Assembly (NCBI GenBank): GCA_902794035.1
Contig: CADBFN010000002.1
Span: 53,158-117,157, forward strand
Direction of reading: 5' to 3'
DNA from: an uncultured bacterium
Lineage (GTDB): Bacteria > Cyanobacteriota > Vampirovibrionia > Gastranaerophilales > Gastranaerophilaceae
Length of the DNA: 64,000 nucleotides
Position numbers and translations under genes: made by a program. Within the stretch, counting starts at the first letter, position 1; the number at the start of each line of letters is the position of its first letter. Positions 1 to 64,000 of this stretch are shown here, one piece after another. The notes below the pieces were generated by a model. The model saw only the letters and a program-made list of their open reading frames with translations, ran no database searches and was not told the origin of the DNA.

Positions 1-1
1 C

Positions 2-1546
2 GATATAGATAATCCCAAAATTAATCACGGTGACGGTTTAGCAAAAAATGTATTAGACCTTGATAAAAATGATTACTACGACTGTATCTTAATGAATCCG
101 CCTTTCGGTGGTGATTTTAATAAACAAGATTTAAAAAATTTCCCTGACGATTTGGCATCCGCAGAATCAGCAGATATGTTTTTAGTTAGAATTATTTATT
201 CTTTAAAAGAGAATGGAAGATGTGGTTTGGTTCTCCCCGATTCATTATTCATAAGCGATAATAATAACACTAAAAAGGATAGTTTAAAGAGAAAATTACT
301 TGCAGAATGCAATTTGCACACCATTATTAGATTACCAAGTTCAGTATTTGCTCCTTATGCATCTATTCCAACGAACTTACTATTCTTTGATAAATCCGGT
401 CCAACTAAAGAAATTTGGTATTATCGTATGGATATGCCGAAAGGAATTAAGCATTTTAATAAAACACACCCCATTACTATTGAAGATATGGATTGTGTTG
501 AACAGTGGTGGAATAATCGTCAAGAAATTAAAGATGAAAAAGAAGATGAATCTATGACCGAAACATGGAAATCTAAAAAATATACTATCCAGGAAATTGA
601 AAATAGAAATTATAATTTAGATTTGTGTAGTTATCCTAATGAAGAAAAAATTGTGCTTTCGCCAGACGAAACAATAAAACAATATAAAGAATATAGAACT
701 TCTATTGAAAATACTCTTAATAAACAATTAGAAAATATCATTAACTTATTAAAAGGTGACGAAACATTAACATCTGCTAATATGCACAATGAAAAAAAAG
801 AAAAGTTTGAAGAATTAAATAAAAATTTCAAAAAAGAAATAGGACAATCAATTATTCAGAGTGCCTTGCAAGGAGAGTTATCAAAACAATTAGAAACAGA
901 TTCAAATGTTGAAGATTATATTAAATTGTCAAAAAGTATAAAAAATGAAAGAAAAGAAAAAAATCTTCTAAATAATACTAAAACCACCCAAGAAGTTATA
1001 GATGAAGGGCTTTTTGATATTCCTGACACATGGAGATGGGTTAGATTTGGCGATATTGTTGATTTCAGAATGGGAAAAACTCCGGACAAAACGGACATTA
1101 AGTCCTATGGCAATGACTATCCCTGGGTAAAAATTGGTGATATAGAAAATGATGGAACAGTAACTTCAACATCAGTAAAAATTTCTGAATATGGATTTAA
1201 AAATACTTTTTCGGAAAAAATTTCACCAAAAGGTACTCTTATAATGAGTTTTAAATTGACAATAGGAAAAGTCGCAATACTTGATATTGATGCGTTACAC
1301 AATGAAGCAATTATATCAATATTTCCTTTTGTAGAAAAAGACAATATAACAAGAGATTATTTATTTAAAGTATTACCTTATATATCGCAATCAGGTGATT
1401 TTAAATCAGCAATAAAAGGAAAAACTTTAAATGCAAATAGTTTAACTAATTTATTAGTTCCGCTTCCACCAATAGAAGAACAGAAAAGAATTGTTGAAAA
1501 ATTAGATAAAATAATGCCATTAGTCAATGATTTAGTGGTTCAGTAA
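2..1546 (+). CDS. N6-adenine DNA methyltransferase fused to one HsdS target-recognition domain (5' partial)
   Basis: The open frame runs in from the left edge, so the gene starts upstream. The catalytic motif NPPF is at about 92-103, marking an N6-adenine methyltransferase of the HsdM type. After a coiled, Lys/Glu-rich stretch, the last 150 or so residues form one HsdS target-recognition domain: it opens with DIPDTWRWVRFGDIVD and closes with PLPPIEEQKRIVEKLDKI, both typical of type I S subunits. Only one such domain is present, where a standard S subunit has two. The protein is therefore a methylase with a half-specificity subunit and would probably need to dimerise. A restriction subunit, if any, lies outside the window. 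The domain calls are secure; the enzyme class (type I-like versus IIG-like) is not settled. Confidence 0.85.
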   Translation, partial: DIDNPKINHGDGLAKNVLDLDKNDYYDCILMNPPFGGDFNKQDLKNFPDDLASAESADMFLVRIIYSLKENGRCGLVLPDSLFISDNNNTKKDSLKRKLLAECNLHTIIRLPSSVFAPYASIPTNLLFFDKSGPTKEIWYYRMDMPKGIKHFNKTHPITIEDMDCVEQWWNNRQEIKDEKEDESMTETWKSKKYTIQEIENRNYNLDLCSYPNEEKIVLSPDETIKQYKEYRTSIENTLNKQLENIINLLKGDETLTSANMHNEKKEKFEELNKNFKKEIGQSIIQSALQGELSKQLETDSNVEDYIKLSKSIKNERKEKNLLNNTKTTQEVIDEGLFDIPDTWRWVRFGDIVDFRMGKTPDKTDIKSYGNDYPWVKIGDIENDGTVTSTSVKISEYGFKNTFSEKISPKGTLIMSFKLTIGKVAILDIDALHNEAIISIFPFVEKDNITRDYLFKVLPYISQSGDFKSAIKGKTLNANSLTNLLVPLPPIEEQKRIVEKLDKIMPLVNDLVVQ

Positions 1547-1552
1547 AATAAT

Positions 1553-2038
1553 ATGCAAGATTCAATTTTAAAATTAAAAAAGAATAAAAAAATTAATATA
1601 TTTGGAACGAATTATAAATTAATATCAAAAAAAGGTATTAATAGAAACTCAATTCAAATTGTCAATAATAATGTTGTTATGAATTTAAAAGATAATTGTA
1701 CTGAAAAACAATATACTAATCTTGTAAAAAATTGGTACAGAAATATTTTAAGAGATGAAATAGATATAATTCTACCGAATCTCGAAAGTAAAACAAATAT
1801 ACATTGCTCAACTTATGGAACAAGAAATATGACGACACGTTGGGGAAGTTGTAGTATAAAAAGTAAAAAAATATGGCTTAATCTACAACTTGTTCAAAAA
1901 CCTAAAAAGTGTTTAGAATATGTTATTTTACACGAATTATTACATACAAAATTCCCTAAACATTCACAAGAATTTAGAGACTTACAAGAACAATTTATGC
2001 CAAAATGGAAAGAATATCACTCCCTTTTAAATAATTGA
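1553..2038 (+). CDS. YgjP/DUF45-type zinc metallopeptidase
   Basis: A 161-aa protein that starts 7 bases after the methylase stop, so the two are probably co-transcribed. It has the signature of the DUF45 (YgjP-like) metallopeptidases: TRWGSCS at about residue 100, then HELLH at about 130 and a third likely ligand in PKHSQEF. HELLH supplies the two zinc histidines and the catalytic glutamate. Small proteins of this family often follow type I restriction-modification genes, though their role there is unclear. There is no signal peptide, so it should be cytoplasmic. The family call is strong, the function inferred. Confidence 0.8.
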   Translation: MQDSILKLKKNKKINIFGTNYKLISKKGINRNSIQIVNNNVVMNLKDNCTEKQYTNLVKNWYRNILRDEIDIILPNLESKTNIHCSTYGTRNMTTRWGSCSIKSKKIWLNLQLVQKPKKCLEYVILHELLHTKFPKHSQEFRDLQEQFMPKWKEYHSLLNN

Positions 2039-2131
2039 TTATATTTGTGTTTATATGTAAAAATTTAAAATAAAACTGGCTTTTCTACATACTTCCAGGT
2101 ATTGTGTTTTCTGATATTAGGAGGATTAAGT

Positions 2132-2365
2132 ATGGAAAAAGTCGGATTGAATATCACTCAAAAAGAGTTCAAGCAATTAAGTAAGTGGTCGAAGAATATT
2201 TATAACACAGCAGTTGTAATTGATTATTTTGTTGCAAATCAACCGGAGATTGAAGAATGTTATAATCTTGCGCCAGTTGTTAAGCACCTGCGAAATGATG
2301 CTGATGTTTTAAATGCATTCTTTATAGACCACGAAAAAGAAGTTGAAAATTTAAATGCCGTTTAA
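2132..2365 (+). CDS. Small hypothetical protein
   Basis: A 77-aa protein of unknown function. I chose the ATG at 2132 because a good ribosome-binding site (TTAGGAGG) lies just upstream; a longer reading from 2102 would have no such site and includes the RBS. It is mildly acidic and helical, with no membrane segment or recognisable motif. It ends 8 bases before the 3' end of the convergent minus-strand gene. It may belong to the phage-derived genes that follow. Confidence 0.55.
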   Translation: MEKVGLNITQKEFKQLSKWSKNIYNTAVVIDYFVANQPEIEECYNLAPVVKHLRNDADVLNAFFIDHEKEVENLNAV

Positions 2366-2372
2366 AAGGTGT

Positions 2373-2828
2373 TTAATCGGTGTTCAAATCGTGTTCACAA
2401 ATTTCTTCGTGTGTTATGCCGAGAATTTGTTCCTCAATTTCTCGTATAACATCAGGTGTTAAACCTTTCGGCTTTTCCTCTTTAGTTTTTTGTTTTTCGT
2501 TTAACACTTCATCCTCATAAGATTTAACCGGACCAATCAATTTCAGCATTTTAGTAACGGCATAATATCTTGCAGGCTCGACTTTACCGTTCTTCTCCAT
2601 ATCCTTTTCGATAGAATTTATCAAACTTCGGGTAAAATCATATAAATCCGAGTGCAAGGTTGTTTTTGTGCGAAGATATTCCGCTCTTTTGGTTTCCCAA
2701 TTATCAGACTTTTTCCATCGGCGGAGCGTTCTTTCGTTCAAATGAAGCTTCATCGCGATATCTTCTAACGACATAAAATTTTCAGCATAAAGTTTAAAGG
2801 CATCTTGTGCCAATGTTTGTTTTTTCAT
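2373..2828 (-). CDS. Phage terminase small subunit-like / DUF1804-type DNA-binding protein
   Basis: A protein of about 151 aa with an N-terminal helix-turn-helix (SLEDIAMKLHLNERTLRRW followed by KKSDNW), the arrangement seen in terminase small subunits and Mu-gp27/DUF1804 proteins. The middle has the DFTRSLINSIEKDM helix and the C-terminus is charged. I start it at the ATG at 2828, which has a TGAGG ribosome site; the frame stays open to 2900 but that extension has no support. It is isolated from any large subunit: a terminase large fragment lies 10 kb away at 13.2 kb. The HTH is clear; the terminase role is an inference. Confidence 0.6.
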   Translation of the reverse strand: MKKQTLAQDAFKLYAENFMSLEDIAMKLHLNERTLRRWKKSDNWETKRAEYLRTKTTLHSDLYDFTRSLINSIEKDMEKNGKVEPARYYAVTKMLKLIGPVKSYEDEVLNEKQKTKEEKPKGLTPDVIREIEEQILGITHEEICEHDLNTD

Positions 2829-2898
2829 AACTAACCTCAGGGTAAATAAAGTTTTGGTACACACAGGATAACTCTGTTTCGCAGAAACATCAAGTCCC

Positions 2899-2907
2899 AA
2901 ATGTGTC
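2899..2907 (-). repeat. Copy of the GACACATTT motif
   Basis: On the minus strand this reads GACACATTT. The same 9-mer occurs upstream of the transposase A gene (10310-10318) and upstream of brxA (42991-42999), always reading toward the downstream gene. It could be a transposase end-binding repeat or part of a promoter; the extended match here is weak. Confidence 0.3.
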
Positions 2908-2988
2908 TGAATGATACGTTTTCTGGATTTTAAGTTGATGTTTGCTCCTGAAAGAGCGATGAATGGTGTAGCTTGAAAGGAGCATACA

Positions 2989-3201
2989 ATGATTGAAATC
3001 GGTAAAAAATACAGATTAAAAAAGCTTAAAGGCTGGTTTGAAAAAGATAGCGAATATTTTACGGTTGTTTGCTTTGGCGAGCATAATATTGTCGGCTGCG
3101 TTGCACCGGATGGCGAAAGATATGTGTTTGATAAAGATTTTTTGATTGATCCTGAAAAACCTGATGAGATATACGCAGATATTAAAATAACGAAAGGATA
3201 A
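2989..3201 (+). CDS. Small hypothetical protein (phage-like)
   Basis: A 70-aa protein preceded by GAAAGGAG, a good ribosome-binding site. The sequence (MIEIGKKYRLKKLKGWFEKD, then a GCVAPDGERYVFDKD stretch) looks like a small beta-rich fold. It is followed after 3 bases by a gene of similar size with a comparable pattern (VDKNGKRYNIELDN), so the two could be distant paralogues. No function is recognised. Small tightly packed genes of this kind are usual in phage-derived regions. Confidence 0.5.
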   Translation: MIEIGKKYRLKKLKGWFEKDSEYFTVVCFGEHNIVGCVAPDGERYVFDKDFLIDPEKPDEIYADIKITKG

Positions 3202-3204
3202 ATT

Positions 3205-3405
3205 ATGGTTGAAAAAGATTATAAATTATATGGGACAAAGATTTTAAATCTTAAAACACAAGAAATCGGACTACTGATTTGCTTATGGGAAAACAAGTTT
3301 GCCGATAAAACAGTAGATTTTGCAACTTGTGTTGATAAAAACGGCAAACGCTATAACATAGAGCTTGATAACATTAGAGGGTTTGAAGATGATTTTGAAA
3401 AATAA
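3205..3405 (+). CDS. Small hypothetical protein (phage-like)
   Basis: A 66-aa protein starting 3 bases after the previous stop, with GAAAGGA upstream as ribosome site. It contains the segment ATCVDKNGKRYNIELDNIRG, resembling the VAPDGERYVFDKDFLID segment of its left neighbour. It overlaps the next small gene. No known family is recognised and no membrane segment is present. Confidence 0.5.
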   Translation: MVEKDYKLYGTKILNLKTQEIGLLICLWENKFADKTVDFATCVDKNGKRYNIELDNIRGFEDDFEK

Positions 3406-3625
3406 ATTGACTAAAGAAACACTTGATATTCCGTATTCTGAATTCAGGATAAAGTTTGCCAAAGAAATTCAGGAGGCGTTTGAAAGTTACCGCAAAACAC
3501 AATTAAATAAATATTCTTGGAACTTCAAAGATGACAATTCATTGGAGTTTAATTTTTACTTTGAACTCCATTGGAACTTCAACCATTTTGGAAATAGTAA
3601 CTGGTACATTGAACGCATTAATTAA
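3389..3625 (+). CDS. Small hypothetical protein (phage-like)
   Basis: A 78-aa protein. I chose the ATG at 3389, which overlaps the end of the previous gene and has GAGGG 8 bases upstream; the earlier ATG at 3365 has no such site. It is rich in aromatic residues in its second half (NFYFELHWNFNHF). Its 3' end overlaps the 3' end of the convergent DUF4268 gene by 8 bases. Function unknown. Confidence 0.45.
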   Translation: MILKNKLTKETLDIPYSEFRIKFAKEIQEAFESYRKTQLNKYSWNFKDDNSLEFNFYFELHWNFNHFGNSNWYIERIN

Positions 3626-4547
3626 TATTTATAAATGGGCAAAAAGCTTTTTTGAAAGCAAGTGTTTTTTCTTCATACCAAAGAAAATCTTTTTCCCAAT
3701 TTTTATTATCGTATAAATTAAAGTTACTTCGGCTTACTGATATTCTACTTGCTTTTTTCCCTTTAAGTTCTTGCCAAAGTAACTCTTCCCCAAAAAGTTT
3801 TTCAATTTCTTCTTTGTGACTTGATAATTGATAATAAAATTCTTTGTTATCCGGAATGTACAGTTCTACACCAATTCGATTTTCTTTTCCTAAAGCAGTT
3901 AAACTTATATGAGCTTTTGAAGTTCCGATTGAAACATCATTCCAATGGTCTGATGAAGGCTTTTGAGGATGTACCAGAGAGCCTTTATTATTTAAAAATT
4001 CATTTAACGCAGTCCAAAATTCAAGCAATTTTAATTTTCTTTCAGTAAGTGCTGAAACAGGAGCTTTCATAATTTTTGCCCATTCATTAGGTTTACTGAT
4101 TATTTGAAATTTGGGAGCATATGGCGAATCCCCAATTTGCCACAATTCCAATTTAATAGCAAAGAAATTGATATTTTCATCTGTGTGTTCGTTTAACCAG
4201 TCAATAGCTTGTTTATGTTCATTTCTAACTTCTTTTACTATCCAAATTATAATTTCTGCATTGTAACCAGATGCATAGGTAATGATTTTACCTAAATGAT
4301 CGTGATTAGTTGCTTCCAATTGATTTTCTATAACAATTTTTCTTCCATTAGAATCTTCAGCTAAGACGTCAACATTAAAAGAGCCTACATTTGCTTCTGT
4401 TTGGATTAAATTTATATCTACACCAATTTCTTCACTCAATAAGGCAAGATTTTCTTCTTTTGAAAGCCAACGTGTAAAATCTAAAGCTTCGTGTTTCCAA
4501 GCTTCTCTTAAGTCAACTTTCTTTAACTTTCCTAATGTTGCAACCAT
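3618..4547 (-). CDS. DUF4268 family protein with a PD-(D/E)XK-like N-terminal domain
   Basis: About 309 aa from the ATG at 4547, which has AAAGGAG in front of it; a frame open to 4631 lacks such a site. The N-terminal half contains NVDVLAEDSNGRKIVIENQL followed by HDHLGKIITYASG, the pattern of the nuclease-like domain found with DUF4268: an acidic residue, a strand, then E-x-Q. The C-terminal half is the DUF4268 region (YIPDNKEFYYQL, LWQELKGKKASRI). Such proteins are scattered in mobile and restriction-modification regions, and a DNA-targeting role is plausible but not proven. The gene sits alone on its strand between small orphan genes. Confidence 0.75.
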   Translation of the reverse strand: MVATLGKLKKVDLREAWKHEALDFTRWLSKEENLALLSEEIGVDINLIQTEANVGSFNVDVLAEDSNGRKIVIENQLEATNHDHLGKIITYASGYNAEIIIWIVKEVRNEHKQAIDWLNEHTDENINFFAIKLELWQIGDSPYAPKFQIISKPNEWAKIMKAPVSALTERKLKLLEFWTALNEFLNNKGSLVHPQKPSSDHWNDVSIGTSKAHISLTALGKENRIGVELYIPDNKEFYYQLSSHKEEIEKLFGEELLWQELKGKKASRISVSRSNFNLYDNKNWEKDFLWYEEKTLAFKKAFCPFININ

Positions 4548-4629
4548 ATGCCACTCCTTTAATAATAGATTAATCCTATCATAAAAATTATTTTTATTAT
4601 ATGATGTCCTAAACAAAGGAATAACAAGC

Positions 4630-5049
4630 ATGAATAATCATTTACAAGAAATAATTAACAAAATAATTAAAAGTTATGATTCTATTGTACAAAAATCTAT
4701 AAAGATATTAGTATCTCACCATAACGATCAAGCTATAGTTGCAGCAATATGCGTTGCGGATGGTGCAGCTCTTTCGATAAAATCACGTACTAAAATCACA
4801 GTAGCTCCTGATAACGAAAAAACTTTATTTTCAACTTTAAGATTTAAACAAATTATTACTAAAAGTTATTCTGGGAATACACCTATTATTTCAGAAGAAC
4901 CAGAAATAGATTTAAATTATGCTGCACAATTTTTAGATAATATCGATAAAGCTTTAGATAATTTTGATAATTTATTAGAAATTAAAGATAAAATTGATAA
5001 AATTTTTACAGACTTAAAATACGAAAAAATATGGCTGAATAGATCTTGA
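4630..5049 (+). CDS. Hypothetical protein
   Basis: A 139-aa protein of unknown family. It begins 82 bases from the divergently transcribed DUF4268 gene, so the two share a promoter region. A central stretch, AIVAAICVADGAALSIKS, is weakly hydrophobic but probably buried rather than membrane-spanning. The C-terminal half is a run of acidic and asparagine-rich helices (LDNIDKALDNFDNLLEIKDK), probably coiled coil. It lies in an accessory region and has no recognised motif. Confidence 0.5.
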   Translation: MNNHLQEIINKIIKSYDSIVQKSIKILVSHHNDQAIVAAICVADGAALSIKSRTKITVAPDNEKTLFSTLRFKQIITKSYSGNTPIISEEPEIDLNYAAQFLDNIDKALDNFDNLLEIKDKIDKIFTDLKYEKIWLNRS

Positions 5050-5064
5050 ACATATTTTGAACGG

Positions 5065-5421
5065 TTATAAAACGGGGTTTGAATTAATTTGGCGGTTTAT
5101 CCATTCCATTATTACTGAAACGAGATATTCTTGTTCGGATTTAGTTAATTCTCTATGTTGAGGGAATTTATGCCATTTTTCGATACAGCCGCGACAACAG
5201 GTGGCGGTTGCGTGTTGAGCAATAAACACGGGATGCCCTCGCATTGGTGTTTGCTTGCCATCATTTACAGGTTCTGCCGGAGCAACTCTATCCCGAATAA
5301 AATCGCAGGCATGAGAATGAATCGTATCAAGCCCTTTGTCTTTGATGTATTCAAGCTCTTTTGTCCGAAGCTTAAACCTGCTCCTAAATTTTGATTTTGC
5401 TAATTTATCCAAAATGTCCAT
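5065..5421 (-). CDS. DUF4186 family protein
   Basis: A 118-aa protein that matches my memory of DUF4186 closely: FRSRFKLRTKELEYIKDKGL, then KQTPMRGHPVFIAQHATATC with CRGCIEKWHK, and the end LVSVIMEWINRQI. The cysteines and histidines of HATATCCRGC suggest metal binding. The function of the family is unknown. It lies between two plus-strand orphan genes, and its last codons contain the 15-base sequence repeated at 12730-12744. Confidence 0.8.
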   Translation of the reverse strand: MDILDKLAKSKFRSRFKLRTKELEYIKDKGLDTIHSHACDFIRDRVAPAEPVNDGKQTPMRGHPVFIAQHATATCCRGCIEKWHKFPQHRELTKSEQEYLVSVIMEWINRQINSNPVL

Positions 5422-5438
5422 AAATTTATGATAGCATA

Positions 5439-6236
5439 ATGATAATGAGTAAAAATGAAATAAAAGAAACTGAAGAAAAAGAACAAGTCGAAAAGTTTTT
5501 CAAAACCAAAGTTGGTCAGGAATGGTACGAAGGACTTGGTGTTATTGATTGTGTAAAATCAGAAGCTCCGGATTTTAAAATAAAAACAATAAATGGTGAC
5601 ACTATCGCATTAGAAATAACTAAATTTATAGTAGAAAATAAAAATCTTAAATTTTCTCAGGCATTAACCAGAATAGGTAATAAAATTTGCCGAGAAGCAG
5701 AAAAGGAATATAATCTTCGCATACATATACTTATTGATAAATATGATGAAAGGGAATTTAGCATCCATTTGAAAGACCATTTGGATTATGCTTATAATCC
5801 TGGATTTTCAGAATTGCCTGATGCGAAAATACTTAAACAAAAAATGCGTGATGTTCTCAAAAATAATATAGAAAAATTGAGACAAGGTTGGCTTGTTCAG
5901 GAATGGATTAAAGTTGATAATGAGCATTTTAAAATATCAATGGACCCCATTGTGTGTCCTTGGACTGGGAAATATGATTGCCACGTTAATAATGCCGGCA
6001 TGGTCAAGCAAAATCCCATTGATGAATTACAAACCTGTATTGATAAAAAGAATGATAAAATCCAATCCTATAGCAAGGATTGTACTAAATGTTATTTGTT
6101 AATAATTGTTCCCAATGCATACAATGCTAATTATTGTTCTTTTGATAATTCACTATTCGAGCATAAATTTAATTCCAAGTTTGAAAAGATATTTTTATGC
6201 GAGGAGAATGGTAAATACGCATATACTTTAAATTAA
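5439..6236 (+). CDS. Hypothetical protein, possible PD-(D/E)XK nuclease fold
   Basis: About 263-265 aa; the start could be 5439 or the ATG at 5445, and neither has a strong ribosome site. Residues 44-65 read APDFKIKTINGDTIALEIT, the D-then-E-x-(T/K) spacing seen in restriction-type nucleases, but the usual final lysine is replaced. A cysteine-bearing segment (VCPWTGKYDCH, then CTKCYL) lies in the C-terminal half. It is divergent from DUF4186 and convergent with the transposition genes. No family is recognised; the nuclease idea is a hypothesis from pattern only. Confidence 0.5.
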   Translation: MIMSKNEIKETEEKEQVEKFFKTKVGQEWYEGLGVIDCVKSEAPDFKIKTINGDTIALEITKFIVENKNLKFSQALTRIGNKICREAEKEYNLRIHILIDKYDEREFSIHLKDHLDYAYNPGFSELPDAKILKQKMRDVLKNNIEKLRQGWLVQEWIKVDNEHFKISMDPIVCPWTGKYDCHVNNAGMVKQNPIDELQTCIDKKNDKIQSYSKDCTKCYLLIIVPNAYNANYCSFDNSLFEHKFNSKFEKIFLCEENGKYAYTLN

Positions 6237-6239
6237 ACT

Positions 6240-7484
6240 TTATATATGTATCAGCTCATAAATCAAATTCAATTGATCTTCAAAGTTGGGGTTGAGTTCT
6301 TTCCATAAAAAGACCGAGAGGTGGTGGTCGAGGTATTTTCGCATACTTGCCATAAATTTTTTGCGATAAAGAATATTGTATAATCTGCGTGCTTCTTTGA
6401 CTTCCTCGGGTTGTTGACGTCGTTGTGGAAGCTTTGTTTTTAGTGCTTTTTGAGCAATAAAAACTTTGTCACCATAACAATAAATGCATATTGAAACATC
6501 ATTCATAAAAATTCTGACTTGTGGAATTTGTGGGTCTGTGTCAAAACGTTCAACTAGTTCCTGATATTGTTTATCAAAGATTTTCGCCCTAATAAATTGA
6601 TAAAAAGTCTCAGTTGTTGTATTACCCAAATTTGCTATTTTTGCTGTTTGAGAAGCAGGAATTCCAAAACAGAAGCATTTATAAATAATTTCAATTTGTT
6701 CTGTCGTTGCTAAGTTATAGACTTTTGGTAGACGATTTAAATTTCTGCGGACTTTTGGTTCTTCTTCTCTGTAATCCGGCATGAAATATTTAGGGAATAT
6801 TCCCATCATACCTTCTGTTTGGTACTTTTTACGTTTGGAATGAAACGCAGAATATGAAACCTTTAGCTTTGGATTCTTGAGAGGAATTAATTCCAAAAAG
6901 CTCCGCAGTTCTCTGCAATTCATACCTTCTGTTAGTTTAAAAAGTTTCAGGTACCTATAAATAAATTCCTTACCCCTGTCTGAAGCCACAACATACAAAC
7001 GTTCTTCCTCTTTATTGTGGAAAAGTTTTTTGACTTCTTTATCCATCGCCCGTCGTTCGGAATCTTCTAAAAAATCGTAGAGTTTTAGGGACGAGCGTTT
7101 GATTAAATATTTACCATCCAAGTTAGGTTCCTTATTAGGTTTTACAATATAACTTCCTTTAAGACAATTTCTTTTAACGGTTTCTTCTTGAATATTTAAA
7201 AGCCGAGCGACCTCGGGTATTGTAAGCCAAATATCTGAATCGCTGCTTTTGTTTGTGGGGACAAATTTATTCACACGCTTTTTAAAATTCGTATATAAAT
7301 ATTCTGTATTTGATATCTTTTTAATTTGATTCAAAGTTTCTAAATCATTGAGTGCTTTTTGAATTGATTTTTCATTTTCTTCAAGCATTGGCAGAATGTC
7401 AGGCAGAGTAAATTTATTAAGCCCCTTTGCTATTTTAAGAATTTTCATTTGTAAGTTCAATTTCTTCTGCGTCAGCATCGTCAT
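6240..7484 (-). CDS. Third gene of the Mu-type transposition module (DNA-binding accessory protein)
   Basis: A 414-aa protein starting at 7484 with AGGAGGTGTT upstream, inside the end of the ATPase gene (50-base overlap), so it is translationally linked. Residues 85-135 (IWLTIPEVARLLNIQEETVK) resemble the N-terminal winged-helix DNA-binding domain of MuA, and also the N-terminus of the neighbouring transposase. A short paralogue exists at 29357-29824 that lacks this middle domain but keeps both flanking parts. It lacks the cysteine motifs expected of TniQ/TnsD. It is probably an accessory or target-related protein of the element. Confidence 0.55.
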   Translation of the reverse strand: MTMLTQKKLNLQMKILKIAKGLNKFTLPDILPMLEENEKSIQKALNDLETLNQIKKISNTEYLYTNFKKRVNKFVPTNKSSDSDIWLTIPEVARLLNIQEETVKRNCLKGSYIVKPNKEPNLDGKYLIKRSSLKLYDFLEDSERRAMDKEVKKLFHNKEEERLYVVASDRGKEFIYRYLKLFKLTEGMNCRELRSFLELIPLKNPKLKVSYSAFHSKRKKYQTEGMMGIFPKYFMPDYREEEPKVRRNLNRLPKVYNLATTEQIEIIYKCFCFGIPASQTAKIANLGNTTTETFYQFIRAKIFDKQYQELVERFDTDPQIPQVRIFMNDVSICIYCYGDKVFIAQKALKTKLPQRRQQPEEVKEARRLYNILYRKKFMASMRKYLDHHLSVFLWKELNPNFEDQLNLIYELIHI

Positions 7485-8166
7485 TTTTCAACACCTCCTT
7501 CAATGTTATTTCGTCAATTTCTTTTATTCCGTTTGATTTTGCGACCTGTTCCGCTTTACTGATAGTTTTTACCAATTGCCTGAATCGATTTGTGCGAGTG
7601 TATAAAAGCTTTTTGGCACAATCCGTAAACGGAACTTCTGATAATTGATCGATTATTGAAGTTATATCTTGTTTAGAAAATGGCTCGAATTTTATAATTT
7701 CCAATAATCTGTCATACAAATGCTTGTGCCGTTGGAGCCTTTTATTAGCCGTACCCATTCCGACTAAAACAATAGGGACATTCGTTTTGTCGTGAATATC
7801 CCTTAAAGTTTCAACCGCCCGAGAATCAATCGTCAAATAGTCCGTTTCATCTACAATAATGGTTCTTGGTGTTTTGATTAATTGCGATACAACTTGATTG
7901 AAGATATCCGAGAACTTGTTATAAGGAATCTCTCCTAACTCTTCAACCATCTCTTCCAGTAACCACCTAGCAGACATAAGATTGGCACTCCGGATTAATA
8001 TGGCATCATTTTGCGCCGCCCACCAGGTAATTGCGTAAGTTTTACCGAGCCCCGGTTCGCCATAGATAAGTCCCATTCCTGGCACTCCGTCTTCTCTTTC
8101 TCGCAGGCGGTTCATCATTGAGATTAGTTGTTTTACGTTTTTGGTTTTCACAAAGACCTTTTTCAT
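7435..8166 (-). CDS. MuB-like AAA+ ATPase, transposition target-selection subunit
   Basis: A 243-aa ATPase with Walker A GEPGLGKT at about residue 37 and Walker B TIIVDETDYL at about 98. The family (MuB, TniB, TnsC) binds target DNA as ATP-dependent filaments and activates the partner transposase. It overlaps the transposase stop by one base (TAATG), so the pair is translationally coupled. A homologue with 60-70 identical-looking motif positions lies at 27.6-29.4 kb, but split by an inversion. The start codon has a GGAG site in the transposase 3' end. Confidence 0.85.
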   Translation of the reverse strand: MKKVFVKTKNVKQLISMMNRLREREDGVPGMGLIYGEPGLGKTYAITWWAAQNDAILIRSANLMSARWLLEEMVEELGEIPYNKFSDIFNQVVSQLIKTPRTIIVDETDYLTIDSRAVETLRDIHDKTNVPIVLVGMGTANKRLQRHKHLYDRLLEIIKFEPFSKQDITSIIDQLSEVPFTDCAKKLLYTRTNRFRQLVKTISKAEQVAKSNGIKEIDEITLKEVLKNDDADAEEIELTNENS

Positions 8167-10235
8167 TACTGCTCCTTTCCGTATATTTCTTTGTATTCGT
8201 CTGATTTTATGTAATTAGTTAGCCAAGTTCTGTCCTCTTGGCAGATACAGCCATTCTGCATATGCCATTCGTAGCGTTCATAAGCACTTTTAAATATAGG
8301 TCGTGCTACAATTGAAGTCTTAACCTTTGGTTCAAAATCTTGTTTTGGCTTTTGTTCAGGTTGAACCGTAATTTCTTTAATCGGTTCGGGTTGAGGTAAT
8401 CGAATATTTTGCATCAGTTCTTTTTCAAGATAATCCATATCTTCCAAGTTGAAGTGCTCACGAACAGCCTTAATCGTCTTTCTGCGAAGTGCCTGTTGTT
8501 TTTCAATCTTTTGTTTGTAATCTTCAATATCTTTAATATCGCCCATTTGATAAGCAAGCGGGTGAGTTTCCGTTATGCGGTTTGCCTTACAGATAAATTC
8601 ACCTTTCATCGAATAGACTTTTATATAAGACAAATCAAACAGGTTATACTTTATGAGCGTTTTTTCTTTGATTCCGTATAGTGCCTCATCAAAATAATCA
8701 GCCTTCAAAAATCTTATTCCGTTTCTGCCGATTGATTTTATCTCTTGTGCCATCATCAAATCGTCAAGCGAGTTTTCATCAATGTTTTGCTTTTCGATTT
8801 CATTTAAAACCTCTTTAATTGTTTTATCTTTAGCATTAGGACAGGGCTGAGAATGCTTAAATTCGAGCCATTTTTCTATCATTTTAAGAGCTTGTTCAAT
8901 GGTTGGGGTGAATGAATATTTTTCATGGATGTTTTTGTGTAACTTCTCGTTCCGCATCAAATATGCCGGCTTGTTTTCAATGCTTGTCCCAATATAGCTT
9001 GGAATCAGCTTTTCAAAACTTTCCTGAAAATCCAAAAAGAAACGCTCGATGACTTTGGCTCGAGCGTTGTATGGAGTGGCATAGACAGGCTTTATTCCGA
9101 GCTTGTTATAGACCCCAGTAAAACCGAGCTCCTCAAACTTTTTATCACCGTTAAAGAATTTGCTTTTGAAGGCTCTGCCGTTATCTTGATAAACATATTC
9201 GGGGATATGGTCCATTTTTAAGATGGCGTTTCTTAAAGCCGATGCGATATTTTGCGTACATTCTTCGAGCATAATATCGTACCCGACAAGTCCGCCTGAT
9301 TTCCAATCCAAGAAACCAAGCAAAGTCGCTCTGCAGGGTTTGCCTGTGAATGGGTTTATTACTTGGAAATTTAGCGTATGTCCATCGGCCACAAGCACTT
9401 GCCCAGCCTTTAAAAGTGATGCGTTTCTTACTATAAATGGGCTTACTTTATCCTTTAATGCTTTTTCTCCGTCTCTTGCAAGTGTCCATTTGTCAAAATT
9501 ATTATCTCGAAACCATTCTGCGTACCTGCGGAAAGTAATATCTTTAGGTAAAATTTCTTGCCCGCGTTCTTTTAATATATGCTTGGTTAAAGAAATGGCT
9601 TTACCTATTGAAAACGCACTTGGGGAGAGCAGAATTTGTATAAATATTTTAATCTGTTCTTCATTTAATGTTGTGCGGTATTCTTTTCGGGTTGAATATT
9701 TATATTGTCCAACGAGTGCCGTCCAATCTTTGTTATAATCTAAAAGTGCCCGCCAGCGATAAAGCGAGCCGATTGAGACTTTGCCCAAGACTTTAAAAAT
9801 CTCTTCCTGAAACATTCCTGTATTATATAATTGCAGGAATTCTTTATCTGGAATATTCCCGTTGGTTTTGAGCTTATCCCTTTTATATTCTTTTCTAAAA
9901 TCAAGCCATGCATAAATTAAATCATATTTTGCAAGTGCAATTTTCCTTTGATTTTTGGATATCAGTTTTTCTTGTTTGATATTGAGGTTTGATAGTTCAA
10001 TAACCTCGTTCTCACAAGTTTTATAATCATCATAATATTCTTGAAAATACTTAAGCTGAAGTTCTTCCTCGAGCGTTGATAATTTAATTTTGTATGTTTT
10101 GCCACCACGGATATTTTCAACTTTGTATTCATATTTGTTTTGATTCAACGCAAGCCGAACTGCTCGACGAGTAATGTTTTTTAGTTTTGCGAGCGTCTCA
10201 ACATCAATCCAAATATCATTATTAATGTCTGCCAT
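8166..10235 (-). CDS. MuA-like DDE transposase
   Basis: A 689-aa transposase. The N-terminus (NDIWIDVETLAKLKNITRRA) is a MuA-type winged-helix. The integrase-fold core holds the catalytic triad: D in VADGH (about residue 282), D in YQDNGRAFK (about 348) and E in AKVIERFF (about 395). A long C-terminal region follows, ending in a basic stretch that in Mu contacts the B protein. MuA-type enzymes cut and join element ends to target DNA with the B ATPase. This copy looks intact. It leads an A-B-third-gene operon on the minus strand. Confidence 0.9.
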   Translation of the reverse strand: MADINNDIWIDVETLAKLKNITRRAVRLALNQNKYEYKVENIRGGKTYKIKLSTLEEELQLKYFQEYYDDYKTCENEVIELSNLNIKQEKLISKNQRKIALAKYDLIYAWLDFRKEYKRDKLKTNGNIPDKEFLQLYNTGMFQEEIFKVLGKVSIGSLYRWRALLDYNKDWTALVGQYKYSTRKEYRTTLNEEQIKIFIQILLSPSAFSIGKAISLTKHILKERGQEILPKDITFRRYAEWFRDNNFDKWTLARDGEKALKDKVSPFIVRNASLLKAGQVLVADGHTLNFQVINPFTGKPCRATLLGFLDWKSGGLVGYDIMLEECTQNIASALRNAILKMDHIPEYVYQDNGRAFKSKFFNGDKKFEELGFTGVYNKLGIKPVYATPYNARAKVIERFFLDFQESFEKLIPSYIGTSIENKPAYLMRNEKLHKNIHEKYSFTPTIEQALKMIEKWLEFKHSQPCPNAKDKTIKEVLNEIEKQNIDENSLDDLMMAQEIKSIGRNGIRFLKADYFDEALYGIKEKTLIKYNLFDLSYIKVYSMKGEFICKANRITETHPLAYQMGDIKDIEDYKQKIEKQQALRRKTIKAVREHFNLEDMDYLEKELMQNIRLPQPEPIKEITVQPEQKPKQDFEPKVKTSIVARPIFKSAYERYEWHMQNGCICQEDRTWLTNYIKSDEYKEIYGKEQ

Positions 10236-10309
10236 ACCGTATCCTTATTTATTATTACAGCTACTGTATGTTAGACTGCTTTCTCTCAAAATGGAAGTGT
10301 TTAAGGGGG

Positions 10310-10329
10310 AAATGTGTCAGAGTGTGTCA
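10310..10329 (-). repeat. Candidate element-end motif upstream of transposase A
   Basis: On the minus strand this reads TGACACACTCTGACACATTT, two tandem copies of GACACA. The 20-mer matches the minus-strand 20-mer at 42991-43010 at 16 of 20 positions, and a related sequence lies in front of the second transposase copy at 26.6 kb. It is a candidate transposase-binding terminal repeat. A promoter role cannot be excluded because each copy precedes a gene. Confidence 0.4.
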
Positions 10330-10354
10330 GAAATGAGAAATTAACAAAACTTAA

Positions 10355-10377
10355 TTGCAACTAAAAAATAGTTGCAA
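10355..10377 (+). promoter_or_regulatory. Palindromic operator of hicAB
   Basis: A perfect 9-base inverted repeat, TTGCAACTA / TAGTTGCAA, with a 5-base A spacer. It overlaps the predicted -35 box and lies 29 bases upstream of hicA. HicB antitoxins with a ribbon-helix-helix tail bind such palindromes to autoregulate, so this is the likely HicB operator. Confidence 0.6.
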
Positions 10378-10400
10378 AAAATATCGATATACAGTATACT
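10372..10400 (+). promoter_or_regulatory. Promoter of hicAB, apparently leaderless
   Basis: TTGCAA at 10372-10377 and TATACT at 10395-10400 are separated by 17 bases, a good sigma-70 pair. The start of transcription would be at about 10407, which is the A of the hicA ATG, and no ribosome site precedes that ATG. The transcript is therefore predicted to be leaderless. Confidence 0.55.
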
Positions 10401-10406
10401 ATTAGT

Positions 10407-10661
10407 ATGACAAAAGTAGACAAATTACTAAAAAAATTTATAAGCAAACCCAAGGATTTTACCTATGAAGAACTTGTCCAGATTCTAAAACGTTTTGGAT
10501 ACACAGAGTTAAAGACAGGTAAAACATCTGGTTCTGCTGTAAGATTTAAAAACAATTCTAATGATATAATAATGTTCCATAAACCTCATCCGGGTAATAT
10601 AATAAAAAGTTATGTAATCGATCAGATAATAGAAAAACTAGAAAGGAATGGGTTAATATAA
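10407..10661 (+). CDS. hicA: HicA-family mRNA interferase toxin
   Basis: An 84-aa protein of usual HicA size and form. It has TYEELVQILKRFGYTELKTG at the start, then a strand with SAVRFKNN, the catalytic-histidine region FHKPHPGN and the helix YVIDQIIEKLERNG. HicA toxins have a double-stranded-RNA-binding fold and cut mRNA through a conserved histidine, seen here in the KPHP motif. The gene overlaps the HicB start (TAATG). The predicted promoter begins transcription at the ATG itself. Confidence 0.85.
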   Translation: MTKVDKLLKKFISKPKDFTYEELVQILKRFGYTELKTGKTSGSAVRFKNNSNDIIMFHKPHPGNIIKSYVIDQIIEKLERNGLI

Positions 10662-11068
10662 TGTTTAATATGAAAAATGACAAAGTTTTAAAATATAAAA
10701 ATTATATTGGTTCTGTTGAATATGATTTAACAGATAAATGCCTTTTTGGAAAAATTTTATTTATTGATGATTTAATTACATTTGAAGGTAATACAATAGA
10801 AGAACTAGAAAAAGCTTTTCATGATATGGTAGATGATTATTTAGAAACTTGTAAAGAAATTGGTAAAGAACCACAAAAGGCATATAGTGGTACTTTTAAT
10901 ATTAGAACTACTCCAGAAATTCATCAAACATTAGTAGAAATTGCTAAAATGGAGAATGTAAGTTTAAATAAATTAATTGTTACTATATTCAATAATTTTA
11001 TAGAAGATAGTGAAAATAAAGATAATAGACTTTATAATCATATTTTAAAGAATTTATCTAATGCATAA
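10661..11068 (+). CDS. hicB: HicB-family antitoxin with ribbon-helix-helix tail
   Basis: A 135-aa antitoxin with the HicB layout. An N-terminal partial RNase-H-like fold (YIGSVEYDLTDKCLFGKILF) includes the typical TFEGNTIEELEKAFHDMVDDY. A C-terminal ribbon-helix-helix (FNIRTTPEIHQTLVEIAKME, then VSLNKLI) is the DNA-binding part. Its start overlaps the hicA stop; ATGs at 10661 and 10670 are both possible. It should neutralise HicA and repress the operon at the palindrome 10355-10377. Confidence 0.85.
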   Translation: MFNMKNDKVLKYKNYIGSVEYDLTDKCLFGKILFIDDLITFEGNTIEELEKAFHDMVDDYLETCKEIGKEPQKAYSGTFNIRTTPEIHQTLVEIAKMENVSLNKLIVTIFNNFIEDSENKDNRLYNHILKNLSNA

Positions 11069-11079
11069 TTTTTTTTATA

Positions 11080-11127
11080 ACATGACAAGAAATCTATAAT
11101 AAATATATTATAGATTTGCTATGTTTT
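11080..11127 (+). terminator. Rho-independent terminator after hicB
   Basis: A 12-base perfect stem (AAATCTATAATA / TATTATAGATTT, loop AATA) at 11090-11117 with outer ACAT/ATGT pairing, then a T run at 11124-11128. It lies 12 bases past the hicB stop. The stem is AT-only, so it is a weak call. Confidence 0.45.
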
Positions 11128-11184
11128 TATAGTTTAAATATTATAATTCATTTCAACAATGAAATATCTTTTTTTAAATTAATC

Positions 11185-11778
11185 TTAAACAGCTAAGTTT
11201 TTAATTTGTTTTGCAAACTCTTCTATTTCACAATTAATTAAAGAATCATACCAACCGTCAAAAAGGTTAAATTGATATACATTATTGGCATTAGCATATT
11301 CTTTGTTTGATTTGTGGTTTTTATCAGAACAATTTCCTTTAGTTAAAGAGATTAAGAATAATTTTACATTATTGCTATAACTAGTATCATAACTTCTATT
11401 ATTTGAAAACTCACAATTAATAGTTCTTGTATTCTTGAATATAAGATCTTCAGACAAAATTTTCTGGATAACTCCAGAAGCATTTCGACACCAACCCATA
11501 TTTGCTTTAATTTCGACCATCGCGATAACTTCGTTTTTATTATTTATAACCAATAAATCTGGTCTATGTGTTTTATGGTCAATATGAATTGATGGATCTA
11601 GAAAGATTTTGCAACTTGGTTGTAATCTTGAAATAAATAGTGCTATGCCATCTTCTATATCGCTACTAATCGCTCTTGAATGTCCACGATATATATTGTC
11701 TCCAAGAGTTTTCTTGGTTTCATTATAAGCATACTTAATTTCAGATTTTAATTTTTCTATACAATCAACTATTTCCAT
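11185..11778 (-). CDS. PD-(D/E)XK restriction-endonuclease-like protein
   Basis: A 197-aa protein. Residues 68-95 hold RPDLLVINNKNEVIAMVEIK, a clear D-x(n)-E-x-K nuclease core, preceded by the HKTH segment. The rest shows no known recognition domain. It resembles stand-alone nuclease-fold proteins that read as defence or DNA-repair accessory genes. It faces the convergent hicAB operon and is divergent from the DUF1643 gene. No partner methyltransferase is adjacent. The fold call is good; the target and role are unknown. Confidence 0.65.
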   Translation of the reverse strand: MEIVDCIEKLKSEIKYAYNETKKTLGDNIYRGHSRAISSDIEDGIALFISRLQPSCKIFLDPSIHIDHKTHRPDLLVINNKNEVIAMVEIKANMGWCRNASGVIQKILSEDLIFKNTRTINCEFSNNRSYDTSYSNNVKLFLISLTKGNCSDKNHKSNKEYANANNVYQFNLFDGWYDSLINCEIEEFAKQIKNLAV

Positions 11779-11881
11779 ATTTTATCCTTTATAATTAATT
11801 TACATATTAACAAAAAATTTGACTATTAAAAAGTGTACCTTAAATAAATAGATTATAATATATTAAGCAAAGAGAGGTTTT

Positions 11882-12592
11882 ATGAATGACAATATTATAG
11901 AGAATTTAGTAAAAATTATTGAAAAATATCGATTGAACCCTATCAATTGTACAAACTATGATAATTATATTTTTAAACAGCTAAAGTATAATTGTGGTTT
12001 TATGGTTTTTGGAAAAGATGTTTATGATAAAAAGAAAAATAGTACTATTTGCAAAAAATTAGGACAAACTATTTATAAAGAACGTTTATATTATTGCGAA
12101 CAAATTCCAAATAAGACAAGTGAACATTCAATAATTTTTATATTGTTCAATCCAAGTAAAGCCTGCCCTGAATTTAGAGATAGTACAATACAAAATTGTT
12201 ATAATCTTATTAAGAATGAAAAATATAATTATAATTGTATGGAAATTTTAAATGTCTTCTCAAGTAGAAACCCAGAAGTAGATAAAAAATCCTTAAAAAA
12301 TTTTGATAATGCAAATAATCTAAAATTTATAGAGAAATTTTTAGAAAACAGAAAACATTCTGATGTGGTTATTGGTTGGGGATATGGTAAAGAAAATGAT
12401 TATTCAGAAGAAATAAATAAAATTAAAAATATACTTAGAAAATGTAAATTAAATCTTTTTTATATTGGTTTTGATATAGAAAATAAACAAAATATTGATG
12501 AATTAGGTAAAAAACAACGACATCCAGGTAACCAGTGTTGGAGTGCTTTGGGCGGATTTGAATGTGCAACATTAAAAGAAACAGCAATATAA
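11882..12592 (+). CDS. DUF1643 family protein
   Basis: A 236-aa protein preceded by AAAGAGAGG. The centre has the DUF1643 pattern: IIFILFNPSKACPEFRDSTI (usual form LLNPS-A--DD-T), then EILNVFSSRNPEVDKKSL and DVVIGWGYG. An N-terminal extension of about 75 aa precedes the domain. The family occurs in phages and mobile elements; its biochemical role is unknown. The gene lies between the orphan nuclease and the decayed terminase. Confidence 0.75.
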   Translation: MNDNIIENLVKIIEKYRLNPINCTNYDNYIFKQLKYNCGFMVFGKDVYDKKKNSTICKKLGQTIYKERLYYCEQIPNKTSEHSIIFILFNPSKACPEFRDSTIQNCYNLIKNEKYNYNCMEILNVFSSRNPEVDKKSLKNFDNANNLKFIEKFLENRKHSDVVIGWGYGKENDYSEEINKIKNILRKCKLNLFYIGFDIENKQNIDELGKKQRHPGNQCWSALGGFECATLKETAI

Positions 12593-13200
12593 ATTTTTGT
12601 TTTTAATATTAATTTTTATCAATTTTATTGAATTTAGAGGGAAATGTGTTGTTTTGTGTTCGATTATGTCTGAAATTTAAGCAGAAAATTTTATAAAACT
12701 GCTTTTGAACACCTTTTAAACACAATTTAAACGGGGTTTGAATTTATTATTCTAAAAAAATCTGCTGTTTTCTCTCAATTCTGCTTCCGTCTTTGAGGGG
12801 TAAAATTAATCCGATATTTTTTACACATAGTTTTAGAAAAGTCATCTTTAAGTTTTGGAATTTGTTTCGATAAAATCTTTATTAAATAAAGTCAGGGAAG
12901 CGATTTCCCACTAAAAAAATTCCTTCCGACTTAGGGGTAAATATCATAGAATTATGCGAAACAATTAAAATTCTAAAAGGCACAAGTTGCGGGGTTCTTC
13001 CGAGTTTAGCATAATTTTTAATTAACAAATTTCATAAAATGTCCGTTTTTTGCACTCGGCTGTAACTCAAATATAATAGGGAAACTCGGCAATTTTATAA
13101 AATTTTATGGAAAGATACCGGACATTTTAGTCCTAATAACCGGACATTTCGGACTTTTCAAAACCTCGACTCTCAGACTTGGGGAAGCGGGTACAATTCA
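12593..13200. other. Non-coding junction zone with short repeats
   Basis: About 600 bases with no supportable gene. It holds AAATGTGTT at 12642-12650 (a variant of the end-like motif), the 15-mer AACGGGGTTTGAATT at 12730-12744 (also at 5071-5085), and three nearby copies of a CGGACATT word near 13119, 13142 and, inverted, 13039. The mixture suggests remnants of more than one mobile element. Confidence 0.4.
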
Positions 13201-13231
13201 AACACAAAGCCAATCATAGCGATTAAGGATA

Positions 13232-13271
13232 GCAAAAACCAATTTCAAAAGTGTCCGAAAAACCATAGTCA
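13232..13271 (+). repeat. Left copy of a 40-base inverted repeat (partner 26324-26363)
   Basis: This stretch is the reverse complement of 26324-26363 with only about three mismatches; the shared core includes TTTCAAAAGTGTCCGAAAAA. The two copies bracket 13.1 kb that contains the terminase fragment, the recombinase and the whole glycan operon. Confidence 0.55.
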
Positions 13272-13293
13272 ATTTGGTAATTATTCAAGCGGT

Positions 13294-13899
13294 TTGGTTG
13301 TTAAAAACTTTACTGATGATAATATCAAAAATCTGCAATATAACGATACTCTACCTTTACATCTTACTTGCGATTTCAACGTAGATCCTATGTGTTGGTG
13401 TTTGGCTCATAAAGACGATAAAAATATTTATTTCTTTGATGAATTAACTATTGAAAATACCACTACTCAACAGGCAATAGATGAATTTATTCGCAGATAC
13501 CCTAATCATAAAGGGGATTTGGTTATAAACGGTGATGCTTCAGGTGATAACAGAAGCTCACAATCTGAATTTACTAACTATATGATTATAAAACGTGCGT
13601 TAGAATCACACGGTTATAATCCTAAATTTCAACTGCGAAATTTCAATCCGCCAATTCTTAATAGAATACAGGCTTTTAACGCAAAAGTGCGTAATTCAAA
13701 AGGAACAGTATCACTATTTATTGATAAACGGTGCAAATGGCTTTTGCATAATGTTTATAACTTATCATTTAAGGAAGGTACATCAATTGTTGATGTTCCG
13801 TCATTAAAGCAAATCAAAAATGACCACGATTTGAAATTCTTGGAACATCCTTTTGATGCAGCATCTTATTTGGTTGATTATTATTTCCCGATTAAATAA
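13294..13899 (+). pseudogene. Phage terminase large subunit, C-terminal nuclease part only
   Basis: The 201-aa product matches the RNase-H-like nuclease domain of phage large terminases: HLTCDFNVDPMCWCLAHKD carries the first catalytic aspartate, DLVINGDASGDNRSSQSEF the second, and NDHDLKFLEHPFDAASYLVD the third with the family ending. The N-terminal ATPase half is missing, so this is a remnant. The frame stays open and plausible back to about 13201 without a start codon. A small-subunit-like gene lies at 2.4-2.8 kb. Supports a dead prophage. Confidence 0.75.
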
Positions 13900-13978
13900 A
13901 TCAACCTGAAATACTTATTATTTCTAACTTTACCGAAGAAAATTATAAATGGAACTACAAAAAAAGAAAGGAGCAAAA

Positions 13979-14533
13979 ATGAATATAGTAGAACCAATAA
14001 GAAATAAAAAACATTTACACAAAGTAGAAAAAATACTACTAAATGAATCCGGTAGTAACGGATTAAGAAATTTACTGATTTGTTTGTTCGGTACAAATTG
14101 TGGATTGAGAATTTCTGACATTCTTAACCTTAATGTGAAAGATGTAAAAAACAAATCTTATGTAGAATTAACAGAAATTAAAACAGGGAAACGAAAGAAA
14201 TTTCCTATTAATGACAAATTAAAACCTCTGATTTATGAGTTTACAAAAGACCGTGATAATAATGAACCCCTATTTTTATCAAAATTTGGAAATCGAATGG
14301 AACGAACTCAATGTTATCGAATTTTAAATGATGCCTGTAAAAAAGCAGGAATTGAATATCGAATAGGAACTCATACTCTACGAAAGACATTCGGCTATCA
14401 TCATTATAAGAAATATAAGGATGTCGCCATATTACAAAAGATATTCAACCATTCTTCCCCATTGGTAACATTAATTTATATAGGAATAAATCAAGATATT
14501 TTGGATGATAGTTACAAAAGATTTATATTATAA
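13979..14533 (+). CDS. Small FimB-sized tyrosine recombinase
   Basis: A 184-aa recombinase, starting at 13979 where AAAGGAG lies 5 bases upstream; an ATG at 13949 has no such support. It contains only the catalytic domain: first arginine in TNCGLRISD (about residue 40), H-x-x-R in HTLRKTFGYHH (about 130), histidine in FNHSS and the tyrosine in TLIYIGI. At this size it matches FimB/FimE/MrpI-type inversion enzymes and small phage-type Xer proteins, without an arm-binding domain. Directly downstream lie three recombinase-like sites, two inverted, which makes a DNA-inversion role more likely than integration. Confidence 0.8.
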   Translation: MNIVEPIRNKKHLHKVEKILLNESGSNGLRNLLICLFGTNCGLRISDILNLNVKDVKNKSYVELTEIKTGKRKKFPINDKLKPLIYEFTKDRDNNEPLFLSKFGNRMERTQCYRILNDACKKAGIEYRIGTHTLRKTFGYHHYKKYKDVAILQKIFNHSSPLVTLIYIGINQDILDDSYKRFIL

Positions 14534-14567
14534 TTCAGTAATATCAACAAATTCAACATATCCTCAT

Positions 14568-14593
14568 CTCAACAAAATTATACTTATGTTGAG
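14568..14593 (-). repeat. Candidate recombinase site 1 (inverted orientation)
   Basis: Reads CTCAACA, 12 bases, TGTTGAG, a symmetric pair of 7-base arms. On the minus strand the centre is TAAGTATAATTT. It is inverted relative to sites at 14740 and 14887. Bases 14580-14596 are the perfect 17-base reverse complement of 14884-14900. Confidence 0.6.
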
Positions 14594-14739
14594 TTAGCAT
14601 GTCTATCATTCATTCTAATTCAAGATATAAGTACATCTTAAAGTGATTAAACCTTTAATAATATGTTGAGAAAACAATTCTTTTTAATAAAATTTAAGGT
14701 GCTAAAACACAGTCTATAAAGGGGTTATGAGGTAAACTG

Positions 14740-14761
14740 CAACACTTGTATAAGAGTGTTG
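14740..14761 (+). repeat. Candidate recombinase site 2 (direct relative to site 3)
   Basis: CAACA, centre CTTGTATAAGAG, TGTTG. The centre differs from that of site 3 at three positions. It also forms a short hairpin, so it might instead be a terminator-like structure, but no T run follows. Confidence 0.5.
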
Positions 14762-14832
14762 TAGTAAAATAATCCCTAAATTGTTGATACTAAAGGCTTT
14801 TTGATGAATATTAAAATTGCAAAATTATTTTT

Positions 14833-14861
14833 TGATGTTTTTATTTGTTTGTGCTAATATA
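14833..14861 (+). promoter_or_regulatory. Extended -10 promoter inside the invertible segment
   Basis: TTGATG at 14833-14838, 17-base spacer, then TAATAT at 14856-14861 with TG one base upstream (TGCTAATAT). It points rightward to the glycan operon whose first gene begins at 14944. Confidence 0.5.
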
Positions 14862-14886
14862 AGTAGTGTAAGCTTTTTAGACTTAA

Positions 14887-14910
14887 CTCAACATAAGTAT
14901 AAGAGTGTTG
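14887..14910 (+). repeat. Candidate recombinase site 3
   Basis: CTCAACA, centre TAAGTATAAGAG, TGTTG. Nine of twelve centre bases equal those of site 1 read on the minus strand, and the left arm extends the match to 17 perfect bases (14884-14900). Confidence 0.6.
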
Positions 14911-14943
14911 CAAAAGCTATTAACTCAAATAAAGAGGGAAAAA

Positions 14944-15117
14944 ATGACATTTAGGGAACATAATATTTGCGTAAAACGGTGGAAAAATATTCCTTTATAT
15001 TCAATAAAACGGACTAAATCTACACTTGAATTATTGTTATTGAGGTTTATACCAATCTGCAGAATACCTATACCTCAATATGAAGTTGTGAATGAAGGAC
15101 TTTTAATAAGAAAGTAA
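14944..15117 (+). CDS. Small basic protein at the head of the glycan operon
   Basis: A 57-aa protein starting at 14944 after AGAGGG; the frame is open to 14905 but that ATG-less part overlaps site 3. The segment IPLYSIKRTKSTLELLLLRF resembles the GIPLYKIKEYNDVETIYLF segment inside the next protein, so it may be a remnant or a free version of that module. It is basic and amphipathic and could lie on the membrane. No enzymatic domain is present. Confidence 0.45.
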   Translation: MTFREHNICVKRWKNIPLYSIKRTKSTLELLLLRFIPICRIPIPQYEVVNEGLLIRK

Positions 15118-15128
15118 AGAGGGATATT

Positions 15129-16955
15129 TTGAATAGTAATTTAGAGAATAGTGATATAAAATCAATAAAAATTTCTGTTGTTATACCGGTATATAACACC
15201 GAAAAGTTTTTAGAAAAATGTCTAAATAGTGTAATAAATCAAACATTTAAAGATTTTGAGGTTATATGTATAAATGATGGTTCTACAGATAATTCTGAAT
15301 CAGTTTTAAATTCTTTTGCTAAACAAGATAATAGAATAAAAATTATAAATCAACAAAATAGAGGTGTAAGTATTGCAAGAAATGAAGGTTTAAAAATTGC
15401 AAAAGGGGATTACATAAGTTTCATTGATTCAGATGATAGTGTCGCTCCTAATTATTTAGAGAACTTATATAATGCAATAATATCAACAGGGGCAGATATT
15501 GCAGTTACATCAATAATTAGAATAAAGAAAGGTAAAGAAAAGTACCGAGTAAAATATGATGAAATAAAAACATATACAACTTTACAAGACAAAATAGATA
15601 TTTGCAAAATTCCTGACTGTTCTTATGTGTGGAATAAACTGTATAAATCTGAACTTGCTAAAAGATTTAAATTTAAAGAAGGTGTTTTTTTTGAAGATGT
15701 TTTATGGATTCCAGAAGTTGTTAAAAATGCAAATAAAGTTGTAACTGTTTCAGATACACATTACATTTATTTTAATAATCCAAACAGTATTGTTCAAAGA
15801 TGTCCTTCTGCTAAAAAGCAAGAAGATGTCTATAATGCGAAAAAATATGCAATTCAATTTTTTGATGATAATCATTTAAGATTAGCTGAAAAAGAACGTA
15901 ATATCTCAAAAAAAGTTAAATTTTTCTGCGGAATACCTTTGTATAAAATTAAAGAATATAATGATGTTGAAACAATATATTTATTCAGTTTTTTACCAAT
16001 TATTAAATGTTATCCTAAGAAAAAAAATCTTTGTAAAATTCTCAATTTATATACTATTGAAGATTACGATATAACCCATAGAAAACTTACATTTTGTGGT
16101 ATTAAATTTAAATATCCTAGATCACAATATAGAAAATTAAAAAAGACAAGTCCGTATTATTATTATAAAAAAAATAAACTGGATATTACGACCTTACCCC
16201 CTGCAGAAGGTCAAACCCGTGACATTCAACTTGCCAATTTAGCATTATTAGAAGAACTTGATTATGTTTGTAAACAAAATGGTTTGAAATATTGGTTAGA
16301 TTTTGGAACTTTGTTAGGGGCAGTCAGACATAAAGGTTTTATACCGTGGGATGATGATATTGATACTGGCATGCCTAGAGAAGATTATGAAAAAATAATT
16401 GATGCCTTTGCAAAATCTTCAAGAAATCCCGATATTTATGCAGATATATTTATTGATAAAAGGAATAACTGCTCAATAAAAGTTTTGCATAAAAAATGTA
16501 GTTTATTATTTGTAGATATTTTCCCTTATGATTTTTATCCACGAGTATCTGAAAGAGAACAATTGGACATTAGTGATAAAATAATGTATTTTGTGCCAAG
16601 AAGTATTAGTGGGGAAAAATCAAAAGATGAAATTGTAAAAGAAATAGAACATTTAAGGACATCTGTATATTTAAGGCCTGTACTGGATAAAGATAGTGCG
16701 GATTTGGTATATGGCATAGATTATTGTCATAATTATAAAAATTGGTTTTATTCACAAGATTATTTTTTCCCTCTTAAAGAAATGTCATTTGAAGGAAAGA
16801 ATTTTCCTGTGCCAAATAATTCTGAAAAATATCTTCAAAGAGTATTTGGGAATTATATGGAATATCCAAGTCGTATAGGAGTAGGACATTCAATGTTTTT
16901 AACATTGACCAGTGATAATAAAAACATTATAGACAGTTTGAAAAATAATAGGTAA
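15129..16955 (+). CDS. GT2 glycosyltransferase-LicD fusion protein
   Basis: A 608-aa two-domain enzyme. Residues 12-120 are a family-2 glycosyltransferase (SVVIPVYNTEKFLEKCLNSV, INDGSTDNS, nucleotide-sugar DxD in FIDSDDS). Residues 280-350 are a linker with FCGIPLYKIK and FCGIKFK motifs. Residues 370-600 are a LicD nucleotidyltransferase domain with YWLDFGTLLGAVRHKGF and WDDDID. GT2 enzymes add a sugar from an NDP donor; LicD enzymes attach phospho-choline or phospho-polyol groups from CDP donors. Such a fusion would make and decorate a glycan in one protein. It starts a tightly spaced operon. Confidence 0.85.
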   Translation: MNSNLENSDIKSIKISVVIPVYNTEKFLEKCLNSVINQTFKDFEVICINDGSTDNSESVLNSFAKQDNRIKIINQQNRGVSIARNEGLKIAKGDYISFIDSDDSVAPNYLENLYNAIISTGADIAVTSIIRIKKGKEKYRVKYDEIKTYTTLQDKIDICKIPDCSYVWNKLYKSELAKRFKFKEGVFFEDVLWIPEVVKNANKVVTVSDTHYIYFNNPNSIVQRCPSAKKQEDVYNAKKYAIQFFDDNHLRLAEKERNISKKVKFFCGIPLYKIKEYNDVETIYLFSFLPIIKCYPKKKNLCKILNLYTIEDYDITHRKLTFCGIKFKYPRSQYRKLKKTSPYYYYKKNKLDITTLPPAEGQTRDIQLANLALLEELDYVCKQNGLKYWLDFGTLLGAVRHKGFIPWDDDIDTGMPREDYEKIIDAFAKSSRNPDIYADIFIDKRNNCSIKVLHKKCSLLFVDIFPYDFYPRVSEREQLDISDKIMYFVPRSISGEKSKDEIVKEIEHLRTSVYLRPVLDKDSADLVYGIDYCHNYKNWFYSQDYFFPLKEMSFEGKNFPVPNNSEKYLQRVFGNYMEYPSRIGVGHSMFLTLTSDNKNIIDSLKNNR

Positions 16956-16959
16956 GAAA

Positions 16960-17892
16960 ATGAAACTTTTTTCTATAAAAAATAATGAAGTGACAAAACA
17001 TATTGAATATAGAATATTTGGCATTAAAATATCACGCAGAAATAGAATTTCAGAGATTAAAGCTGAAAATGAATACTTAATAGATATCATTAACAGTATA
17101 GGAGCTGATAAAATTCCGGTTGCTAAAGGTGAACTAAAGGAATGGCAATTAGAATGTTTAGATTTAATGAGAACATTGGATAAAATTTGTAGAGAAAATG
17201 ATATTCCATATTGGTTAGATTTTGGAACTTTGTTAGGGGCAGTCAGACATAAAGGTTTTATACCGTGGGATGATGATATTGATATAAGTATGAAAAAATC
17301 TGATATTGACAGATTATTACCTATTTTAAAAGATTATTTCAAAGATAGTAAATATTTAGTAAGAGAACGAGCTATAACATGTAATAAATACCAAATAAGA
17401 ATTATGAATAAACAATATAATGTTGGTTTAGATATATTTCAAGTTTATACATATCCCAAAAGTGATTTAACTACAGAACTCTGTAATAAAATTAATCAAG
17501 ATATCGTTAAAGCAAGAAAAATTTTTGAAAATAAATATCGCGTAAAAACTATGACGAAAGAAGAAGTCATAAAATCAGTAAATGATATTTCAAATATTCA
17601 AAAACAATTTATTTTACCAACAAAATCGGAAAATACTCAAACTCCTATCTTATTTCACGGGATAGATTATCATTATGATGAAAAATACTTAGTAATGCCA
17701 TATAGTGAAATTTTCCCTCTCAAAGAAATAGAATTTGAAGGTTATAAATTTTATGTTCCAAATAAATATAAAGAATATTTATCACATCTTTGGGATAATT
17801 GGCAAAATATCCCTAACAGTATAGGCACACAGGAACATTTCTTTAAAAATTATAAAAATTCTAATTATTCATATAAAGAAGGAGAAAATTAA
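16960..17892 (+). CDS. LicD family phosphotransferase
   Basis: A 310-aa LicD protein beginning 4 bases after the previous gene. It carries YWLDFGTLLGAVRHKGF at about residue 84 and WDDDIDI at about 104; 22 residues here equal those in the upstream fusion, and the underlying bases are almost identical too, suggesting a recent duplication or conversion. The C-terminus has FPLKEIEFEGYKF, also found in the other LicD copies. An N-terminal IFGIKISRR motif is shared with paralogues. It should transfer a phosphorylated alcohol from a CDP donor to a glycan. The stop overlaps the next start (TAATG). Confidence 0.85.
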   Translation: MKLFSIKNNEVTKHIEYRIFGIKISRRNRISEIKAENEYLIDIINSIGADKIPVAKGELKEWQLECLDLMRTLDKICRENDIPYWLDFGTLLGAVRHKGFIPWDDDIDISMKKSDIDRLLPILKDYFKDSKYLVRERAITCNKYQIRIMNKQYNVGLDIFQVYTYPKSDLTTELCNKINQDIVKARKIFENKYRVKTMTKEEVIKSVNDISNIQKQFILPTKSENTQTPILFHGIDYHYDEKYLVMPYSEIFPLKEIEFEGYKFYVPNKYKEYLSHLWDNWQNIPNSIGTQEHFFKNYKNSNYSYKEGEN

Positions 17893-18992
17893 TGAAACAT
17901 TTTATAGTTGGGCCAGTAGAAATGTATGAATGTACAAAAAATGTTTTAGGAAAAGGTTATACTTATTTCAGAACTGAAGAATATGGGAATTTGGTAAAAA
18001 ATTGCCTTGAAAAATTATCTGAATATTTGGGTAATAGCACTCCAAATTCATTGATATATTTAGCATCTTCCGGTACAGGAGCTATGGAAGCAGTTATTGA
18101 TAATTGTATGACAAAATCCGATAAAGCTCTTGTCATTAAAGGTGGAACTTTTGGTAAAAGATTCTGCGAATTACTTAATTATTATGATATACCATTTGAA
18201 AGTATAGATTTGGAATGGAATGAAACTTTAACAAAAGAACATTTTAATAAATTTGAAAACAAAGGTTTTAATACATTATTTGTTAATATTGATGAAACTC
18301 AAACAGGACAATTATATGACATCAATATAATTAGTGATTTTTGCAAAAGAAACAATATGTATTTGGTTGTAGATGCAATAAGTTCTTTTCTTGCAGATGA
18401 ATACGATATGGATAAATATGGTATTGATGCAACAATAATAAGTTCTCAAAAAGGTTTATGTATATCTGCAGGAATGGCACTTATTTCATTTAGTAAAAGA
18501 TTTCTGAATAAAATTTATTCAAATCCTTTGCCAAGAACAAAATATTTTAATTTTAGAGATTATCTTAAAGAAATTGAAAGAGGACAAACCCCATATACCC
18601 CACCTGTTACAACTATGTATGAACTGGATGCAATTCTTAATTATATAGAACAAAGTGGTGGCAAAAATAAATGGATAAAAAATGTTGCAGATAAATGTAT
18701 GTATTTTAGAGAAAGAGCAACATCATTAGGTTTTAAAATTCCTCAATATCCAAAATCTAACACTCTTACACCGGTTTATTTTGATGATGTTGATGCAAGT
18801 GAAATTGTCAAAATATTAAGAGATAAGTATGAAATTTATGTAAATCCGTGTGGTGGTAATTTAGCAAACAGATTATTAAGGGTTTCACATATAGGAAATA
18901 CAACAATAGAAGATATTGACGATTTGTTAGAAAAAATGTCAAAAATTTATACTGAATTAAAAAGCAGGGAGTTAATTTATGATAGGAAATAA
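17892..18992 (+). CDS. Class-V PLP-dependent aminotransferase
   Basis: A 366-aa enzyme of the alanine-glyoxylate / 2-aminoethylphosphonate aminotransferase type. Motifs include LIYLASSGTGAMEAVIDN at the cofactor phosphate site, VVDAISSF with the PLP-pyridine aspartate, and the PLP lysine in ISSQKGL at about residue 187. It overlaps the next gene, a TagD-like cytidylyltransferase, by 14 bases. The pair suggests that an aminated small alcohol phosphate is made and activated as a CDP derivative. There is no PEP mutase gene here, so a phosphonate route is not supported. The substrate is unknown. Confidence 0.75.
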   Translation: MKHFIVGPVEMYECTKNVLGKGYTYFRTEEYGNLVKNCLEKLSEYLGNSTPNSLIYLASSGTGAMEAVIDNCMTKSDKALVIKGGTFGKRFCELLNYYDIPFESIDLEWNETLTKEHFNKFENKGFNTLFVNIDETQTGQLYDINIISDFCKRNNMYLVVDAISSFLADEYDMDKYGIDATIISSQKGLCISAGMALISFSKRFLNKIYSNPLPRTKYFNFRDYLKEIERGQTPYTPPVTTMYELDAILNYIEQSGGKNKWIKNVADKCMYFRERATSLGFKIPQYPKSNTLTPVYFDDVDASEIVKILRDKYEIYVNPCGGNLANRLLRVSHIGNTTIEDIDDLLEKMSKIYTELKSRELIYDRK

Positions 18993-19455
18993 AACTGTAG
19001 TTTATACTTCAGGTACTTTTGATATGCTGCATATAAATCATTTAAAAATGATAGAGTATGCAAGAGCTTTAGGCGATATTTTAATTGTTGGAGTTAATAC
19101 TGATGAACTTGTTGCAAGTTACAAATCTACTCCGATTATTCCATTCGAGCAAAGAATAGCACTTATGAAAGCTATAAAAGGCCCTGACATAGTTATACCT
19201 CAAAGGTCTTTAGACCATACAGACAAAGTAAAGAAATTGAATTTTGATATTTTTGTGGTTGGAGATGACTGGACTGGGAAATATGATTATTTAAAAGAAC
19301 AGGGAGTTGAAGTTGTTTACTTTCCTTATGGTGAAGGTATAAGTTCTTCAAAATTAAAAAAGAAAATTTATGATAATTATAAAAAATTACAGGATAAAGC
19401 CAATAATCATTTGCCACTTGATGCAGATGTACAAACTTTGGAGCTTAGAGAATGA
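18979..19455 (+). CDS. TagD-like glycerol-3-phosphate cytidylyltransferase family protein
   Basis: A 158-aa nucleotidyltransferase. VYTSGTFDMLHINHLKMIEY carries the HxxH nucleotide-binding motif (HINH in place of the usual HxGH), and GISSSKLKK near residue 133 corresponds to the ISTT-type CTP-binding motif. TagD enzymes form CDP-glycerol from CTP and glycerol-3-phosphate. The core is about 30 residues longer than TagD at the C-terminus. It overlaps the aminotransferase before it and the LicD gene after it, so the three are probably made together and act on one substituent. Confidence 0.8.
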   Translation: MIGNKTVVYTSGTFDMLHINHLKMIEYARALGDILIVGVNTDELVASYKSTPIIPFEQRIALMKAIKGPDIVIPQRSLDHTDKVKKLNFDIFVVGDDWTGKYDYLKEQGVEVVYFPYGEGISSSKLKKKIYDNYKKLQDKANNHLPLDADVQTLELRE

Positions 19456-20486
19456 ATATAGGACAATATATTATAGATATATTACGGAATAAACCCGATA
19501 AGAAATATATAGAATTAAGAAAAGTAATAAAATATTATAGCAAAAGTTATAATTTGAATAATAAAATTATAAATACAATAAATAATCGTTGTCGCATAAT
19601 GCAACGAAGTCATTATGACGAAGATGTTAAAGCTCTAAAAGACTATTTCAATACTTTAGATGCTACAAAATTAAAAAAAGCAAAAGGGGAATTTCGAGAA
19701 CATCAATTAAGAGTTTTGGAACTGGCTAAAACTCTTATAAAAGATATTGAAGAAATAGGTTTACATCCTATGTTGGTTGGGGGATCTTTAATAGGTGCTA
19801 TCCGTCATGGTGGTTTTGTTCCGTGGGATGATGATATTGATTTTGATTTAATGCAAGAAGAATTTGAAAAATTACTCCAATATGTAAAAGACAAATATAT
19901 TTTATGTGATGATTCTAAATGTGTAAAATATTATGAACAACTTGCAATTATTGATAAAACATTACAAGACAACCCAAATTCTATTATTTTCATCAAGAAA
20001 CCAACTTGTTTAAGTGCATATAAGGGTAAATCTCTTGAAAATTGTGTTGTTATTGATTTTTTCCCAAGAATTTATATAAATCCTGCAATAACACAAGCAG
20101 AATATGCTGCGTATAGAGAACACCAAAGTCATTTTTTAAGAAAGTCATTACCTTATTCAGAAAAGTTTGCTTACTGGAAAAAAGAAATTAATGATAGTGG
20201 AATTTTCTGTTCTAAAAGTGATTTAACAGCTTATGGGTGGGGAAATATTTCTTTTAAGAAACGGAATTTTTCAATAATGAATATAAATGATATTTTCCCT
20301 TTGGAAAACATTAATTTTGAGGGGCATATTTTTCATACAGTAAAAAATTACAGGAAATACTTAAATGATTTTTATGGGGATTATATGAAATTGCCTATAA
20401 AAATTAAAATTGCAGAATATGTAACACTTTACAATAAATATTTAAAAACAAAAGGTCGAGAATTTTATATTACAAAGGTTATTTAA
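19452..20486 (+). CDS. LicD family protein, divergent
   Basis: A 344-aa LicD member that overlaps the previous gene by four bases (ATGA). The active-site region is PMLVGGSLIGAIRHGGF with VPWDDDIDFDL, so the LDFGTLLGA form of the other copies becomes VGGSLIGA. The metal-binding WDDDID is intact. The C-terminal FPLENINFEGHIFHT motif matches the FPLKEIEFEG motif of the paralogues. The different pocket suggests a different phospho-alcohol or acceptor. An N-terminal extension of about 80 helical, basic residues is unlike the others. Confidence 0.8.
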   Translation: MNIGQYIIDILRNKPDKKYIELRKVIKYYSKSYNLNNKIINTINNRCRIMQRSHYDEDVKALKDYFNTLDATKLKKAKGEFREHQLRVLELAKTLIKDIEEIGLHPMLVGGSLIGAIRHGGFVPWDDDIDFDLMQEEFEKLLQYVKDKYILCDDSKCVKYYEQLAIIDKTLQDNPNSIIFIKKPTCLSAYKGKSLENCVVIDFFPRIYINPAITQAEYAAYREHQSHFLRKSLPYSEKFAYWKKEINDSGIFCSKSDLTAYGWGNISFKKRNFSIMNINDIFPLENINFEGHIFHTVKNYRKYLNDFYGDYMKLPIKIKIAEYVTLYNKYLKTKGREFYITKVI

Positions 20487-20497
20487 AGGTCAAAAAG

Positions 20498-21856
20498 ATG
20501 AAAACATTTGGTATAATACTAGCTTCGGGTACTGGTAGCAGATATGGAAATGACACTCCAAAACAATTTATAAAAATTGCAGGTAAAACAATATTAGAAC
20601 ATACAATAGAAATTTTTGAGAAATCAAAAAAAATTGATGAAATTATTATTGTAATTACCCCTTCTTATCGTAATATCACTGAAGAAATTTTAAATAAAAA
20701 TAATTATAAAAAAGTTTCAAAACTATTAAATGGGGGTGCTACAAGAAAAGAAAGTTCTTTTATTGGTATAAGTTCTATTGATGAAAATTGTGATAATGAT
20801 ATAAATGTGGTAATACACGACTGTGCAAGACCATTTTTAACTCAAAACATAATATCTGAATGCGTAAATGCACTATCAAAATATTTCGCAGTAGATGTTG
20901 CCATTCCGTCTGCTGATACAATTATAGAAGTAAACGAAGAAAACATTATAAATAATATTCCAAATAGAGCAAGTTTAAAACGAGGACAAACACCACAATG
21001 TTTCAAGCTCCCTATCATAAAAAAGGCTCACGAATTAGCAAAAAATGATAATAATTTTACTGATGATTGCGGATTAATCATAAAATATAATTTGGGTAAA
21101 GTTTATGTTGTAAATGGTGATACAGAAAATATTAAAATTACATACCCAAGTGATATTTATATGGCAGATAGATTATTTCAAATAAGAAGTACAATTTATC
21201 CGCATAAGCAAAATTTAAATAATTTAAAAAATTCAGTAATCGTAATATTTGGGGGAACAAGTGGAATCGGTTTGTGTACTGCCAAATTAGCAAAACAGTA
21301 TGGAGCAAAAGTTTATACTACTTCATCAAGTGTCGGTTGTGATATTACAAAATATTCTGATGTGCAAAAATTTTTAGAAAATGTTTATAAAGAAACAAAA
21401 CAAATTGATTTAGTGATAAATTCTGCAGGAATATTAAGAATGGGAAAATTATCGGAAAGAAGTATAGATGATATTCAACAGGACATAAATGTAAATTATA
21501 CAGGGGCAATAAATGTTGTAAAAGCATCTATACAATATTTAAAGGAAACAAAAGGCTCAATTCAATTATATGCTTCAAGTTCATATACAAGAGGTAGAGC
21601 ACTATACTCAACATATTCTTCGACAAAAGCAGGCATTGTAAATTTAGCACAGGCTACCGCTGAAGAATTGAGTTTTGACAAAATTAGGGTAAATGTTATA
21701 AACCCCGAAAGATGTGCAACCCCAATGAGATTTAAGGCTTTCGGTAAAGAGCCTAAAAACAGTTTATTAAATCCGGAAAAGGTGGCAGAAGCATCTTTGA
21801 AAACATATTTATCAGATATTACAGGACAAGTCATAGATGTAAAAAGGGAAAATTAG
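20498..21856 (+). CDS. Bcs1-like bifunctional ribitol-5-phosphate cytidylyltransferase / SDR reductase
   Basis: A 452-aa fusion. Residues 1-225 are an IspD/TarI-type cytidylyltransferase (IILASGTGSRYGNDTPKQF, later HDCARPFLT). Residues 245-452 are a short-chain dehydrogenase with VIVIFGGTSGIG at the NADPH site and catalytic YSTYSSTK at about 369. This order and length match Haemophilus Bcs1/Acs1, which reduces ribulose-5-phosphate and makes CDP-ribitol. The likely product is CDP-ribitol for one of the LicD enzymes in this operon. IspD activity in isoprenoid synthesis is unlikely given the fusion and the location. Confidence 0.85.
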   Translation: MKTFGIILASGTGSRYGNDTPKQFIKIAGKTILEHTIEIFEKSKKIDEIIIVITPSYRNITEEILNKNNYKKVSKLLNGGATRKESSFIGISSIDENCDNDINVVIHDCARPFLTQNIISECVNALSKYFAVDVAIPSADTIIEVNEENIINNIPNRASLKRGQTPQCFKLPIIKKAHELAKNDNNFTDDCGLIIKYNLGKVYVVNGDTENIKITYPSDIYMADRLFQIRSTIYPHKQNLNNLKNSVIVIFGGTSGIGLCTAKLAKQYGAKVYTTSSSVGCDITKYSDVQKFLENVYKETKQIDLVINSAGILRMGKLSERSIDDIQQDINVNYTGAINVVKASIQYLKETKGSIQLYASSSYTRGRALYSTYSSTKAGIVNLAQATAEELSFDKIRVNVINPERCATPMRFKAFGKEPKNSLLNPEKVAEASLKTYLSDITGQVIDVKREN

Positions 21857-21857
21857 A

Positions 21858-22889
21858 ATGAAATTTTTAGAAAAAATATTTTCAGTAAGAAATAGTGGAA
21901 TACATAAAGTTTGGACTATTTTTGGCATTAAGTGTTCATTTAAATCGTTAAATTTGCAAATTAAGCGAGTAAATACAAAATCAAAAAAAATAGAAAATCA
22001 GATGATTCAATTAATGACAATTATTGGCTCTAGTTGCGATATTACAAAATGTAAAAAAGCAACTGGTGATTTTAGATTATTGCAAGAAGTTCGTCTGGAA
22101 GCATTAAAGCTAGTTATAAAATTATTTGAGAAAAATAATATAGCTTACTGGTTAGATTTTGGTACATTGTTAGGGGCATATAGACACAAAGGCTTTATCC
22201 CTTGGGATGATGATATAGATATTGCTATATTAGAAAAAGACTTTTCAAAAGCAGAAAAAATATTAAATAATTTTTTCAAGGATACAGATTTAATTGTTGA
22301 ATTAGGTGGTAAAGATCGCTCTATGCTTTTAAGGGTAACAGATGCAGATAAAAAATTTATTTACATTGATATATTCCCATACAGTTTTTGTAATAACTCA
22401 GATTTAAAAGAAGAAGAAATATTATCCCGTTTAAATGAAGTCAAAACTTTATTTTATAGAAACTACAATGTAAAAAAATTATATTATTTATTTAAAGATT
22501 CAAAAATAAAAGAAGTTTTAAATTATTTGGAAGATTTGTACAAAAAGTTTGGAATTAAAAAAACTTCGCAAGCAGGCAAGTATCTTTTTTATGATATTTG
22601 GGCTATGTACTCTAATAATAAGCAAAGTTTACACTGTTCATCAGATGTTTTCCCGTTACAAAAATTACAATTTGAAGATATTGAAGCTAATGTTCCAAAA
22701 GATGTTATTACATATTTAAGCAAGTGTGATGAGGGTGCTTATGGGGATATTATGTCATTTCCACCATTGAGAACATTTTGTAACCACCTCGCACTTGATG
22801 AATTAAATAGAAATACAAATTATTCAAAAGAGCTTGAACTAAAGAAAAATTACATTATAGAGTTATCAGAAAATTATAATAAGGAATAA
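21858..22889 (+). CDS. LicD family phosphotransferase
   Basis: A 343-aa LicD protein, 1 base after the CDP-ribitol synthase, so possibly its partner. YWLDFGTLLGAYRHKGF lies at about residue 97 and WDDDIDI at about 117. It has the shared VFPLQKLQFEDIEANVP C-terminal motif and an N-terminal TIFGIKCSFK motif. It should transfer a phospho-alcohol, plausibly ribitol-phosphate, to the growing glycan. Acts at the cytoplasmic face; no membrane helix is seen. Confidence 0.85.
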   Translation: MKFLEKIFSVRNSGIHKVWTIFGIKCSFKSLNLQIKRVNTKSKKIENQMIQLMTIIGSSCDITKCKKATGDFRLLQEVRLEALKLVIKLFEKNNIAYWLDFGTLLGAYRHKGFIPWDDDIDIAILEKDFSKAEKILNNFFKDTDLIVELGGKDRSMLLRVTDADKKFIYIDIFPYSFCNNSDLKEEEILSRLNEVKTLFYRNYNVKKLYYLFKDSKIKEVLNYLEDLYKKFGIKKTSQAGKYLFYDIWAMYSNNKQSLHCSSDVFPLQKLQFEDIEANVPKDVITYLSKCDEGAYGDIMSFPPLRTFCNHLALDELNRNTNYSKELELKKNYIIELSENYNKE

Positions 22890-22895
22890 AATAAA

Positions 22896-24719
22896 ATGAA
22901 GTTAGATAAGACAAAAGGTAAAAATTCTTATAGATACGGTTGGTTATTAAAACGCATTTTTCCATATATAAAACCGGTTTTAGGACGAGTTATTCTTGGT
23001 TTTTTAGTCGCAATACCGCTTGGAGTTCTTGACGGTGTAACTGCATTTGCCTTAAAACCATATATGGACTATGTTGTAGGACAAAAAGACTGGATATTTA
23101 ATTTGTTTGGTCATAGTTATACTCTACATTGGCAATTATTTGCATATATCATTCCTTTTGGAGTTGTTTTATTTGCAGTTATACAGGGAATATTAAAATA
23201 CCTAAACTCATATATTTCTGAATGGACAAGTTTAAAAATTACAAATTCAATAAAAATTGATTTATTCAAACATCTTGTAAATATGGATACTAAGTTTTTT
23301 GATGAAAATTCTTCTGGTATAATTTTATCACGATATTTGAACGATCCATCTACTGCTGCTGATGGTCTTATTGATAAATTAAAGTCTTTAACAACAAGTG
23401 CATTTGGGGCATTAGGCTTAATAGGTGTTATGCTTTATAGTTCTTGGCAATTAGCATCTGTGGGTGTAATTATTCTTTGTACGGCATTTCTACCAGTATT
23501 TTTAATCCGAAAACTTGTTAAAAATGTATCTAATCGCAGAATGGTTATAAATGGTAACATAAGAACAAATATGAATGAAACATATTCGGGTAATCGTGTA
23601 ATGACGGCATACCAATTACAAAATCATCAAAAAGATAAATTTGAACACGAAATCAATGAATCTTTTAATGTTTCTATGCACTTGGTAAAACGATCCGGTT
23701 GGATGTCACCTTTAATGTATTTAATTGCATCAATGGGTATAGCAATAGTTTTAGGATATGGTACAAGTTTGATAACAAAAGGACAAATTACCGCAGGAAG
23801 TTTTGCATCGTTTGTAACCTCACTTTTATTACTATACAAACCTGTAAAAAATCTCGGAAATACTATGACAAGTATTCAAAGTATATTTGTTGCTATGGGT
23901 AGAGTGTTTGAATTATTTGATATAATTCCCGAAATTCAGGAAAAACCTGAAGCACTCGAATTTAAAACATTACAAAACAACCTAAAACTTAATAATGTAA
24001 ATTTTGAATATATCAAAGGAAAACCGGTTCTTAAAAATATAAATCTAACTATTAATAAGAATGAAACTGTTGCTCTTGTTGGTAATTCCGGTGGTGGAAA
24101 ATCAACAATAGTAAACTTGATTTCTCGTTTTTATGATGTAACAAGTGGAGCAGTTGAATTAGACGGTATTGACATTAGGGATTATACATTAGACAGTATA
24201 AGGAAAAATATTGCGGTAGTTTTTCAAGATAATTTTCTTTACTCCGGTACAATAAGAGAAAATATTCTAATGGGAAATTTTAATGCTACTGAAGAAGATT
24301 TACAAAAAGCAGTAAAAGCAGCATATCTTGAAGAAATGTTAGAGAATATGACAGATGGTCTTGATACCGTAATAGGTGAAAGAGGAACGACCTTATCGGG
24401 TGGTCAAAGGCAAAGAGTTGCTATTGCAAGGGCTATGATAAAAAATTCTTCTATAATTATACTTGACGAAGCGACATCTGCGTTAGATAATCAGTCTGAA
24501 GCCATTGTGCAAAAAGCAATAGAAAATCTTATGAAAGAGAAAACCGTAATTGTAATTGCACACAGGCTTTCAACAATTAAGAATGCTGACAAAATTGCAG
24601 TAATAAACGAAGGTGAACTTGTAGAACTAGGTACACACGAAGAATTAATGCAAATTGAAGAAGGTCAGTATAAAAAATTGTATGATATGCAGTTTAAGAA
24701 ACAGAAAAATCATGTGTAA
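22896..24719 (+). CDS. MsbA-like ABC exporter (fused permease and ATPase)
   Basis: A 607-aa half-transporter. The N-terminal half has about six membrane helices (VILGFLVAIPLGVLDG, FAYIIPFGVVLFAVI). The ATPase half has Walker A GNSGGGKST at about residue 395, signature LSGGQRQR at about 500 and Walker B IIILDEATSALD. MsbA-type exporters act as homodimers and flip lipid-linked substrates. At the end of a glycan operon it probably moves the finished lipid-linked product across the inner membrane. There is no Wzx/Wzy or Wzm/Wzt pair in this locus. Confidence 0.9.
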   Translation: MKLDKTKGKNSYRYGWLLKRIFPYIKPVLGRVILGFLVAIPLGVLDGVTAFALKPYMDYVVGQKDWIFNLFGHSYTLHWQLFAYIIPFGVVLFAVIQGILKYLNSYISEWTSLKITNSIKIDLFKHLVNMDTKFFDENSSGIILSRYLNDPSTAADGLIDKLKSLTTSAFGALGLIGVMLYSSWQLASVGVIILCTAFLPVFLIRKLVKNVSNRRMVINGNIRTNMNETYSGNRVMTAYQLQNHQKDKFEHEINESFNVSMHLVKRSGWMSPLMYLIASMGIAIVLGYGTSLITKGQITAGSFASFVTSLLLLYKPVKNLGNTMTSIQSIFVAMGRVFELFDIIPEIQEKPEALEFKTLQNNLKLNNVNFEYIKGKPVLKNINLTINKNETVALVGNSGGGKSTIVNLISRFYDVTSGAVELDGIDIRDYTLDSIRKNIAVVFQDNFLYSGTIRENILMGNFNATEEDLQKAVKAAYLEEMLENMTDGLDTVIGERGTTLSGGQRQRVAIARAMIKNSSIIILDEATSALDNQSEAIVQKAIENLMKEKTVIVIAHRLSTIKNADKIAVINEGELVELGTHEELMQIEEGQYKKLYDMQFKKQKNHV

Positions 24720-26049
24720 AAATTTTAAAAAACTTGCTGATAATATGATTGACTTATTAAATGAGATTAATCAAGTCATAACATTTAATTTTAATAATTC
24801 TGATATTACATTAAATGATGTTGCAATTAAAACAGATAATATATCTTTTAATTCGGAAAATAAAGAATTCTTATTTCAAAGCAAACAAATTGAAATTCTT
24901 AATAAAATAAATGATTATGTAGATGTAAAAATCAACAATGAATATTTTTTAAAAAATTGTTTGTATCTTAATGATAAGTTTGGTAATGTTAAGATTAAAT
25001 ATGCAAATATTGAGTATAAAAAAATTACTAATCAAAAACAATTAAATGTAGCGATATTCAAGAAACCAAAACAATTTAGGAAAGTAAATGATTATATAAT
25101 TGATCGTTCAAATATACCTTTTGCTGAATTTAATTTATATGAAGAACATTTTATCTTAATAATGAAAAACGAAAATTTATTTCTTATTTCTGACAATTTT
25201 TTACAAGAAGATATTTTTATAAAATATGCAACAAGTATTAAACTTGCAATAGGGCTATTAGCTTGTGATTTTATTGGAGGAGATGAAATTTTTGCTTGCA
25301 CTGACACATCTTACAAACTAATTAATTTAAAAAGCTTTTCAATGACATCTGAACAGAATTTGAATTTTGATATATTTACAACTTGTTTACCTATATTGTT
25401 TCAAAGAATTAATCAAAATAATGTTGCATTGACTTCCGAACAATTTACAAATTTATGCAGACTTATTTCTGAAAATGAACAACTACAAGTTGCAGTATAT
25501 TACATAGCACAAAGTGCAAATTTGTGGGTAGAACATAAATTAACCTTTTTAGCTGTAGCTTTAGAAGCTTTAACTGGGTATATTGCAGAAAGTAAAAATG
25601 AGAAATTATTACCCGACGATATTTTTACGGATATAGAGGGAAGATATAAAGATTTCTTAAAAACACTAAACTTAGAAAATGATATTATAGAAGTTCTTGA
25701 AGGAAAATTTCGGAATTGTAAGTCCAATAATACTAAACTTAGAGAACCTTTTGAATATTATGGAATTACCATTAATAAAGAAGATAATGAAATGATTCAA
25801 AAAAGAAATCCTTTATTACACGGTAAGGGATTTAAATACAGTAAAGATATATTTTCTTATTCTATAAAACTTGAAAAGCAAACAAAAATTTACTACCACC
25901 TTTTATATTCGTTATTATTAAAAATTTGTGGTTATAGTGGAATTATTATAAACTTAAAATTATGGGATGAAATAGTAAAAAACAATAACAATTTAATAGG
26001 TAGTAATAAATTTTTGTCTAATTTTGAAAATTACACATTGGAAATATAA
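24712..26049 (+). CDS. HEPN-like protein of unknown function
   Basis: About 445 aa from the ATG at 24712, which overlaps the ABC gene end by 8 bases; a frame open from 24655 lacks a better start. The C-terminal region (AQSANLWVEHKLTFLAVALE, then QKRNPLLHGKGF) resembles ApeA-type HEPN domains, where R-N-x(3)-H is the RNase-type active site. The N-terminal half is strand-rich and unassigned. HEPN proteins often act in phage defence. It may be a defence gene that has joined the end of the operon; the link to the glycan is doubtful. Confidence 0.55.
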   Translation: MCKNFKKLADNMIDLLNEINQVITFNFNNSDITLNDVAIKTDNISFNSENKEFLFQSKQIEILNKINDYVDVKINNEYFLKNCLYLNDKFGNVKIKYANIEYKKITNQKQLNVAIFKKPKQFRKVNDYIIDRSNIPFAEFNLYEEHFILIMKNENLFLISDNFLQEDIFIKYATSIKLAIGLLACDFIGGDEIFACTDTSYKLINLKSFSMTSEQNLNFDIFTTCLPILFQRINQNNVALTSEQFTNLCRLISENEQLQVAVYYIAQSANLWVEHKLTFLAVALEALTGYIAESKNEKLLPDDIFTDIEGRYKDFLKTLNLENDIIEVLEGKFRNCKSNNTKLREPFEYYGITINKEDNEMIQKRNPLLHGKGFKYSKDIFSYSIKLEKQTKIYYHLLYSLLLKICGYSGIIINLKLWDEIVKNNNNLIGSNKFLSNFENYTLEI

Positions 26050-26213
26050 TTTACAAAAGGTACATATTCTTTCCGACTATTTCCCGGCCTGTGTGTTAAA
26101 AATCGCAAAAAGTCATAAGAAATCAATTAATGTCAGATAAGGTTAGAATAGTTGATATAAAAGGGTTATAACCATATCAAACAAAGTCAGATGAAATCAT
26201 TAAAAATAGAAAA

Positions 26214-26261
26214 ATTCGGCTGTTAATCGAAGGGTTGCTGGTTCGAGTCCAGCCTGGGGAG
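26214..26261 (+). tRNA. 3' fragment of tRNA-Asn (GTT)
   Basis: Contains an anticodon arm (TTCGG, loop CTGTTAA with GTT, TCGAA), a perfect T-arm GCTGG-TTCGAGT-CCAGC and the acceptor end CTGGGGAG. The 5' half (acceptor strand TCCCCAG and D-arm) is absent upstream, so it is a remnant and not functional. It looks like an attachment-site duplicate left by an element that integrates in the tRNA-Asn gene. Confidence 0.7.
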
Positions 26262-26290
26262 TTTTTTATTGCTTAGGTTATTTTTGATGA

Positions 26291-26340
26291 TTACTATAGT
26301 TTTTCGGTGGGTTTTAATGGGACTTACTATAGTTTTTCGG
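26291..26340 (+). repeat. Two direct copies of TTACTATAGTTTTTCGG
   Basis: The 17-mer is present at 26291-26307 and 26324-26340, 33 bases apart. The second copy begins the 40-base stretch found inverted at 13232-13271. Confidence 0.6.
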
Positions 26341-26363
26341 ACACTTTTGAAATCGGTTTTTGC
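26324..26363 (-). repeat. Right copy of the 40-base inverted repeat
   Basis: Reverse complement of 13232-13271 with about three mismatches. Lies about 60 bases beyond the tRNA-Asn fragment. Confidence 0.55.
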
Positions 26364-26400
26364 TTTTCTCAATTGTATTAGTTCAATCACATTGATAGAA

Positions 26401-26640
26401 ATGGTTAGTTTGATATTTTTTTGTAAAGTCCGCTTGTTGTTTGAGTTTTAGCGGTCGGAAGTTGTTTAATTATAGAATTATCAAACTAATCTTTCTTGCA
26501 CTTTATCTGCATTTTAACTGCTCGCACTTTCACTTTATTTTCAATGCTTTTCGGTAGTTTGATATTTTACGGTTAGTTTGATATTTTACGGTCATCTGAA
26601 AATTTTGTTAACACATTTTGACACAATGGTCGGAAGTCGT
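26401..26640 (+). repeat. Repeat cluster upstream of the second transposase
   Basis: Holds TAGTTTGATATTTTACGG twice in tandem (about 26556-26592) plus a weaker copy near 26405, and GGTCGGAAGT twice (about 26451 and 26628). ACACATTTTGACACA at 26611-26625 resembles the end-like motif before the first transposase. Together they look like binding sites at the left end of this Mu-type element. Confidence 0.45.
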
Positions 26641-26679
26641 GTTCCAATTTTTTATATTCAGAGGTAATGTTGTTGTGCC

Positions 26680-27585
26680 ATGAATAATATATATATAAAT
26701 ATAAAAGATGTAGCAGAAGCAAAGGGATTAAAAAGCACCCGTTCACTTCGTTTGGAACTGAATAAAAATGAAAGTAAATATATTTCAAGAGAGATTAAAG
26801 TCAATGGCGGCACTTCTTATGAAATATTGTTTTCAAGTTTAGAACCTGAACTTCAGGATAAATTAAGAAAAAATGAAAATAAAAAAACAGCACTTGTTCC
26901 TTTGAATTATCAACCACCGCAGTTTGTTTCTGATCAAGCAAAAATGACTGCTAATTTTAGATTAAACATTGTATTGGCATTAATTAAATTTAGAAGAAAA
27001 TACTCAATAAAAAAACAAGCAGATTCAGATTTTTTGGATTTATATAATTCAGGATTATATCTTCCAAAAGCATACAAATTTATCGGCTCAATATCTCTTG
27101 GAACTTTGCATCGTTGGTTGCGAAAATATGAAAAATACGAGAGTGCAGAGTGCTTACAACCTAATTATAAATACTCTAAACAGGGAGAATATAATTCGAT
27201 TCTAAGTGATGAAATGAAACAAATATTATTAACTTTATTACTTCATCCAAGCAAATATAATTACGGAAAAGCAGTTAAATTAACAAAAGAGATATTAAAA
27301 AAACGAGGTTATGAACAACTTCCCTGCGATTTATCATTTAAAAGATATGCCGAGAATTTTAGAAAAAATAACTACGCAGAATGGGTTTTACGCAGAGAGG
27401 GAATGAAAGCATATCACGATAAAGTCGAACCATATATTGAAAGAGATATTTCTAAAATTGAGGTTGGGGATGTAATTGTAGCAGATGGACATGTTCTAAA
27501 CTTCCAAGTAATAAATCCATTTACTGGCAGACCGACAAGAGCAACTCTTGTCGGTTTTTTAGATTGGAAATCAACCGCACTTGTA
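26680..27585 (+). pseudogene. MuA-like transposase copy 2, N-terminal part
   Basis: The first 302 codons of a transposase similar throughout to the 8166-10235 gene (DNA-binding N-terminus, then VIVADGHVLNFQVINPFTGR holding the first catalytic aspartate). After ALV at 27585 the similarity stops; the frame runs on 8 codons in foreign sequence to a stop at 27609. The missing remainder is on the minus strand at 28969-27881. Rejoining the two at CTTGTA gives one uninterrupted 664-aa frame, against 689 aa for copy 1. The gene was broken by an inversion. Confidence 0.85.
27580..27585 (+). repeat. Left breakpoint of the 1.4-kb inversion (CTTGTA)
   Basis: CTTGTA here and TACAAG at 28970-28975 are exact inverted repeats at the two edges of the inverted segment. 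Both broken genes are restored in frame when the intervening DNA is turned round at these six bases. Confidence 0.8.
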
Positions 27586-27877
27586 AAAGATGATTCTCAA
27601 TTGAATTAAATGTAGCTTGTGAATTCCAATAATATTCTTCGCCCAATTCATCAGCTATTTCAGATAATAGCCATCTGCTCGACATGCCCTGATTCGCTCT
27701 TACATAAATACAATCATTTTTAAATGACCACCATTTAATTGTTTCTGATTTACCGAGACCAAAATCGCCTGTTACAAGTGCTATTTTGGGAATTTTTAGT
27801 GGAAGATTTTCTAATTCTGACATTAGTGCTACAAAGCCTTTTACATTTTTTGTTTTTACAAATACATTTGTTTTCAT
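27586..27877 (-). pseudogene. MuB-like ATPase copy 2, N-terminal part (inverted)
   Basis: The first 97 codons of an ATPase like the 7435-8166 gene: NVFVKTKNVKGFVALM, Walker A GDFGLGKSE, then SSRWLLSEIADELGEEYY. After ENHLLQ the similarity ends at the inversion breakpoint and the frame continues into transposase-antisense sequence to 27521. The rest, with the Walker B motif, is on the plus strand from 28970. The rejoined frame is 235 aa, against 243 aa for copy 1. Confidence 0.85.
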
Positions 27878-27880
27878 CTA

Positions 27881-28969
27881 CTAACCTCCATATAAGTTGT
27901 TGTATTCATTACTTCTAATATAATCTGCGAGCCATTTCCTATCTTCAGGATTGGTGCACCCGTTATTCATTAACCACTCGTATTTTTCAAAATCAGAATC
28001 AAACATCGGTTTATTCATTTGTTTTTCACGAGGGGTTAATTTATGTTCACGAACCATTTTTTCAGGTTCAAATTGTTCAATTTCAAGTGTTGGTTCAGTA
28101 ACAATATCTAAAACCTGAAGTTCCTCTTTTGGAAATGTTTTTCTAATTTGTTTTACTAATCTATTCTTAATTTTTTGTTGTTTTTCATATTGATACTTGT
28201 ATTCTTCCATATCTTTTACAGTTCCAAGAACACGAGCCATAGGGTGTACTTTTTGAACTCTATGTGCAACACATAAAAACTCGCCTTTTTTAGAATAAAC
28301 ATTGACTTTTGATAAATCAAACAGACTGTATCTAATATTTACTTTGTCTCGGATACCAAGAATTGCCTCGCTTCTGTAATGCATATTTAAGAATGTAATT
28401 CCATGTTTATTAATTGTTCTGCCTTCCGTTTTCATCATCAAATCATCGAGTCTTTGAACATCAATGTTTTGTTTTTGAACGCTATTTAAACACTCTTTGA
28501 TAGTTTTAGTTCTATCGTTCGGACAGGGTTGATTATTATGAAATTCAATCCAACTGTTAATATATTTACTTGCTTCCGAAACTGTCGGAATATGATTATC
28601 TGTTAATTTTTTATGCCATTCCGCATGGAGTTTTTCACCTCTTTTTAACCAAGCCGGCTTATCTTCAATTGATGTTCCAATGTAACTTGGCATTCCTTTT
28701 TCAAGTTCTTCCTGAAATTCTCTGAAAAATCTTTCGATTACTTTGGCTCTTGCATTGTACGGTTTCGCAAAAACTGAATGTATATTTAAGTTTGCATAAA
28801 CTCCGTTAAACAAATCTTCTTCAAAGTCTACATTTTGGAAGAAACGAGATTTAAATGCTTTTCCGTTATCCTGATATACAACTTTTGGAATCAAACCTAA
28901 ATTTATAATTGCATTCCTTAATGCAGAAGCTATACATTGAGTGCTTTCAGTCATCATAATTTCATATCC
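27881..28969 (-). pseudogene. MuA-like transposase copy 2, C-terminal part (inverted)
   Basis: Encodes the rest of the transposase: GYEIMMTESTQCIASALRNA, the second catalytic aspartate in YQDNGKAFK, the glutamate in AKVIERFF and the basic C-terminus. It joins directly to codon 302 of the plus-strand part at 27585 without frame loss. Because both catalytic-domain halves are intact, the damage appears to be one recent inversion rather than slow decay. Confidence 0.85.
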
Positions 28970-28975
28970 TACAAG
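28970..28975 (+). repeat. Right breakpoint of the inversion (TACAAG)
   Basis: Exact reverse complement of the six bases at 27580-27585; see that entry. Confidence 0.8.
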
Positions 28976-29385
28976 AACCGAAGACAATTATAATTGATGA
29001 AATAGATTATTTAATCGAAAAAAATACGGTTGAAACCTTAAGAGATATTCACGATAGAACGGGTTGCCCGATGGTGCTTGTCGGTATGGCAAATGCGGAT
29101 AGGAAACTTGCAAAATATCCTCATTTGGTAGACAGAATTTATAAAACATTTAAATTTGAAAAATACACAACTGAAGATATTAAATTGATTTTACAGGATT
29201 TGACTGACATAGAAATCACAGAAGATGGACTGAATTATTTAACAACAAGAGCTGATCAGTTTCGTCAAATTGTTAAATTAATAAATAAAATAGAGAAAAA
29301 AGCACTCATAAATCAAATTGAAGTTTTAGATGAAATAACATTAAAGGAGTTATTAAATGAAAGACAAAGTATTGCGACTGTGTAA
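28970..29385 (+). pseudogene. MuB-like ATPase copy 2, C-terminal part
   Basis: Begins in frame at TACAAG and continues EPKTIIIDEIDYLIEK (Walker B), TLRDIHDRTG, MVLVGMANADRKL and FKFEKYTTEDIKLILQD, all with matching segments in copy 1. It completes the ATPase started at 27877 on the other strand. Its 3' end overlaps the third gene of the module by 29 bases, as in copy 1. Confidence 0.85.
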
Positions 29386-29824
29386 AAGACTCGATAAATT
29401 TACATTGGATGAGATTGAAACAATATCTGAATTGAATTCGGAAGTTTTACTTCCGTTATTAGAAATGTTTGTTAAAAATAAAAAACTCATCAAAAAAGGT
29501 AAGATTTATCAATATAATAAAAATGCAAGCAGTTATTTGGCTAAAAATAGACTACCTCAAAGATATCAGCACCACTCAAAGCAAGATATTGATTATATGA
29601 TTAAATGCTTCTGTGCTGATGTTGAGGCTAAAAAAGTTATGTCCGTTTTTAATTTTGGAAAACATGTTGTTAATATGTTTTATCAGTCATTCCGGCAAGC
29701 ACTATATCAAAAACAAAAAGATGAATTATTGCGATGGCTAAAAGTAAAACCTAAAATTCCTCAAGAGCGAGAATATATGGGAACAACGGTATATTTGTAT
29801 TTATATAATAATAAATTATATTGA
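29357..29824 (+). pseudogene. Third transposition-module gene, copy 2 (short and truncated)
   Basis: A 155-aa reading frame after AAAGGAG. Its first 58 residues match residues 13-70 of the 414-aa protein at 6240-7484; it then skips to AKNRLPQRY, matching the LNRLPKVY region near residue 256, so the middle DNA-binding domain is absent. It ends at YLYNNKLY, where copy 1 has another 90 residues. The 3' end has been cut off at about 29822, where sequence from the BREX side begins. Confidence 0.65.
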
Positions 29825-29827
29825 TTA

Positions 29828-29958
29828 TTAATTTCATCAGGGTTAGTTTTATATAATTCTATTGGATCATCATATCCATTATTTTGGTTAAATTTTATTT
29901 TAACAACGTTATTTGTACTATCAATATTTAAAATATCCTTTAATAATATTTTATTCAT
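29828..29958 (-). pseudogene. Truncated accessory gene at the end of the BREX operon
   Basis: A reading frame of 65 codons starts on the brxL stop (TAATG overlap), so it was translated with brxL. Only about the first 45 residues look native: MNKILLKDILNIDSTNNVVK, then IRFN-like IKFNQNNG, DDPIELYKTNPDEI. This resembles the N-terminus of GIY-YIG-type nuclease proteins in my memory, a weak call. Beyond about 29828 the frame reads antisense through the third transposase-module gene, so both genes were cut at a common junction. Confidence 0.5.
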
Positions 29959-32027
29959 TAGTTATTCCTTAAATAAGTAATTTCAAATCTCTTGCAAGGT
30001 CTGTATTTTTGAACTCTTGTTGTAAATTGAAAAGCATCTTTTCTCTCACAGTTTTGATAAATATCCAATCCTCTATCTAAAAGAACTTTCCAACCTGTGT
30101 CCGTTGTTATACTTCTTGCATGTATAGTTGAATCGTATTTATAATTAAAATCAATACCCATCTGAATACAAGATTCTTTAATAGTAGCAAAATTATTTTC
30201 CTGTACTTGATCGTTATTATATTCATCCTTTGATGTTGTTAATTCTACTTCAACAACATCGGCTTCAGATTTATATTTCTCAACTACTTCTAATAATTCC
30301 ATTAAATTAAGTGTTTGATAGAAATTTCTAATATATGGATCTATTATTTCAATGTGTTTAGCACCTTTTATAATATGTCCAAATAATTTATCATATGTAA
30401 CACCAATTTCTTCTTCCTCAATTACAAAGTGTTTTTCTTTAAACTCTTCTTTAACTTCTGTATCTTGAACTTCTTGTTCAATTATTGGTTTTTCAATTTG
30501 AGAAATCTGTGTAGATATTTCATTAGATTCAACTTCAGACTCATCCTCCAATGATTTCTTATAATAGAAATTTTTATAATGTATTTCTTCAAGTGTCTTA
30601 ACTTCTACTTTTTCGCCTGTTTTCTTTATATATGAGAAATCCTCAACAGGAAATGTTGTATCGATTCTTAAAATCTGATCTTTAATTCTTTTTCTGCCCT
30701 CAATTGCAAAAGCAAGTAATTCTTCTATTTCTTCCGCTGTTGCATTTTTATCAGGGAAGATTATCTTCATTAAGCCTGAAAAAGTTTTTCTAATTCCTGT
30801 TTCATCCCTGTTAGATACCTTTGACAATTTAAAGTATTGTTGATATTCATTGGAATAATCAAAATTTCTTAATGCTTTTAATGCTTCCGAATAATAATCA
30901 ACAATGAAACCATAACCTGTTGTAAATAATTCCTTACGTGTAATATCAACTTCCCATCCCGGTAAATAAAAATGTAATCTATCTAAAAATGCGGATTTTT
31001 TATATGCCGTAGGAATATCATCAAAAAGTGTAGTATTTTTTAACATATAAGGAACATTATGTGTTGTATTACCAACAAAACTCATGGATGCTTCTGCACT
31101 TTGAGTTCCCGTTCCTCTTGAGAATGATTTATTTGCCATATAATTTTGCATTATATCTACAAATGCATCATCGATTTTCTTGCCTTTTCCTGCAAATTCA
31201 TCAAATGCTATATTGTCCCAAAATCCAACAAGACCAATATCGTGTTTTCTTGCATTATTAACAAACAATTTTGCCGCCGAAACTTGACTTCCTGAAATCA
31301 AAGTTCCATGAGGTGAAAAATCAGTATATATATGTGTCTTACCAGTCCCTTTTGGTCCGAGTTCGATTAAATTATAGTTTCTTTCACAATAAGGAATCAA
31401 CCTTATTAATTGAAATAACTTTTTTCTTTTACTTAATAATTCAGGATTAAATCCGATACTTTGTATTAATAAATCAATCCATTCATCAGTAGTAAATGAT
31501 GCTCGTTTAGAATTGAAGTCATCCAAATCAAAATGTGCCAACTGTATTGGTTTTAGAGATTCTATTATATAAGGAGATACTCTCTTATCCTCTGTATTTT
31601 GATATTTTAAATCTACAAGACACCATACGGGAGTGCTTAATAATCTTGGATATTTTTTATATGCCGTATGAGAATCAATCATTACATTACTTATGCCAAG
31701 ATTTTCAAATTCTGCTTTATAACAATCTTCTTTATCTTCAAATTTAGCAAATACCTTATCGATGACTTTATATCGTCCTTTTTCATAAATTGATGCACGC
31801 ACTGTGCCGGCATCACTTGGATGAACATAATGTTTTTGAAGAATGCTTTTAACTGATTCAATACCAACTGCAATGGTATCTTCATCATTCGTTGAACAAT
31901 ATTGTCCTAATAAATACTCTAAAACATAAGATGGAACAATAGCATTGCCTTTAACCTCATTTACGAGATCTTTTCTAACAATACAACCCGGAAATACTTC
32001 ATTAATTTTTTTGTCTAACTCGTTCAT
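29958..32027 (-). CDS. brxL: BREX protein BrxL (Lon-like AAA+)
   Basis: A 689-aa protein, the usual BrxL size. The AAA+ core has Walker A GPKGTGKTH at about residue 227, an NIAFDEFAGKGKKIDDAFVD segment that would hold Walker B, and a C-terminal Lon-like protease-type domain. In type 1 BREX, BrxL is needed for phage exclusion and forms DNA-associated ATPase rings. It starts 9 bases after pglZ. It is the last intact gene of a six-gene minus-strand operon. An acidic, flexible stretch (about residues 490-540) separates the two domains. Confidence 0.9.
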   Translation of the reverse strand: MNELDKKINEVFPGCIVRKDLVNEVKGNAIVPSYVLEYLLGQYCSTNDEDTIAVGIESVKSILQKHYVHPSDAGTVRASIYEKGRYKVIDKVFAKFEDKEDCYKAEFENLGISNVMIDSHTAYKKYPRLLSTPVWCLVDLKYQNTEDKRVSPYIIESLKPIQLAHFDLDDFNSKRASFTTDEWIDLLIQSIGFNPELLSKRKKLFQLIRLIPYCERNYNLIELGPKGTGKTHIYTDFSPHGTLISGSQVSAAKLFVNNARKHDIGLVGFWDNIAFDEFAGKGKKIDDAFVDIMQNYMANKSFSRGTGTQSAEASMSFVGNTTHNVPYMLKNTTLFDDIPTAYKKSAFLDRLHFYLPGWEVDITRKELFTTGYGFIVDYYSEALKALRNFDYSNEYQQYFKLSKVSNRDETGIRKTFSGLMKIIFPDKNATAEEIEELLAFAIEGRKRIKDQILRIDTTFPVEDFSYIKKTGEKVEVKTLEEIHYKNFYYKKSLEDESEVESNEISTQISQIEKPIIEQEVQDTEVKEEFKEKHFVIEEEEIGVTYDKLFGHIIKGAKHIEIIDPYIRNFYQTLNLMELLEVVEKYKSEADVVEVELTTSKDEYNNDQVQENNFATIKESCIQMGIDFNYKYDSTIHARSITTDTGWKVLLDRGLDIYQNCERKDAFQFTTRVQKYRPCKRFEITYLRNN

Positions 32028-32036
32028 TATGTCTCC

Positions 32037-34565
32037 TTAAAAGTCAAAATCTTTTTCAAATGTTTTTCTTACCGTATATGAAACAGATTTATATTCATTG
32101 TAAACATCTGTACCTGCAATTACTTCTTGCAATTTTAAATAAACTTCTTGATTGTTTTCTTCATCAATTTTTTTGGTTAGTATGAAAGTGACTAATATTT
32201 CTCTATCTCTTACGTTTTCACTTGTATAATCAAATGTAAACTCTTGAGTATCAGATAATAATTCACCGTTTTTATTGTAAAGTCCTGCTTTAAGTGTTCT
32301 TGGTTGAAGTTTATCACTTACGCAATCTTGTTGATAGAATCTTACCACAAGTTGATTAGAAGAGATAATATTATTTCCTTTTAATATTTCAACTTCAACT
32401 TTGCTTGTATCACTTTGACGTTTTTTATTAATTTGAATCATCGGAATAATAACCTCCTGCAAAGATAATCCGCCATGAACAAATCTGCTTGATGCTCCTC
32501 TTTTTCTTAAGCGATTTATAGATTTAGGGAATTGAAACTCTAAATCACCTTTAAGTCCAAGTTCATTAGCTTTGTATTTTTTCATATTTGGCTTATCAAT
32601 TAAATCCTTACCTATAACAAATCTTCGGTCAGAGAATAATATCGATGAACCTTCAGGCTCTGCTCCAAGATAATCACTCTCAACCAACGGTTCATTTTGA
32701 TATATAAATCCATGGTCAGCCGTAACAATAATATTATTAGCATTTGCACCTGTTAACTTTTTAATCAGTTTGATTAATTCAGCAATTGTATCTTCAATAG
32801 CTTCAGGAGTTCTTTCTTCTGTTCCAAGACTATGCCCAACTGAATCAATGCGGTCGTGGTAGATATACATTAAATCATTCTCCCTGAAGATATCTCTTAA
32901 TTCTTCTTTTGTCATTTTTAATATATCATCAGCATTATGAGCCGTAGATTTAATATCATTTACAGTTTGAAGAACTTTTAATCTGCCGCTTAAACCAACG
33001 GCAGGAATTCCATCAACATCAACATTTGCACCAATTTTTTCATCTGCTTCTTTGTTGATAATTGTCAAATTGGTATTTGGTAATAAAGATGCCATTCCAA
33101 GTTGAGTATAACTTGGTAGTGATGTAATCATTGGAGAAATTTTTGCATCATATCTGTCTTCTTGACGGATAAGGCTCGTTAATTCATCCCCGATTTCATA
33201 ACGCATTGCATCTGAAATAATTACAAATAGTTTATTATTATTGTCATTTATGTATTTACGATAGAAATCTCTCTGTGCCTCAATTTTATCAAACTTCCAT
33301 TCTTTTAATTCATCAATTTTTTGTTGCCAATTATCGTTTAATTTCAGAAGATACTTATTTGAATAAGTATTTTCAATTTCTTTGTATAGGTTTGAGAATA
33401 GACTTATTTGTCCCGATTCGTTCATAAAATATATGAATTTTCTATAATAGAAATCGATTTTATTCCAAGATTTAGTATATTGTTGAACTCCTGAATTTAT
33501 ACTATCAACTGCAAATGAAGGTTCATTTACAAACTCATTCATAAATAAAGTTGCGTGCCATAATGCTTTATAACTAAATGAAATATCTTTTTTGCTATTC
33601 CATCTTTTATTTTTTCTTGAACGGATTGCATTCAGACTCTCATCCTTTGATATTGTTTTCTTGCATATTTCTTGAGTTAAATCATATAAGATTTTAGTGT
33701 CAGTTTGAGGGAAAATATCAGTTTCAAGTAAATCTTTATAACTTCTTTTGTCTATATCCGCCTCAATATTTAAATCTTTTGCCACTTCTTTTGTTACAGT
33801 CTCAAAGGCAAATTCCTGCTGCCGGCTATCTTTCCATCTCTTTAAGAATACATAAGCATCATTTGTAAATTTTTCATTGTCATTTAATTCATCACCGACA
33901 TCAATTTTATAGGATGAATGGATTAATTTTAGAATAAAATCTTTAATACTTGGATTATTTGATTTGTAGTTATACTTGCGTTCCAAGACTTTATACAAGA
34001 ATTCTTCCAAATTACAGTTTTTAATCAGATTAATTTTGTCATCTTTTTCGTTTGCGTACTCTGATAATAATTCTTCTAAAACAGCCTCAATATCAGGATC
34101 AGACTTGGCACAAACTGATAACATTTTAAGTTTTATTTTGCTTGTTGTATCTTCATTTGGAGCTACAAGTTCTTTTAATTTTTCTCTACGAACTTTATTT
34201 TTAAAGAATGCAGAATGTTTTTCGGTTATTTCTGCATATTCATAACCTAAACTCAAATCAGTAAGCCATAATGCAGATTGTTCTGTTCTGAATTCTTTAT
34301 TCGCAAGTAAAACATCTAATAGCCAATTATTTAAATCATCAGGTCGCTCTCCTGCATGATAGATAAGAAACCTTTGAGTTGGTTCTTCTCTTAAAACTCT
34401 ATATTTAACACCAAATTCATTATTTTCTAACTTGATTTTTGTAACGTTAGGAATTTCTAATTCATTGAAATCTTCTGTAAATTGGCTTTTCTCGTCATAC
34501 CAAAATACAATTCGCTTATCTTCAAAATATGATTTTAATGTTTCTTTTATTTGAGCTTCCGCCAT
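32037..34565 (-). CDS. pglZ: BREX protein PglZ (alkaline-phosphatase superfamily)
   Basis: An 842-aa protein with an alkaline-phosphatase-like core: VIISDAMRYEIGDEL at about residue 450 (metal-binding aspartate), YIYHDRIDSVGH, and VTADHGFIYQ at about 619 with the metal-binding DH pair. PglZ is the hallmark gene of BREX systems; recent work on the family describes metal-dependent nuclease or phosphodiesterase activity. It is 14 bases after pglX in the operon. All core motifs are intact. Confidence 0.95.
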   Translation of the reverse strand: MAEAQIKETLKSYFEDKRIVFWYDEKSQFTEDFNELEIPNVTKIKLENNEFGVKYRVLREEPTQRFLIYHAGERPDDLNNWLLDVLLANKEFRTEQSALWLTDLSLGYEYAEITEKHSAFFKNKVRREKLKELVAPNEDTTSKIKLKMLSVCAKSDPDIEAVLEELLSEYANEKDDKINLIKNCNLEEFLYKVLERKYNYKSNNPSIKDFILKLIHSSYKIDVGDELNDNEKFTNDAYVFLKRWKDSRQQEFAFETVTKEVAKDLNIEADIDKRSYKDLLETDIFPQTDTKILYDLTQEICKKTISKDESLNAIRSRKNKRWNSKKDISFSYKALWHATLFMNEFVNEPSFAVDSINSGVQQYTKSWNKIDFYYRKFIYFMNESGQISLFSNLYKEIENTYSNKYLLKLNDNWQQKIDELKEWKFDKIEAQRDFYRKYINDNNNKLFVIISDAMRYEIGDELTSLIRQEDRYDAKISPMITSLPSYTQLGMASLLPNTNLTIINKEADEKIGANVDVDGIPAVGLSGRLKVLQTVNDIKSTAHNADDILKMTKEELRDIFRENDLMYIYHDRIDSVGHSLGTEERTPEAIEDTIAELIKLIKKLTGANANNIIVTADHGFIYQNEPLVESDYLGAEPEGSSILFSDRRFVIGKDLIDKPNMKKYKANELGLKGDLEFQFPKSINRLRKRGASSRFVHGGLSLQEVIIPMIQINKKRQSDTSKVEVEILKGNNIISSNQLVVRFYQQDCVSDKLQPRTLKAGLYNKNGELLSDTQEFTFDYTSENVRDREILVTFILTKKIDEENNQEVYLKLQEVIAGTDVYNEYKSVSYTVRKTFEKDFDF

Positions 34566-34579
34566 TGACTATTTCCCTC

Positions 34580-37500
34580 TTATTTCGCTTTAAGACCGAA
34601 GTCTTTGAGTGCTTTTCCGAATTTTAAATAATTAACTTTTACACCGTCATCAAGATCGATTTCTTTTCGTTCTGTTGCAAGAGGATAAAGAACATCGTGT
34701 TCCCAATCACTAACCTCTTTAACGATTTTTTCCATTTCTTCTCTTTGTTTTTGTGCTTTGATTTTATCGCTTTGTGAAGATGAACCGCTTAATTCAATTT
34801 GTTTACAGTTTTCAATTTTTGCTTTTAGTTTTTCATCTCTGTAGTTTCTTAAGTATGTGTTTAGTATTACACTTGCGGTGTCTTTATTATATCTGTGCAT
34901 GTAAACTAACGCATTGAAATTACCTTTTGGAGAAGAGAACATCCAATAAATCGGTCTCTTTTGATAGATTTTAAGATGATCATTATAAAAATCCTTCATA
35001 AAATAATTTCTTATTGTATCATCAGCAGTTTCAGTATTCTTTTTACCTAATACTTTTGCTACATATTCCAAGTTTTCATCGAAGTATTTTTCACCGAATG
35101 CTACCTTTAAAAACTCTTTAAATCTGCTTGTTACATCATCAGTAAACAAGTGTTCTGCTAAAACAGGAATAACTGCATCATCGTCAGCAGGGAATATTTC
35201 ATATCTTGATTTATCAAAATCTCCACCTGCAAATATAAGACCTTCTTCATCTAATGAATAACGACCGAACATACAGCCAACTGCATAAGAAAGCAATGAT
35301 TTAATTTCTCTTTTTTCATCTGCTAATGAAACAGTAATATCTTTGTCTGCAACATTAGGTGTCATTTCATCTTGCAAACCGTATATTTCAATAAATAATC
35401 TGTTTAATTCTTCCTCATTAGCTTTTAATTTATTGAATTGATTTTTTTTGTAATCTTTCCACATTTCAAAAGCATTTTGAATTTTTATATTTATTGGAGT
35501 TCCTTTTTCGTATAATAAATTCGTTTCTTTCTTGCCAATGTTTATAGGTTTAGCAACAGAATAATCACCCATACCACTATTTATTGAAACCCCAAATTTA
35601 AGAAGCGGGTGTTTTTTAAAGTCCCAAGAAGTTTCAAAACTATCCCAATCATCTTTTGAAATGTCTATATTTTGTTTTACCAAATCTTTAATTTTTTGTA
35701 TGATTTGTTGATTATCAATATTTATAACAGGCAATTTTGCAATTTCGCCAGACTGAAAATTTAAAGTTGCACTAACTTGCTTTAATATATGAGATATAAT
35801 TTTGGAATTTAAAAATCCTGCAAAATAATATAAATTTTCTGGCTCTGAGTATAGGCAGCAACCACCATTATCAAATATAAAGCCATTTCCGAAATACCTA
35901 ACACCGAAAGCAGATGATGATATTGTGGACCAAGTTAAACCTTCTCTCAAATAAAATTCATAGTTTGTTACAACTGAAGTAGGACATTGCCGTATTTCAT
36001 AAGCGTCGTTTTCCCAATTAATAAGATATTCATTGTAGCCATACCATTTTCTATATCCACCACCTTTGTTATATGGTATCCACTTTATAAAATCTTTTTT
36101 CAAATCATCAATATTTGATAATCCTAAATTCATTTTATTTTTATTTACTTCAAACCATAAACGTAAAAATCTTGCATTATCAGATGTAGAATTTCCCTTT
36201 CTCGGTTGTGCAATATCCCCTAATGGTTGTGCATTAGCAAATATGCTTCTAACTCTATCACTTGCCCAATATGCAATAGGAGAACCCGGAATCGAATGAA
36301 ATCCATCTTGAGAAACTATACTATATCTGCCATTATCTTTAATTGGGAAAGTGTAAGGTTCATCATTTTCCATAATATCGTCATTTTCGAGCCAAGAATA
36401 TGTTGCTTTAAATTCAGGTAATAATGTTTTTTGCCATACGGTAGCACAAGTTCCAAAAGCAATTCTCATAACATTATTGCCCATATGTGTCATTGTTGTG
36501 ATTGTTGCGTTATTTAAGAGGTTATCTCTAAATGCCTCAAAGGAAGATAAAAACATCCATGATTGCATAGTTACTAATGAACAATAACAATTTTTTTGTG
36601 TCATTTTAAGTAGTTTTTCTATAAATGCTACACATAAATCTGATTTTGAATTAGGATAATGCTTTTTCATAAATTCAGTTAAATTAGCATCAAAGAAACC
36701 ACTGCCAAGATATGGTGGATTTGTTATTATCGATTCATATTTTTGTTGCATAATTTTGGCTTGTTTTATGCTATACCATAAACGCCCTCTAATTATTGGT
36801 GTATAGAAAGTTGCTTGACCTATTTGGTTGAAATAATTGATTCTTTCCTGCCAAAAGTCAAAGTCAAAATCTTTTACATCGAGGATTGAACCATATTCTT
36901 TAGCATCTCTAAAGGTATTCTGTAAAAGTTCAATTTGTTCTTTTGCTAATTTTTCATCTTTGACACCTTTCATTAATTCCTGAGCTACATGGTAGTCAAG
37001 CCAATTAGTATCTTTAATTGAACATATATTCAATTCTGAAACTTTATTAAATATACCTCTATCATACTGACGAGCCTTCATCATAACTGCAAATTGTGCA
37101 AGTTGAGAAGCTCTATCGCATATATCCAAACCATAAAGGTTATTCCTTAAAATTAATTCAGGAATTTCATTTTCTTGCCAACCCTGTGATTTATAAATTT
37201 CAAATAAAACATCAAATGCTTTTACTAAAATGTGTCCCGAACCACAAGCAGGATCTAAAACTTTGATATCCTGTGGCTGAAGTTCTTTATTTTTTATTTC
37301 TTCAAGTTTTTGTTTTACATCTTCGTCCTGTTCTGCCGATTCAAGATAATATTTAAAATTAGATTGAAGATTACTGTCAGGATGTGACTCTAACCATAAC
37401 TTACCAACTGAATTTTCAACCATATAGCTTACAATCCATTTGGGTGTAAATAATTGCGTTTTCGCCGGCATATCTTCTTTTTGAACTTTCCTATTTTTTG

Positions 37501-38155
37501 TATTTTTAAGTTCATAATCAAGTTTTTCTTTTTTCTCTGAAATATAGTATTGATATAGCCAACCAATGACTTCAACATCTTTACAAGTATCTGTATCAAG
37601 AATAGCAACAGTTTTTGATAATACAGAATTAACAGATAACAAATTGTCGGGCATCAATAATTCAGTATAATCATTGATTCTCTCAAACATAAATGGCAGT
37701 TGTTTATTCAAAGAATTACAATAAGACACAAGTAATAATTTATAGGCATCACTTTGAGGGTCAGAACTTGTCATTGCACCATTTAATAAATTTCTGATTT
37801 TAGTTGTATTTTGAGCAGAAATAACATTTTCATCAATATAATTCATCTTCGCTTCGGCTAAAATTTCAGGTTGAGTTTGACCTTCAGCAGGTGAAACAAT
37901 GCCTATTTTATTATAATGATTAGCATCCATAAATCTCAATGCACAAAAACGGTTAAACCAAGTATATGCGACTTTTTCTATAACTTGTTCAAGACCTATT
38001 TCTTTTATCAAACCTTCAAGAGCAGATATTGCCGATTTCGATTCTCTTCTTGCAATACTGTCTTCAGCTAAAACATAATCAATTTTATTTTTAACTGAAT
38101 CCATCAATGATTTTCTTGATTCTTGAGCAAAGATTTTTAACTGTGATGTGTTCAT
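34580..38155 (-). CDS. pglX: BREX-1 N6-adenine methyltransferase PglX
   Basis: A 1191-aa methyltransferase, the usual size. The SAM motif is VLDPACGSGHILVKAFDVL at about residue 305 and the catalytic motif is NPPYLGSGF at about 478. The C-terminal half includes likely target-recognition regions. In BREX-1, PglX methylates one adenine of a non-palindromic site to mark self DNA, and is needed for exclusion. I see no long homopolymer inside the gene that would switch it. It starts 8 bases after brxC. Confidence 0.95.
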   Translation of the reverse strand: MNTSQLKIFAQESRKSLMDSVKNKIDYVLAEDSIARRESKSAISALEGLIKEIGLEQVIEKVAYTWFNRFCALRFMDANHYNKIGIVSPAEGQTQPEILAEAKMNYIDENVISAQNTTKIRNLLNGAMTSSDPQSDAYKLLLVSYCNSLNKQLPFMFERINDYTELLMPDNLLSVNSVLSKTVAILDTDTCKDVEVIGWLYQYYISEKKEKLDYELKNTKNRKVQKEDMPAKTQLFTPKWIVSYMVENSVGKLWLESHPDSNLQSNFKYYLESAEQDEDVKQKLEEIKNKELQPQDIKVLDPACGSGHILVKAFDVLFEIYKSQGWQENEIPELILRNNLYGLDICDRASQLAQFAVMMKARQYDRGIFNKVSELNICSIKDTNWLDYHVAQELMKGVKDEKLAKEQIELLQNTFRDAKEYGSILDVKDFDFDFWQERINYFNQIGQATFYTPIIRGRLWYSIKQAKIMQQKYESIITNPPYLGSGFFDANLTEFMKKHYPNSKSDLCVAFIEKLLKMTQKNCYCSLVTMQSWMFLSSFEAFRDNLLNNATITTMTHMGNNVMRIAFGTCATVWQKTLLPEFKATYSWLENDDIMENDEPYTFPIKDNGRYSIVSQDGFHSIPGSPIAYWASDRVRSIFANAQPLGDIAQPRKGNSTSDNARFLRLWFEVNKNKMNLGLSNIDDLKKDFIKWIPYNKGGGYRKWYGYNEYLINWENDAYEIRQCPTSVVTNYEFYLREGLTWSTISSSAFGVRYFGNGFIFDNGGCCLYSEPENLYYFAGFLNSKIISHILKQVSATLNFQSGEIAKLPVINIDNQQIIQKIKDLVKQNIDISKDDWDSFETSWDFKKHPLLKFGVSINSGMGDYSVAKPINIGKKETNLLYEKGTPINIKIQNAFEMWKDYKKNQFNKLKANEEELNRLFIEIYGLQDEMTPNVADKDITVSLADEKREIKSLLSYAVGCMFGRYSLDEEGLIFAGGDFDKSRYEIFPADDDAVIPVLAEHLFTDDVTSRFKEFLKVAFGEKYFDENLEYVAKVLGKKNTETADDTIRNYFMKDFYNDHLKIYQKRPIYWMFSSPKGNFNALVYMHRYNKDTASVILNTYLRNYRDEKLKAKIENCKQIELSGSSSQSDKIKAQKQREEMEKIVKEVSDWEHDVLYPLATERKEIDLDDGVKVNYLKFGKALKDFGLKAK

Positions 38156-38163
38156 TATTTCCC

Positions 38164-41100
38164 CTATAATTGAATTTTCTTACCTTCTTTTATTTGAGTT
38201 AAATATGCCTGTTTTAATGAATTGATATATTCTTCAACTTCATCTTCAGTTGCAATATATGGTCTTGAATAATTTGTTCTAATATCTTTTTGAGATATAA
38301 ATATCGGCTTTTTAACTTCGGGTTCAGGAGTCGGAGTATCATCTCCGCTTGAAGTAGCAACTTCTTCCTGTGGTTTTGACCATAACTCAATATTGGCAAG
38401 TAAAGATTTATATTCATTGTCTTTGAAGTTATCAATAGCAGTCTTTACAACAACTATTAATTTTTGATTGGCAATTCTTTCTTTACAGCCGTTAAATGCT
38501 CTTTCTATCAGTTCTTTTTTATCTCCTGCAAGAGCAGAATATTCACTTATCGCAGTAATTTTTGATTTAACTTCCTCTAATTGTTTTGATGCGTTTTCCT
38601 TTTCTGCGTTCAATTTACCATCAATAACAGATTTAAGGTGTTCAATTTTTTCTTTTAATGTTTGAATTGAATTTCCTTTATAGCAATTTGCATCTTCAAG
38701 AATACCTGATACTTCTTGAACATCCGCAAAATCTAAATACGGGAAGTTATCTTTTTGTTCCTGCATAAATCTGACAGCATTTCTGTATATTTCACCACCA
38801 ACACCATTAATAAATTTAGAAACAGGATCAATAATATTTTCTTTTAAATCAAGCAATTCTTCACTCTTATCTCTAAAGTCTGTCAAATACCAAGTATATG
38901 CTTTACCTGTGCATTCTTCCAATTTATCCTTAATTGGCTTAAGTGAATTAAGGAACTTAAATTCAGATTCTTTCGCCAACAAAAATTCAACATCTTTTAA
39001 TTTATTTTTAATCAATTCAGCGGTATTTAAAGCCAATGTTTTTGCATCATTTTCTGATGCCGGTTCATTTGCGAAATCACCATAAAAGTCTTTTAAGTTT
39101 CTTATTTGTGATGGTGAAAAGTCCATTTGAGGTTGAAGAATCAAATTCGGTTGTCTTTGTGTAGATCGAAGTGCGGATGCAATTTCATTATCAGCCAAGA
39201 TATTAGAATCTTCTTTAACCTCAAGTTTTCTTCTTGCACATAATTTTGCAATATTACATAAAATTGCAGGGTATGACCAACCATACGGAATCTTATCAAA
39301 TTTTTCAAGAACATCTTTTACAGTATTTCTGTAGCTTGTGTTTCTTTGGATTGCTCCTAAAATTTCCTGTTCAGCTTCTGATAAAGGCAACCCCTCACCA
39401 CTAAATAAAGACTGTTGTTTTGAACTTAATATAGAATTAACCTCATCTTCTTTATAAGTGTGACCACAAACCATATTTAAACGATTATATGTTCTGCTTA
39501 CCAATTCTTGGAAAGCTCTAATAATTCGAGATTGAGCCTGTTCGCCACCAACTTCTACTTCATTTCCTCCGATATAGAATTTCGCTTTTCCTACAAGTTC
39601 TTCTAATGATTGACGGATTCTTACATATCTTTCATTATTTTGAGTGCTTCTGTCTGCCAAAATTTTCTTAACAGAATCCTGTTGTTGCATACTTCTGCTT
39701 TCATTTAAATATTTTTCAGTTTGCTTGTATAAAATAACATCACTAACCAATTTAAAATCAGGTTCTAATACAACAACTAAATCTCTTATGTTTTGCATAG
39801 AGAATCTTGCACCTTCTGTGCTATTATTCAGGTTTGCCGCATTATCATTTAACGGACTTATAACGTGAATTGCAAGTTCTTGTTCTCTTGAATATAATTT
39901 CTCATCCATCTTTCTTGAGAATTGATAATCACGACCATCTTCACCGTATCTAATTTTTGAACTCTTGATAATACCATCAAAAATCAGCTTTGAAAGTTCG
40001 TTTGAAATTAAATCTCTTTCAATTTCGGTGTTTTTAATCTCTTGTTCAACATCCTTTTCTTCGTCTGTTAAAAACTCATAAACATCAGCTGTTCTTTGAA
40101 TGTAAGTTTGTTGTTCTAATAGGTTTAACGCCTCTTCAATTTTTGTTTTAAGTTCTGAAACATTCTCATCAAAATTGTTATACATTAAAACGCATAAATT
40201 TCTAACAGTAGATTTAAAACCTTTAATATATTTAACGAGGAATAGAGCCTTTAATATTCTAACTGCAAATTTGTTATCTAAATTCTGTTCAGCCTTTAAA
40301 ATTGATGATTGAATATTAGTTTTAAGAGAATTTCTTATACCTTCAAACATCATATCAAATGTAGCCAATTCCCCAAGAGAACCTTCTTTACTTACTTCAA
40401 TTGCTACCTTTTGGAAAACGCTCAACATTGATCTTTCACCAACTGAACTATATTTACCCTGAAATGCATCGTGCATAGATAAATTTTCAATAGCATATTG
40501 GAATAAAGGGAATTGGTATGGAATAAACGGATAGCAATCAATAAAATGCTGTTCGTCTTGGAAATTTTTATATGTTTGACAGTCTGCGAAATCAAACAAT
40601 GTACTAAAGTTTTGAGATTCTTTATTATAAAGAACTGCAAGTTCTTTTTCAGCTGATTCATTCTTTTTTAATAATCTTTTTTGAATAACTTCCGCTACTG
40701 CCGCACTTGTTAAATCAAGTTTAATTTTGAAACGGTCTTGAATTTTTGTATAGTCATTTGAATTTAATTTATTTTCCATTGAACCCAAGACTTTAGACAT
40801 ATCATTTTGAGCCGTAACAATAACCCAAGACTGACCTTTGCACTTCGTTGCTAAACTTTCTGCAACAGTCTGAAGATTAACCATTAATTTTTCGTTATTT
40901 GCAATATATTGTCCGACTTCATCAACAAAGAAGTTAAGTCTAAAATTAGGTTCTTGTTTATCAATATATTCTTTAACTTGATTTGCAAAATCTTCAATTG
41001 ACAAGTGATAATCTGTTCTGTGTTTATCAAGAATATTAACTGAATTCTGTCCTGTGACTGAATTATATGCTTTGTCGATTTCATTAGCATATCGATTTGC

Positions 41101-41691
41101 TCTTTCTCTTCCGAATTCCCAATCTTTGCCGGATACTTTTTGAAATTCGTTTTTAAATTTATCTAATAAACCATCTCTATCCAATTCTCTCTCAAATTGT
41201 GCAATATATGCTTGTTTGCCATAGTATCCACAAGCCTCATCAAATACTTTAACAAAAACTGCAACAAGAGCATCTGTTTCAGTTTTACTAATTACATCTG
41301 CTTTTTGATCTATATTAAATAAAATACTTTTTGATGGAATTTTCGTTGTTGTTTTAATTGCCGCTTTTAAGAACTCATTATCTTTTGAGCATTTTTGTAC
41401 AAATGCATCTGCGGTTTTTAATCCTGCAACATCTTTATTCTCTAACAGAATTGCAAGCATTTTCAAAAGGTGTGATTTACCTGAACCAAAGAAACCTGAA
41501 ATCCATACTCCATTAACTCCAACGTAGTTGTTATAGGCTTCCAAGAAATTTTCTAACTTCTGTTCAACTTCATCTGTTAAGACATATTCTTCAACTTCAA
41601 GTTTTAGTTTTAATTCTTCAACTTCATCTGCCTTAATTACACCTTCAATAGGTCTGTCTACTGCTTTCTTGAAAAATGATAATAGTCCCAT
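38164..41691 (-). CDS. brxC: BREX protein BrxC (large P-loop ATPase)
   Basis: An 1175-aa ATPase with Walker A GFFGSGKSH at residues 66-74 and a second-motif region NFFVDEVGQYIANNEKL. The C-terminal third contains coiled-coil segments. BrxC is essential for BREX and related to ORC/Cdc6-type AAA+ proteins. The stop is 8 bases before pglX; the start is 2 bases after brxB. Length matches type 1 systems. Confidence 0.95.
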   Translation of the reverse strand: MGLLSFFKKAVDRPIEGVIKADEVEELKLKLEVEEYVLTDEVEQKLENFLEAYNNYVGVNGVWISGFFGSGKSHLLKMLAILLENKDVAGLKTADAFVQKCSKDNEFLKAAIKTTTKIPSKSILFNIDQKADVISKTETDALVAVFVKVFDEACGYYGKQAYIAQFERELDRDGLLDKFKNEFQKVSGKDWEFGRERANRYANEIDKAYNSVTGQNSVNILDKHRTDYHLSIEDFANQVKEYIDKQEPNFRLNFFVDEVGQYIANNEKLMVNLQTVAESLATKCKGQSWVIVTAQNDMSKVLGSMENKLNSNDYTKIQDRFKIKLDLTSAAVAEVIQKRLLKKNESAEKELAVLYNKESQNFSTLFDFADCQTYKNFQDEQHFIDCYPFIPYQFPLFQYAIENLSMHDAFQGKYSSVGERSMLSVFQKVAIEVSKEGSLGELATFDMMFEGIRNSLKTNIQSSILKAEQNLDNKFAVRILKALFLVKYIKGFKSTVRNLCVLMYNNFDENVSELKTKIEEALNLLEQQTYIQRTADVYEFLTDEEKDVEQEIKNTEIERDLISNELSKLIFDGIIKSSKIRYGEDGRDYQFSRKMDEKLYSREQELAIHVISPLNDNAANLNNSTEGARFSMQNIRDLVVVLEPDFKLVSDVILYKQTEKYLNESRSMQQQDSVKKILADRSTQNNERYVRIRQSLEELVGKAKFYIGGNEVEVGGEQAQSRIIRAFQELVSRTYNRLNMVCGHTYKEDEVNSILSSKQQSLFSGEGLPLSEAEQEILGAIQRNTSYRNTVKDVLEKFDKIPYGWSYPAILCNIAKLCARRKLEVKEDSNILADNEIASALRSTQRQPNLILQPQMDFSPSQIRNLKDFYGDFANEPASENDAKTLALNTAELIKNKLKDVEFLLAKESEFKFLNSLKPIKDKLEECTGKAYTWYLTDFRDKSEELLDLKENIIDPVSKFINGVGGEIYRNAVRFMQEQKDNFPYLDFADVQEVSGILEDANCYKGNSIQTLKEKIEHLKSVIDGKLNAEKENASKQLEEVKSKITAISEYSALAGDKKELIERAFNGCKERIANQKLIVVVKTAIDNFKDNEYKSLLANIELWSKPQEEVATSSGDDTPTPEPEVKKPIFISQKDIRTNYSRPYIATEDEVEEYINSLKQAYLTQIKEGKKIQL

Positions 41692-41693
41692 TA

Positions 41694-42296
41694 TTATACC
41701 TCTTGTATTTCATAAATATTTGCCGCACGATAATATTTGTCATCACATAATCTGCCAAACAGATTCAATGTTGATCCCGTATTTTGATAATTTATATATT
41801 CTCCCGGAAAGAACATTAACGTTGGTTTTTCTTTCGCAAATTTTTGCAAATTATTTAAGATATTATGTGAACGAATATAAGGGAATACTTCCCCGATTCC
41901 TGTTAAAAACATTATGTCATAATCTGTTTCCGACATTAGTTTAGTTATAGCAGGAGTTACAACTGTTTCAACATCTAAAATTGACTGCAAATCATCTTTT
42001 AATCGGTCTTTGGTTATTGATTGCTCATTCTCCATATACCATTGCCAATCATCATTTTCTTTTAATATATCTACAGTTAAATCATAGATGTTTATGTTCA
42101 AAATTTTTACATCATAGTCTGCAAGCTTTTTTATTAATTGGGCTTGCATCTTTTTCATTTCATCTTCTCTTGCAATATCATAATCTGCAATAAAAAATGG
42201 CACTTCATTACACAATATTTGACATTGCAAAAAATTTTTACTTGTTAATATTTTTACTAAATGGTTAAAATCATCACTTATATTATATTTTCTCAT
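41694..42296 (-). CDS. brxB: BREX protein BrxB (DUF1788)
   Basis: A 200-aa protein of the DUF1788 family: the C-terminus has IMFLTGIGEVFPYIRSHNIL, then PTLMFFPGEYIN and LNLFGRLCDDKYYRA, typical of BrxB. Its biochemical role is not known. It is second in the operon, 21 bases after brxA and 2 bases before brxC, which supports the identity. Confidence 0.9.
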   Translation of the reverse strand: MRKYNISDDFNHLVKILTSKNFLQCQILCNEVPFFIADYDIAREDEMKKMQAQLIKKLADYDVKILNINIYDLTVDILKENDDWQWYMENEQSITKDRLKDDLQSILDVETVVTPAITKLMSETDYDIMFLTGIGEVFPYIRSHNILNNLQKFAKEKPTLMFFPGEYINYQNTGSTLNLFGRLCDDKYYRAANIYEIQEV

Positions 42297-42317
42297 TTAT
42301 CCGACCCATATACTTCT

Positions 42318-42926
42318 TTAATTAGGAAATATGTTGAGATAATTTATATCATAGTTTTTAATTATCTCTTGAACACGAGGGGATACAAATGTTGTCATAA
42401 TGCAATTATTTGTATCTATAATCTCCACCTCTCGGAGCATTTTAAATAAAATTTGTCTTAATTTGTAACGAGTATTTTCTGTTAATTTATCTAATTCTTC
42501 GTGCCAATTTAATTTTGAATTAAAAAAGGCATCATAATCTAATTGAGTTAATTCGTTTTGCATTAAATTATATTTTTCTCTTATAACTTCAATTGCGAAG
42601 TCATATATAAATTGATATCGAACACAAGCCGTAAACCATAATATTTGTAGTTGTTCATTGGGTGCTCCTGAAACTAACAAATTTAAAGCATCTTCCGGCA
42701 GAACTTTTAATCTTGAAATAATCTCGGAAAGAGTTCTTTTTAGTGCATTTTCAGTACGATACTGCAAAACATTATTATTGAAAGCATACTGCGAGGTTTT
42801 CTTCCAATCGCCTTCATCCAAATAAACTTGTGCGACCTTTATTGTTTCGCTTGGAACAAGACTGCAAGCAGTATATGACATCCCGTATTTTACATTCTGT
42901 TGTGTCTGATTAGCACTATTACCCAT
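42318..42926 (-). CDS. brxA: BREX protein BrxA (DUF1819)
   Basis: A 202-aa protein of the DUF1819 family: YGMSYTACSLVPSETIKVAQ at the N-terminus, then RTLSEIISRLKVLPEDALN, WFTACVRYQFIYDFAIEV and DSNxR-type ending LTENTRYKLRQILFKMLREV. BrxA binds DNA in characterised systems. It is first in the operon; about 65 bases upstream lies the end-like motif at 42991. No clear sigma-70 promoter stands out. Confidence 0.9.
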   Translation of the reverse strand: MGNSANQTQQNVKYGMSYTACSLVPSETIKVAQVYLDEGDWKKTSQYAFNNNVLQYRTENALKRTLSEIISRLKVLPEDALNLLVSGAPNEQLQILWFTACVRYQFIYDFAIEVIREKYNLMQNELTQLDYDAFFNSKLNWHEELDKLTENTRYKLRQILFKMLREVEIIDTNNCIMTTFVSPRVQEIIKNYDINYLNIFPN

Positions 42927-42990
42927 AATTAAATCTTACCATGAACATGTTATAAGCACCTATTTGTAAACAAAATTCTTACTAAAGATT

Positions 42991-43010
42991 AAATGTGTCC
43001 TATTCTGTCA
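42991..43010 (-). repeat. Candidate right-end motif of the BREX-bearing element
   Basis: On the minus strand this reads TGACAGAATAGGACACATTT, identical at 16 of 20 positions to the motif before the first transposase (10310-10329). It is inverted relative to ACACATTTTGACACA at 26611 before the second transposase. The three could be transposase-recognised ends. Confidence 0.4.
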
Positions 43011-43102
43011 TACACATAGTTTATAATGTACGACTTTCTATGTATTAATCATCATCATAAAACGCAAAATATAAAATTAAGCATACGAGCCAAAAGGGCA
43101 TA

Positions 43103-43447
43103 GTGTACCTCCATTATTTTTTACATCTGACATGGAGTGCATATATAACACTTCAATATATGTATAACGTTAATCAATCTGTTGGAGGTCGTGCCGGTAA
43201 TGTAGATATGCCAAGAATTAGTATGGATAGAGGCTATATCCAGTATGGTATAGGTATCAATAAGAAATTCTCAGACAGATTCTCCGGATACTTCCAGACT
43301 GTAATCAGAAACGTTGGCAGAAACGGTATTGGTTTGCAGTTAGGTTTACAGTGGAAGTTGGGTAAAGGAAGCTCAAAAAATACTAAAAAAGGTAATGTAG
43401 CTCCTAGTGCAACTCCTGAAAATAAAAAAGTTATTAAAACTTTATAA
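43103..43447 (+). pseudogene. C-terminal fragment of an outer-membrane autotransporter-type beta-barrel
   Basis: About the last 105 residues look like the final strands of an autotransporter-type barrel: YITLQYMYNVNQSV, RGYIQYGIGINKKFSDRF, SGYFQTVIRN and GIGLQLGLQWKLG, with alternating hydrophobic residues. A basic Ser/Thr-rich tail follows. There is no signal peptide or passenger, and homology seems to begin near 43125, so the 5' part is lost. The break coincides with the right edge of the BREX region. A strong terminator follows. Confidence 0.65.
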
Positions 43448-43463
43448 TGATTAAATAATAACA

Positions 43464-43508
43464 AAAATCACTTATTTGATAAATTTATGTCAAATAAGTG
43501 ATTTTTTT
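43464..43508 (+). terminator. Rho-independent terminator after the barrel fragment
   Basis: A 16-base perfect stem (AAAATCACTTATTTGA / TCAAATAAGTGATTTT), 10-base loop, then a T run. Lies 16 bases past the stop at 43447. Confidence 0.85.
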
Positions 43509-43661
43509 ATTGTATGATTTCAATGTTGTCAAAACAATAATATTATGTGATGTCAATACTCTTATAAGAGTTAAAATCGTTCTCTTTTGCTTTGTAATAT
43601 AATTTTTTACCGTTGATACCGGATAGAGTAAAAATAAAAATTTTTGTGTTAATATTGTGAT

Positions 43662-44045
43662 ATGAGAGAATTTATAAAATCATTTGTTGTTTTTATATAT
43701 TTAATTTTGGCATTATTTATTTTGCCAAGTCACACTTTTGCTTGTGATGATATCAGGCAAAATAACACTCATCAATATTATATTTCTGCATATTCCAAAT
43801 CAAAGATACATCTCATTAATAATAAGGATGAAGAATTTTATGTAATTTCAAAAAATAATAGCCGAACCGAAATATCAAAACTGTCAAATAAAAATCAAAA
43901 TTTTGGTTTTGGCTATTTTGATAAAGCTGGTATTGATTTTGCAGTTTCAAACAATTATAAAATAGATAATTCTATATTTCTTGCTTGCATTTCTCATAAT
44001 GTATCTCCAAACTTGAAAAATGCAATTTATACCCGCGCTCCTTAA
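43662..44045 (+). CDS. Secreted hypothetical protein
   Basis: A 127-aa protein with a clear signal peptide: basic MREFIKS, hydrophobic FVVFIYLILALFILP, then a probable cut near SHTFACDD. The mature part of about 100 residues is polar with no known motif and has two cysteines. No strong ribosome site is seen in front of the ATG. It stands alone between terminator and the OadG-like gene. Confidence 0.5.
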   Translation: MREFIKSFVVFIYLILALFILPSHTFACDDIRQNNTHQYYISAYSKSKIHLINNKDEEFYVISKNNSRTEISKLSNKNQNFGFGYFDKAGIDFAVSNNYKIDNSIFLACISHNVSPNLKNAIYTRAP

Positions 44046-44136
44046 TTGAGTTACTTCTGACAATAAAAAATTGTAAGTGTGTTTTAAACTAAAATACACG
44101 AATTTTGTAATGAAAAATTTTAAGGAGAAACTCATA

Positions 44137-44376
44137 ATGGAAAATTTGAATATCGGGATTACCCTTATGGTAATTGGTATGGCTGCGGTATTTGTATTTT
44201 TGGGAATCATGATTGTTGCAATGAATATTACAGCAAAAATTGTTGGAATTATAAATAAATATTTACCGGAACCAATGCCTGAAGAAAAAAATATTCGAAA
44301 GAAAAAGCAAGATGATGAATCTGAAATTGCTCTTGCTATTGCCGTTGCGATGAGAGAAAGGGCAGGGGTAATATAA
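44137..44376 (+). CDS. OadG-like membrane subunit (oxaloacetate decarboxylase gamma type)
   Basis: A 79-aa protein starting at 44137 with AAGGAG upstream; the open frame back to 44077 is not supported. One N-terminal membrane helix (ITLMVIGMAAVFVFLGIMIV) and a charged tail match OadG, the gamma subunit that assembles sodium-pumping biotin decarboxylases. The alpha and beta subunits are not adjacent. It lies 3 bases before an ArsB/NhaD-type transporter, so the two are co-expressed. It could serve a decarboxylase encoded elsewhere. Confidence 0.65.
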   Translation: MENLNIGITLMVIGMAAVFVFLGIMIVAMNITAKIVGIINKYLPEPMPEEKNIRKKKQDDESEIALAIAVAMRERAGVI

Positions 44377-44379
44377 AAA

Positions 44380-45699
44380 ATGTTAGCAAGTTTTATTTCA
44401 GAAAATAGTGTAGCAATATCTGTTTCATTGCTTGTTATTTCATATATTTTTATTGCATTGGAAAAAATCCCAAAGGTTACTATTGCATTACTTGGTGCAG
44501 GAATAACTTTATTATTGGGTTTAGTCAGTCAAAATAAGATAACAGGTGATGCTTTAAATCCGCATTATTTTGTTAATTTTATTGATTTCAATGTAATATT
44601 TTTACTTGTTTCAATGATGATAATAGTCAATATTTCGACAAGAAGCGGTATGTTTAATTGGATTGCAAATGAATTGCTTAAAATGACAAAAGGAAGACCT
44701 ATTGCAATTTTTGCGGTTTTAGCAATTTTTACGGCAGTAACAAGTGCATTCTTAGATAATGTTACAACTGTTATCCTGATTATGCCGATTACTTTCTTTG
44801 TTGCTAAAAAATTAGATATTAATCCGATACCGTTTTTATTAGGGGAAGTTTTTGCTTCTAATATAGGTGGGACTGCAACTTTAATTGGGGATCCTCCGAA
44901 TATAATTATTGGGAGTGCGGCAGGATTATCATTTATGGATTTTGTCAAAGTATTAACACCGGTTATTGCTGTAATTCTGTTTGCAGTAATTGCATTTTTA
45001 ACTTTTGTTTTCAGAAAAAATTTAAAAACCTCAAAAGAAAGAATGCAGGAGGTTGTTAATATTGATAACTCAAAAACCATAACGGATAAAGGATTAATGA
45101 TTCGTTCAATTGTAGTTTTAGGGTTGGTAATATTGGGATTTGTAACGCACGATATTACACATATTGAAACCTGTGTTGCCGCTATGGTTGGTGCAAGCGT
45201 ACTTTTGTTATTTGAAAAACCGACAGAAATACTAAAAGGTGTTGAGTGGAACACAATATTTTTCTTTATCGGTTTATTTATAATAATAGGCGGTGTTGAA
45301 GCCTCAGGCGGAATTAAACTAATGGCGCAATGGATTTTAGATGTAACTAAAGGCTCACAAACAGCTGCTTCTATGCTGATTCTCTGGGCATCAGGTATTA
45401 TATCGGGAATAATAGATAATATACCTTATACCGCAACAATGTCTCCAATGTTGGTCGAGATACAGAAATCAATGGGGACAGATTATACTATTCCTCTTTG
45501 GTGGTGCTTATCATTAGGTGCTTGTTTAGGTGGCAATATGACAATGATAGGAGCGGCTGCTAATGTTATTGTCAGTGAAAATTCGGCAAAAGAAGGTCAT
45601 CCGATTAAATTTATGAAGTTTATGAAATACGGTCTGATAGTTGTCGGAATTTCACTTGCAATCAGTACAGCATATATTTACTTAATCTACTTAAAATAA
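44380..45699 (+). CDS. ArsB/NhaD/SLC13-type ion permease
   Basis: A 439-aa membrane protein with about 11-12 helices. Family motifs include TSAFLDNVTTVILIMPITF, a conserved NVTT half-site, then FASNIGGTATLIGDPPNIII, and the mirrored second half SGIIDNIPYTATMSP and LGGNMTMIGAAANVI. This is the ion-transporter superfamily that includes ArsB, NhaD Na+/H+ antiporters and the P protein; the IGDPPN and DN-TT repeats favour the sodium-antiporter side. No arsR or arsC is nearby, so arsenite export is not supported. Co-transcribed with the OadG-like gene. Confidence 0.8.
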   Translation: MLASFISENSVAISVSLLVISYIFIALEKIPKVTIALLGAGITLLLGLVSQNKITGDALNPHYFVNFIDFNVIFLLVSMMIIVNISTRSGMFNWIANELLKMTKGRPIAIFAVLAIFTAVTSAFLDNVTTVILIMPITFFVAKKLDINPIPFLLGEVFASNIGGTATLIGDPPNIIIGSAAGLSFMDFVKVLTPVIAVILFAVIAFLTFVFRKNLKTSKERMQEVVNIDNSKTITDKGLMIRSIVVLGLVILGFVTHDITHIETCVAAMVGASVLLLFEKPTEILKGVEWNTIFFFIGLFIIIGGVEASGGIKLMAQWILDVTKGSQTAASMLILWASGIISGIIDNIPYTATMSPMLVEIQKSMGTDYTIPLWWCLSLGACLGGNMTMIGAAANVIVSENSAKEGHPIKFMKFMKYGLIVVGISLAISTAYIYLIYLK

Positions 45700-45711
45700 A
45701 GGAAATTAAAT

Positions 45712-45867
45712 ATGGAAGAAAATAATGATAAAACAGATAATATCAACAAAGAAAATAATAGAGAATATTATTCAGATGCCCCCGGAACAGGTGTTTTGGC
45801 ATCAATGATTTTCATGATGGTTGCAATGGTTGCAATGTATATTATCTCAAAATTGATAGGGAATTAG
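45712..45867 (+). CDS. Small single-pass membrane protein
   Basis: A 51-aa protein, 12 bases after the permease stop, with AAAGGA as ribosome site. The first half is acidic and asparagine-rich; the second half is one hydrophobic helix (GVLASMIFMMVAMVAMYIIS). It is directly followed by a terminator, so it is the last gene of the OadG-permease operon. It may be a small subunit or regulator of the transporter. Confidence 0.6.
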   Translation: MEENNDKTDNINKENNREYYSDAPGTGVLASMIFMMVAMVAMYIISKLIGN

Positions 45868-45869
45868 TA

Positions 45870-45899
45870 AAAAGCCGAGAGTTATTTCTCTCGGCTTTT
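45870..45899 (+). terminator. Bidirectional rho-independent terminator
   Basis: AAAAGCCGAGAG / CTCTCGGCTTTT, a 12-base perfect stem with a TTATTT loop, T run on each strand. Serves the permease operon and the convergent cupin gene. Confidence 0.9.
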
Positions 45900-45919
45900 A
45901 TATATTTGTCATAATATTT

Positions 45920-46294
45920 TTAGCATAATTGTGCATCCCCAAAACCAAATTGTTCCAAACTGTCTGTTTTTGCCTGAACACAAATATATTGCAAATCGGT
46001 TTTTGATTCCATTGTTCTCACTGCATCAGGAAGAACCTTAACACAAGAACCTTCTTTAACTTCAATAATTTCATTATCAAGCGTCATTGTACCTTCGCCT
46101 TTTAAGAAAATGTAAATTTCTTCATTTTGTATATGTTTATGATTAAACGGTAATTTAACTCCTGCAGGCATTGAACTGACAGAAATTTCACAACTTGTCA
46201 GCCCCAATAAATCGTGCAAAAATGCTTTCCCGTTTTCGTAATTTTGACCTAATTCTGCCATTGTTCCGATTTCAACATTTTTAAAGTTTGTCAT
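45920..46294 (-). CDS. Cupin-domain protein
   Basis: A 124-aa single-cupin protein. The metal-binding motif is visible: LPFNHKHIQNEEIYIFLKG supplies the H-x-H, E and G of cupin motif 1, and IIEVKEGSCVKVLPDAVRTM forms motif 2, where the usual histidine is replaced by arginine. Function may be sensing or small-molecule modification. It lies downstream of marR with a shared operator in between, so it is probably a MarR-controlled gene. The ribosome site is AAAGGAG. Confidence 0.8.
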   Translation of the reverse strand: MTNFKNVEIGTMAELGQNYENGKAFLHDLLGLTSCEISVSSMPAGVKLPFNHKHIQNEEIYIFLKGEGTMTLDNEIIEVKEGSCVKVLPDAVRTMESKTDLQYICVQAKTDSLEQFGFGDAQLC

Positions 46295-46307
46295 AATTTC
46301 TCCTTTT

Positions 46308-46326
46308 TGTTCGATATCTAACTATT
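46308..46326 (-). promoter_or_regulatory. Second MarR operator, in front of the cupin gene
   Basis: Contains GATATCTAACTA, the right two thirds of the 18-base palindrome at 46755-46772, with the left arm degraded (TTCGATATC). It lies about 15-30 bases upstream of the cupin start. Confidence 0.55.
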
Positions 46327-46339
46327 TGTTTAAAAATTT

Positions 46340-46744
46340 TTATATTTTTTGTAAAAGATTTTCTATAATATCTGATTCTTCTTCCGATAAGTTTTTATAT
46401 AGCATATTGTTTAAATCTTCTGAAATCTTTTCAAATACTGGCTTAAAATCCTGTCCTTTTTTAGTCAAAACAATATATGTGTATCTGTTATCCTCTTTTG
46501 AAATTTCTCTTTTCAGGTAGCCCAATTTTTCAAGTTTATCAACCAAAACTGTAACTGTCGGTCTTGTTCTGTGAATTTTATCTGCAATATCTTTCATTGT
46601 CATTTTATCTTGACTGTAAAGGCAAACTAAAATATCACCATGACTAGGAACAAGTCCATTTGCTTCGTATTTTTTTAGCTCTTCAATAATAAAGTGATTG
46701 CCCTTTTCGTGAATTTTAGATATTAGTGCTAACATGTTTCTCAT
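46340..46744 (-). CDS. MarR-family transcription regulator
   Basis: A 134-aa winged-helix regulator: HGDILVCLYSQDKMTMKDIA, then the recognition helix RTRPTVTVLVDKLEKLGYL, then wing REISKEDNRYTYIVLTKKG, then the C-terminal dimer helix. MarR dimers bind short palindromes and release on ligand binding. A perfect palindrome 11 bases upstream of its start is the probable autoregulatory operator, and a degenerate copy precedes the cupin gene. Confidence 0.9.
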   Translation of the reverse strand: MRNMLALISKIHEKGNHFIIEELKKYEANGLVPSHGDILVCLYSQDKMTMKDIADKIHRTRPTVTVLVDKLEKLGYLKREISKEDNRYTYIVLTKKGQDFKPVFEKISEDLNNMLYKNLSEEESDIIENLLQKI

Positions 46745-46754
46745 AAAAATATTA

Positions 46755-46772
46755 TAGTTAGATATCTAACTA
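46755..46772. promoter_or_regulatory. MarR autoregulatory operator
   Basis: TAGTTAGAT/ATCTAACTA, a perfect 18-base palindrome directly upstream of marR (start 46744). It may also reach the divergent acetyltransferase gene at 46845. Confidence 0.75.
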
Positions 46773-46844
46773 TTGTCAAGCGGTATTTGTGTTATAGTAA
46801 CTATAGTGAAAGTATTTATTATAAAAGCAGCAGGATAGTTATAA

Positions 46845-47402
46845 ATGACCGAAAAAGAAAAAATGTTAAATGGGGAATTATATAATGCTGAAGATAAAAA
46901 TTTGAAAGATGAACGCATAAAATGTAAGTTGTTATGTCAAAAATATAACAGCTTGGCTTATGATAAATTCGAAGAAAGAAAATCTTTAATAAAGCAGATA
47001 TTGGGTAAGGTCGGAAATAAATATTTCATTGAACAGCCGTTTATTTGTGATTACGGTTATAATATTGAGATAGGCGAAAATTTTTATTCAAATCACAATT
47101 TAACAATTTTAGATTGTGCAAAAGTAACATTTGGAGAGAATGTTTTTCTTGGACCGAATTGCAGTTTCTATACTGCAGAACATCCTCTTGATGTTGAAAC
47201 ACGAAATAAAGGTTTTGAATATGCAAAACAGATAAAAATCGGAAATAATGTGTGGATAGGCGGTAGTGTTACAATTCTATCAGGAGTAACTGTTGGGGAT
47301 AATGTTGTAATTGGTGCTGGTTCTGTTGTAACAGATGATATCGATGATAATTGTGTTGTTGCAGGTGTCCCTGCAAAGTTTATAAAATTTGTAGGGAAAT
47401 AA
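46845..47402 (+). CDS. Maltose/galactoside O-acetyltransferase-like enzyme
   Basis: A 185-aa left-handed beta-helix acetyltransferase. It begins EKMLNGELYNAEDKNLKDER, the N-terminus typical of Maa/LacA. Catalytic histidine is in FYTAEHPLD, and the hexapeptide repeats end in NNVWIGGSVTILSGVTVGD and VVAGVPAKF. The enzyme family transfers acetyl from acetyl-CoA to sugars. It is divergent from marR, separated by 100 bases that include the operator, so MarR may influence it. Confidence 0.9.
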   Translation: MTEKEKMLNGELYNAEDKNLKDERIKCKLLCQKYNSLAYDKFEERKSLIKQILGKVGNKYFIEQPFICDYGYNIEIGENFYSNHNLTILDCAKVTFGENVFLGPNCSFYTAEHPLDVETRNKGFEYAKQIKIGNNVWIGGSVTILSGVTVGDNVVIGAGSVVTDDIDDNCVVAGVPAKFIKFVGK

Positions 47403-47488
47403 AAATGACGAATATTATGTTTTAAAAAACAATAAAAAACATATAAGGTTATATCTTAATATTTTGTAACAATTATAGCAGTAAATTA

Positions 47489-47512
47489 TTGACAAAACCC
47501 GGTATTTTGGTG
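47489..47512 (+). promoter_or_regulatory. Possible promoter of the AAA+ gene
   Basis: TTGACA at 47489-47494 and TACTAC 18 bases on. The -10 is a poor match, so this is tentative. Confidence 0.3.
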
Positions 47513-47559
47513 TACTACTATAGGTGTAGCAATATTTGATTGTGGGGAGAATATAAGAC

Positions 47560-49101
47560 ATGAAAATACAGCCGATTAACAGATATAATTACGCAAACCG
47601 TATTTATAAAAATGACAATACTGTAAACAATTCACAAGTTTCAGAAAATAGCAATAATATTATAACTTTTCCCAAGTCTTATTATGGCAGAGATCTGGTA
47701 AAAATGTCTGCTCCGTCATTCAAAGGTGCAGAAGGTCTTTCAAAAGCTGCAGTTGATATGGCTTTACAATTCCCTGTCGGGGACAGGCTTGCACATATCA
47801 TGTCACAAATAAAGCTAGGCGACGTGGTTTTACTTGGTGCGGATTTTAATAAAGCTCAAACTGCACTTCGGAAATTTGCTAATAAAATTTCATTGCCTAT
47901 AAAAAGAGAATTTTATCTTCCTGACAGAAAATTAGTTCATAATTATGCTTTTTTCAAACATCCTGATGGTGATAAGCATATTTTAAACATAAGTGATGAT
48001 GTTTTCTATATTCGGGTAAATGGAACTCATTATTCGTTAGAACCCGGTTATAGCTGTGCTGTACAAGATGGGAATTTGATACAATTCTTAGATTCTAAGA
48101 TAGATGTAGGTGAACATTTTTATATCAAAGATAAGCCTAAAACTAATTTATCAAACTTTGAAAAGTTTTTTACAAAAGTCTATGATTATTCAAAGGATAT
48201 AGAAGGTAGTGTCAGAAAATTAAATTTTGAGACTTTATCTAAAGAAATTAAACAGGCAAAAGAAGCGCCTTCAAAAATAGATTTCTCAAAAATCGGTGGT
48301 CAGGCAAAGGCCATAGAAGAACTTAAAAAAGGTATTCTGTATCCTGTGAAATATCCTGCGGCGTATAGTGCTGATGATATAACAAGAGGGTTTATTTTAT
48401 ACGGCCCTCCTGGAACGGGTAAAACTGAAATAAGCAGAGCATTAGCAAATGAAGCCGGCATAAATTATATGTATATGAGCGGTACAGAGTTTGAAAATAA
48501 ATATGTCGGAGAATCTGAAGCCAATGTTCGTGCGTTTTTTCAGGCATTGAAAGAAAATCAGCCTTCAATAGGTGTAATAGACGAAATTGATGCTATCGGC
48601 AAAGAACGTGGCGAAAAAGATGTTTATGGCGCAAAAGTCGTAAACCAAATTCTTACATCAGTAACCGATTTGTATAATAGTGGTGATAATGTATTTATTC
48701 TCGGTTTAACAAATAAATATGACACTCTAGATCCTGCGCTTAAGCGTTCTGAAAGACTTAGTAAACACATAAAAATGGATGCCCCTGATAAAAATGGTAT
48801 AAAAGAAATTTTAAAAATTCACACATCAGGTAAAAATTTGGATGAAAATGTTGATACGGACAAATTGGCGGACAAATTGCTGGAATTAAAAGCCGTTGGA
48901 GGTGATATTAAATTCGTTTCAAAAATGGCAAGAGAAAATATGATGACTCGCATGGGTATATATGAAAAAATGGAAAACGGAACTTTTACTCCTGCAGATA
49001 TGGACAATGCTGTTATCAAACAGGAAGATTTTCTTGCGGCAATAAAACAGTTTAAAGAACAAGGCGGAAAGTCTGTGAGACCTATTGGTTTTAATAAATA
49101 A
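47560..49101 (+). CDS. AAA+ ATPase of the FtsH/p97 type with a lineage-specific N-terminus
   Basis: A 513-aa protein after a GGGGAGA ribosome site. Residues 1-60 start MKIQPINRYNY and end SAPSFKG, a short N-terminal style repeated in proteins of gut Vampirovibrionia in my memory. The C-terminal half has Walker A GPPGTGKTE at about 281, Walker B GVIDEIDAIG at about 338 and the second region FILGLTNKYDTLDPALKRSE, with arginine in RSERL. No protease zinc motif is present, so it is an unfoldase- or remodelling-type ATPase. The gene stands alone. Its substrate is unknown. Confidence 0.75.
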   Translation: MKIQPINRYNYANRIYKNDNTVNNSQVSENSNNIITFPKSYYGRDLVKMSAPSFKGAEGLSKAAVDMALQFPVGDRLAHIMSQIKLGDVVLLGADFNKAQTALRKFANKISLPIKREFYLPDRKLVHNYAFFKHPDGDKHILNISDDVFYIRVNGTHYSLEPGYSCAVQDGNLIQFLDSKIDVGEHFYIKDKPKTNLSNFEKFFTKVYDYSKDIEGSVRKLNFETLSKEIKQAKEAPSKIDFSKIGGQAKAIEELKKGILYPVKYPAAYSADDITRGFILYGPPGTGKTEISRALANEAGINYMYMSGTEFENKYVGESEANVRAFFQALKENQPSIGVIDEIDAIGKERGEKDVYGAKVVNQILTSVTDLYNSGDNVFILGLTNKYDTLDPALKRSERLSKHIKMDAPDKNGIKEILKIHTSGKNLDENVDTDKLADKLLELKAVGGDIKFVSKMARENMMTRMGIYEKMENGTFTPADMDNAVIKQEDFLAAIKQFKEQGGKSVRPIGFNK

Positions 49102-49123
49102 GTTTTATCAATTTGATAAACTT
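49100..49123. terminator. Hairpin between convergent genes
   Basis: AAGTTTTATCA / TGATAAACTT with a 3-base loop and one bulge, between the AAA+ gene and the convergent membrane-protein gene. No clear T run, so a weak bidirectional terminator at best. Confidence 0.4.
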
Positions 49124-49127
49124 CCAT

Positions 49128-49460
49128 TTAAATATTCAGTAACAAGATTACTAAACTGGCAGTAAAGCAAATTATTTGGATAATTGTATATTTTCTTAAT
49201 GTTTCGTATTTAACAAGTTTTCCTATTATAAATGGTGAAATAGCACATAAAAGTAATATTATGTTATACAAATTTTGTTTTATTATAAGTCCGTATATTG
49301 CAGCAATTGTTAATATTGCAATATACGATATCATACTGCCTGCAACGCAATAACCATAAACGGCTTTGATTTTCGGTTGTTCGAAATTGTATAAAAGTCC
49401 CATTGATAATACAATTGTTGCCAATATATTTACAATTATTGCCGGTAAAATTATATACAT
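49128..49460 (-). CDS. Small integral membrane protein
   Basis: A 110-aa protein with four hydrophobic helices (IILPAIIVNILATIVLSMGL, VAGSMISYIAILTIAAIYGL, NIILLLCAISPFIIGKLV, IIQIICFTASLVILLLN). It overlaps the hydrolase gene by 10 bases and is the last gene of a three-gene operon with an aminotransferase. No family is recognised. It may be a membrane partner or carrier for the hydrolase product. Confidence 0.55.
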   Translation of the reverse strand: MYIILPAIIVNILATIVLSMGLLYNFEQPKIKAVYGYCVAGSMISYIAILTIAAIYGLIIKQNLYNIILLLCAISPFIIGKLVKYETLRKYTIIQIICFTASLVILLLNI

Positions 49461-50293
49461 ACAACCTCTTTTTCGTCTGCTGTGGCAACAAACTTGCTTA
49501 AAAATTCTTTAACAGTATTCATGACAAATTCTTTTTCGTTATCGTATAAAACCATATGATAACTGTCATTTAGCTCAACATATTGTTTAATTTCTGAAGA
49601 AATCCCGTTTAAAACTACTTTTGCACCTTTCGGGCTTGATAAATTATCATATTTAGAATGTATGCACAAAACAGGGCAATTTACATTCTTAAGATTCTTT
49701 CTGACATTTTTAGATAATTTTAAAAGCCCTTCTACGCAGTTGAGCGGGTAATTATCCATTCCAATGTCTGCTTTTGCCGTAATTTTTGCCAAACTTTTTC
49801 TTGTTCTTTCATTTTTTACCCCAAAGCAGTCATCTTCAGGAAATGTGTAATAAAATTTTGTAATAGTGCTCAATGCAAACGGTAGTAATGATATTGTCCA
49901 GGGAATGCAAAAACCATCTAAAAATAATGTCGTGGAAAGTGCAACAACTCCTGTAATATCATTGTTGTGTTCTGCAAGATATACAGCCATAGATGCTCCA
50001 AGACACAATCCTGATACAAAAAATTGATTGTAATTGCTTCTTAGTTTGTTGTATTTATCCTGTGCAAAATCACACCAATCAGTCCAGGTAACGGTTTCTA
50101 TTTCGCTGATTCTGTCGCCATGCCCCGGGAATGAATAGCAAAATACATCATATCCGTTTTTGAACAAGAAATCACCATATTTACGCATTTCAAACGGACT
50201 TCCTGTCAGTCCGTGAAATAATAAAACAGCTTTTTTATCTTGTTTTTCCAGGATTTCTGTATGAATAAACTCAAAGTCTATACTTTGCGTCAC
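49451..50293 (-). CDS. Alpha/beta hydrolase with a cysteine at the nucleophile position
   Basis: A 280-aa hydrolase of the carboxylesterase / monoacylglycerol-lipase type: VLLFHGLTGSPFEMRKYGDF holds the oxyanion region, and FVSGLCLGASMA is the nucleophile elbow. The usual serine of GxSxG is a cysteine (codon TGT). The aspartate is in IHSKYDNLSS and the histidine in DSYHMVLYD. The start is a GTG overlapping the aminotransferase stop by one base. Cysteine nucleophiles are known in dienelactone hydrolases, so activity may be retained with altered chemistry. Confidence 0.8.
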   Translation of the reverse strand: MTQSIDFEFIHTEILEKQDKKAVLLFHGLTGSPFEMRKYGDFLFKNGYDVFCYSFPGHGDRISEIETVTWTDWCDFAQDKYNKLRSNYNQFFVSGLCLGASMAVYLAEHNNDITGVVALSTTLFLDGFCIPWTISLLPFALSTITKFYYTFPEDDCFGVKNERTRKSLAKITAKADIGMDNYPLNCVEGLLKLSKNVRKNLKNVNCPVLCIHSKYDNLSSPKGAKVVLNGISSEIKQYVELNDSYHMVLYDNEKEFVMNTVKEFLSKFVATADEKEVVCI

Positions 50294-51747
50294 TACGACA
50301 ACCTCGTAAACAACTGATCAAGCAATTCTAACGCCATATCAATTTCTTCATAAGTGATTGTAACAGCAGGAACTAATGTAATTGTGTTGTTATAGTGGCT
50401 TCCTTTGTTAAGAATTAAACCACATTTTTTACCCTTATACATCAAGTCACCTTTTAAGCCTTCAGCTAAAATGTCATGCAGTAACTTAGGATCCGGAGTA
50501 TATCCGTCTTCAGTTACACACTCTATTCTCAACGCTAAGCCTAAACCATCTACATTACCTATACGTTTATGACGTTTTTCTAAATCTTTTAATCCATCTA
50601 AGAAGTATTTACCTTTGTTTGCAACTTCTCTTTCAAAATCACCTTCTTCAAAGGTCTTCATAACTTCATATCCTGCTCTCATACCTATAGGATTGTTGCA
50701 GAAAGTTGAATGAGTTCTGCCGTTTGGCCAAATTTCAGGATTAATCAATTCTTCTTTTGCCCACATACCACCAAGCGGATTCAAACCGTTAGTTAAAGAT
50801 TTACCGAAAGTAATTACATCAGGTTTAACATCATAATGTTCTATCGCCCATAATTTACCTGTTCTGTAAAAGCCCATTTGGATTTCATCATCAACAAATA
50901 AAACACCAAAATCGTCTAATACTTTCTTTAATTCTTTAAAATATCCTTTTGGAGGAACAATATATCCGCCTGAACCCTGTACAGGTTCAACAAAGAATGC
51001 ACCTAATGAAGCATCTTTTGTTGAGTGATCATACAAACCTGCGCAGTTATCTTCAAATTCGCGTCTTAGTTGTTGAACGCAATAGTAATTGCATGAATCA
51101 CATTTTTTGCCGTATGGACATCTGAAGCAATATGGATATGGAACGAAATGAGCTTCTTCCGCAAAATGTCCGAAAGGCTTTCTGTAGCGATAACCTGCTG
51201 TTAAACAACTTGCCCCTAATGTTCTTCCATGGAAACCGCCATAGAAAGAAAACATTCTGCTTTTATGAGTAAAGTTTCTTACAAGTTTCAGGGCATCTTC
51301 TGTTACCTGAGAACCGCCGACGTTAAAGTGTACACGGCCTTTCATTCCAAATCTTTCAATATTAGCTTTTGCTATTTTTTCTGATAATAATACTTTATAA
51401 TCGTACTGAAAATGAGAAGATATCTGTGGTAATGTGTCTATTTGATCAACGACAGCATCTCTTATTCTCTTATTTTTGTAACCTAAATTACAAGATGCAA
51501 ACCACATTTCCAAATCTAAAAATGGAGTATTGTCAGAATCATACATAAATACACCGTTGCAATCTCTGAATACTTTCGGATTTGCTTCGGCATGTATTTT
51601 ATCTCCGTATGTGCAGTACTCTTTGTCAATAGTTGCTAATTCTTCGTCTGACAAATTAAGTCTGTTTGTGTTTTCTGTATTTTCGTTGTTAATCTTTTTT
51701 AAATTTGTTAAAAGTTCTTGTTCTAGTATTACCATATTCCCATCCAT
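50293..51747 (-). CDS. Class-III PLP aminotransferase
   Basis: A 484-aa enzyme of the ornithine/4-aminobutyrate aminotransferase type. PLP contacts are seen in SFYGGFHGRTLGAS, the DDEIQMGFYRTG segment, and the PLP lysine in VITFGKSLTNGLNPLGG at about residue 314. An unusual cysteine cluster, CFRCPYGKKCDSCNYYC, lies near residue 215 and could bind a metal. The enzyme moves an amino group from a terminal amine to a keto acid. It starts an operon with the hydrolase and membrane protein. The substrate is unknown. Confidence 0.8.
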   Translation of the reverse strand: MDGNMVILEQELLTNLKKINNENTENTNRLNLSDEELATIDKEYCTYGDKIHAEANPKVFRDCNGVFMYDSDNTPFLDLEMWFASCNLGYKNKRIRDAVVDQIDTLPQISSHFQYDYKVLLSEKIAKANIERFGMKGRVHFNVGGSQVTEDALKLVRNFTHKSRMFSFYGGFHGRTLGASCLTAGYRYRKPFGHFAEEAHFVPYPYCFRCPYGKKCDSCNYYCVQQLRREFEDNCAGLYDHSTKDASLGAFFVEPVQGSGGYIVPPKGYFKELKKVLDDFGVLFVDDEIQMGFYRTGKLWAIEHYDVKPDVITFGKSLTNGLNPLGGMWAKEELINPEIWPNGRTHSTFCNNPIGMRAGYEVMKTFEEGDFEREVANKGKYFLDGLKDLEKRHKRIGNVDGLGLALRIECVTEDGYTPDPKLLHDILAEGLKGDLMYKGKKCGLILNKGSHYNNTITLVPAVTITYEEIDMALELLDQLFTRLS

Positions 51748-51840
51748 TCAATAAATTTATAAAATTACACTTTATTACATCATACCGCGAAAATTTTTAA
51801 AATAAATAGTTTATTACAAAATGTGTTTTTTTTACACCAA

Positions 51841-52584
51841 TTATTTTGTTTCATAATACACTGTGAATGATTCTGATGTCAATAATTTAGCCCTGCCTCC
51901 GTGAATTGGAACAAATACAAATCCTGCAACATAAAAAGTAATATTGCCTGCCTGATATAAAGGATAAACCCAAATTGAACGATTAGCACCGGTTTTTGAA
52001 ACAGATCCGCTTAAATTGATTTCTTTACCTTCATCATCAATATAAAAGTTATTTATTATAAGTGTTTCAGGAACTCCCATTTTATCTGATGCGGAAATTG
52101 TTTCTACGCATCCAAAAACGGTCGTTCCTTTTGCAAATTTTTTACCTAATATTTCAAAATCATGTGTCGCAATAAAAGGTATCGTAGAGCCTTCCAGTAA
52201 ACCTTTGGTTGATTTTAAATGTTGAGCAAGACGTATAGTAACCGGAACCTGTTGTTTTGTGAAATCGTAATCATTTTTGGGAAGAATTTTTCTGACTTTT
52301 GCAGGATCAATAATTTTTTCAAAAAAGAAGTCATCCGGTTTTTCTTTTTTAATTAGAGCATAATTTGACGCGTTAGAAATATAATCACTGTCAATGAGTT
52401 CATCTTTTATCGGAACATATTGATTTTCTCCTTTTTCATAAATAGTCAGCTTAAAAAGGGAATTTCCGCTCATATCGCCATACATTGCAGGATCTAACAA
52501 TTCGTCCTCAATAACCCCTGTATTTTGTGCAAATGCAGGGGGGCAAAGAGTTATTAACGCTAAAATTAAAAACAATTTTTTCAT
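51841..52584 (-). CDS. Secreted hypothetical protein
   Basis: A 247-aa protein with a clear Sec signal peptide (MKKLFLILALITLCPPAFAQ, cut after AFA). The mature part contains TVRLAQHLKSTKGLLEGSTI-like strands, written here as VTIRLAQHLKSTKGLLEG, and KGTTVFGCVETISASD, a layout that resembles beta-rich periplasmic proteins. No enzymatic motif is visible. It starts 1 base after the stop of the M48-like gene, so the two are co-transcribed and act in the same compartment. Confidence 0.6.
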   Translation of the reverse strand: MKKLFLILALITLCPPAFAQNTGVIEDELLDPAMYGDMSGNSLFKLTIYEKGENQYVPIKDELIDSDYISNASNYALIKKEKPDDFFFEKIIDPAKVRKILPKNDYDFTKQQVPVTIRLAQHLKSTKGLLEGSTIPFIATHDFEILGKKFAKGTTVFGCVETISASDKMGVPETLIINNFYIDDEGKEINLSGSVSKTGANRSIWVYPLYQAGNITFYVAGFVFVPIHGGRAKLLTSESFTVYYETK

Positions 52585-52585
52585 A

Positions 52586-53284
52586 TTAGTAAGAATAATT
52601 TACCTTATTATTTGAACCTGATTTCACTTTTTCTAATAATTTCATTCTGTTGTTTCTTGATGTCAATAGGAAATTTTGATAATATATATTATCTTTATAT
52701 TCATTATCTACAAGTACATGCGGATATTTTTTATAAATATATTCATATACCAGCATCATTCTTCTTGATACAAGTGTATGGTTTGAGAATACATCATATC
52801 TATATTGTTTGCCGATTTTGTTTAATATTGTAATAATTGCAAGCGGATTATAATCCGCATTTACCATATAATCCACAGCCTGTTTATCTGCTTTTAAATC
52901 ATATTTGTTAGGTGAAACCCAGTAGTTTAGTATTGATACATATCCTCTGAGGACTCCCTGATATGAATCAACACCGTGCGCGATAGAGTGGCTCAGGATT
53001 GCTGCAAGTTCGTCATCACTGTCAATATAAGGAAGTACAACAGGTTTTACCCAAACAATTCTGTTAACAGAACTCACATCTGTCCAAAAATCTCTTGTAT
53101 AAACTCTGTTAATAGCCATAAATGTAAATCTTTTATCAATTCTGTTAGAATTCAAAATTCTGAATCCTACAGAATTCATTCTGGTTTGAAGTTCATCGGT
53201 TGTTTTTACATCCCATGCAAATGCCGGCTGAATAAAAGATATCAATACAAAAATTATTAAACTGATTAAAAAATTTTTACGCAT
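52586..53284 (-). CDS. M48-like secreted protein with a degenerate HExxH motif
   Basis: A 232-aa protein with signal peptide (FLISLIIFVLISFIQPAFA). The rest follows the M48 plan: DDELAAILSHSIAHGVDSY in place of the HExxH helix, then KYDLKADKQAVDYMVNADYN in place of the E-x-EAD helix, then SNHTLVSRRMM. The catalytic glutamate is a serine (HSIAH; codon TCT), and the third ligand glutamate is replaced by aspartate. It is therefore probably a non-catalytic relative. It is the middle gene of a three-gene group with an HAD phosphatase and another secreted protein. Confidence 0.7.
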   Translation of the reverse strand: MRKNFLISLIIFVLISFIQPAFAWDVKTTDELQTRMNSVGFRILNSNRIDKRFTFMAINRVYTRDFWTDVSSVNRIVWVKPVVLPYIDSDDELAAILSHSIAHGVDSYQGVLRGYVSILNYWVSPNKYDLKADKQAVDYMVNADYNPLAIITILNKIGKQYRYDVFSNHTLVSRRMMLVYEYIYKKYPHVLVDNEYKDNIYYQNFLLTSRNNRMKLLEKVKSGSNNKVNYSY

Positions 53285-53286
53285 TC

Positions 53287-53919
53287 TTAACCCCCTTCTT
53301 TTAATACGTTTATGATATCCTGAAATGATGTAAAATGTGAATGTTTTATGTTATTTTTTTTACAATAAGTATGCAGATTTTTTGATGCAAATAAAACATC
53401 TGCTTTAGACGCGATACACAAATCACTTGTGCCATCTCCTATATAACAAAAATTACTCTCTTTAACTTTTTCACATTTACACATTCCTGCTTTTTTATCA
53501 CAATTTTCATTGTAATATGGAAATTCAATACTAAATTCTCCGTTGTTGTAAATAAGTTTATTGGCATAATACGGTATGTCCAAATTATATCTTTCAAGAA
53601 TTTTTTGAATAAACAAATCAAATCCGTCACTTAAAATCGTTAATTTAATATTTTTTGATTTAACATAACCCACAAAATCCAAAAAATAATCATCAATTTC
53701 AATTGCATTAATATAATCATTCAATTGTTTTTGAGAAACATTTTTTAATAAGCCGACCTGAATAATGGCATTTTCTCTTGAAGAAATTTTCCCTTCAACC
53801 CATAGTTTTTCGGAATCCATCCAGCTTTTTGGTGCATACATATCAAAAAAGCAATTTACTGAATCCTCTTTAGTTATTGTTCCGTCAAAATCACAATATA
53901 TAGATTCAAAATTTTTCAT
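53287..53919 (-). CDS. HAD-IB phosphatase, MtnX/PSP-like
   Basis: About 210 aa from the ATG at 53919; a frame from 53934 also exists and neither start has a strong ribosome site. HAD motif I is YCDFDGTIT, motif II is LTILSDGF, the lysine lies in NCDKKAGMC and motif IV is YIGDGTSDLC. This is the layout of the MtnX-like and phosphoserine-phosphatase group. No methionine-salvage genes are nearby, so the substrate is open. Two bases separate it from the next gene. Confidence 0.8.
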   Translation of the reverse strand: MKNFESIYCDFDGTITKEDSVNCFFDMYAPKSWMDSEKLWVEGKISSRENAIIQVGLLKNVSQKQLNDYINAIEIDDYFLDFVGYVKSKNIKLTILSDGFDLFIQKILERYNLDIPYYANKLIYNNGEFSIEFPYYNENCDKKAGMCKCEKVKESNFCYIGDGTSDLCIASKADVLFASKNLHTYCKKNNIKHSHFTSFQDIINVLKEGG

Positions 53920-54007
53920 AATTTCATTATACAATAAACTAATTAAATGACAGAATATTTTTTATAATCGATAAATCTTTTTCGAAGTTTCCCCCCGTAA
54001 TTCTTGT

Positions 54008-55126
54008 TTAAAGATCTTTCAATCTGTGGAAACAGAAAACGGCAACTGTAAAGGCAATTACAGGTATTGTTGCCGTAAGATACGGTGATAAAATACTCTT
54101 TTCTGCAAGCATATCGAAAAACGGAATTGTAATAAAATATAAAAATATACAGCCAATTCCTATTGTAAAACCAACGACTCTTTGTTCTCTTGGTTTGCTG
54201 ATTCCAAGCAGACAGCCAAATATTGCAAGTAACACGCAGACAATTGATGACATGCTTCGCTGAATATATTTATTTAAAATGTAATTATGTTCATCTTCAA
54301 GTTTTTCAATTTTTAGTAATTTTATATAATTTTTTAAATCTTTGGTTGCAATACTTCTTTCTTTAATTGCAGAATATGTCATTAAAATATAAGCATTATG
54401 TGCAGATGTTTTATCAAGAATATTGAGCTTATCCAAATGCCCGGTTTCTATAAAGATTCCGTCATTAGAAATATTATAAGTTGTTATATCTTCCAGTTCC
54501 CATTTGTCATCATTAGCATGCCCTCGTTTTGCCGCATAAATATGAGAGAGCTGATGTACGTCTTGATAAATTTTAGTTGAAAAATCTAATACCGTAATAT
54601 TTTCTATATTTCTTCCAATTGCTCTGGATACAACAACGGCAAGTAAAGGATGCCCTAATTTGTCTTTTTGGGTATAAATATATTGGGCAGTAGATACTTC
54701 CCCTCTTATTGCTCCTAATTTATTTTCCGCAAAAGGTGTTCCCTCGCCTTTTAGTGCAAAACAAAATAATGACAGTATCAGACTTAAAAACACAACAGGG
54801 ACTACCATTCTCTGAAAAGAAATACCAATCGCTCTGAATATGGTTACTTCCGAATTTTTACTCAGATTGTCAAACGTAAATAATGAACCCAGTAATAAAC
54901 CTACGGGAATAGCTTTATCAACGATTTTTGGCAGTTCATAAAACAACAGCAATATCATGGTTTTAAAACCATATTTGCCATCAAGAGTATCTCTTATTGT
55001 ATTTAAAAGAATTTCAGGCGCAATCCAGACAATTGTAAATAACAGTATTGCAACAAGTGTCGCACCTGTAACCTGTTTAAATATATATTTATCATATATT
55101 GTAATTTTAGGGATTTTAATATTCAT
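54008..55126 (-). CDS. LptF/LptG-family LPS-export permease
   Basis: A 372-aa membrane protein. It begins with ITIYDKYIFKQVTGATLVAI, the family start, and has TM helices at both ends with a periplasmic jellyroll-like domain in the middle (about residues 130-270). The first base of the gene overlaps the LptB-like stop (TAATG). LptF/G with LptB extract lipopolysaccharide from the inner membrane. Only one F/G gene is here, so it may act as a homodimer or with a partner elsewhere. It indicates an outer membrane. Confidence 0.9.
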   Translation of the reverse strand: MNIKIPKITIYDKYIFKQVTGATLVAILLFTIVWIAPEILLNTIRDTLDGKYGFKTMILLLFYELPKIVDKAIPVGLLLGSLFTFDNLSKNSEVTIFRAIGISFQRMVVPVVFLSLILSLFCFALKGEGTPFAENKLGAIRGEVSTAQYIYTQKDKLGHPLLAVVVSRAIGRNIENITVLDFSTKIYQDVHQLSHIYAAKRGHANDDKWELEDITTYNISNDGIFIETGHLDKLNILDKTSAHNAYILMTYSAIKERSIATKDLKNYIKLLKIEKLEDEHNYILNKYIQRSMSSIVCVLLAIFGCLLGISKPREQRVVGFTIGIGCIFLYFITIPFFDMLAEKSILSPYLTATIPVIAFTVAVFCFHRLKDL

Positions 55127-55851
55127 TACAGTTTAAAATCCTCACCCAGATAGTGCTTTTTGGCAACAGGATCAACCGCAACATCTGTGCTTTTACCCTG
55201 AATCTTAATTTTACCGTCAAAAATTACATATGCTCTGTCGGTAATGGAAAGCGTTGCCTTAGGATTGTGGTCTGTTATTAAAACTCCCAATCCTTTATCT
55301 ACAGACAATTTTCGTATATTTTCTTTAATTTCACCGATTGCAATCGGGTCAATACCTGTGAATGGTTCATCAAGTAAAATAAAATCAGGACTTGCAGCCA
55401 AAGCTCTTGCAAGTTCAACACGACGGCGTTCTCCGCCTGATAAGGATATTGCAGCTTCATTTCTTAATCTTGTCATCCCGAATTCGGCAAGTAATTCTTC
55501 AAGTTTTTCGTGCTTTTCGTCCTGAGTTAATTTATTATTCATTTCAAGAACAAGTTTTAAGTTATCTTCAACAGACAGACTCCTGAAACTGGATGCTTCT
55601 TGCGGCAAATAACCGATTCCTAATCTTGATCTTATGTGCATCGGGTATGTAGTAATTTCCTCTCCATCCAAAAAAACATGCCCCATATTTGGTTTAACTA
55701 ATCCGACTATCATATAAAAAGTAGTCGTTTTACCTGCTCCGTTTGGTCCTAATAATCCGACAACTTCACCTTTATTAACTTCAAATGAAATATCATTTAC
55801 AACACGTCTGTCGCCGTATATTTTTACAAGATTTTTTGCCTGAATTTTCAT
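55126..55851 (-). CDS. lptB: LPS-export ATPase LptB
   Basis: A 241-aa ABC ATPase after a GAGAGGA ribosome site. Walker A is GPNGAGKTT at residue 36, signature LSGGERRRVELARAL, and Walker B FILLDEPFTGIDPIAIGEIK is the form typical of LptB. The SFRSLSVEDNL segment is also characteristic. It powers LPS extraction with the downstream LptF/G permease. Branched-chain amino-acid transporter ATPases are similar but the downstream permease rules these out. Confidence 0.9.
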   Translation of the reverse strand: MKIQAKNLVKIYGDRRVVNDISFEVNKGEVVGLLGPNGAGKTTTFYMIVGLVKPNMGHVFLDGEEITTYPMHIRSRLGIGYLPQEASSFRSLSVEDNLKLVLEMNNKLTQDEKHEKLEELLAEFGMTRLRNEAAISLSGGERRRVELARALAASPDFILLDEPFTGIDPIAIGEIKENIRKLSVDKGLGVLITDHNPKATLSITDRAYVIFDGKIKIQGKSTDVAVDPVAKKHYLGEDFKL

Positions 55852-56148
55852 TTTGTCCTCTCTGTATGCTTTTATCCAATTTTACTCCATAAATTCAAGA
55901 ATGCAAATTATAAAAGACAAAAAAGAAAGTCTCATCAATTGTGACAAGACTTATAAATATACATTTACCCCACGCTCATGTTATCATAATGAATTTTAAT
56001 TGTCAAGAGATATATGCGATATTTTGTTGACTTTCGATTTTTCATCATTAAAACCTTAAAAACTACATTAAACGGATGATTTTTCATACATAACAATTAA
56101 TATTTAAGAGAACTTATCCGATAATGGTAGCAGAAGTAGAGGCGTATA
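55852..56148. other. Divergent intergenic region between lptB and the flagellar genes
   Basis: Nearly 300 bases with no gene. A weak hairpin (AAGTCT / AGACTT around 55929-55953) is present. The region must hold promoters for both lptB and the flagellar operon, but I cannot point to a convincing one. Confidence 0.3.
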
Positions 56149-56847
56149 ATGAGAATAAACAGCGGAATATTTTACAATGATACCGGTTTAACCAATTCAA
56201 TCAGGGCAATGCACCTGCAAAGCGAATTGTTAGGAATCAGAAACGAAAATGTCGGGGGATTTGATAAAGTCGGTTATCAAAGGAAAGAACCTGTAGTTTC
56301 TTCTTTTACGGAGTTTATGGGGGTAAATGCTTTATCAACAACCTTAGATGATAAAGTAGGTCGTATTTCGGTTTCAGACAATCCGTTAGACATTGCAATT
56401 GCCAATAAAGGATATTTTCAGGTTGAATCCGAAAATGGCATAAAATTAACCCGTGACGGTAGATTTAAAGTCGGAAATGACGGATCACTTTTAACATTGG
56501 AAGATGCTCATGTCCTTTCAAGTTCCGGTATTCCTATTAAACTGCCTTTTATTCCTCAGAATTTGAGGCATATAAAAGTGGATATTAATGGGAAAATAAG
56601 TGTTTTCAATGAAGAAACACACGAATTTAGCAATGTCGCAAGGCTTGGTGTTGTGGATGCAAACGGACTTGTTGTAACAGAACCAAATATAAAACAGGGT
56701 TACAATGAGTATTCAAATGTTTCGCTTCAGGAAGAATTTATAAAAATGATGCCTATAATGAAGAATTTTGATGCAAACAGACAAATGTACATGCTTCAAA
56801 ATTCAGTTTTAGGCAAGGCTATATCCCAGTTAGGTTCGGCATCGTAA
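56149..56847 (+). CDS. Flagellar hook-basal body protein, FlgF/FlgG-like (first copy)
   Basis: A 232-aa rod protein. It has the N-terminal rod motif in a modified form (LLGIRNENVGGFDKVGYQRK in place of ANN-AN-NT-GYK), the central LDIAIANKGYFQVESENGIK and LTRDGRFKVGNDGSLLT, and the C-terminal helix (EEFIKMMPIMKNFDANRQM). Such proteins form the flagellar rod, exported by the flagellar type III apparatus. The degraded N-terminal motif and size point to FlgF or FlhO. Confidence 0.85.
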   Translation: MRINSGIFYNDTGLTNSIRAMHLQSELLGIRNENVGGFDKVGYQRKEPVVSSFTEFMGVNALSTTLDDKVGRISVSDNPLDIAIANKGYFQVESENGIKLTRDGRFKVGNDGSLLTLEDAHVLSSSGIPIKLPFIPQNLRHIKVDINGKISVFNEETHEFSNVARLGVVDANGLVVTEPNIKQGYNEYSNVSLQEEFIKMMPIMKNFDANRQMYMLQNSVLGKAISQLGSAS

Positions 56848-56863
56848 GGTAGAGAGGTGAAAA

Positions 56864-57580
56864 ATGTATAATTTTCAGGCAATAATATCAAAAGGTACAA
56901 ATAATGCTTTAGTTCAGTTTGAACGTTTTGGCATGCTTGCTCATAACCTTTCAAATGTTGATACAAACGGTTATAAAAAACAGACTTTCGAACAAATTTT
57001 GAAAGAAGACGGATATTTAACGGGTGCCGTCAGAAATGATTACAAACAGGGTTCAATAAGAGTAACCGAAAATCCTTATGATGTTGCCATAGACGGGCCG
57101 GGGTATATCCCAGTAACATCTCCGTCAGGCGAAGTTCAATATACTCGTGACGGTGCGTTCAGAACGGGTAAAGACGGTTATCTGATTACAAGTGACGGTT
57201 GGCTTGTAGGGGACGGTATTAAAATCCCTGCCAACTGCTTAAAATTTGAAATTAAGAAAAATGGAGATGTTGTTTATTACAACTTCCATGGAGATGAAGC
57301 TAAAAAAATAGGTCATATCCCGTTGATCAGGTTTGACAATCCGGACGGACTTGAAAGAACTGATATGAACAGATTAAAGGCGACAGAAGATGCAGGTAAT
57401 GCACGCATGGTAAAAGATCATGACTGTATAAAGCAGGCATGCCTTGAAAGGGCTAATGTCAGTGTTTATGAGTCGGCAAATGAATTACTGCGATTGAATG
57501 CGTCTATGCTTGCGAGTATGCAGATATTAAAAGCTGCAGATCAGATGTATAACAAGGCTATAAATATCAGAGAAGCGTAG
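56864..57580 (+). CDS. Flagellar rod protein, FlgF/FlgG-like (second copy)
   Basis: A 238-aa rod protein following 16 bases after the first. It has a good N-terminal motif MLAHNLSNVDTNGYKKQTF, then DVAIDGPGYIPVTSPSGEVQ and YTRDGAFRTGKDGYLIT, and the coiled C-terminus ending MLASMQILKAADQMYNKAI. It is the FlgG/FlhP partner of the first copy by position. The pair plus flgB and flgC matches a rod gene group. Confidence 0.85.
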   Translation: MYNFQAIISKGTNNALVQFERFGMLAHNLSNVDTNGYKKQTFEQILKEDGYLTGAVRNDYKQGSIRVTENPYDVAIDGPGYIPVTSPSGEVQYTRDGAFRTGKDGYLITSDGWLVGDGIKIPANCLKFEIKKNGDVVYYNFHGDEAKKIGHIPLIRFDNPDGLERTDMNRLKATEDAGNARMVKDHDCIKQACLERANVSVYESANELLRLNASMLASMQILKAADQMYNKAINIREA

Positions 57581-57603
57581 TTAATTAAAATAAGAGGTAT
57601 AAA

Positions 57604-57951
57604 ATGTACACACCGTTTGACAGTATGGGTAGAGTTTCGTTAATGATGGACTTGATTGCTCAAAAACAAAGAGCATTAGGTTCAAATATTGCTAACGTGG
57701 ATACCCCCGGGTATATAAGGCAAGATATTGATTTTGGTCAATATTTAAGTACAATGAACAGTCCTCTTGAAACTAAGTTATCGGAGAAATTAGGACCTTC
57801 GGCTATTTCTACTCAAATGTCCGAAGAACCTGTAAATTCGGCAAATGAACTTTTGAGAATTCAGGAAAATGCAATTCTGTATTCAATGGCAACGCGCAGA
57901 ATGTCTAATATAATTACTGAAATGAAAACAGTGATAAATGTCGGTAAATAA
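57604..57951 (+). CDS. flgB: Flagellar basal-body rod protein FlgB
   Basis: A 115-aa rod protein with the FlgB N-terminus LIAQKQRALGSNIANVDTPGY and IRQDIDF, and the short family length (FlgB is usually 110-135 aa). It forms the proximal rod with FlgC and is exported unprocessed. It lies 23 bases after the second rod gene. Confidence 0.9.
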   Translation: MYTPFDSMGRVSLMMDLIAQKQRALGSNIANVDTPGYIRQDIDFGQYLSTMNSPLETKLSEKLGPSAISTQMSEEPVNSANELLRIQENAILYSMATRRMSNIITEMKTVINVGK

Positions 57952-57971
57952 TTAAAGAAGGTGAGATATAA

Positions 57972-58415
57972 ATGGGTATTTTTGAATCAATTGATATTGG
58001 CGGAAACGCATTAAGAGTACATGGTAAAAGAATTGATATTCACGCAAAGAATATTGCAAACCTTGATACTCCAAATTACATAAGAAAAATACCTATTCTT
58101 AATGCAACTGATGATTTGTCTTTTCATGGATTATTAAATACTATGAAAGAAGATGTTTTCGGTTTGGGTAGTTTGCCTTATGCACAGGGCGGGGTAAATT
58201 TCTCAGGGGTAGTTGAAGATCCTACTCCGGGACAAAAAATTTATCAGCCCGGGCACCCTGATGCGGATGAAAACGGATATATCAGAACTTCAAATGTTAA
58301 TGCGATGGTTGATATTGCTGATGCTCTTATGGCTCAGAGGGCATATGAAGCAAACCTTGCGCTTGTAAATGTTACTAAGTCAATGGCTCAAAAGGCTGTT
58401 GAAATCGGCAGATAA
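57972..58415 (+). CDS. flgC: Flagellar basal-body rod protein FlgC
   Basis: A 147-aa rod protein: VHGKRIDIHAKNIANLDTPN at the start, DPTPGQKIYQPGHPDADENG in the middle (typical of FlgC), and MVDIADALMAQRAYEANLAL at the end. It completes the proximal rod with FlgB. Usually fliE follows; here the operon ends. Confidence 0.9.
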   Translation: MGIFESIDIGGNALRVHGKRIDIHAKNIANLDTPNYIRKIPILNATDDLSFHGLLNTMKEDVFGLGSLPYAQGGVNFSGVVEDPTPGQKIYQPGHPDADENGYIRTSNVNAMVDIADALMAQRAYEANLALVNVTKSMAQKAVEIGR

Positions 58416-58449
58416 GATTAATCTTTTCTGTAATAACAATTAAATGAAA

Positions 58450-58471
58450 AGTCTGTACTTTCGTACAGACT
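58450..58471 (+). terminator. Hairpin after flgC
   Basis: AGTCTGTAC / GTACAGACT, a 9-base perfect stem with a TTTC loop, 35 bases past the flgC stop. There is no proper T run (ATATT), so termination may be partial. Confidence 0.55.
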
Positions 58472-58484
58472 ATATTGAAGTTTA

Positions 58485-58800
58485 CAACTATCCATTTACT
58501 CTCTTCTTAAGTTTTAACTTACTCCCAAACAGATATATAAAATATAATTTTTTTTTTATAACTTATCCCTAATCTACAACTCAAAATTATTCCTCAAATA
58601 TCTCTTTCCCTTTCCAAACTACTTTGCCATCACCTCTGTTCTTTCTTCATACTCACTTACTATTACCATCACGCAGACCTATCCCAAGGTCTTTCCCCTT
58701 TTTTTATCCGGCAGCCACATCAACGGCTTGCTTTCTATGATTCTTACTCTAGTCCTAATTTTTGCATATTACAAGTAAAAAAAAATTATTATTTTTTTAC
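58485..58800 (-). other. Strand-biased non-coding stretch, possible structured RNA
   Basis: About 300 bases that are pyrimidine-rich on the plus strand (purine-rich on the minus strand), unlike the A-rich flanks. It includes a hairpin AGACCT-ATCCCA-AGGTCT at 58675-58692 and a GC-rich patch near 58710-58730. No start-to-stop reading frame of useful length is seen. A minus-strand RNA is possible but unproven. Confidence 0.3.
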
Positions 58801-58980
58801 AATTGACCATGCCCTTTGAAAGAGTAAAACAAAATTCAAGTTATAAAATCTTAATGAAGATAATTTAATGAAATCTTGTAAATATTTTGCGGGTTTTTAT
58901 TTGACATTATAAAATCAGAGTATGAGATTAAAGCATGTCTGAAGTTTGTATTATCGGCATGCTTAAAGTGAGTGTATTGT

Positions 58981-59916
58981 ATGAAAAAATTTATGGAGAA
59001 AAATGTAATAACGCATAATTTGATGTCTTTTAGCGGCTTTAAGTCTTTATTGATTTTTTCTATGCTTACACAGTCCCCAAAAAGTTATAATGATATAAAA
59101 ACAGCTCTTGAGAATAATGAATATCTGAGAGAAACAATATCTGTTGATGCAATAAGAATTTATATTAATTCCTTAAAGGTTGCTGGGTGCGAGGTAAAAA
59201 CCATAAAAGAAGGCAGAAATACAAAATATTATATAGATTCAAATCCTTTTGAACTAAAAATATCTGATGAACAGGTAGAAAGCATGGTCAAAGTTGTTAA
59301 GGCTATTTCGAAGTCTATAGAAATTTCGGATTTTCTTGCTCTGTATCAATTTTTCGATAAATTATCCCCTTATATAAAAAACGAAGATTTAAAGATGAAG
59401 TTAAAATATGTTTCTCCTGTGGGAAATATAAAACCTGATTTAATATATAATCTTATGAAATATGCCGATAAAAAAATAAAAATCAGTATATTGTATTTCT
59501 CAAAGATATCAGGCTTGGAAAAAATTGATATAATACCTGACAAATTGTATATTAAAAACGGGAAGATGTATGTATCGGGGCACAGTGAAAAATATAACAA
59601 TTATGCATCTTTTTTAGTATCTGATATAAGGGAAATAACCAGTGTTTCTCTTAATTCTTCAAATACAGAAAATAATATTTATATAGTTCAGTATGAATAT
59701 TTCAAAAATGATAATGAGTTTAAACCTCAAAATAATGAAACAATATTGAATGAAACAAATGATAAGTTAGTGGTAGAAATTTCATCTCCTGATAAATTTA
59801 TGATTACTCAAAGAATTCTTTCTCTGACGAATAAATGCAGGGTTATATCTCCGAAAGAATATAAGCAGGAAATGATTGAGTGTTTAAAACAAATGAAAGA
59901 GAACTACGTTGAATAA
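58981..59916 (+). CDS. WYL-domain regulator-like protein 1
   Basis: About 311 aa from the ATG at 58981, with a weak ribosome site. The N-terminal part is a winged helix (YNDIKTALENNEYLRETISV, then IYINSLKVAGCEVKTI). The middle and C-terminal parts resemble the WYL domain and its extension (IKISILYFSKISGLEKIDII, then VISPKEYKQEMIECLKQM). It overlaps the next, homologous gene by 8 bases. WYL proteins bind ligands or nucleic acid and control DNA-damage and defence genes. The pair recalls PafB/PafC. Confidence 0.65.
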   Translation: MKKFMEKNVITHNLMSFSGFKSLLIFSMLTQSPKSYNDIKTALENNEYLRETISVDAIRIYINSLKVAGCEVKTIKEGRNTKYYIDSNPFELKISDEQVESMVKVVKAISKSIEISDFLALYQFFDKLSPYIKNEDLKMKLKYVSPVGNIKPDLIYNLMKYADKKIKISILYFSKISGLEKIDIIPDKLYIKNGKMYVSGHSEKYNNYASFLVSDIREITSVSLNSSNTENNIYIVQYEYFKNDNEFKPQNNETILNETNDKLVVEISSPDKFMITQRILSLTNKCRVISPKEYKQEMIECLKQMKENYVE

Positions 59917-60853
59917 AAGTAATGCAAAAATAAATAACAGTTGTCTGAATATATTTAAATTAATTGTTCTGTTGTACGAGGACAACGCATATTATGATAA
60001 TGTCGTATCAATTTTTAAAAGTGATATAGAAAAAGAGAGCGATTATAAAAACAGAAAAAAACAAAATAATTTAACGCAGGTGGTTTTAAATAAATACATA
60101 AATGCTCTGAGAATATTTGGGATAAAAATACACAAGGATAAGAATAAATTCAAACTGGATAACAGTTTATATTCCATAAAATATACATTGCCGGAATTAA
60201 AAGCGCTAAGTTTGTTAATCGGAGGTTGTTCAGCTATTGAGGATGAGGAAATTGTTTCTAATATATCAAAGCTGAAATCGGATTTATTGCTGAGAATGAA
60301 TCCCGAAGACAAAAATACTCTTGATTTATATAATAATGAGCAGGATTTGTCCTTTTTTTATGAGGATATTAAAAAACAAATTGAAAAATGTAAAAATTAT
60401 GCTCAATCCGGTGTAATGCTTGATATTACATATTTGTACAGAAACAAAGAGCTCAGGTGCAAGTGTAAAGCAAAAGAGGTCGTATATAGTGTTAAAACTG
60501 CCAGTTTAAAAGTTTATGATGTAATAAAAAATGACATGCTGACTATTCCGATTCCGAATATTTTATCAATTTCACAGGTAAAAGGTAAAACATTGTCATA
60601 TATAAAATCTCAAACAGTTGTTTTTAAACTTAAAGGCAGACTTGCAAGTACTTATAAATTAAAAATTAACGAAAAACTTGATTCAAAAACTAAAGACGAA
60701 ATAGTGGTAATTAACAGGGATGAACCTACAGATATTTTATTGCCGAGGTTAATGCGCTATTCAAATTGTTGTGAAGTGATTTCTCCGAAGTATTTAAGAA
60801 CGGAAATGTCTGATTTGATAAATGCTACATTGAATTTATATGAACAAAAATAA
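59909..60853 (+). CDS. WYL-domain regulator-like protein 2
   Basis: A 314-aa paralogue of the gene before it, with TQVVLNKYINALRIFGIKIH as part of the winged helix, VMLDITYLYRNKELRCKCKA as the WYL-like core and VISPKYLRTEMSDLINATL as the matching C-terminus. It starts inside the end of the first gene, so the two proteins are translated together and may form a heterodimer. The canonical WYL triplet is not conserved, so the ligand may differ. Confidence 0.65.
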   Translation: MNKSNAKINNSCLNIFKLIVLLYEDNAYYDNVVSIFKSDIEKESDYKNRKKQNNLTQVVLNKYINALRIFGIKIHKDKNKFKLDNSLYSIKYTLPELKALSLLIGGCSAIEDEEIVSNISKLKSDLLLRMNPEDKNTLDLYNNEQDLSFFYEDIKKQIEKCKNYAQSGVMLDITYLYRNKELRCKCKAKEVVYSVKTASLKVYDVIKNDMLTIPIPNILSISQVKGKTLSYIKSQTVVFKLKGRLASTYKLKINEKLDSKTKDEIVVINRDEPTDILLPRLMRYSNCCEVISPKYLRTEMSDLINATLNLYEQK

Positions 60854-60882
60854 ACATCCGGTTTAAAAATCGGATGTTTATT
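60850..60882. terminator. Rho-independent terminator between convergent genes
   Basis: ATAAACATCCG / CGGATGTTTAT, an 11-base perfect stem with a 10-base loop, directly at the stop of the second WYL gene. It also ends the convergent 60915-61766 gene. Confidence 0.75.
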
Positions 60883-60914
60883 CACACTTCACACAAAGAT
60901 TTTATTATCTGTTT

Positions 60915-61766
60915 TTAAGTTGTTATTTTACTTGTAAACAGTGAGGTCAGAGCAACTGCACCCGCAACAATTGCACCGATAAATCCGGCTTTTGTTGATA
61001 AGAATTTTCTTGCGCCTTTTAGTATTGTTCCGCCATGCCCTGCCAGCATTTTTGTTACTCCGTAAGCAACACCGCCAATTGTTGCACAACCTGCTATTCG
61101 TCCGATATTTTGTTCTGTTTTTTCACCTGCCGGAACAGATTGGTGAGTTATATCGGCAATGTTATCTTCAGCCGAGCGTCTGTTGTATGTGTTGAATGTT
61201 ATTGACTGGATAAACCCTTGCAGCAGTGAACTGTGACCGTGATCCCTTAAGTCCTGAACTAGTGTTTTCCCGCTCATTTGTGTATATAGAGATAATGCAC
61301 GGCTGTTTAATTCTTCTTCGCTTGCTTCACCGTAAGCATTTTTTACTGCGTTGAGATAATTTTGGTATGCTTCAGGTATCTGATCCTGTTCATTCTGGGC
61401 TATTTTATCTCTGAGATTTGCTGCATTTTCCTGTATTGCTTCCATTGCACCATTCAGTTTTACATCATTATTTCGTTGCATTTTGGCAGCATCTACATAA
61501 TAATTGTTCCAGCTTTGCTGATAATTTTTCATATTATCAAAATACGAGCTGTCCATTGCTCCCATACCCATTCCGAACATTGGATTAAAGCCTGCACCCA
61601 TACCTCCCATAGGGTTGAAGATACTGCCGCTCATCCCCATTGCACCTGTGTAAGAACCCATAGACATTACATCTATTTTGTCTAAATCGCTTGAAAACGG
61701 TGACGTCATTGGCATATACTGAAACGTACCCATATTCAGCGGTTGTACTGAACTTACATTGTCCAT
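60915..61766 (-). CDS. Hypothetical protein with Gly/Met-rich N-terminus and C-terminal hydrophobic segments
   Basis: About 283 aa. I start it at 61766 because GGAGG lies 5 bases upstream; the frame start at 61778 would include that site. Residues 30-75 are low-complexity Gly-Met-Phe repeats (GMGMSGSIFNPMGGMG-like; here GAMGMSGSIFNPMGGMGAGF). A helical middle (AAKMQRNNDVKLNGAMEAIQ) follows, then two hydrophobic segments (IGGVAYGVTKMLAG, FIGAIVAGAVALTSLF). No signal peptide is present. Function unknown; the C-terminus could insert in a membrane. Confidence 0.55.
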   Translation of the reverse strand: MDNVSSVQPLNMGTFQYMPMTSPFSSDLDKIDVMSMGSYTGAMGMSGSIFNPMGGMGAGFNPMFGMGMGAMDSSYFDNMKNYQQSWNNYYVDAAKMQRNNDVKLNGAMEAIQENAANLRDKIAQNEQDQIPEAYQNYLNAVKNAYGEASEEELNSRALSLYTQMSGKTLVQDLRDHGHSSLLQGFIQSITFNTYNRRSAEDNIADITHQSVPAGEKTEQNIGRIAGCATIGGVAYGVTKMLAGHGGTILKGARKFLSTKAGFIGAIVAGAVALTSLFTSKITT

Positions 61767-61931
61767 AACTACCTCCAAAATAAATTAACCTTTTTACCTA
61801 CCTTATCTATATAAAGATTTTTTTTTCTTTGTTATTGCTTTTTTATTTAATATTGTTAAATTTTTGTTACATTATTTGGTTGATGTAGAAATTTTGCATA
61901 TCCGTTAATATGAATATGTACAGGAATAACT

Positions 61932-63077
61932 ATGAGCAGAGGTTGTTTAAAAAGGTTTATTTCAGGATTGTTTTCCTTGCTTGTAATAGCAGGTATTGCT
62001 GCTGCTATATATTTTAATCAGCAATTTGTAAAAACAAATATAATAGACCGCACAAAAGGTATGTATTATGTCTATAAAGGTGATGAAGCATACCGAAAAA
62101 TGGAAACAAATAAGGCAATAAAGTTCTATAACAAAGGTTTAAAGCTTTTTCCGGGGCATTACAGTGCATGGCATAATTTAGGCAATATATATGTTTCTTA
62201 TGAAGATTATTATTCTGCATTACATGCGTATTCTCAGGCGTTTAAGTATAACCCTAAAATGATGATTGCCAGAATGAATTATGGTGTTGTTTCAACTCAA
62301 AAACTCGGAGATTTTGATTCTGCTCTCGCACAATTTAATCAAATAGTTAAAACTAAGCGAAAAGAGTTGTATATCCCTTATGTTTTTAATAACCGTATCA
62401 GTACAAAAGCCAATAAAGCTATTGCATATTACAATATAGGTGTAACATACAGACTAAAATCACTATATGAAAATGACGATTGGGAAAAACAAAGAAAGTA
62501 TTTGGCAAAAGCAATTGAAGCCTATAAAAAATCTTTAAAAATAGATCCCAAAAATTATGATACCTTGTATAATTTAGGTGTTGCATATCACGTTGCAGGC
62601 AGATATGATGATGCAGGAATTAGTTATTGCAAAGCCATAGAAGTTCAGCCAATGAGTTATGAAGCTCATTATAATTTAGCAGTATTATTAAGGCGTTTAA
62701 GATATTATGAACAATCCTACGAAGAAATAGAAAAAGCCGCAACACTTGTATCCGCTCTGAATGAAAATAGTGCTCAACAACAGTACGTTGCAATAGTAAT
62801 GAATGATATAATGCGTACAATGTACGGAAACGACGAATATAGGGCAAAATTAAAAACTATATTAGATGAAGAAAAAAATAAATCAGCTCAGCATATGACG
62901 GATAAAGAAGTAAAATCAAAAGAAACAAAAAAAGATAAAGAAAAAGGACAAATAACATCAGAAGGTGTAAATCTTGTAAATGGCAGGGTTGTTGTTACAG
63001 AAGAACTTGATGCCGCAATTTTAAAAAGCTTTGGTAAATGTTCAGTGATGAAATTATTTACTCATGATGATGAATAA
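61932..63077 (+). CDS. Membrane-anchored TPR protein
   Basis: A 381-aa protein with an N-terminal anchor (FISGLFSLLVIAGIAAAIYF) and several tetratricopeptide repeats: KAIKFYNKGLKLFPGHYSAW, YSALHAYSQAFKYNPKMMIA, AIEAYKKSLKIDPKNYDTLY and YDDAGISYCKAIEVQPMSYE. The C-terminal 80 residues are a charged, Lys/Glu-rich tail with a short conserved-looking end. TPR proteins hold complexes together; this one faces the periplasm or outside face. It precedes the prepilin gene and might help pilus assembly, but no evidence shows that. Confidence 0.75.
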   Translation: MSRGCLKRFISGLFSLLVIAGIAAAIYFNQQFVKTNIIDRTKGMYYVYKGDEAYRKMETNKAIKFYNKGLKLFPGHYSAWHNLGNIYVSYEDYYSALHAYSQAFKYNPKMMIARMNYGVVSTQKLGDFDSALAQFNQIVKTKRKELYIPYVFNNRISTKANKAIAYYNIGVTYRLKSLYENDDWEKQRKYLAKAIEAYKKSLKIDPKNYDTLYNLGVAYHVAGRYDDAGISYCKAIEVQPMSYEAHYNLAVLLRRLRYYEQSYEEIEKAATLVSALNENSAQQQYVAIVMNDIMRTMYGNDEYRAKLKTILDEEKNKSAQHMTDKEVKSKETKKDKEKGQITSEGVNLVNGRVVVTEELDAAILKSFGKCSVMKLFTHDDE

Positions 63078-63102
63078 TAATTTTGTCAAAGGTTTTGAAA
63101 TC

Positions 63103-63136
63103 TTGACAAACCTGTAAAAAATATAAATAATATAAT
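63103..63136 (+). promoter_or_regulatory. Possible promoter of the prepilin gene
   Basis: TTGACA at 63103-63108, with TAATAT at 63128-63133 (19-base spacer) or TATAAT at 63131-63136 (22). The -35 lies in a 7-base inverted repeat (TTGTCAA / TTGACAA) that could be an operator or a weak terminator of the TPR gene. Confidence 0.35.
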
Positions 63137-63170
63137 ATAGTGAATTAAAAATAGAGAGGATAATTAAAAC

Positions 63171-64000
63171 ATGTCAAAAAGCAGTAATAACAAGCGTTTC
63201 AACCTCGGGGGGGGGGGGTAAAAGCCTCTTATAGCAAGTATTTTGCCTTTACTCTGGCGGAATTAATGATAACAATTGGCATTGTGGGTGTAGTAGCGGC
63301 AATAACCATACCTACATTAATTCAGAACTCAAACAGTAAAAAGTTTTCTACTCTGTTCAAAAAAGAATTATCTACCCTGAATCAGGCGGCAATCTCTGCT
63401 CAGGCTCAGTATGATATGGATTATGGTTCAATAACATATGATAGCGCCCCTTCAACCTGTGCAAGCGATACATTTTCAGCTTCACAATCAACAATGTGTG
63501 CGTTGTTTAATAGTACACTTTCTGCCAAAAATTATATGGGCGTGTATGGAGAAGTGAATGGTTCAATATTTAATTCCAAATACCAATTCACTAAAAAGAC
63601 AGACGGCTTTGACCCGACAAATTTTCTGCTTTATACTTTGGCAGACGGCTCAATTGTAGGCTTTAATCCAAATGCCAAACGCTGCAGTCTTGAATCAGGT
63701 CAAACAATAAATAAATCAATCCTTACAGACGAAAACGGTCTAAAAAATTGTATCGGATTTATAGATGTCAATGGTGTCAGCTTACCAAATAAAGAAGTAA
63801 CTTGTGCAGATGGGACATCATCATTAGATGTTTACACACCATGTACTTTAAAGACAACGGGTTCAAAGGTTGGAGATGTATATCCTATAGTCTTTCATAA
63901 CGGCACAGTAGAACCTGCCACCAATGCAGGTCTTGCACAAATTGGTGCACAAAGAGAACTAACAGATGCGGAGAAACTAGCCAAACGCCGTCAATTTGAT
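63171..64000 (+). CDS. Type IV prepilin-like protein, switched out of frame at a G12 tract (3' partial)
   Basis: ATG at 63171, with GAGAGGA upstream, opens MSKSSNNKRFNLGGGG and then hits TAA straight after a run of 12 G (63207-63218). In another frame the sequence continues without a stop to the window end: VKASYSKYFAFTLAELMITI, a classic prepilin N-terminus with cleavage before the FTLAE and glutamate at position 5, then about 230 residues with four or more cysteines. Ten or 13 G would join the two frames. The gene is therefore either phase-variable or carries a homopolymer sequencing error. The pseudopilin class is clear; the function is not. Confidence 0.75.
63207..63218 (+). repeat. Poly-G tract (G12) in the prepilin leader
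   Basis: Twelve consecutive G residues in DNA that is otherwise strongly AT-rich. Such tracts change length by slipped-strand pairing. A length of 10 or 13 restores the prepilin reading frame. Confidence 0.85.

Follow-up and report, generated by a model that had tools for sequence, protein, structure and literature searches.

In Enterobacteria, Bacteroides and Clostridia, promoter inversion is a known route to phase variation. In Escherichia coli, FimB and FimE are short tyrosine recombinases associated with fimS, the invertible promoter element beside them. Mpi, in contrast to these, is a serine recombinase and acts on at least thirteen scattered genome regions, while the shufflons rearranged by Rci contain more than two sites and yield several arrangements of small coding segments. 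The cited sections of the literature further describe ipuS (IpuA/IpuB), an invertible element of 260 bp with 7-bp repeats (PMC6083910); the cwpV switch of C. difficile, in which 195 bp between imperfect 21-bp repeats are inverted by RecV (PMC2784873, PMC5903667); Mpi-driven inversions of capsule promoters in Bacteroides fragilis (PMC5903667); and pneumococcal hsdS inversions by PsrA (PMC4948785).

The locus described here lies in the window, i.e., the whole 64,000-nucleotide stretch of DNA that was analyzed, whose host is likely a Gastranaerophilales bacterium of the gut. Our main reading, to which we assign a probability of roughly 0.87, is that a 184-aa recombinase acts on its three sites to rearrange the two small modules between them, one of which carries a predicted promoter, and so switches the downstream LicD/glycosyltransferase genes between expression states. 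The module between direct sites is named X and the one between inverted sites Y, with a prime marking the opposite orientation. The features of the locus are as follows.

13979–14533, plus strand: tyrosine recombinase of 184 aa, catalytic domain only, assigned by Pfam, phrog_216 and conserved residues; predicted to act on the three downstream sites.
14554–14558, plus strand: extra CAACA half-site, 16 bp before s1; the 16-bp spacing recurs in six of eight three-site loci.
14570–14591, minus strand: site 1 (s1), CAACAAAATTATACTTATGTTG; polarity opposite to s2 and s3, with a 19-bp perfect inverted repeat shared with s3.
14577–14605, minus strand: weak promoter candidate of Y, TAGACA-17-TATAAT, with its -10 in the s1 core, directed toward the recombinase; 11 of 12 positions match, with a counterpart in L087 and none in L086.
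14592–14739, no strand: module Y, as Y', 148 bp, between the inverted s1 and s2; matches the reverse complement of module B in L085 and L087, and forward B in L086.
14657–14674, no strand: conserved AATAATATGTTGAGAAAA within Y, a CAACA half-site on the minus strand; core kept in the window, L085, L086 and L087.
14740–14761, plus strand: site 2 (s2), CAACACTTGTATAAGAGTGTTG; pattern match.
14762–14888, no strand: module X, as X', 127 bp, between the direct s2 and s3; matches the reverse complement of module A in L085, L086 and L087.
14832–14860, plus strand: predicted promoter of X, TTGATG-17-TAATAT, extended -10 TGCTAATAT, directed toward the operon; based on conserved position and direction, and missed by a simple consensus scan.
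14889–14910, plus strand: site 3 (s3), CAACATAAGTATAAGAGTGTTG; pattern match, with an identical 22-mer in G066 and G385.
14944–15117, plus strand: ORF of 57 aa, without a Pfam match, separating the switch from the glycan genes.
15129–26049, plus strand: nine co-oriented ORFs, a predicted surface-glycan operon under the switch (ORFs and Pfam).

The recombinase is 184 aa long when read from the ATG at 13979 and 194 aa from the ATG at 13949. The initial annotation had described a catalytic-domain-only tyrosine recombinase of 184 aa, which agrees with the ORF and with a match to Pfam Phage_integrase (PF00589) over residues 17–170 (4.4e-28; 98.6 bits, cut-off 27.1). The R, H-x-x-R, H and Y residues of tyrosine recombinases are present, with R44, H132, R135, H158 and Y167 invariant in family alignment A1. 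The best family was phrog_216 (7.6e-59), a whole-protein profile match spanning residues 1–182, and a PDB search returned Xer and integrase catalytic domains plus one oddly named chain. The label "FimB-like" is apt for size class and working principle but not for family membership: the FimB/FimE-type NCBIfam models NF007370 and NF007371 scored 45.2 and 52.9 bits, far under their cut-offs of 221 and 222.

Several observations connect the gene to phages. Among annotated phage proteins, its nearest relatives are mostly streptococcal and 46–49% identical; phrog_216 is annotated as "integrase"; and a fragment of a terminase large subunit just upstream (13294–13899; phrog_10250, 2.1e-10) is likely a prophage remnant. 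All of this would suit a degraded prophage, in which a phage integrase lies beside its attachment sites and no switch exists, a reading to which we give a minimal probability. The site copies do not form the direct pair around an integrated element that attachment sites would: s1 and s3 are inverted, and the direct copies bound just the small module X. Only 3 of 75 loci from the viral collection carry repeats, all three with recombinases 59–61% identical to the query. This scarcity, together with the inversions with half-site exchange described below, led us to discard the attachment-site reading. To judge from its sequence, the gene may be a phage recombinase put to new use at this locus.

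Three sites of the design CAACA-N12-TGTTG follow the recombinase gene on its 3' side, the first after a 36-bp gap. All three had been recognized in the initial annotation, and their polarity is as it proposed, s1 being inverted relative to s2 and s3, and s2 direct to s3. The repeat common to s1 and s3 does enclose 287 bp, but its perfect length is 19 bp (14578–14596 and 14884–14902) rather than the 17 bases given there. With at most one mismatch, CAACANNNNTATANNNNTGTTG matched three times in the window, compared with a mean of 0.02 and a largest count of 1 in 100 shuffles. In the whole 1.79-Mb assembly it occurs in three places, all inside one 341-bp stretch at this locus, and the reversed-pattern control had zero occurrences there. 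The CAACA half-site 16 bp before s1 may be an accessory binding site, a candidate suggested by its recurrent spacing.

To assess the association between this gene family and such repeats, recombinases of at least 45% identity over nearly the full length were collected, a set of 134 places that reduced to 125 distinct genes; of these, 114 had 500 bp of downstream and 121 had 500 bp of upstream sequence. An inverted-repeat pair was detected downstream in 32 of 114 and upstream in 0 of 121; one of the 32, L153, has a tRNA-like repeat. Five shuffles gave 0 each, and in five rounds of random windows the counts were 2, 1, 0, 0 and 1 of 114. By the same criterion 82 of the 114 loci have no pair, so that the association is strong, not universal. 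In the window itself, inverted repeats adjoin the recombinase gene, in the manner of fimS. Another cellular recombinase such as XerC/XerD could make the inversions, leaving the local gene a bystander, as the genome holds three other Phage_integrase genes and RecV of C. difficile, in the cited part of its description, acts from a distance (PMC2784873). This is very unlikely, given that the repeats adjoin this gene family on the downstream side only, that the site sequences vary between loci along with the local recombinase, and that the site pattern is found nowhere else in the genome.

Two further repeat layouts were seen. L152 has, at +4 to +210 after the recombinase, perfect 47-bp inverted repeats enclosing 113 bp, the highest-scoring pair of the repeat scan. 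In L052, L060, L070 and L163 the pair encloses the recombinase gene itself, which would therefore flip with the segment; the gene that follows in L060 and L070 encodes a protein of 1500–1975 aa with a LysM domain.

The nine ORFs of the predicted operon encode a GT2-LicD fusion, LicD, a class-V aminotransferase, a cytidylyltransferase, LicD, an IspD-SDR fusion, LicD, an ABC transporter and one protein without a Pfam match. Across the family, the first downstream ORF was co-oriented with the recombinase in all 31 repeat-bearing loci and in 59 of 79 others, counted without L153 and loci with less than 1000 bp downstream. Very long proteins were omitted from the Pfam searches, which covered 55 of the 57 proteins downstream and 55 of the 56 upstream; the two omitted downstream have an FHA domain and a weak peptidase match, respectively. 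Downstream, Glycos_transf_2 (9), Phage_integrase (7), LicD (5) and Glycos_transf_1 (4) were accompanied by sugar-metabolism families, among the 25 of 45 families listed. The corresponding list of 25 of 106 upstream families included phage virion morphogenesis (3), Phage_integrase (3) and TPR repeats (2), and no glycosyltransferase.

Rearrangements were sought among the best 80 of 526 relatives and the patterns listed for them. Their records are mostly Candidatus Gastranaerophilales or gut "bacterium", with one Clostridium (L164); the whole-genome set comprised 60 relatives and 6 regions from a genus search. Between the window and L085, the recombinase gene aligns forward (82.9%) and 14569–14915 reversed (67.6%); in L087 the gene is likewise forward and the same interval aligns reversed (69.1%). 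For the whole segment, z was 16.4 (L085) and 16.3 (L087) when inverted versus 3.2 and 0.8 forward. By modules, the window's first matches the reverse complement of the second in L085 and L087, and its second that of their first. These matches define the arrangements as Y'X' in the window, XY in L085 and L087, and XY' in L086. L086 and L087, both of genus g26, have identical recombinase genes, and their Y modules match inverted (147/148) while X matches forward (125/127).

An independent pair, L093 and L094, is 95.7% identical over a 4.27-kb alignment that takes in recombinase, switch and glycan genes. Its Y modules are identical at 142 of 143 positions, only when inverted, whereas X (131/134) and the 300 bp beyond s3 (297/300) align forward. 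The inner half-sites of s2 and s3 are swapped exactly, which places the crossover inside TTAGTATT. As the two loci belong to different genera (g18 and g22), their near-identity suggests a recent transfer of the switch plus operon between genera.

A third pair differs by a missing module. L307 has three sites and L308, from another genus, two; their genes match at 526 of 540 positions and Y at 144 of 145 in the same orientation, and X is absent from L308. The left site of L308 combines the outer half of site 1 of L307 with a second half that has one changed base, and the sequences beyond site 3 differ (96/144). The difference fits excision between direct sites, insertion being the formal alternative. 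By weaker matches, orientation also varies among two-site relatives, with L089 and L309 opposite to L310, L311 and L315.

Both orientations thus occur in nature, between related loci and between species, with breakpoints at the repeats, and these paired loci with flipped or missing inter-site DNA make it likely that the adjacent recombinase rearranges the segment. The initial annotation had proposed comparing related genomes for both orientations, and the window against L085 and L087, L093 against L094 and L086 against L087 all supply them. The pattern it named as contrary evidence, a single orientation everywhere with direct copies resembling attachment sites, is not that of the relatives. 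The additional products it predicted also have counterparts, a second inversion in the Y flips of two pairs and a direct-site deletion in the X missing between L307 and L308. Its general reading as an inversion switch gains support from the module and en-bloc inversions, the conserved motif discussed below and the glycan bias of the downstream genes. The layout that it likened to fimS has three sites and two modules and is therefore not simply two-state. Reading the sites as operators for a regulator was discarded, as rearrangement breakpoints fall at them.

A plain two-state switch of the fimS kind, with just s1 and s3 recombining and s2 as a relic or accessory binding site, would agree with the 19-bp perfect repeat, the longest, being common to s1 and s3, and with the many relatives that have two sites only. 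We consider it unlikely, for inversions end at s2 in two independent pairs, the L307/L308 excision ends at the middle site, and s2 keeps its position across relatives once inversion is allowed for. Most of the relatives are metagenome-assembled genomes, and assemblers might have oriented short inter-repeat segments arbitrarily. Such an artefact is extremely unlikely: the sites are 22 bp long, below read length, the half-site exchange is base-exact, the whole-segment inversion separates diverged species, and orientation is consistent with site polarity and promoter direction.

Contig ends offer a further observation. Among the best 80 of 526 relatives, 9 contigs end within 450 bp downstream versus 3 upstream, and 12 versus 8 within 1000 bp, an excess suggestive of mixed orientation in the samples. 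The contigs of L090, L041 and L145 stop 2–5 bp past a palindromic site 3' of the recombinase, suggestively, as would be expected if both orientations co-occur in a sample.

The three-site layout, with the adjacent recombinase as the presumed agent, was found in the window, L085, L086, L087, L088, L093, L094, L096, L125, L146, L306 and L307. L088, L096 and L125 have a weak middle site (16–17 matches of 22–24), and in L151 and L152 the third site is spaced differently. X and Y gave no clear signal of being mutual duplicates (z at most 3.4 in seven loci; 82/132 in L307). The two-site switch of G006, from the window's genus, has X of L088 as its best candidate match (z 3.3). G066 (L275, L167), with a recombinase 94% identical to that of the window, has two sites and an X-like module facing the operon, and no Y; this form is unexplained by our model, in which Y never sits between direct sites.

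The initial annotation had also pointed to TTGATG-17-TAATAT inside the segment, directed toward the LicD operon, and as a sequence motif it is indeed there. It matches 8 of 12 hexamer positions by manual count and is absent from the list of a simple sigma-70 scan, which gave 8 promoter-like sites versus 5.5 ± 2.3 in shuffles, no clear excess. Since consensus scans did not exceed shuffles, positional conservation was used instead. The extended -10 TGnTAnnAT, a short motif in an AT-rich genome, was present outward in X in 8/8 three-site loci, 28–37 bp from the outer site, and inward in 0/8, a count that omits the near-duplicates L087 and L093 and in which the window, L085 and L086 form one clade; 1000 base-content shuffles gave a mean of 0.61 and a maximum of 4/8. 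In two further loci, L306 and L307, it lies outward at 37 and 38 bp, and in one of them also inward. The motif was derived beforehand from the window clade, L088 and L094, so that only L096, L125, L146, L306 and L307 (5/10 loci) are fresh tests.

Of the ten loci, the window and L146 have the X motif directed toward the operon, and the remaining eight toward the recombinase. In Y, an extended -10 lies outward in L088 and L306 and inward in L096, L146 and L307. A looser -10 motif in the 32 repeat-bearing segments, in a count that also omits L153, was outward in 23 and inward in 12 (shuffles 10.9 ± 2.7, maximum 20); the outward copies faced only the recombinase in 15 segments, only the operon in 4 and both in 4, and 9 had none.

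We hypothesize that the recombinase binds the half-sites and exchanges strands in the site core in the manner of Xer and Cre. Recombination of s1 with s2 would flip Y, that of s1 with s3 would flip both modules, and that of s2 with s3 would excise X. Lying between inverted sites, Y could flip alone, and X, between direct sites, would turn only together with Y or be excised. Four arrangements are predicted (XY, XY', YX' and Y'X'), and the window clade shows three of them. In X, the conserved extended -10 would act as a promoter, and the arrangement of the window, with X' beside the operon, would be the ON state, driven by the X promoter.

Eight relatives contain a second recombinase, at 10647–11186 on the minus strand in L036 and as the first gene past the switch region in L044, L096, L102, L112, L120, L129 and L130. 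H132 is lost in 8/8 and R44 in 6/8, the hairpin Lys is gapped in 8/8, and Tyr is replaced by Phe in 5/8. Repeats are present at six of these loci and absent from the near-identical L129 and L130; the window lacks the degenerate gene. Its product is predicted to be catalytically inactive, binding DNA without cutting, and perhaps feeds back on the switch.

A more extended proposal, whose truth we rate somewhat above even, is a combinatorial switch in which one local recombinase, three sites and two promoter cassettes give four states, site polarity setting which cassette flips alone and which is lost. Gastranaerophilales would have many such switches with different sites and glycan operons, at least one of them shared between genera, and some would have a dead recombinase as the first switched gene, which could feed back. 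If the main reading is right, a gut lineage known chiefly from metagenomes varies its surface glycans by a multi-state switch, and the natural pairs are ready substrates with exact predictions for orientation, crossover core and excision product. Among the matches listed, titles and the starts of abstracts held no description of promoter-inversion switches in Gastranaerophilales/Melainabacteria or of a three-site, two-module switch, most subscription papers lying outside this scope.

Together, these sequence comparisons make a multi-state promoter switch that controls surface glycans, and that goes beyond fimS in complexity, the most likely reading of the locus. Like fimS and ipuS, it has a short tyrosine recombinase adjoining an invertible element for surface genes (about 260–314 bp in those systems), here with a predicted promoter; unlike these, which have two sites and one element, it combines three sites and two modules with a predicted route of excision and glycan targets. 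With the RecV switches it shares a tyrosine recombinase, short intergenic segments and, probably, a gut bacterium as host. According to the cited sections, however, the RecV gene is not near the cwpV switch and serves several target loci, and the segment that inverts does not contain the cwpV promoter (PMC2784873, PMC5903667), whereas in the window the gene adjoins its sites and the predicted promoter is inside. Invertible promoters for surface polysaccharide operons, predicted at this locus, are also the feature of the Mpi system, but the window recombinase is of the tyrosine, not the serine, type and has sites only at its own locus. As in the shufflons and in hsdS/PsrA, more than two sites would give several arrangements of small segments; those systems rearrange coding segments, whereas the modules of the window are intergenic and predicted to be promoter modules.
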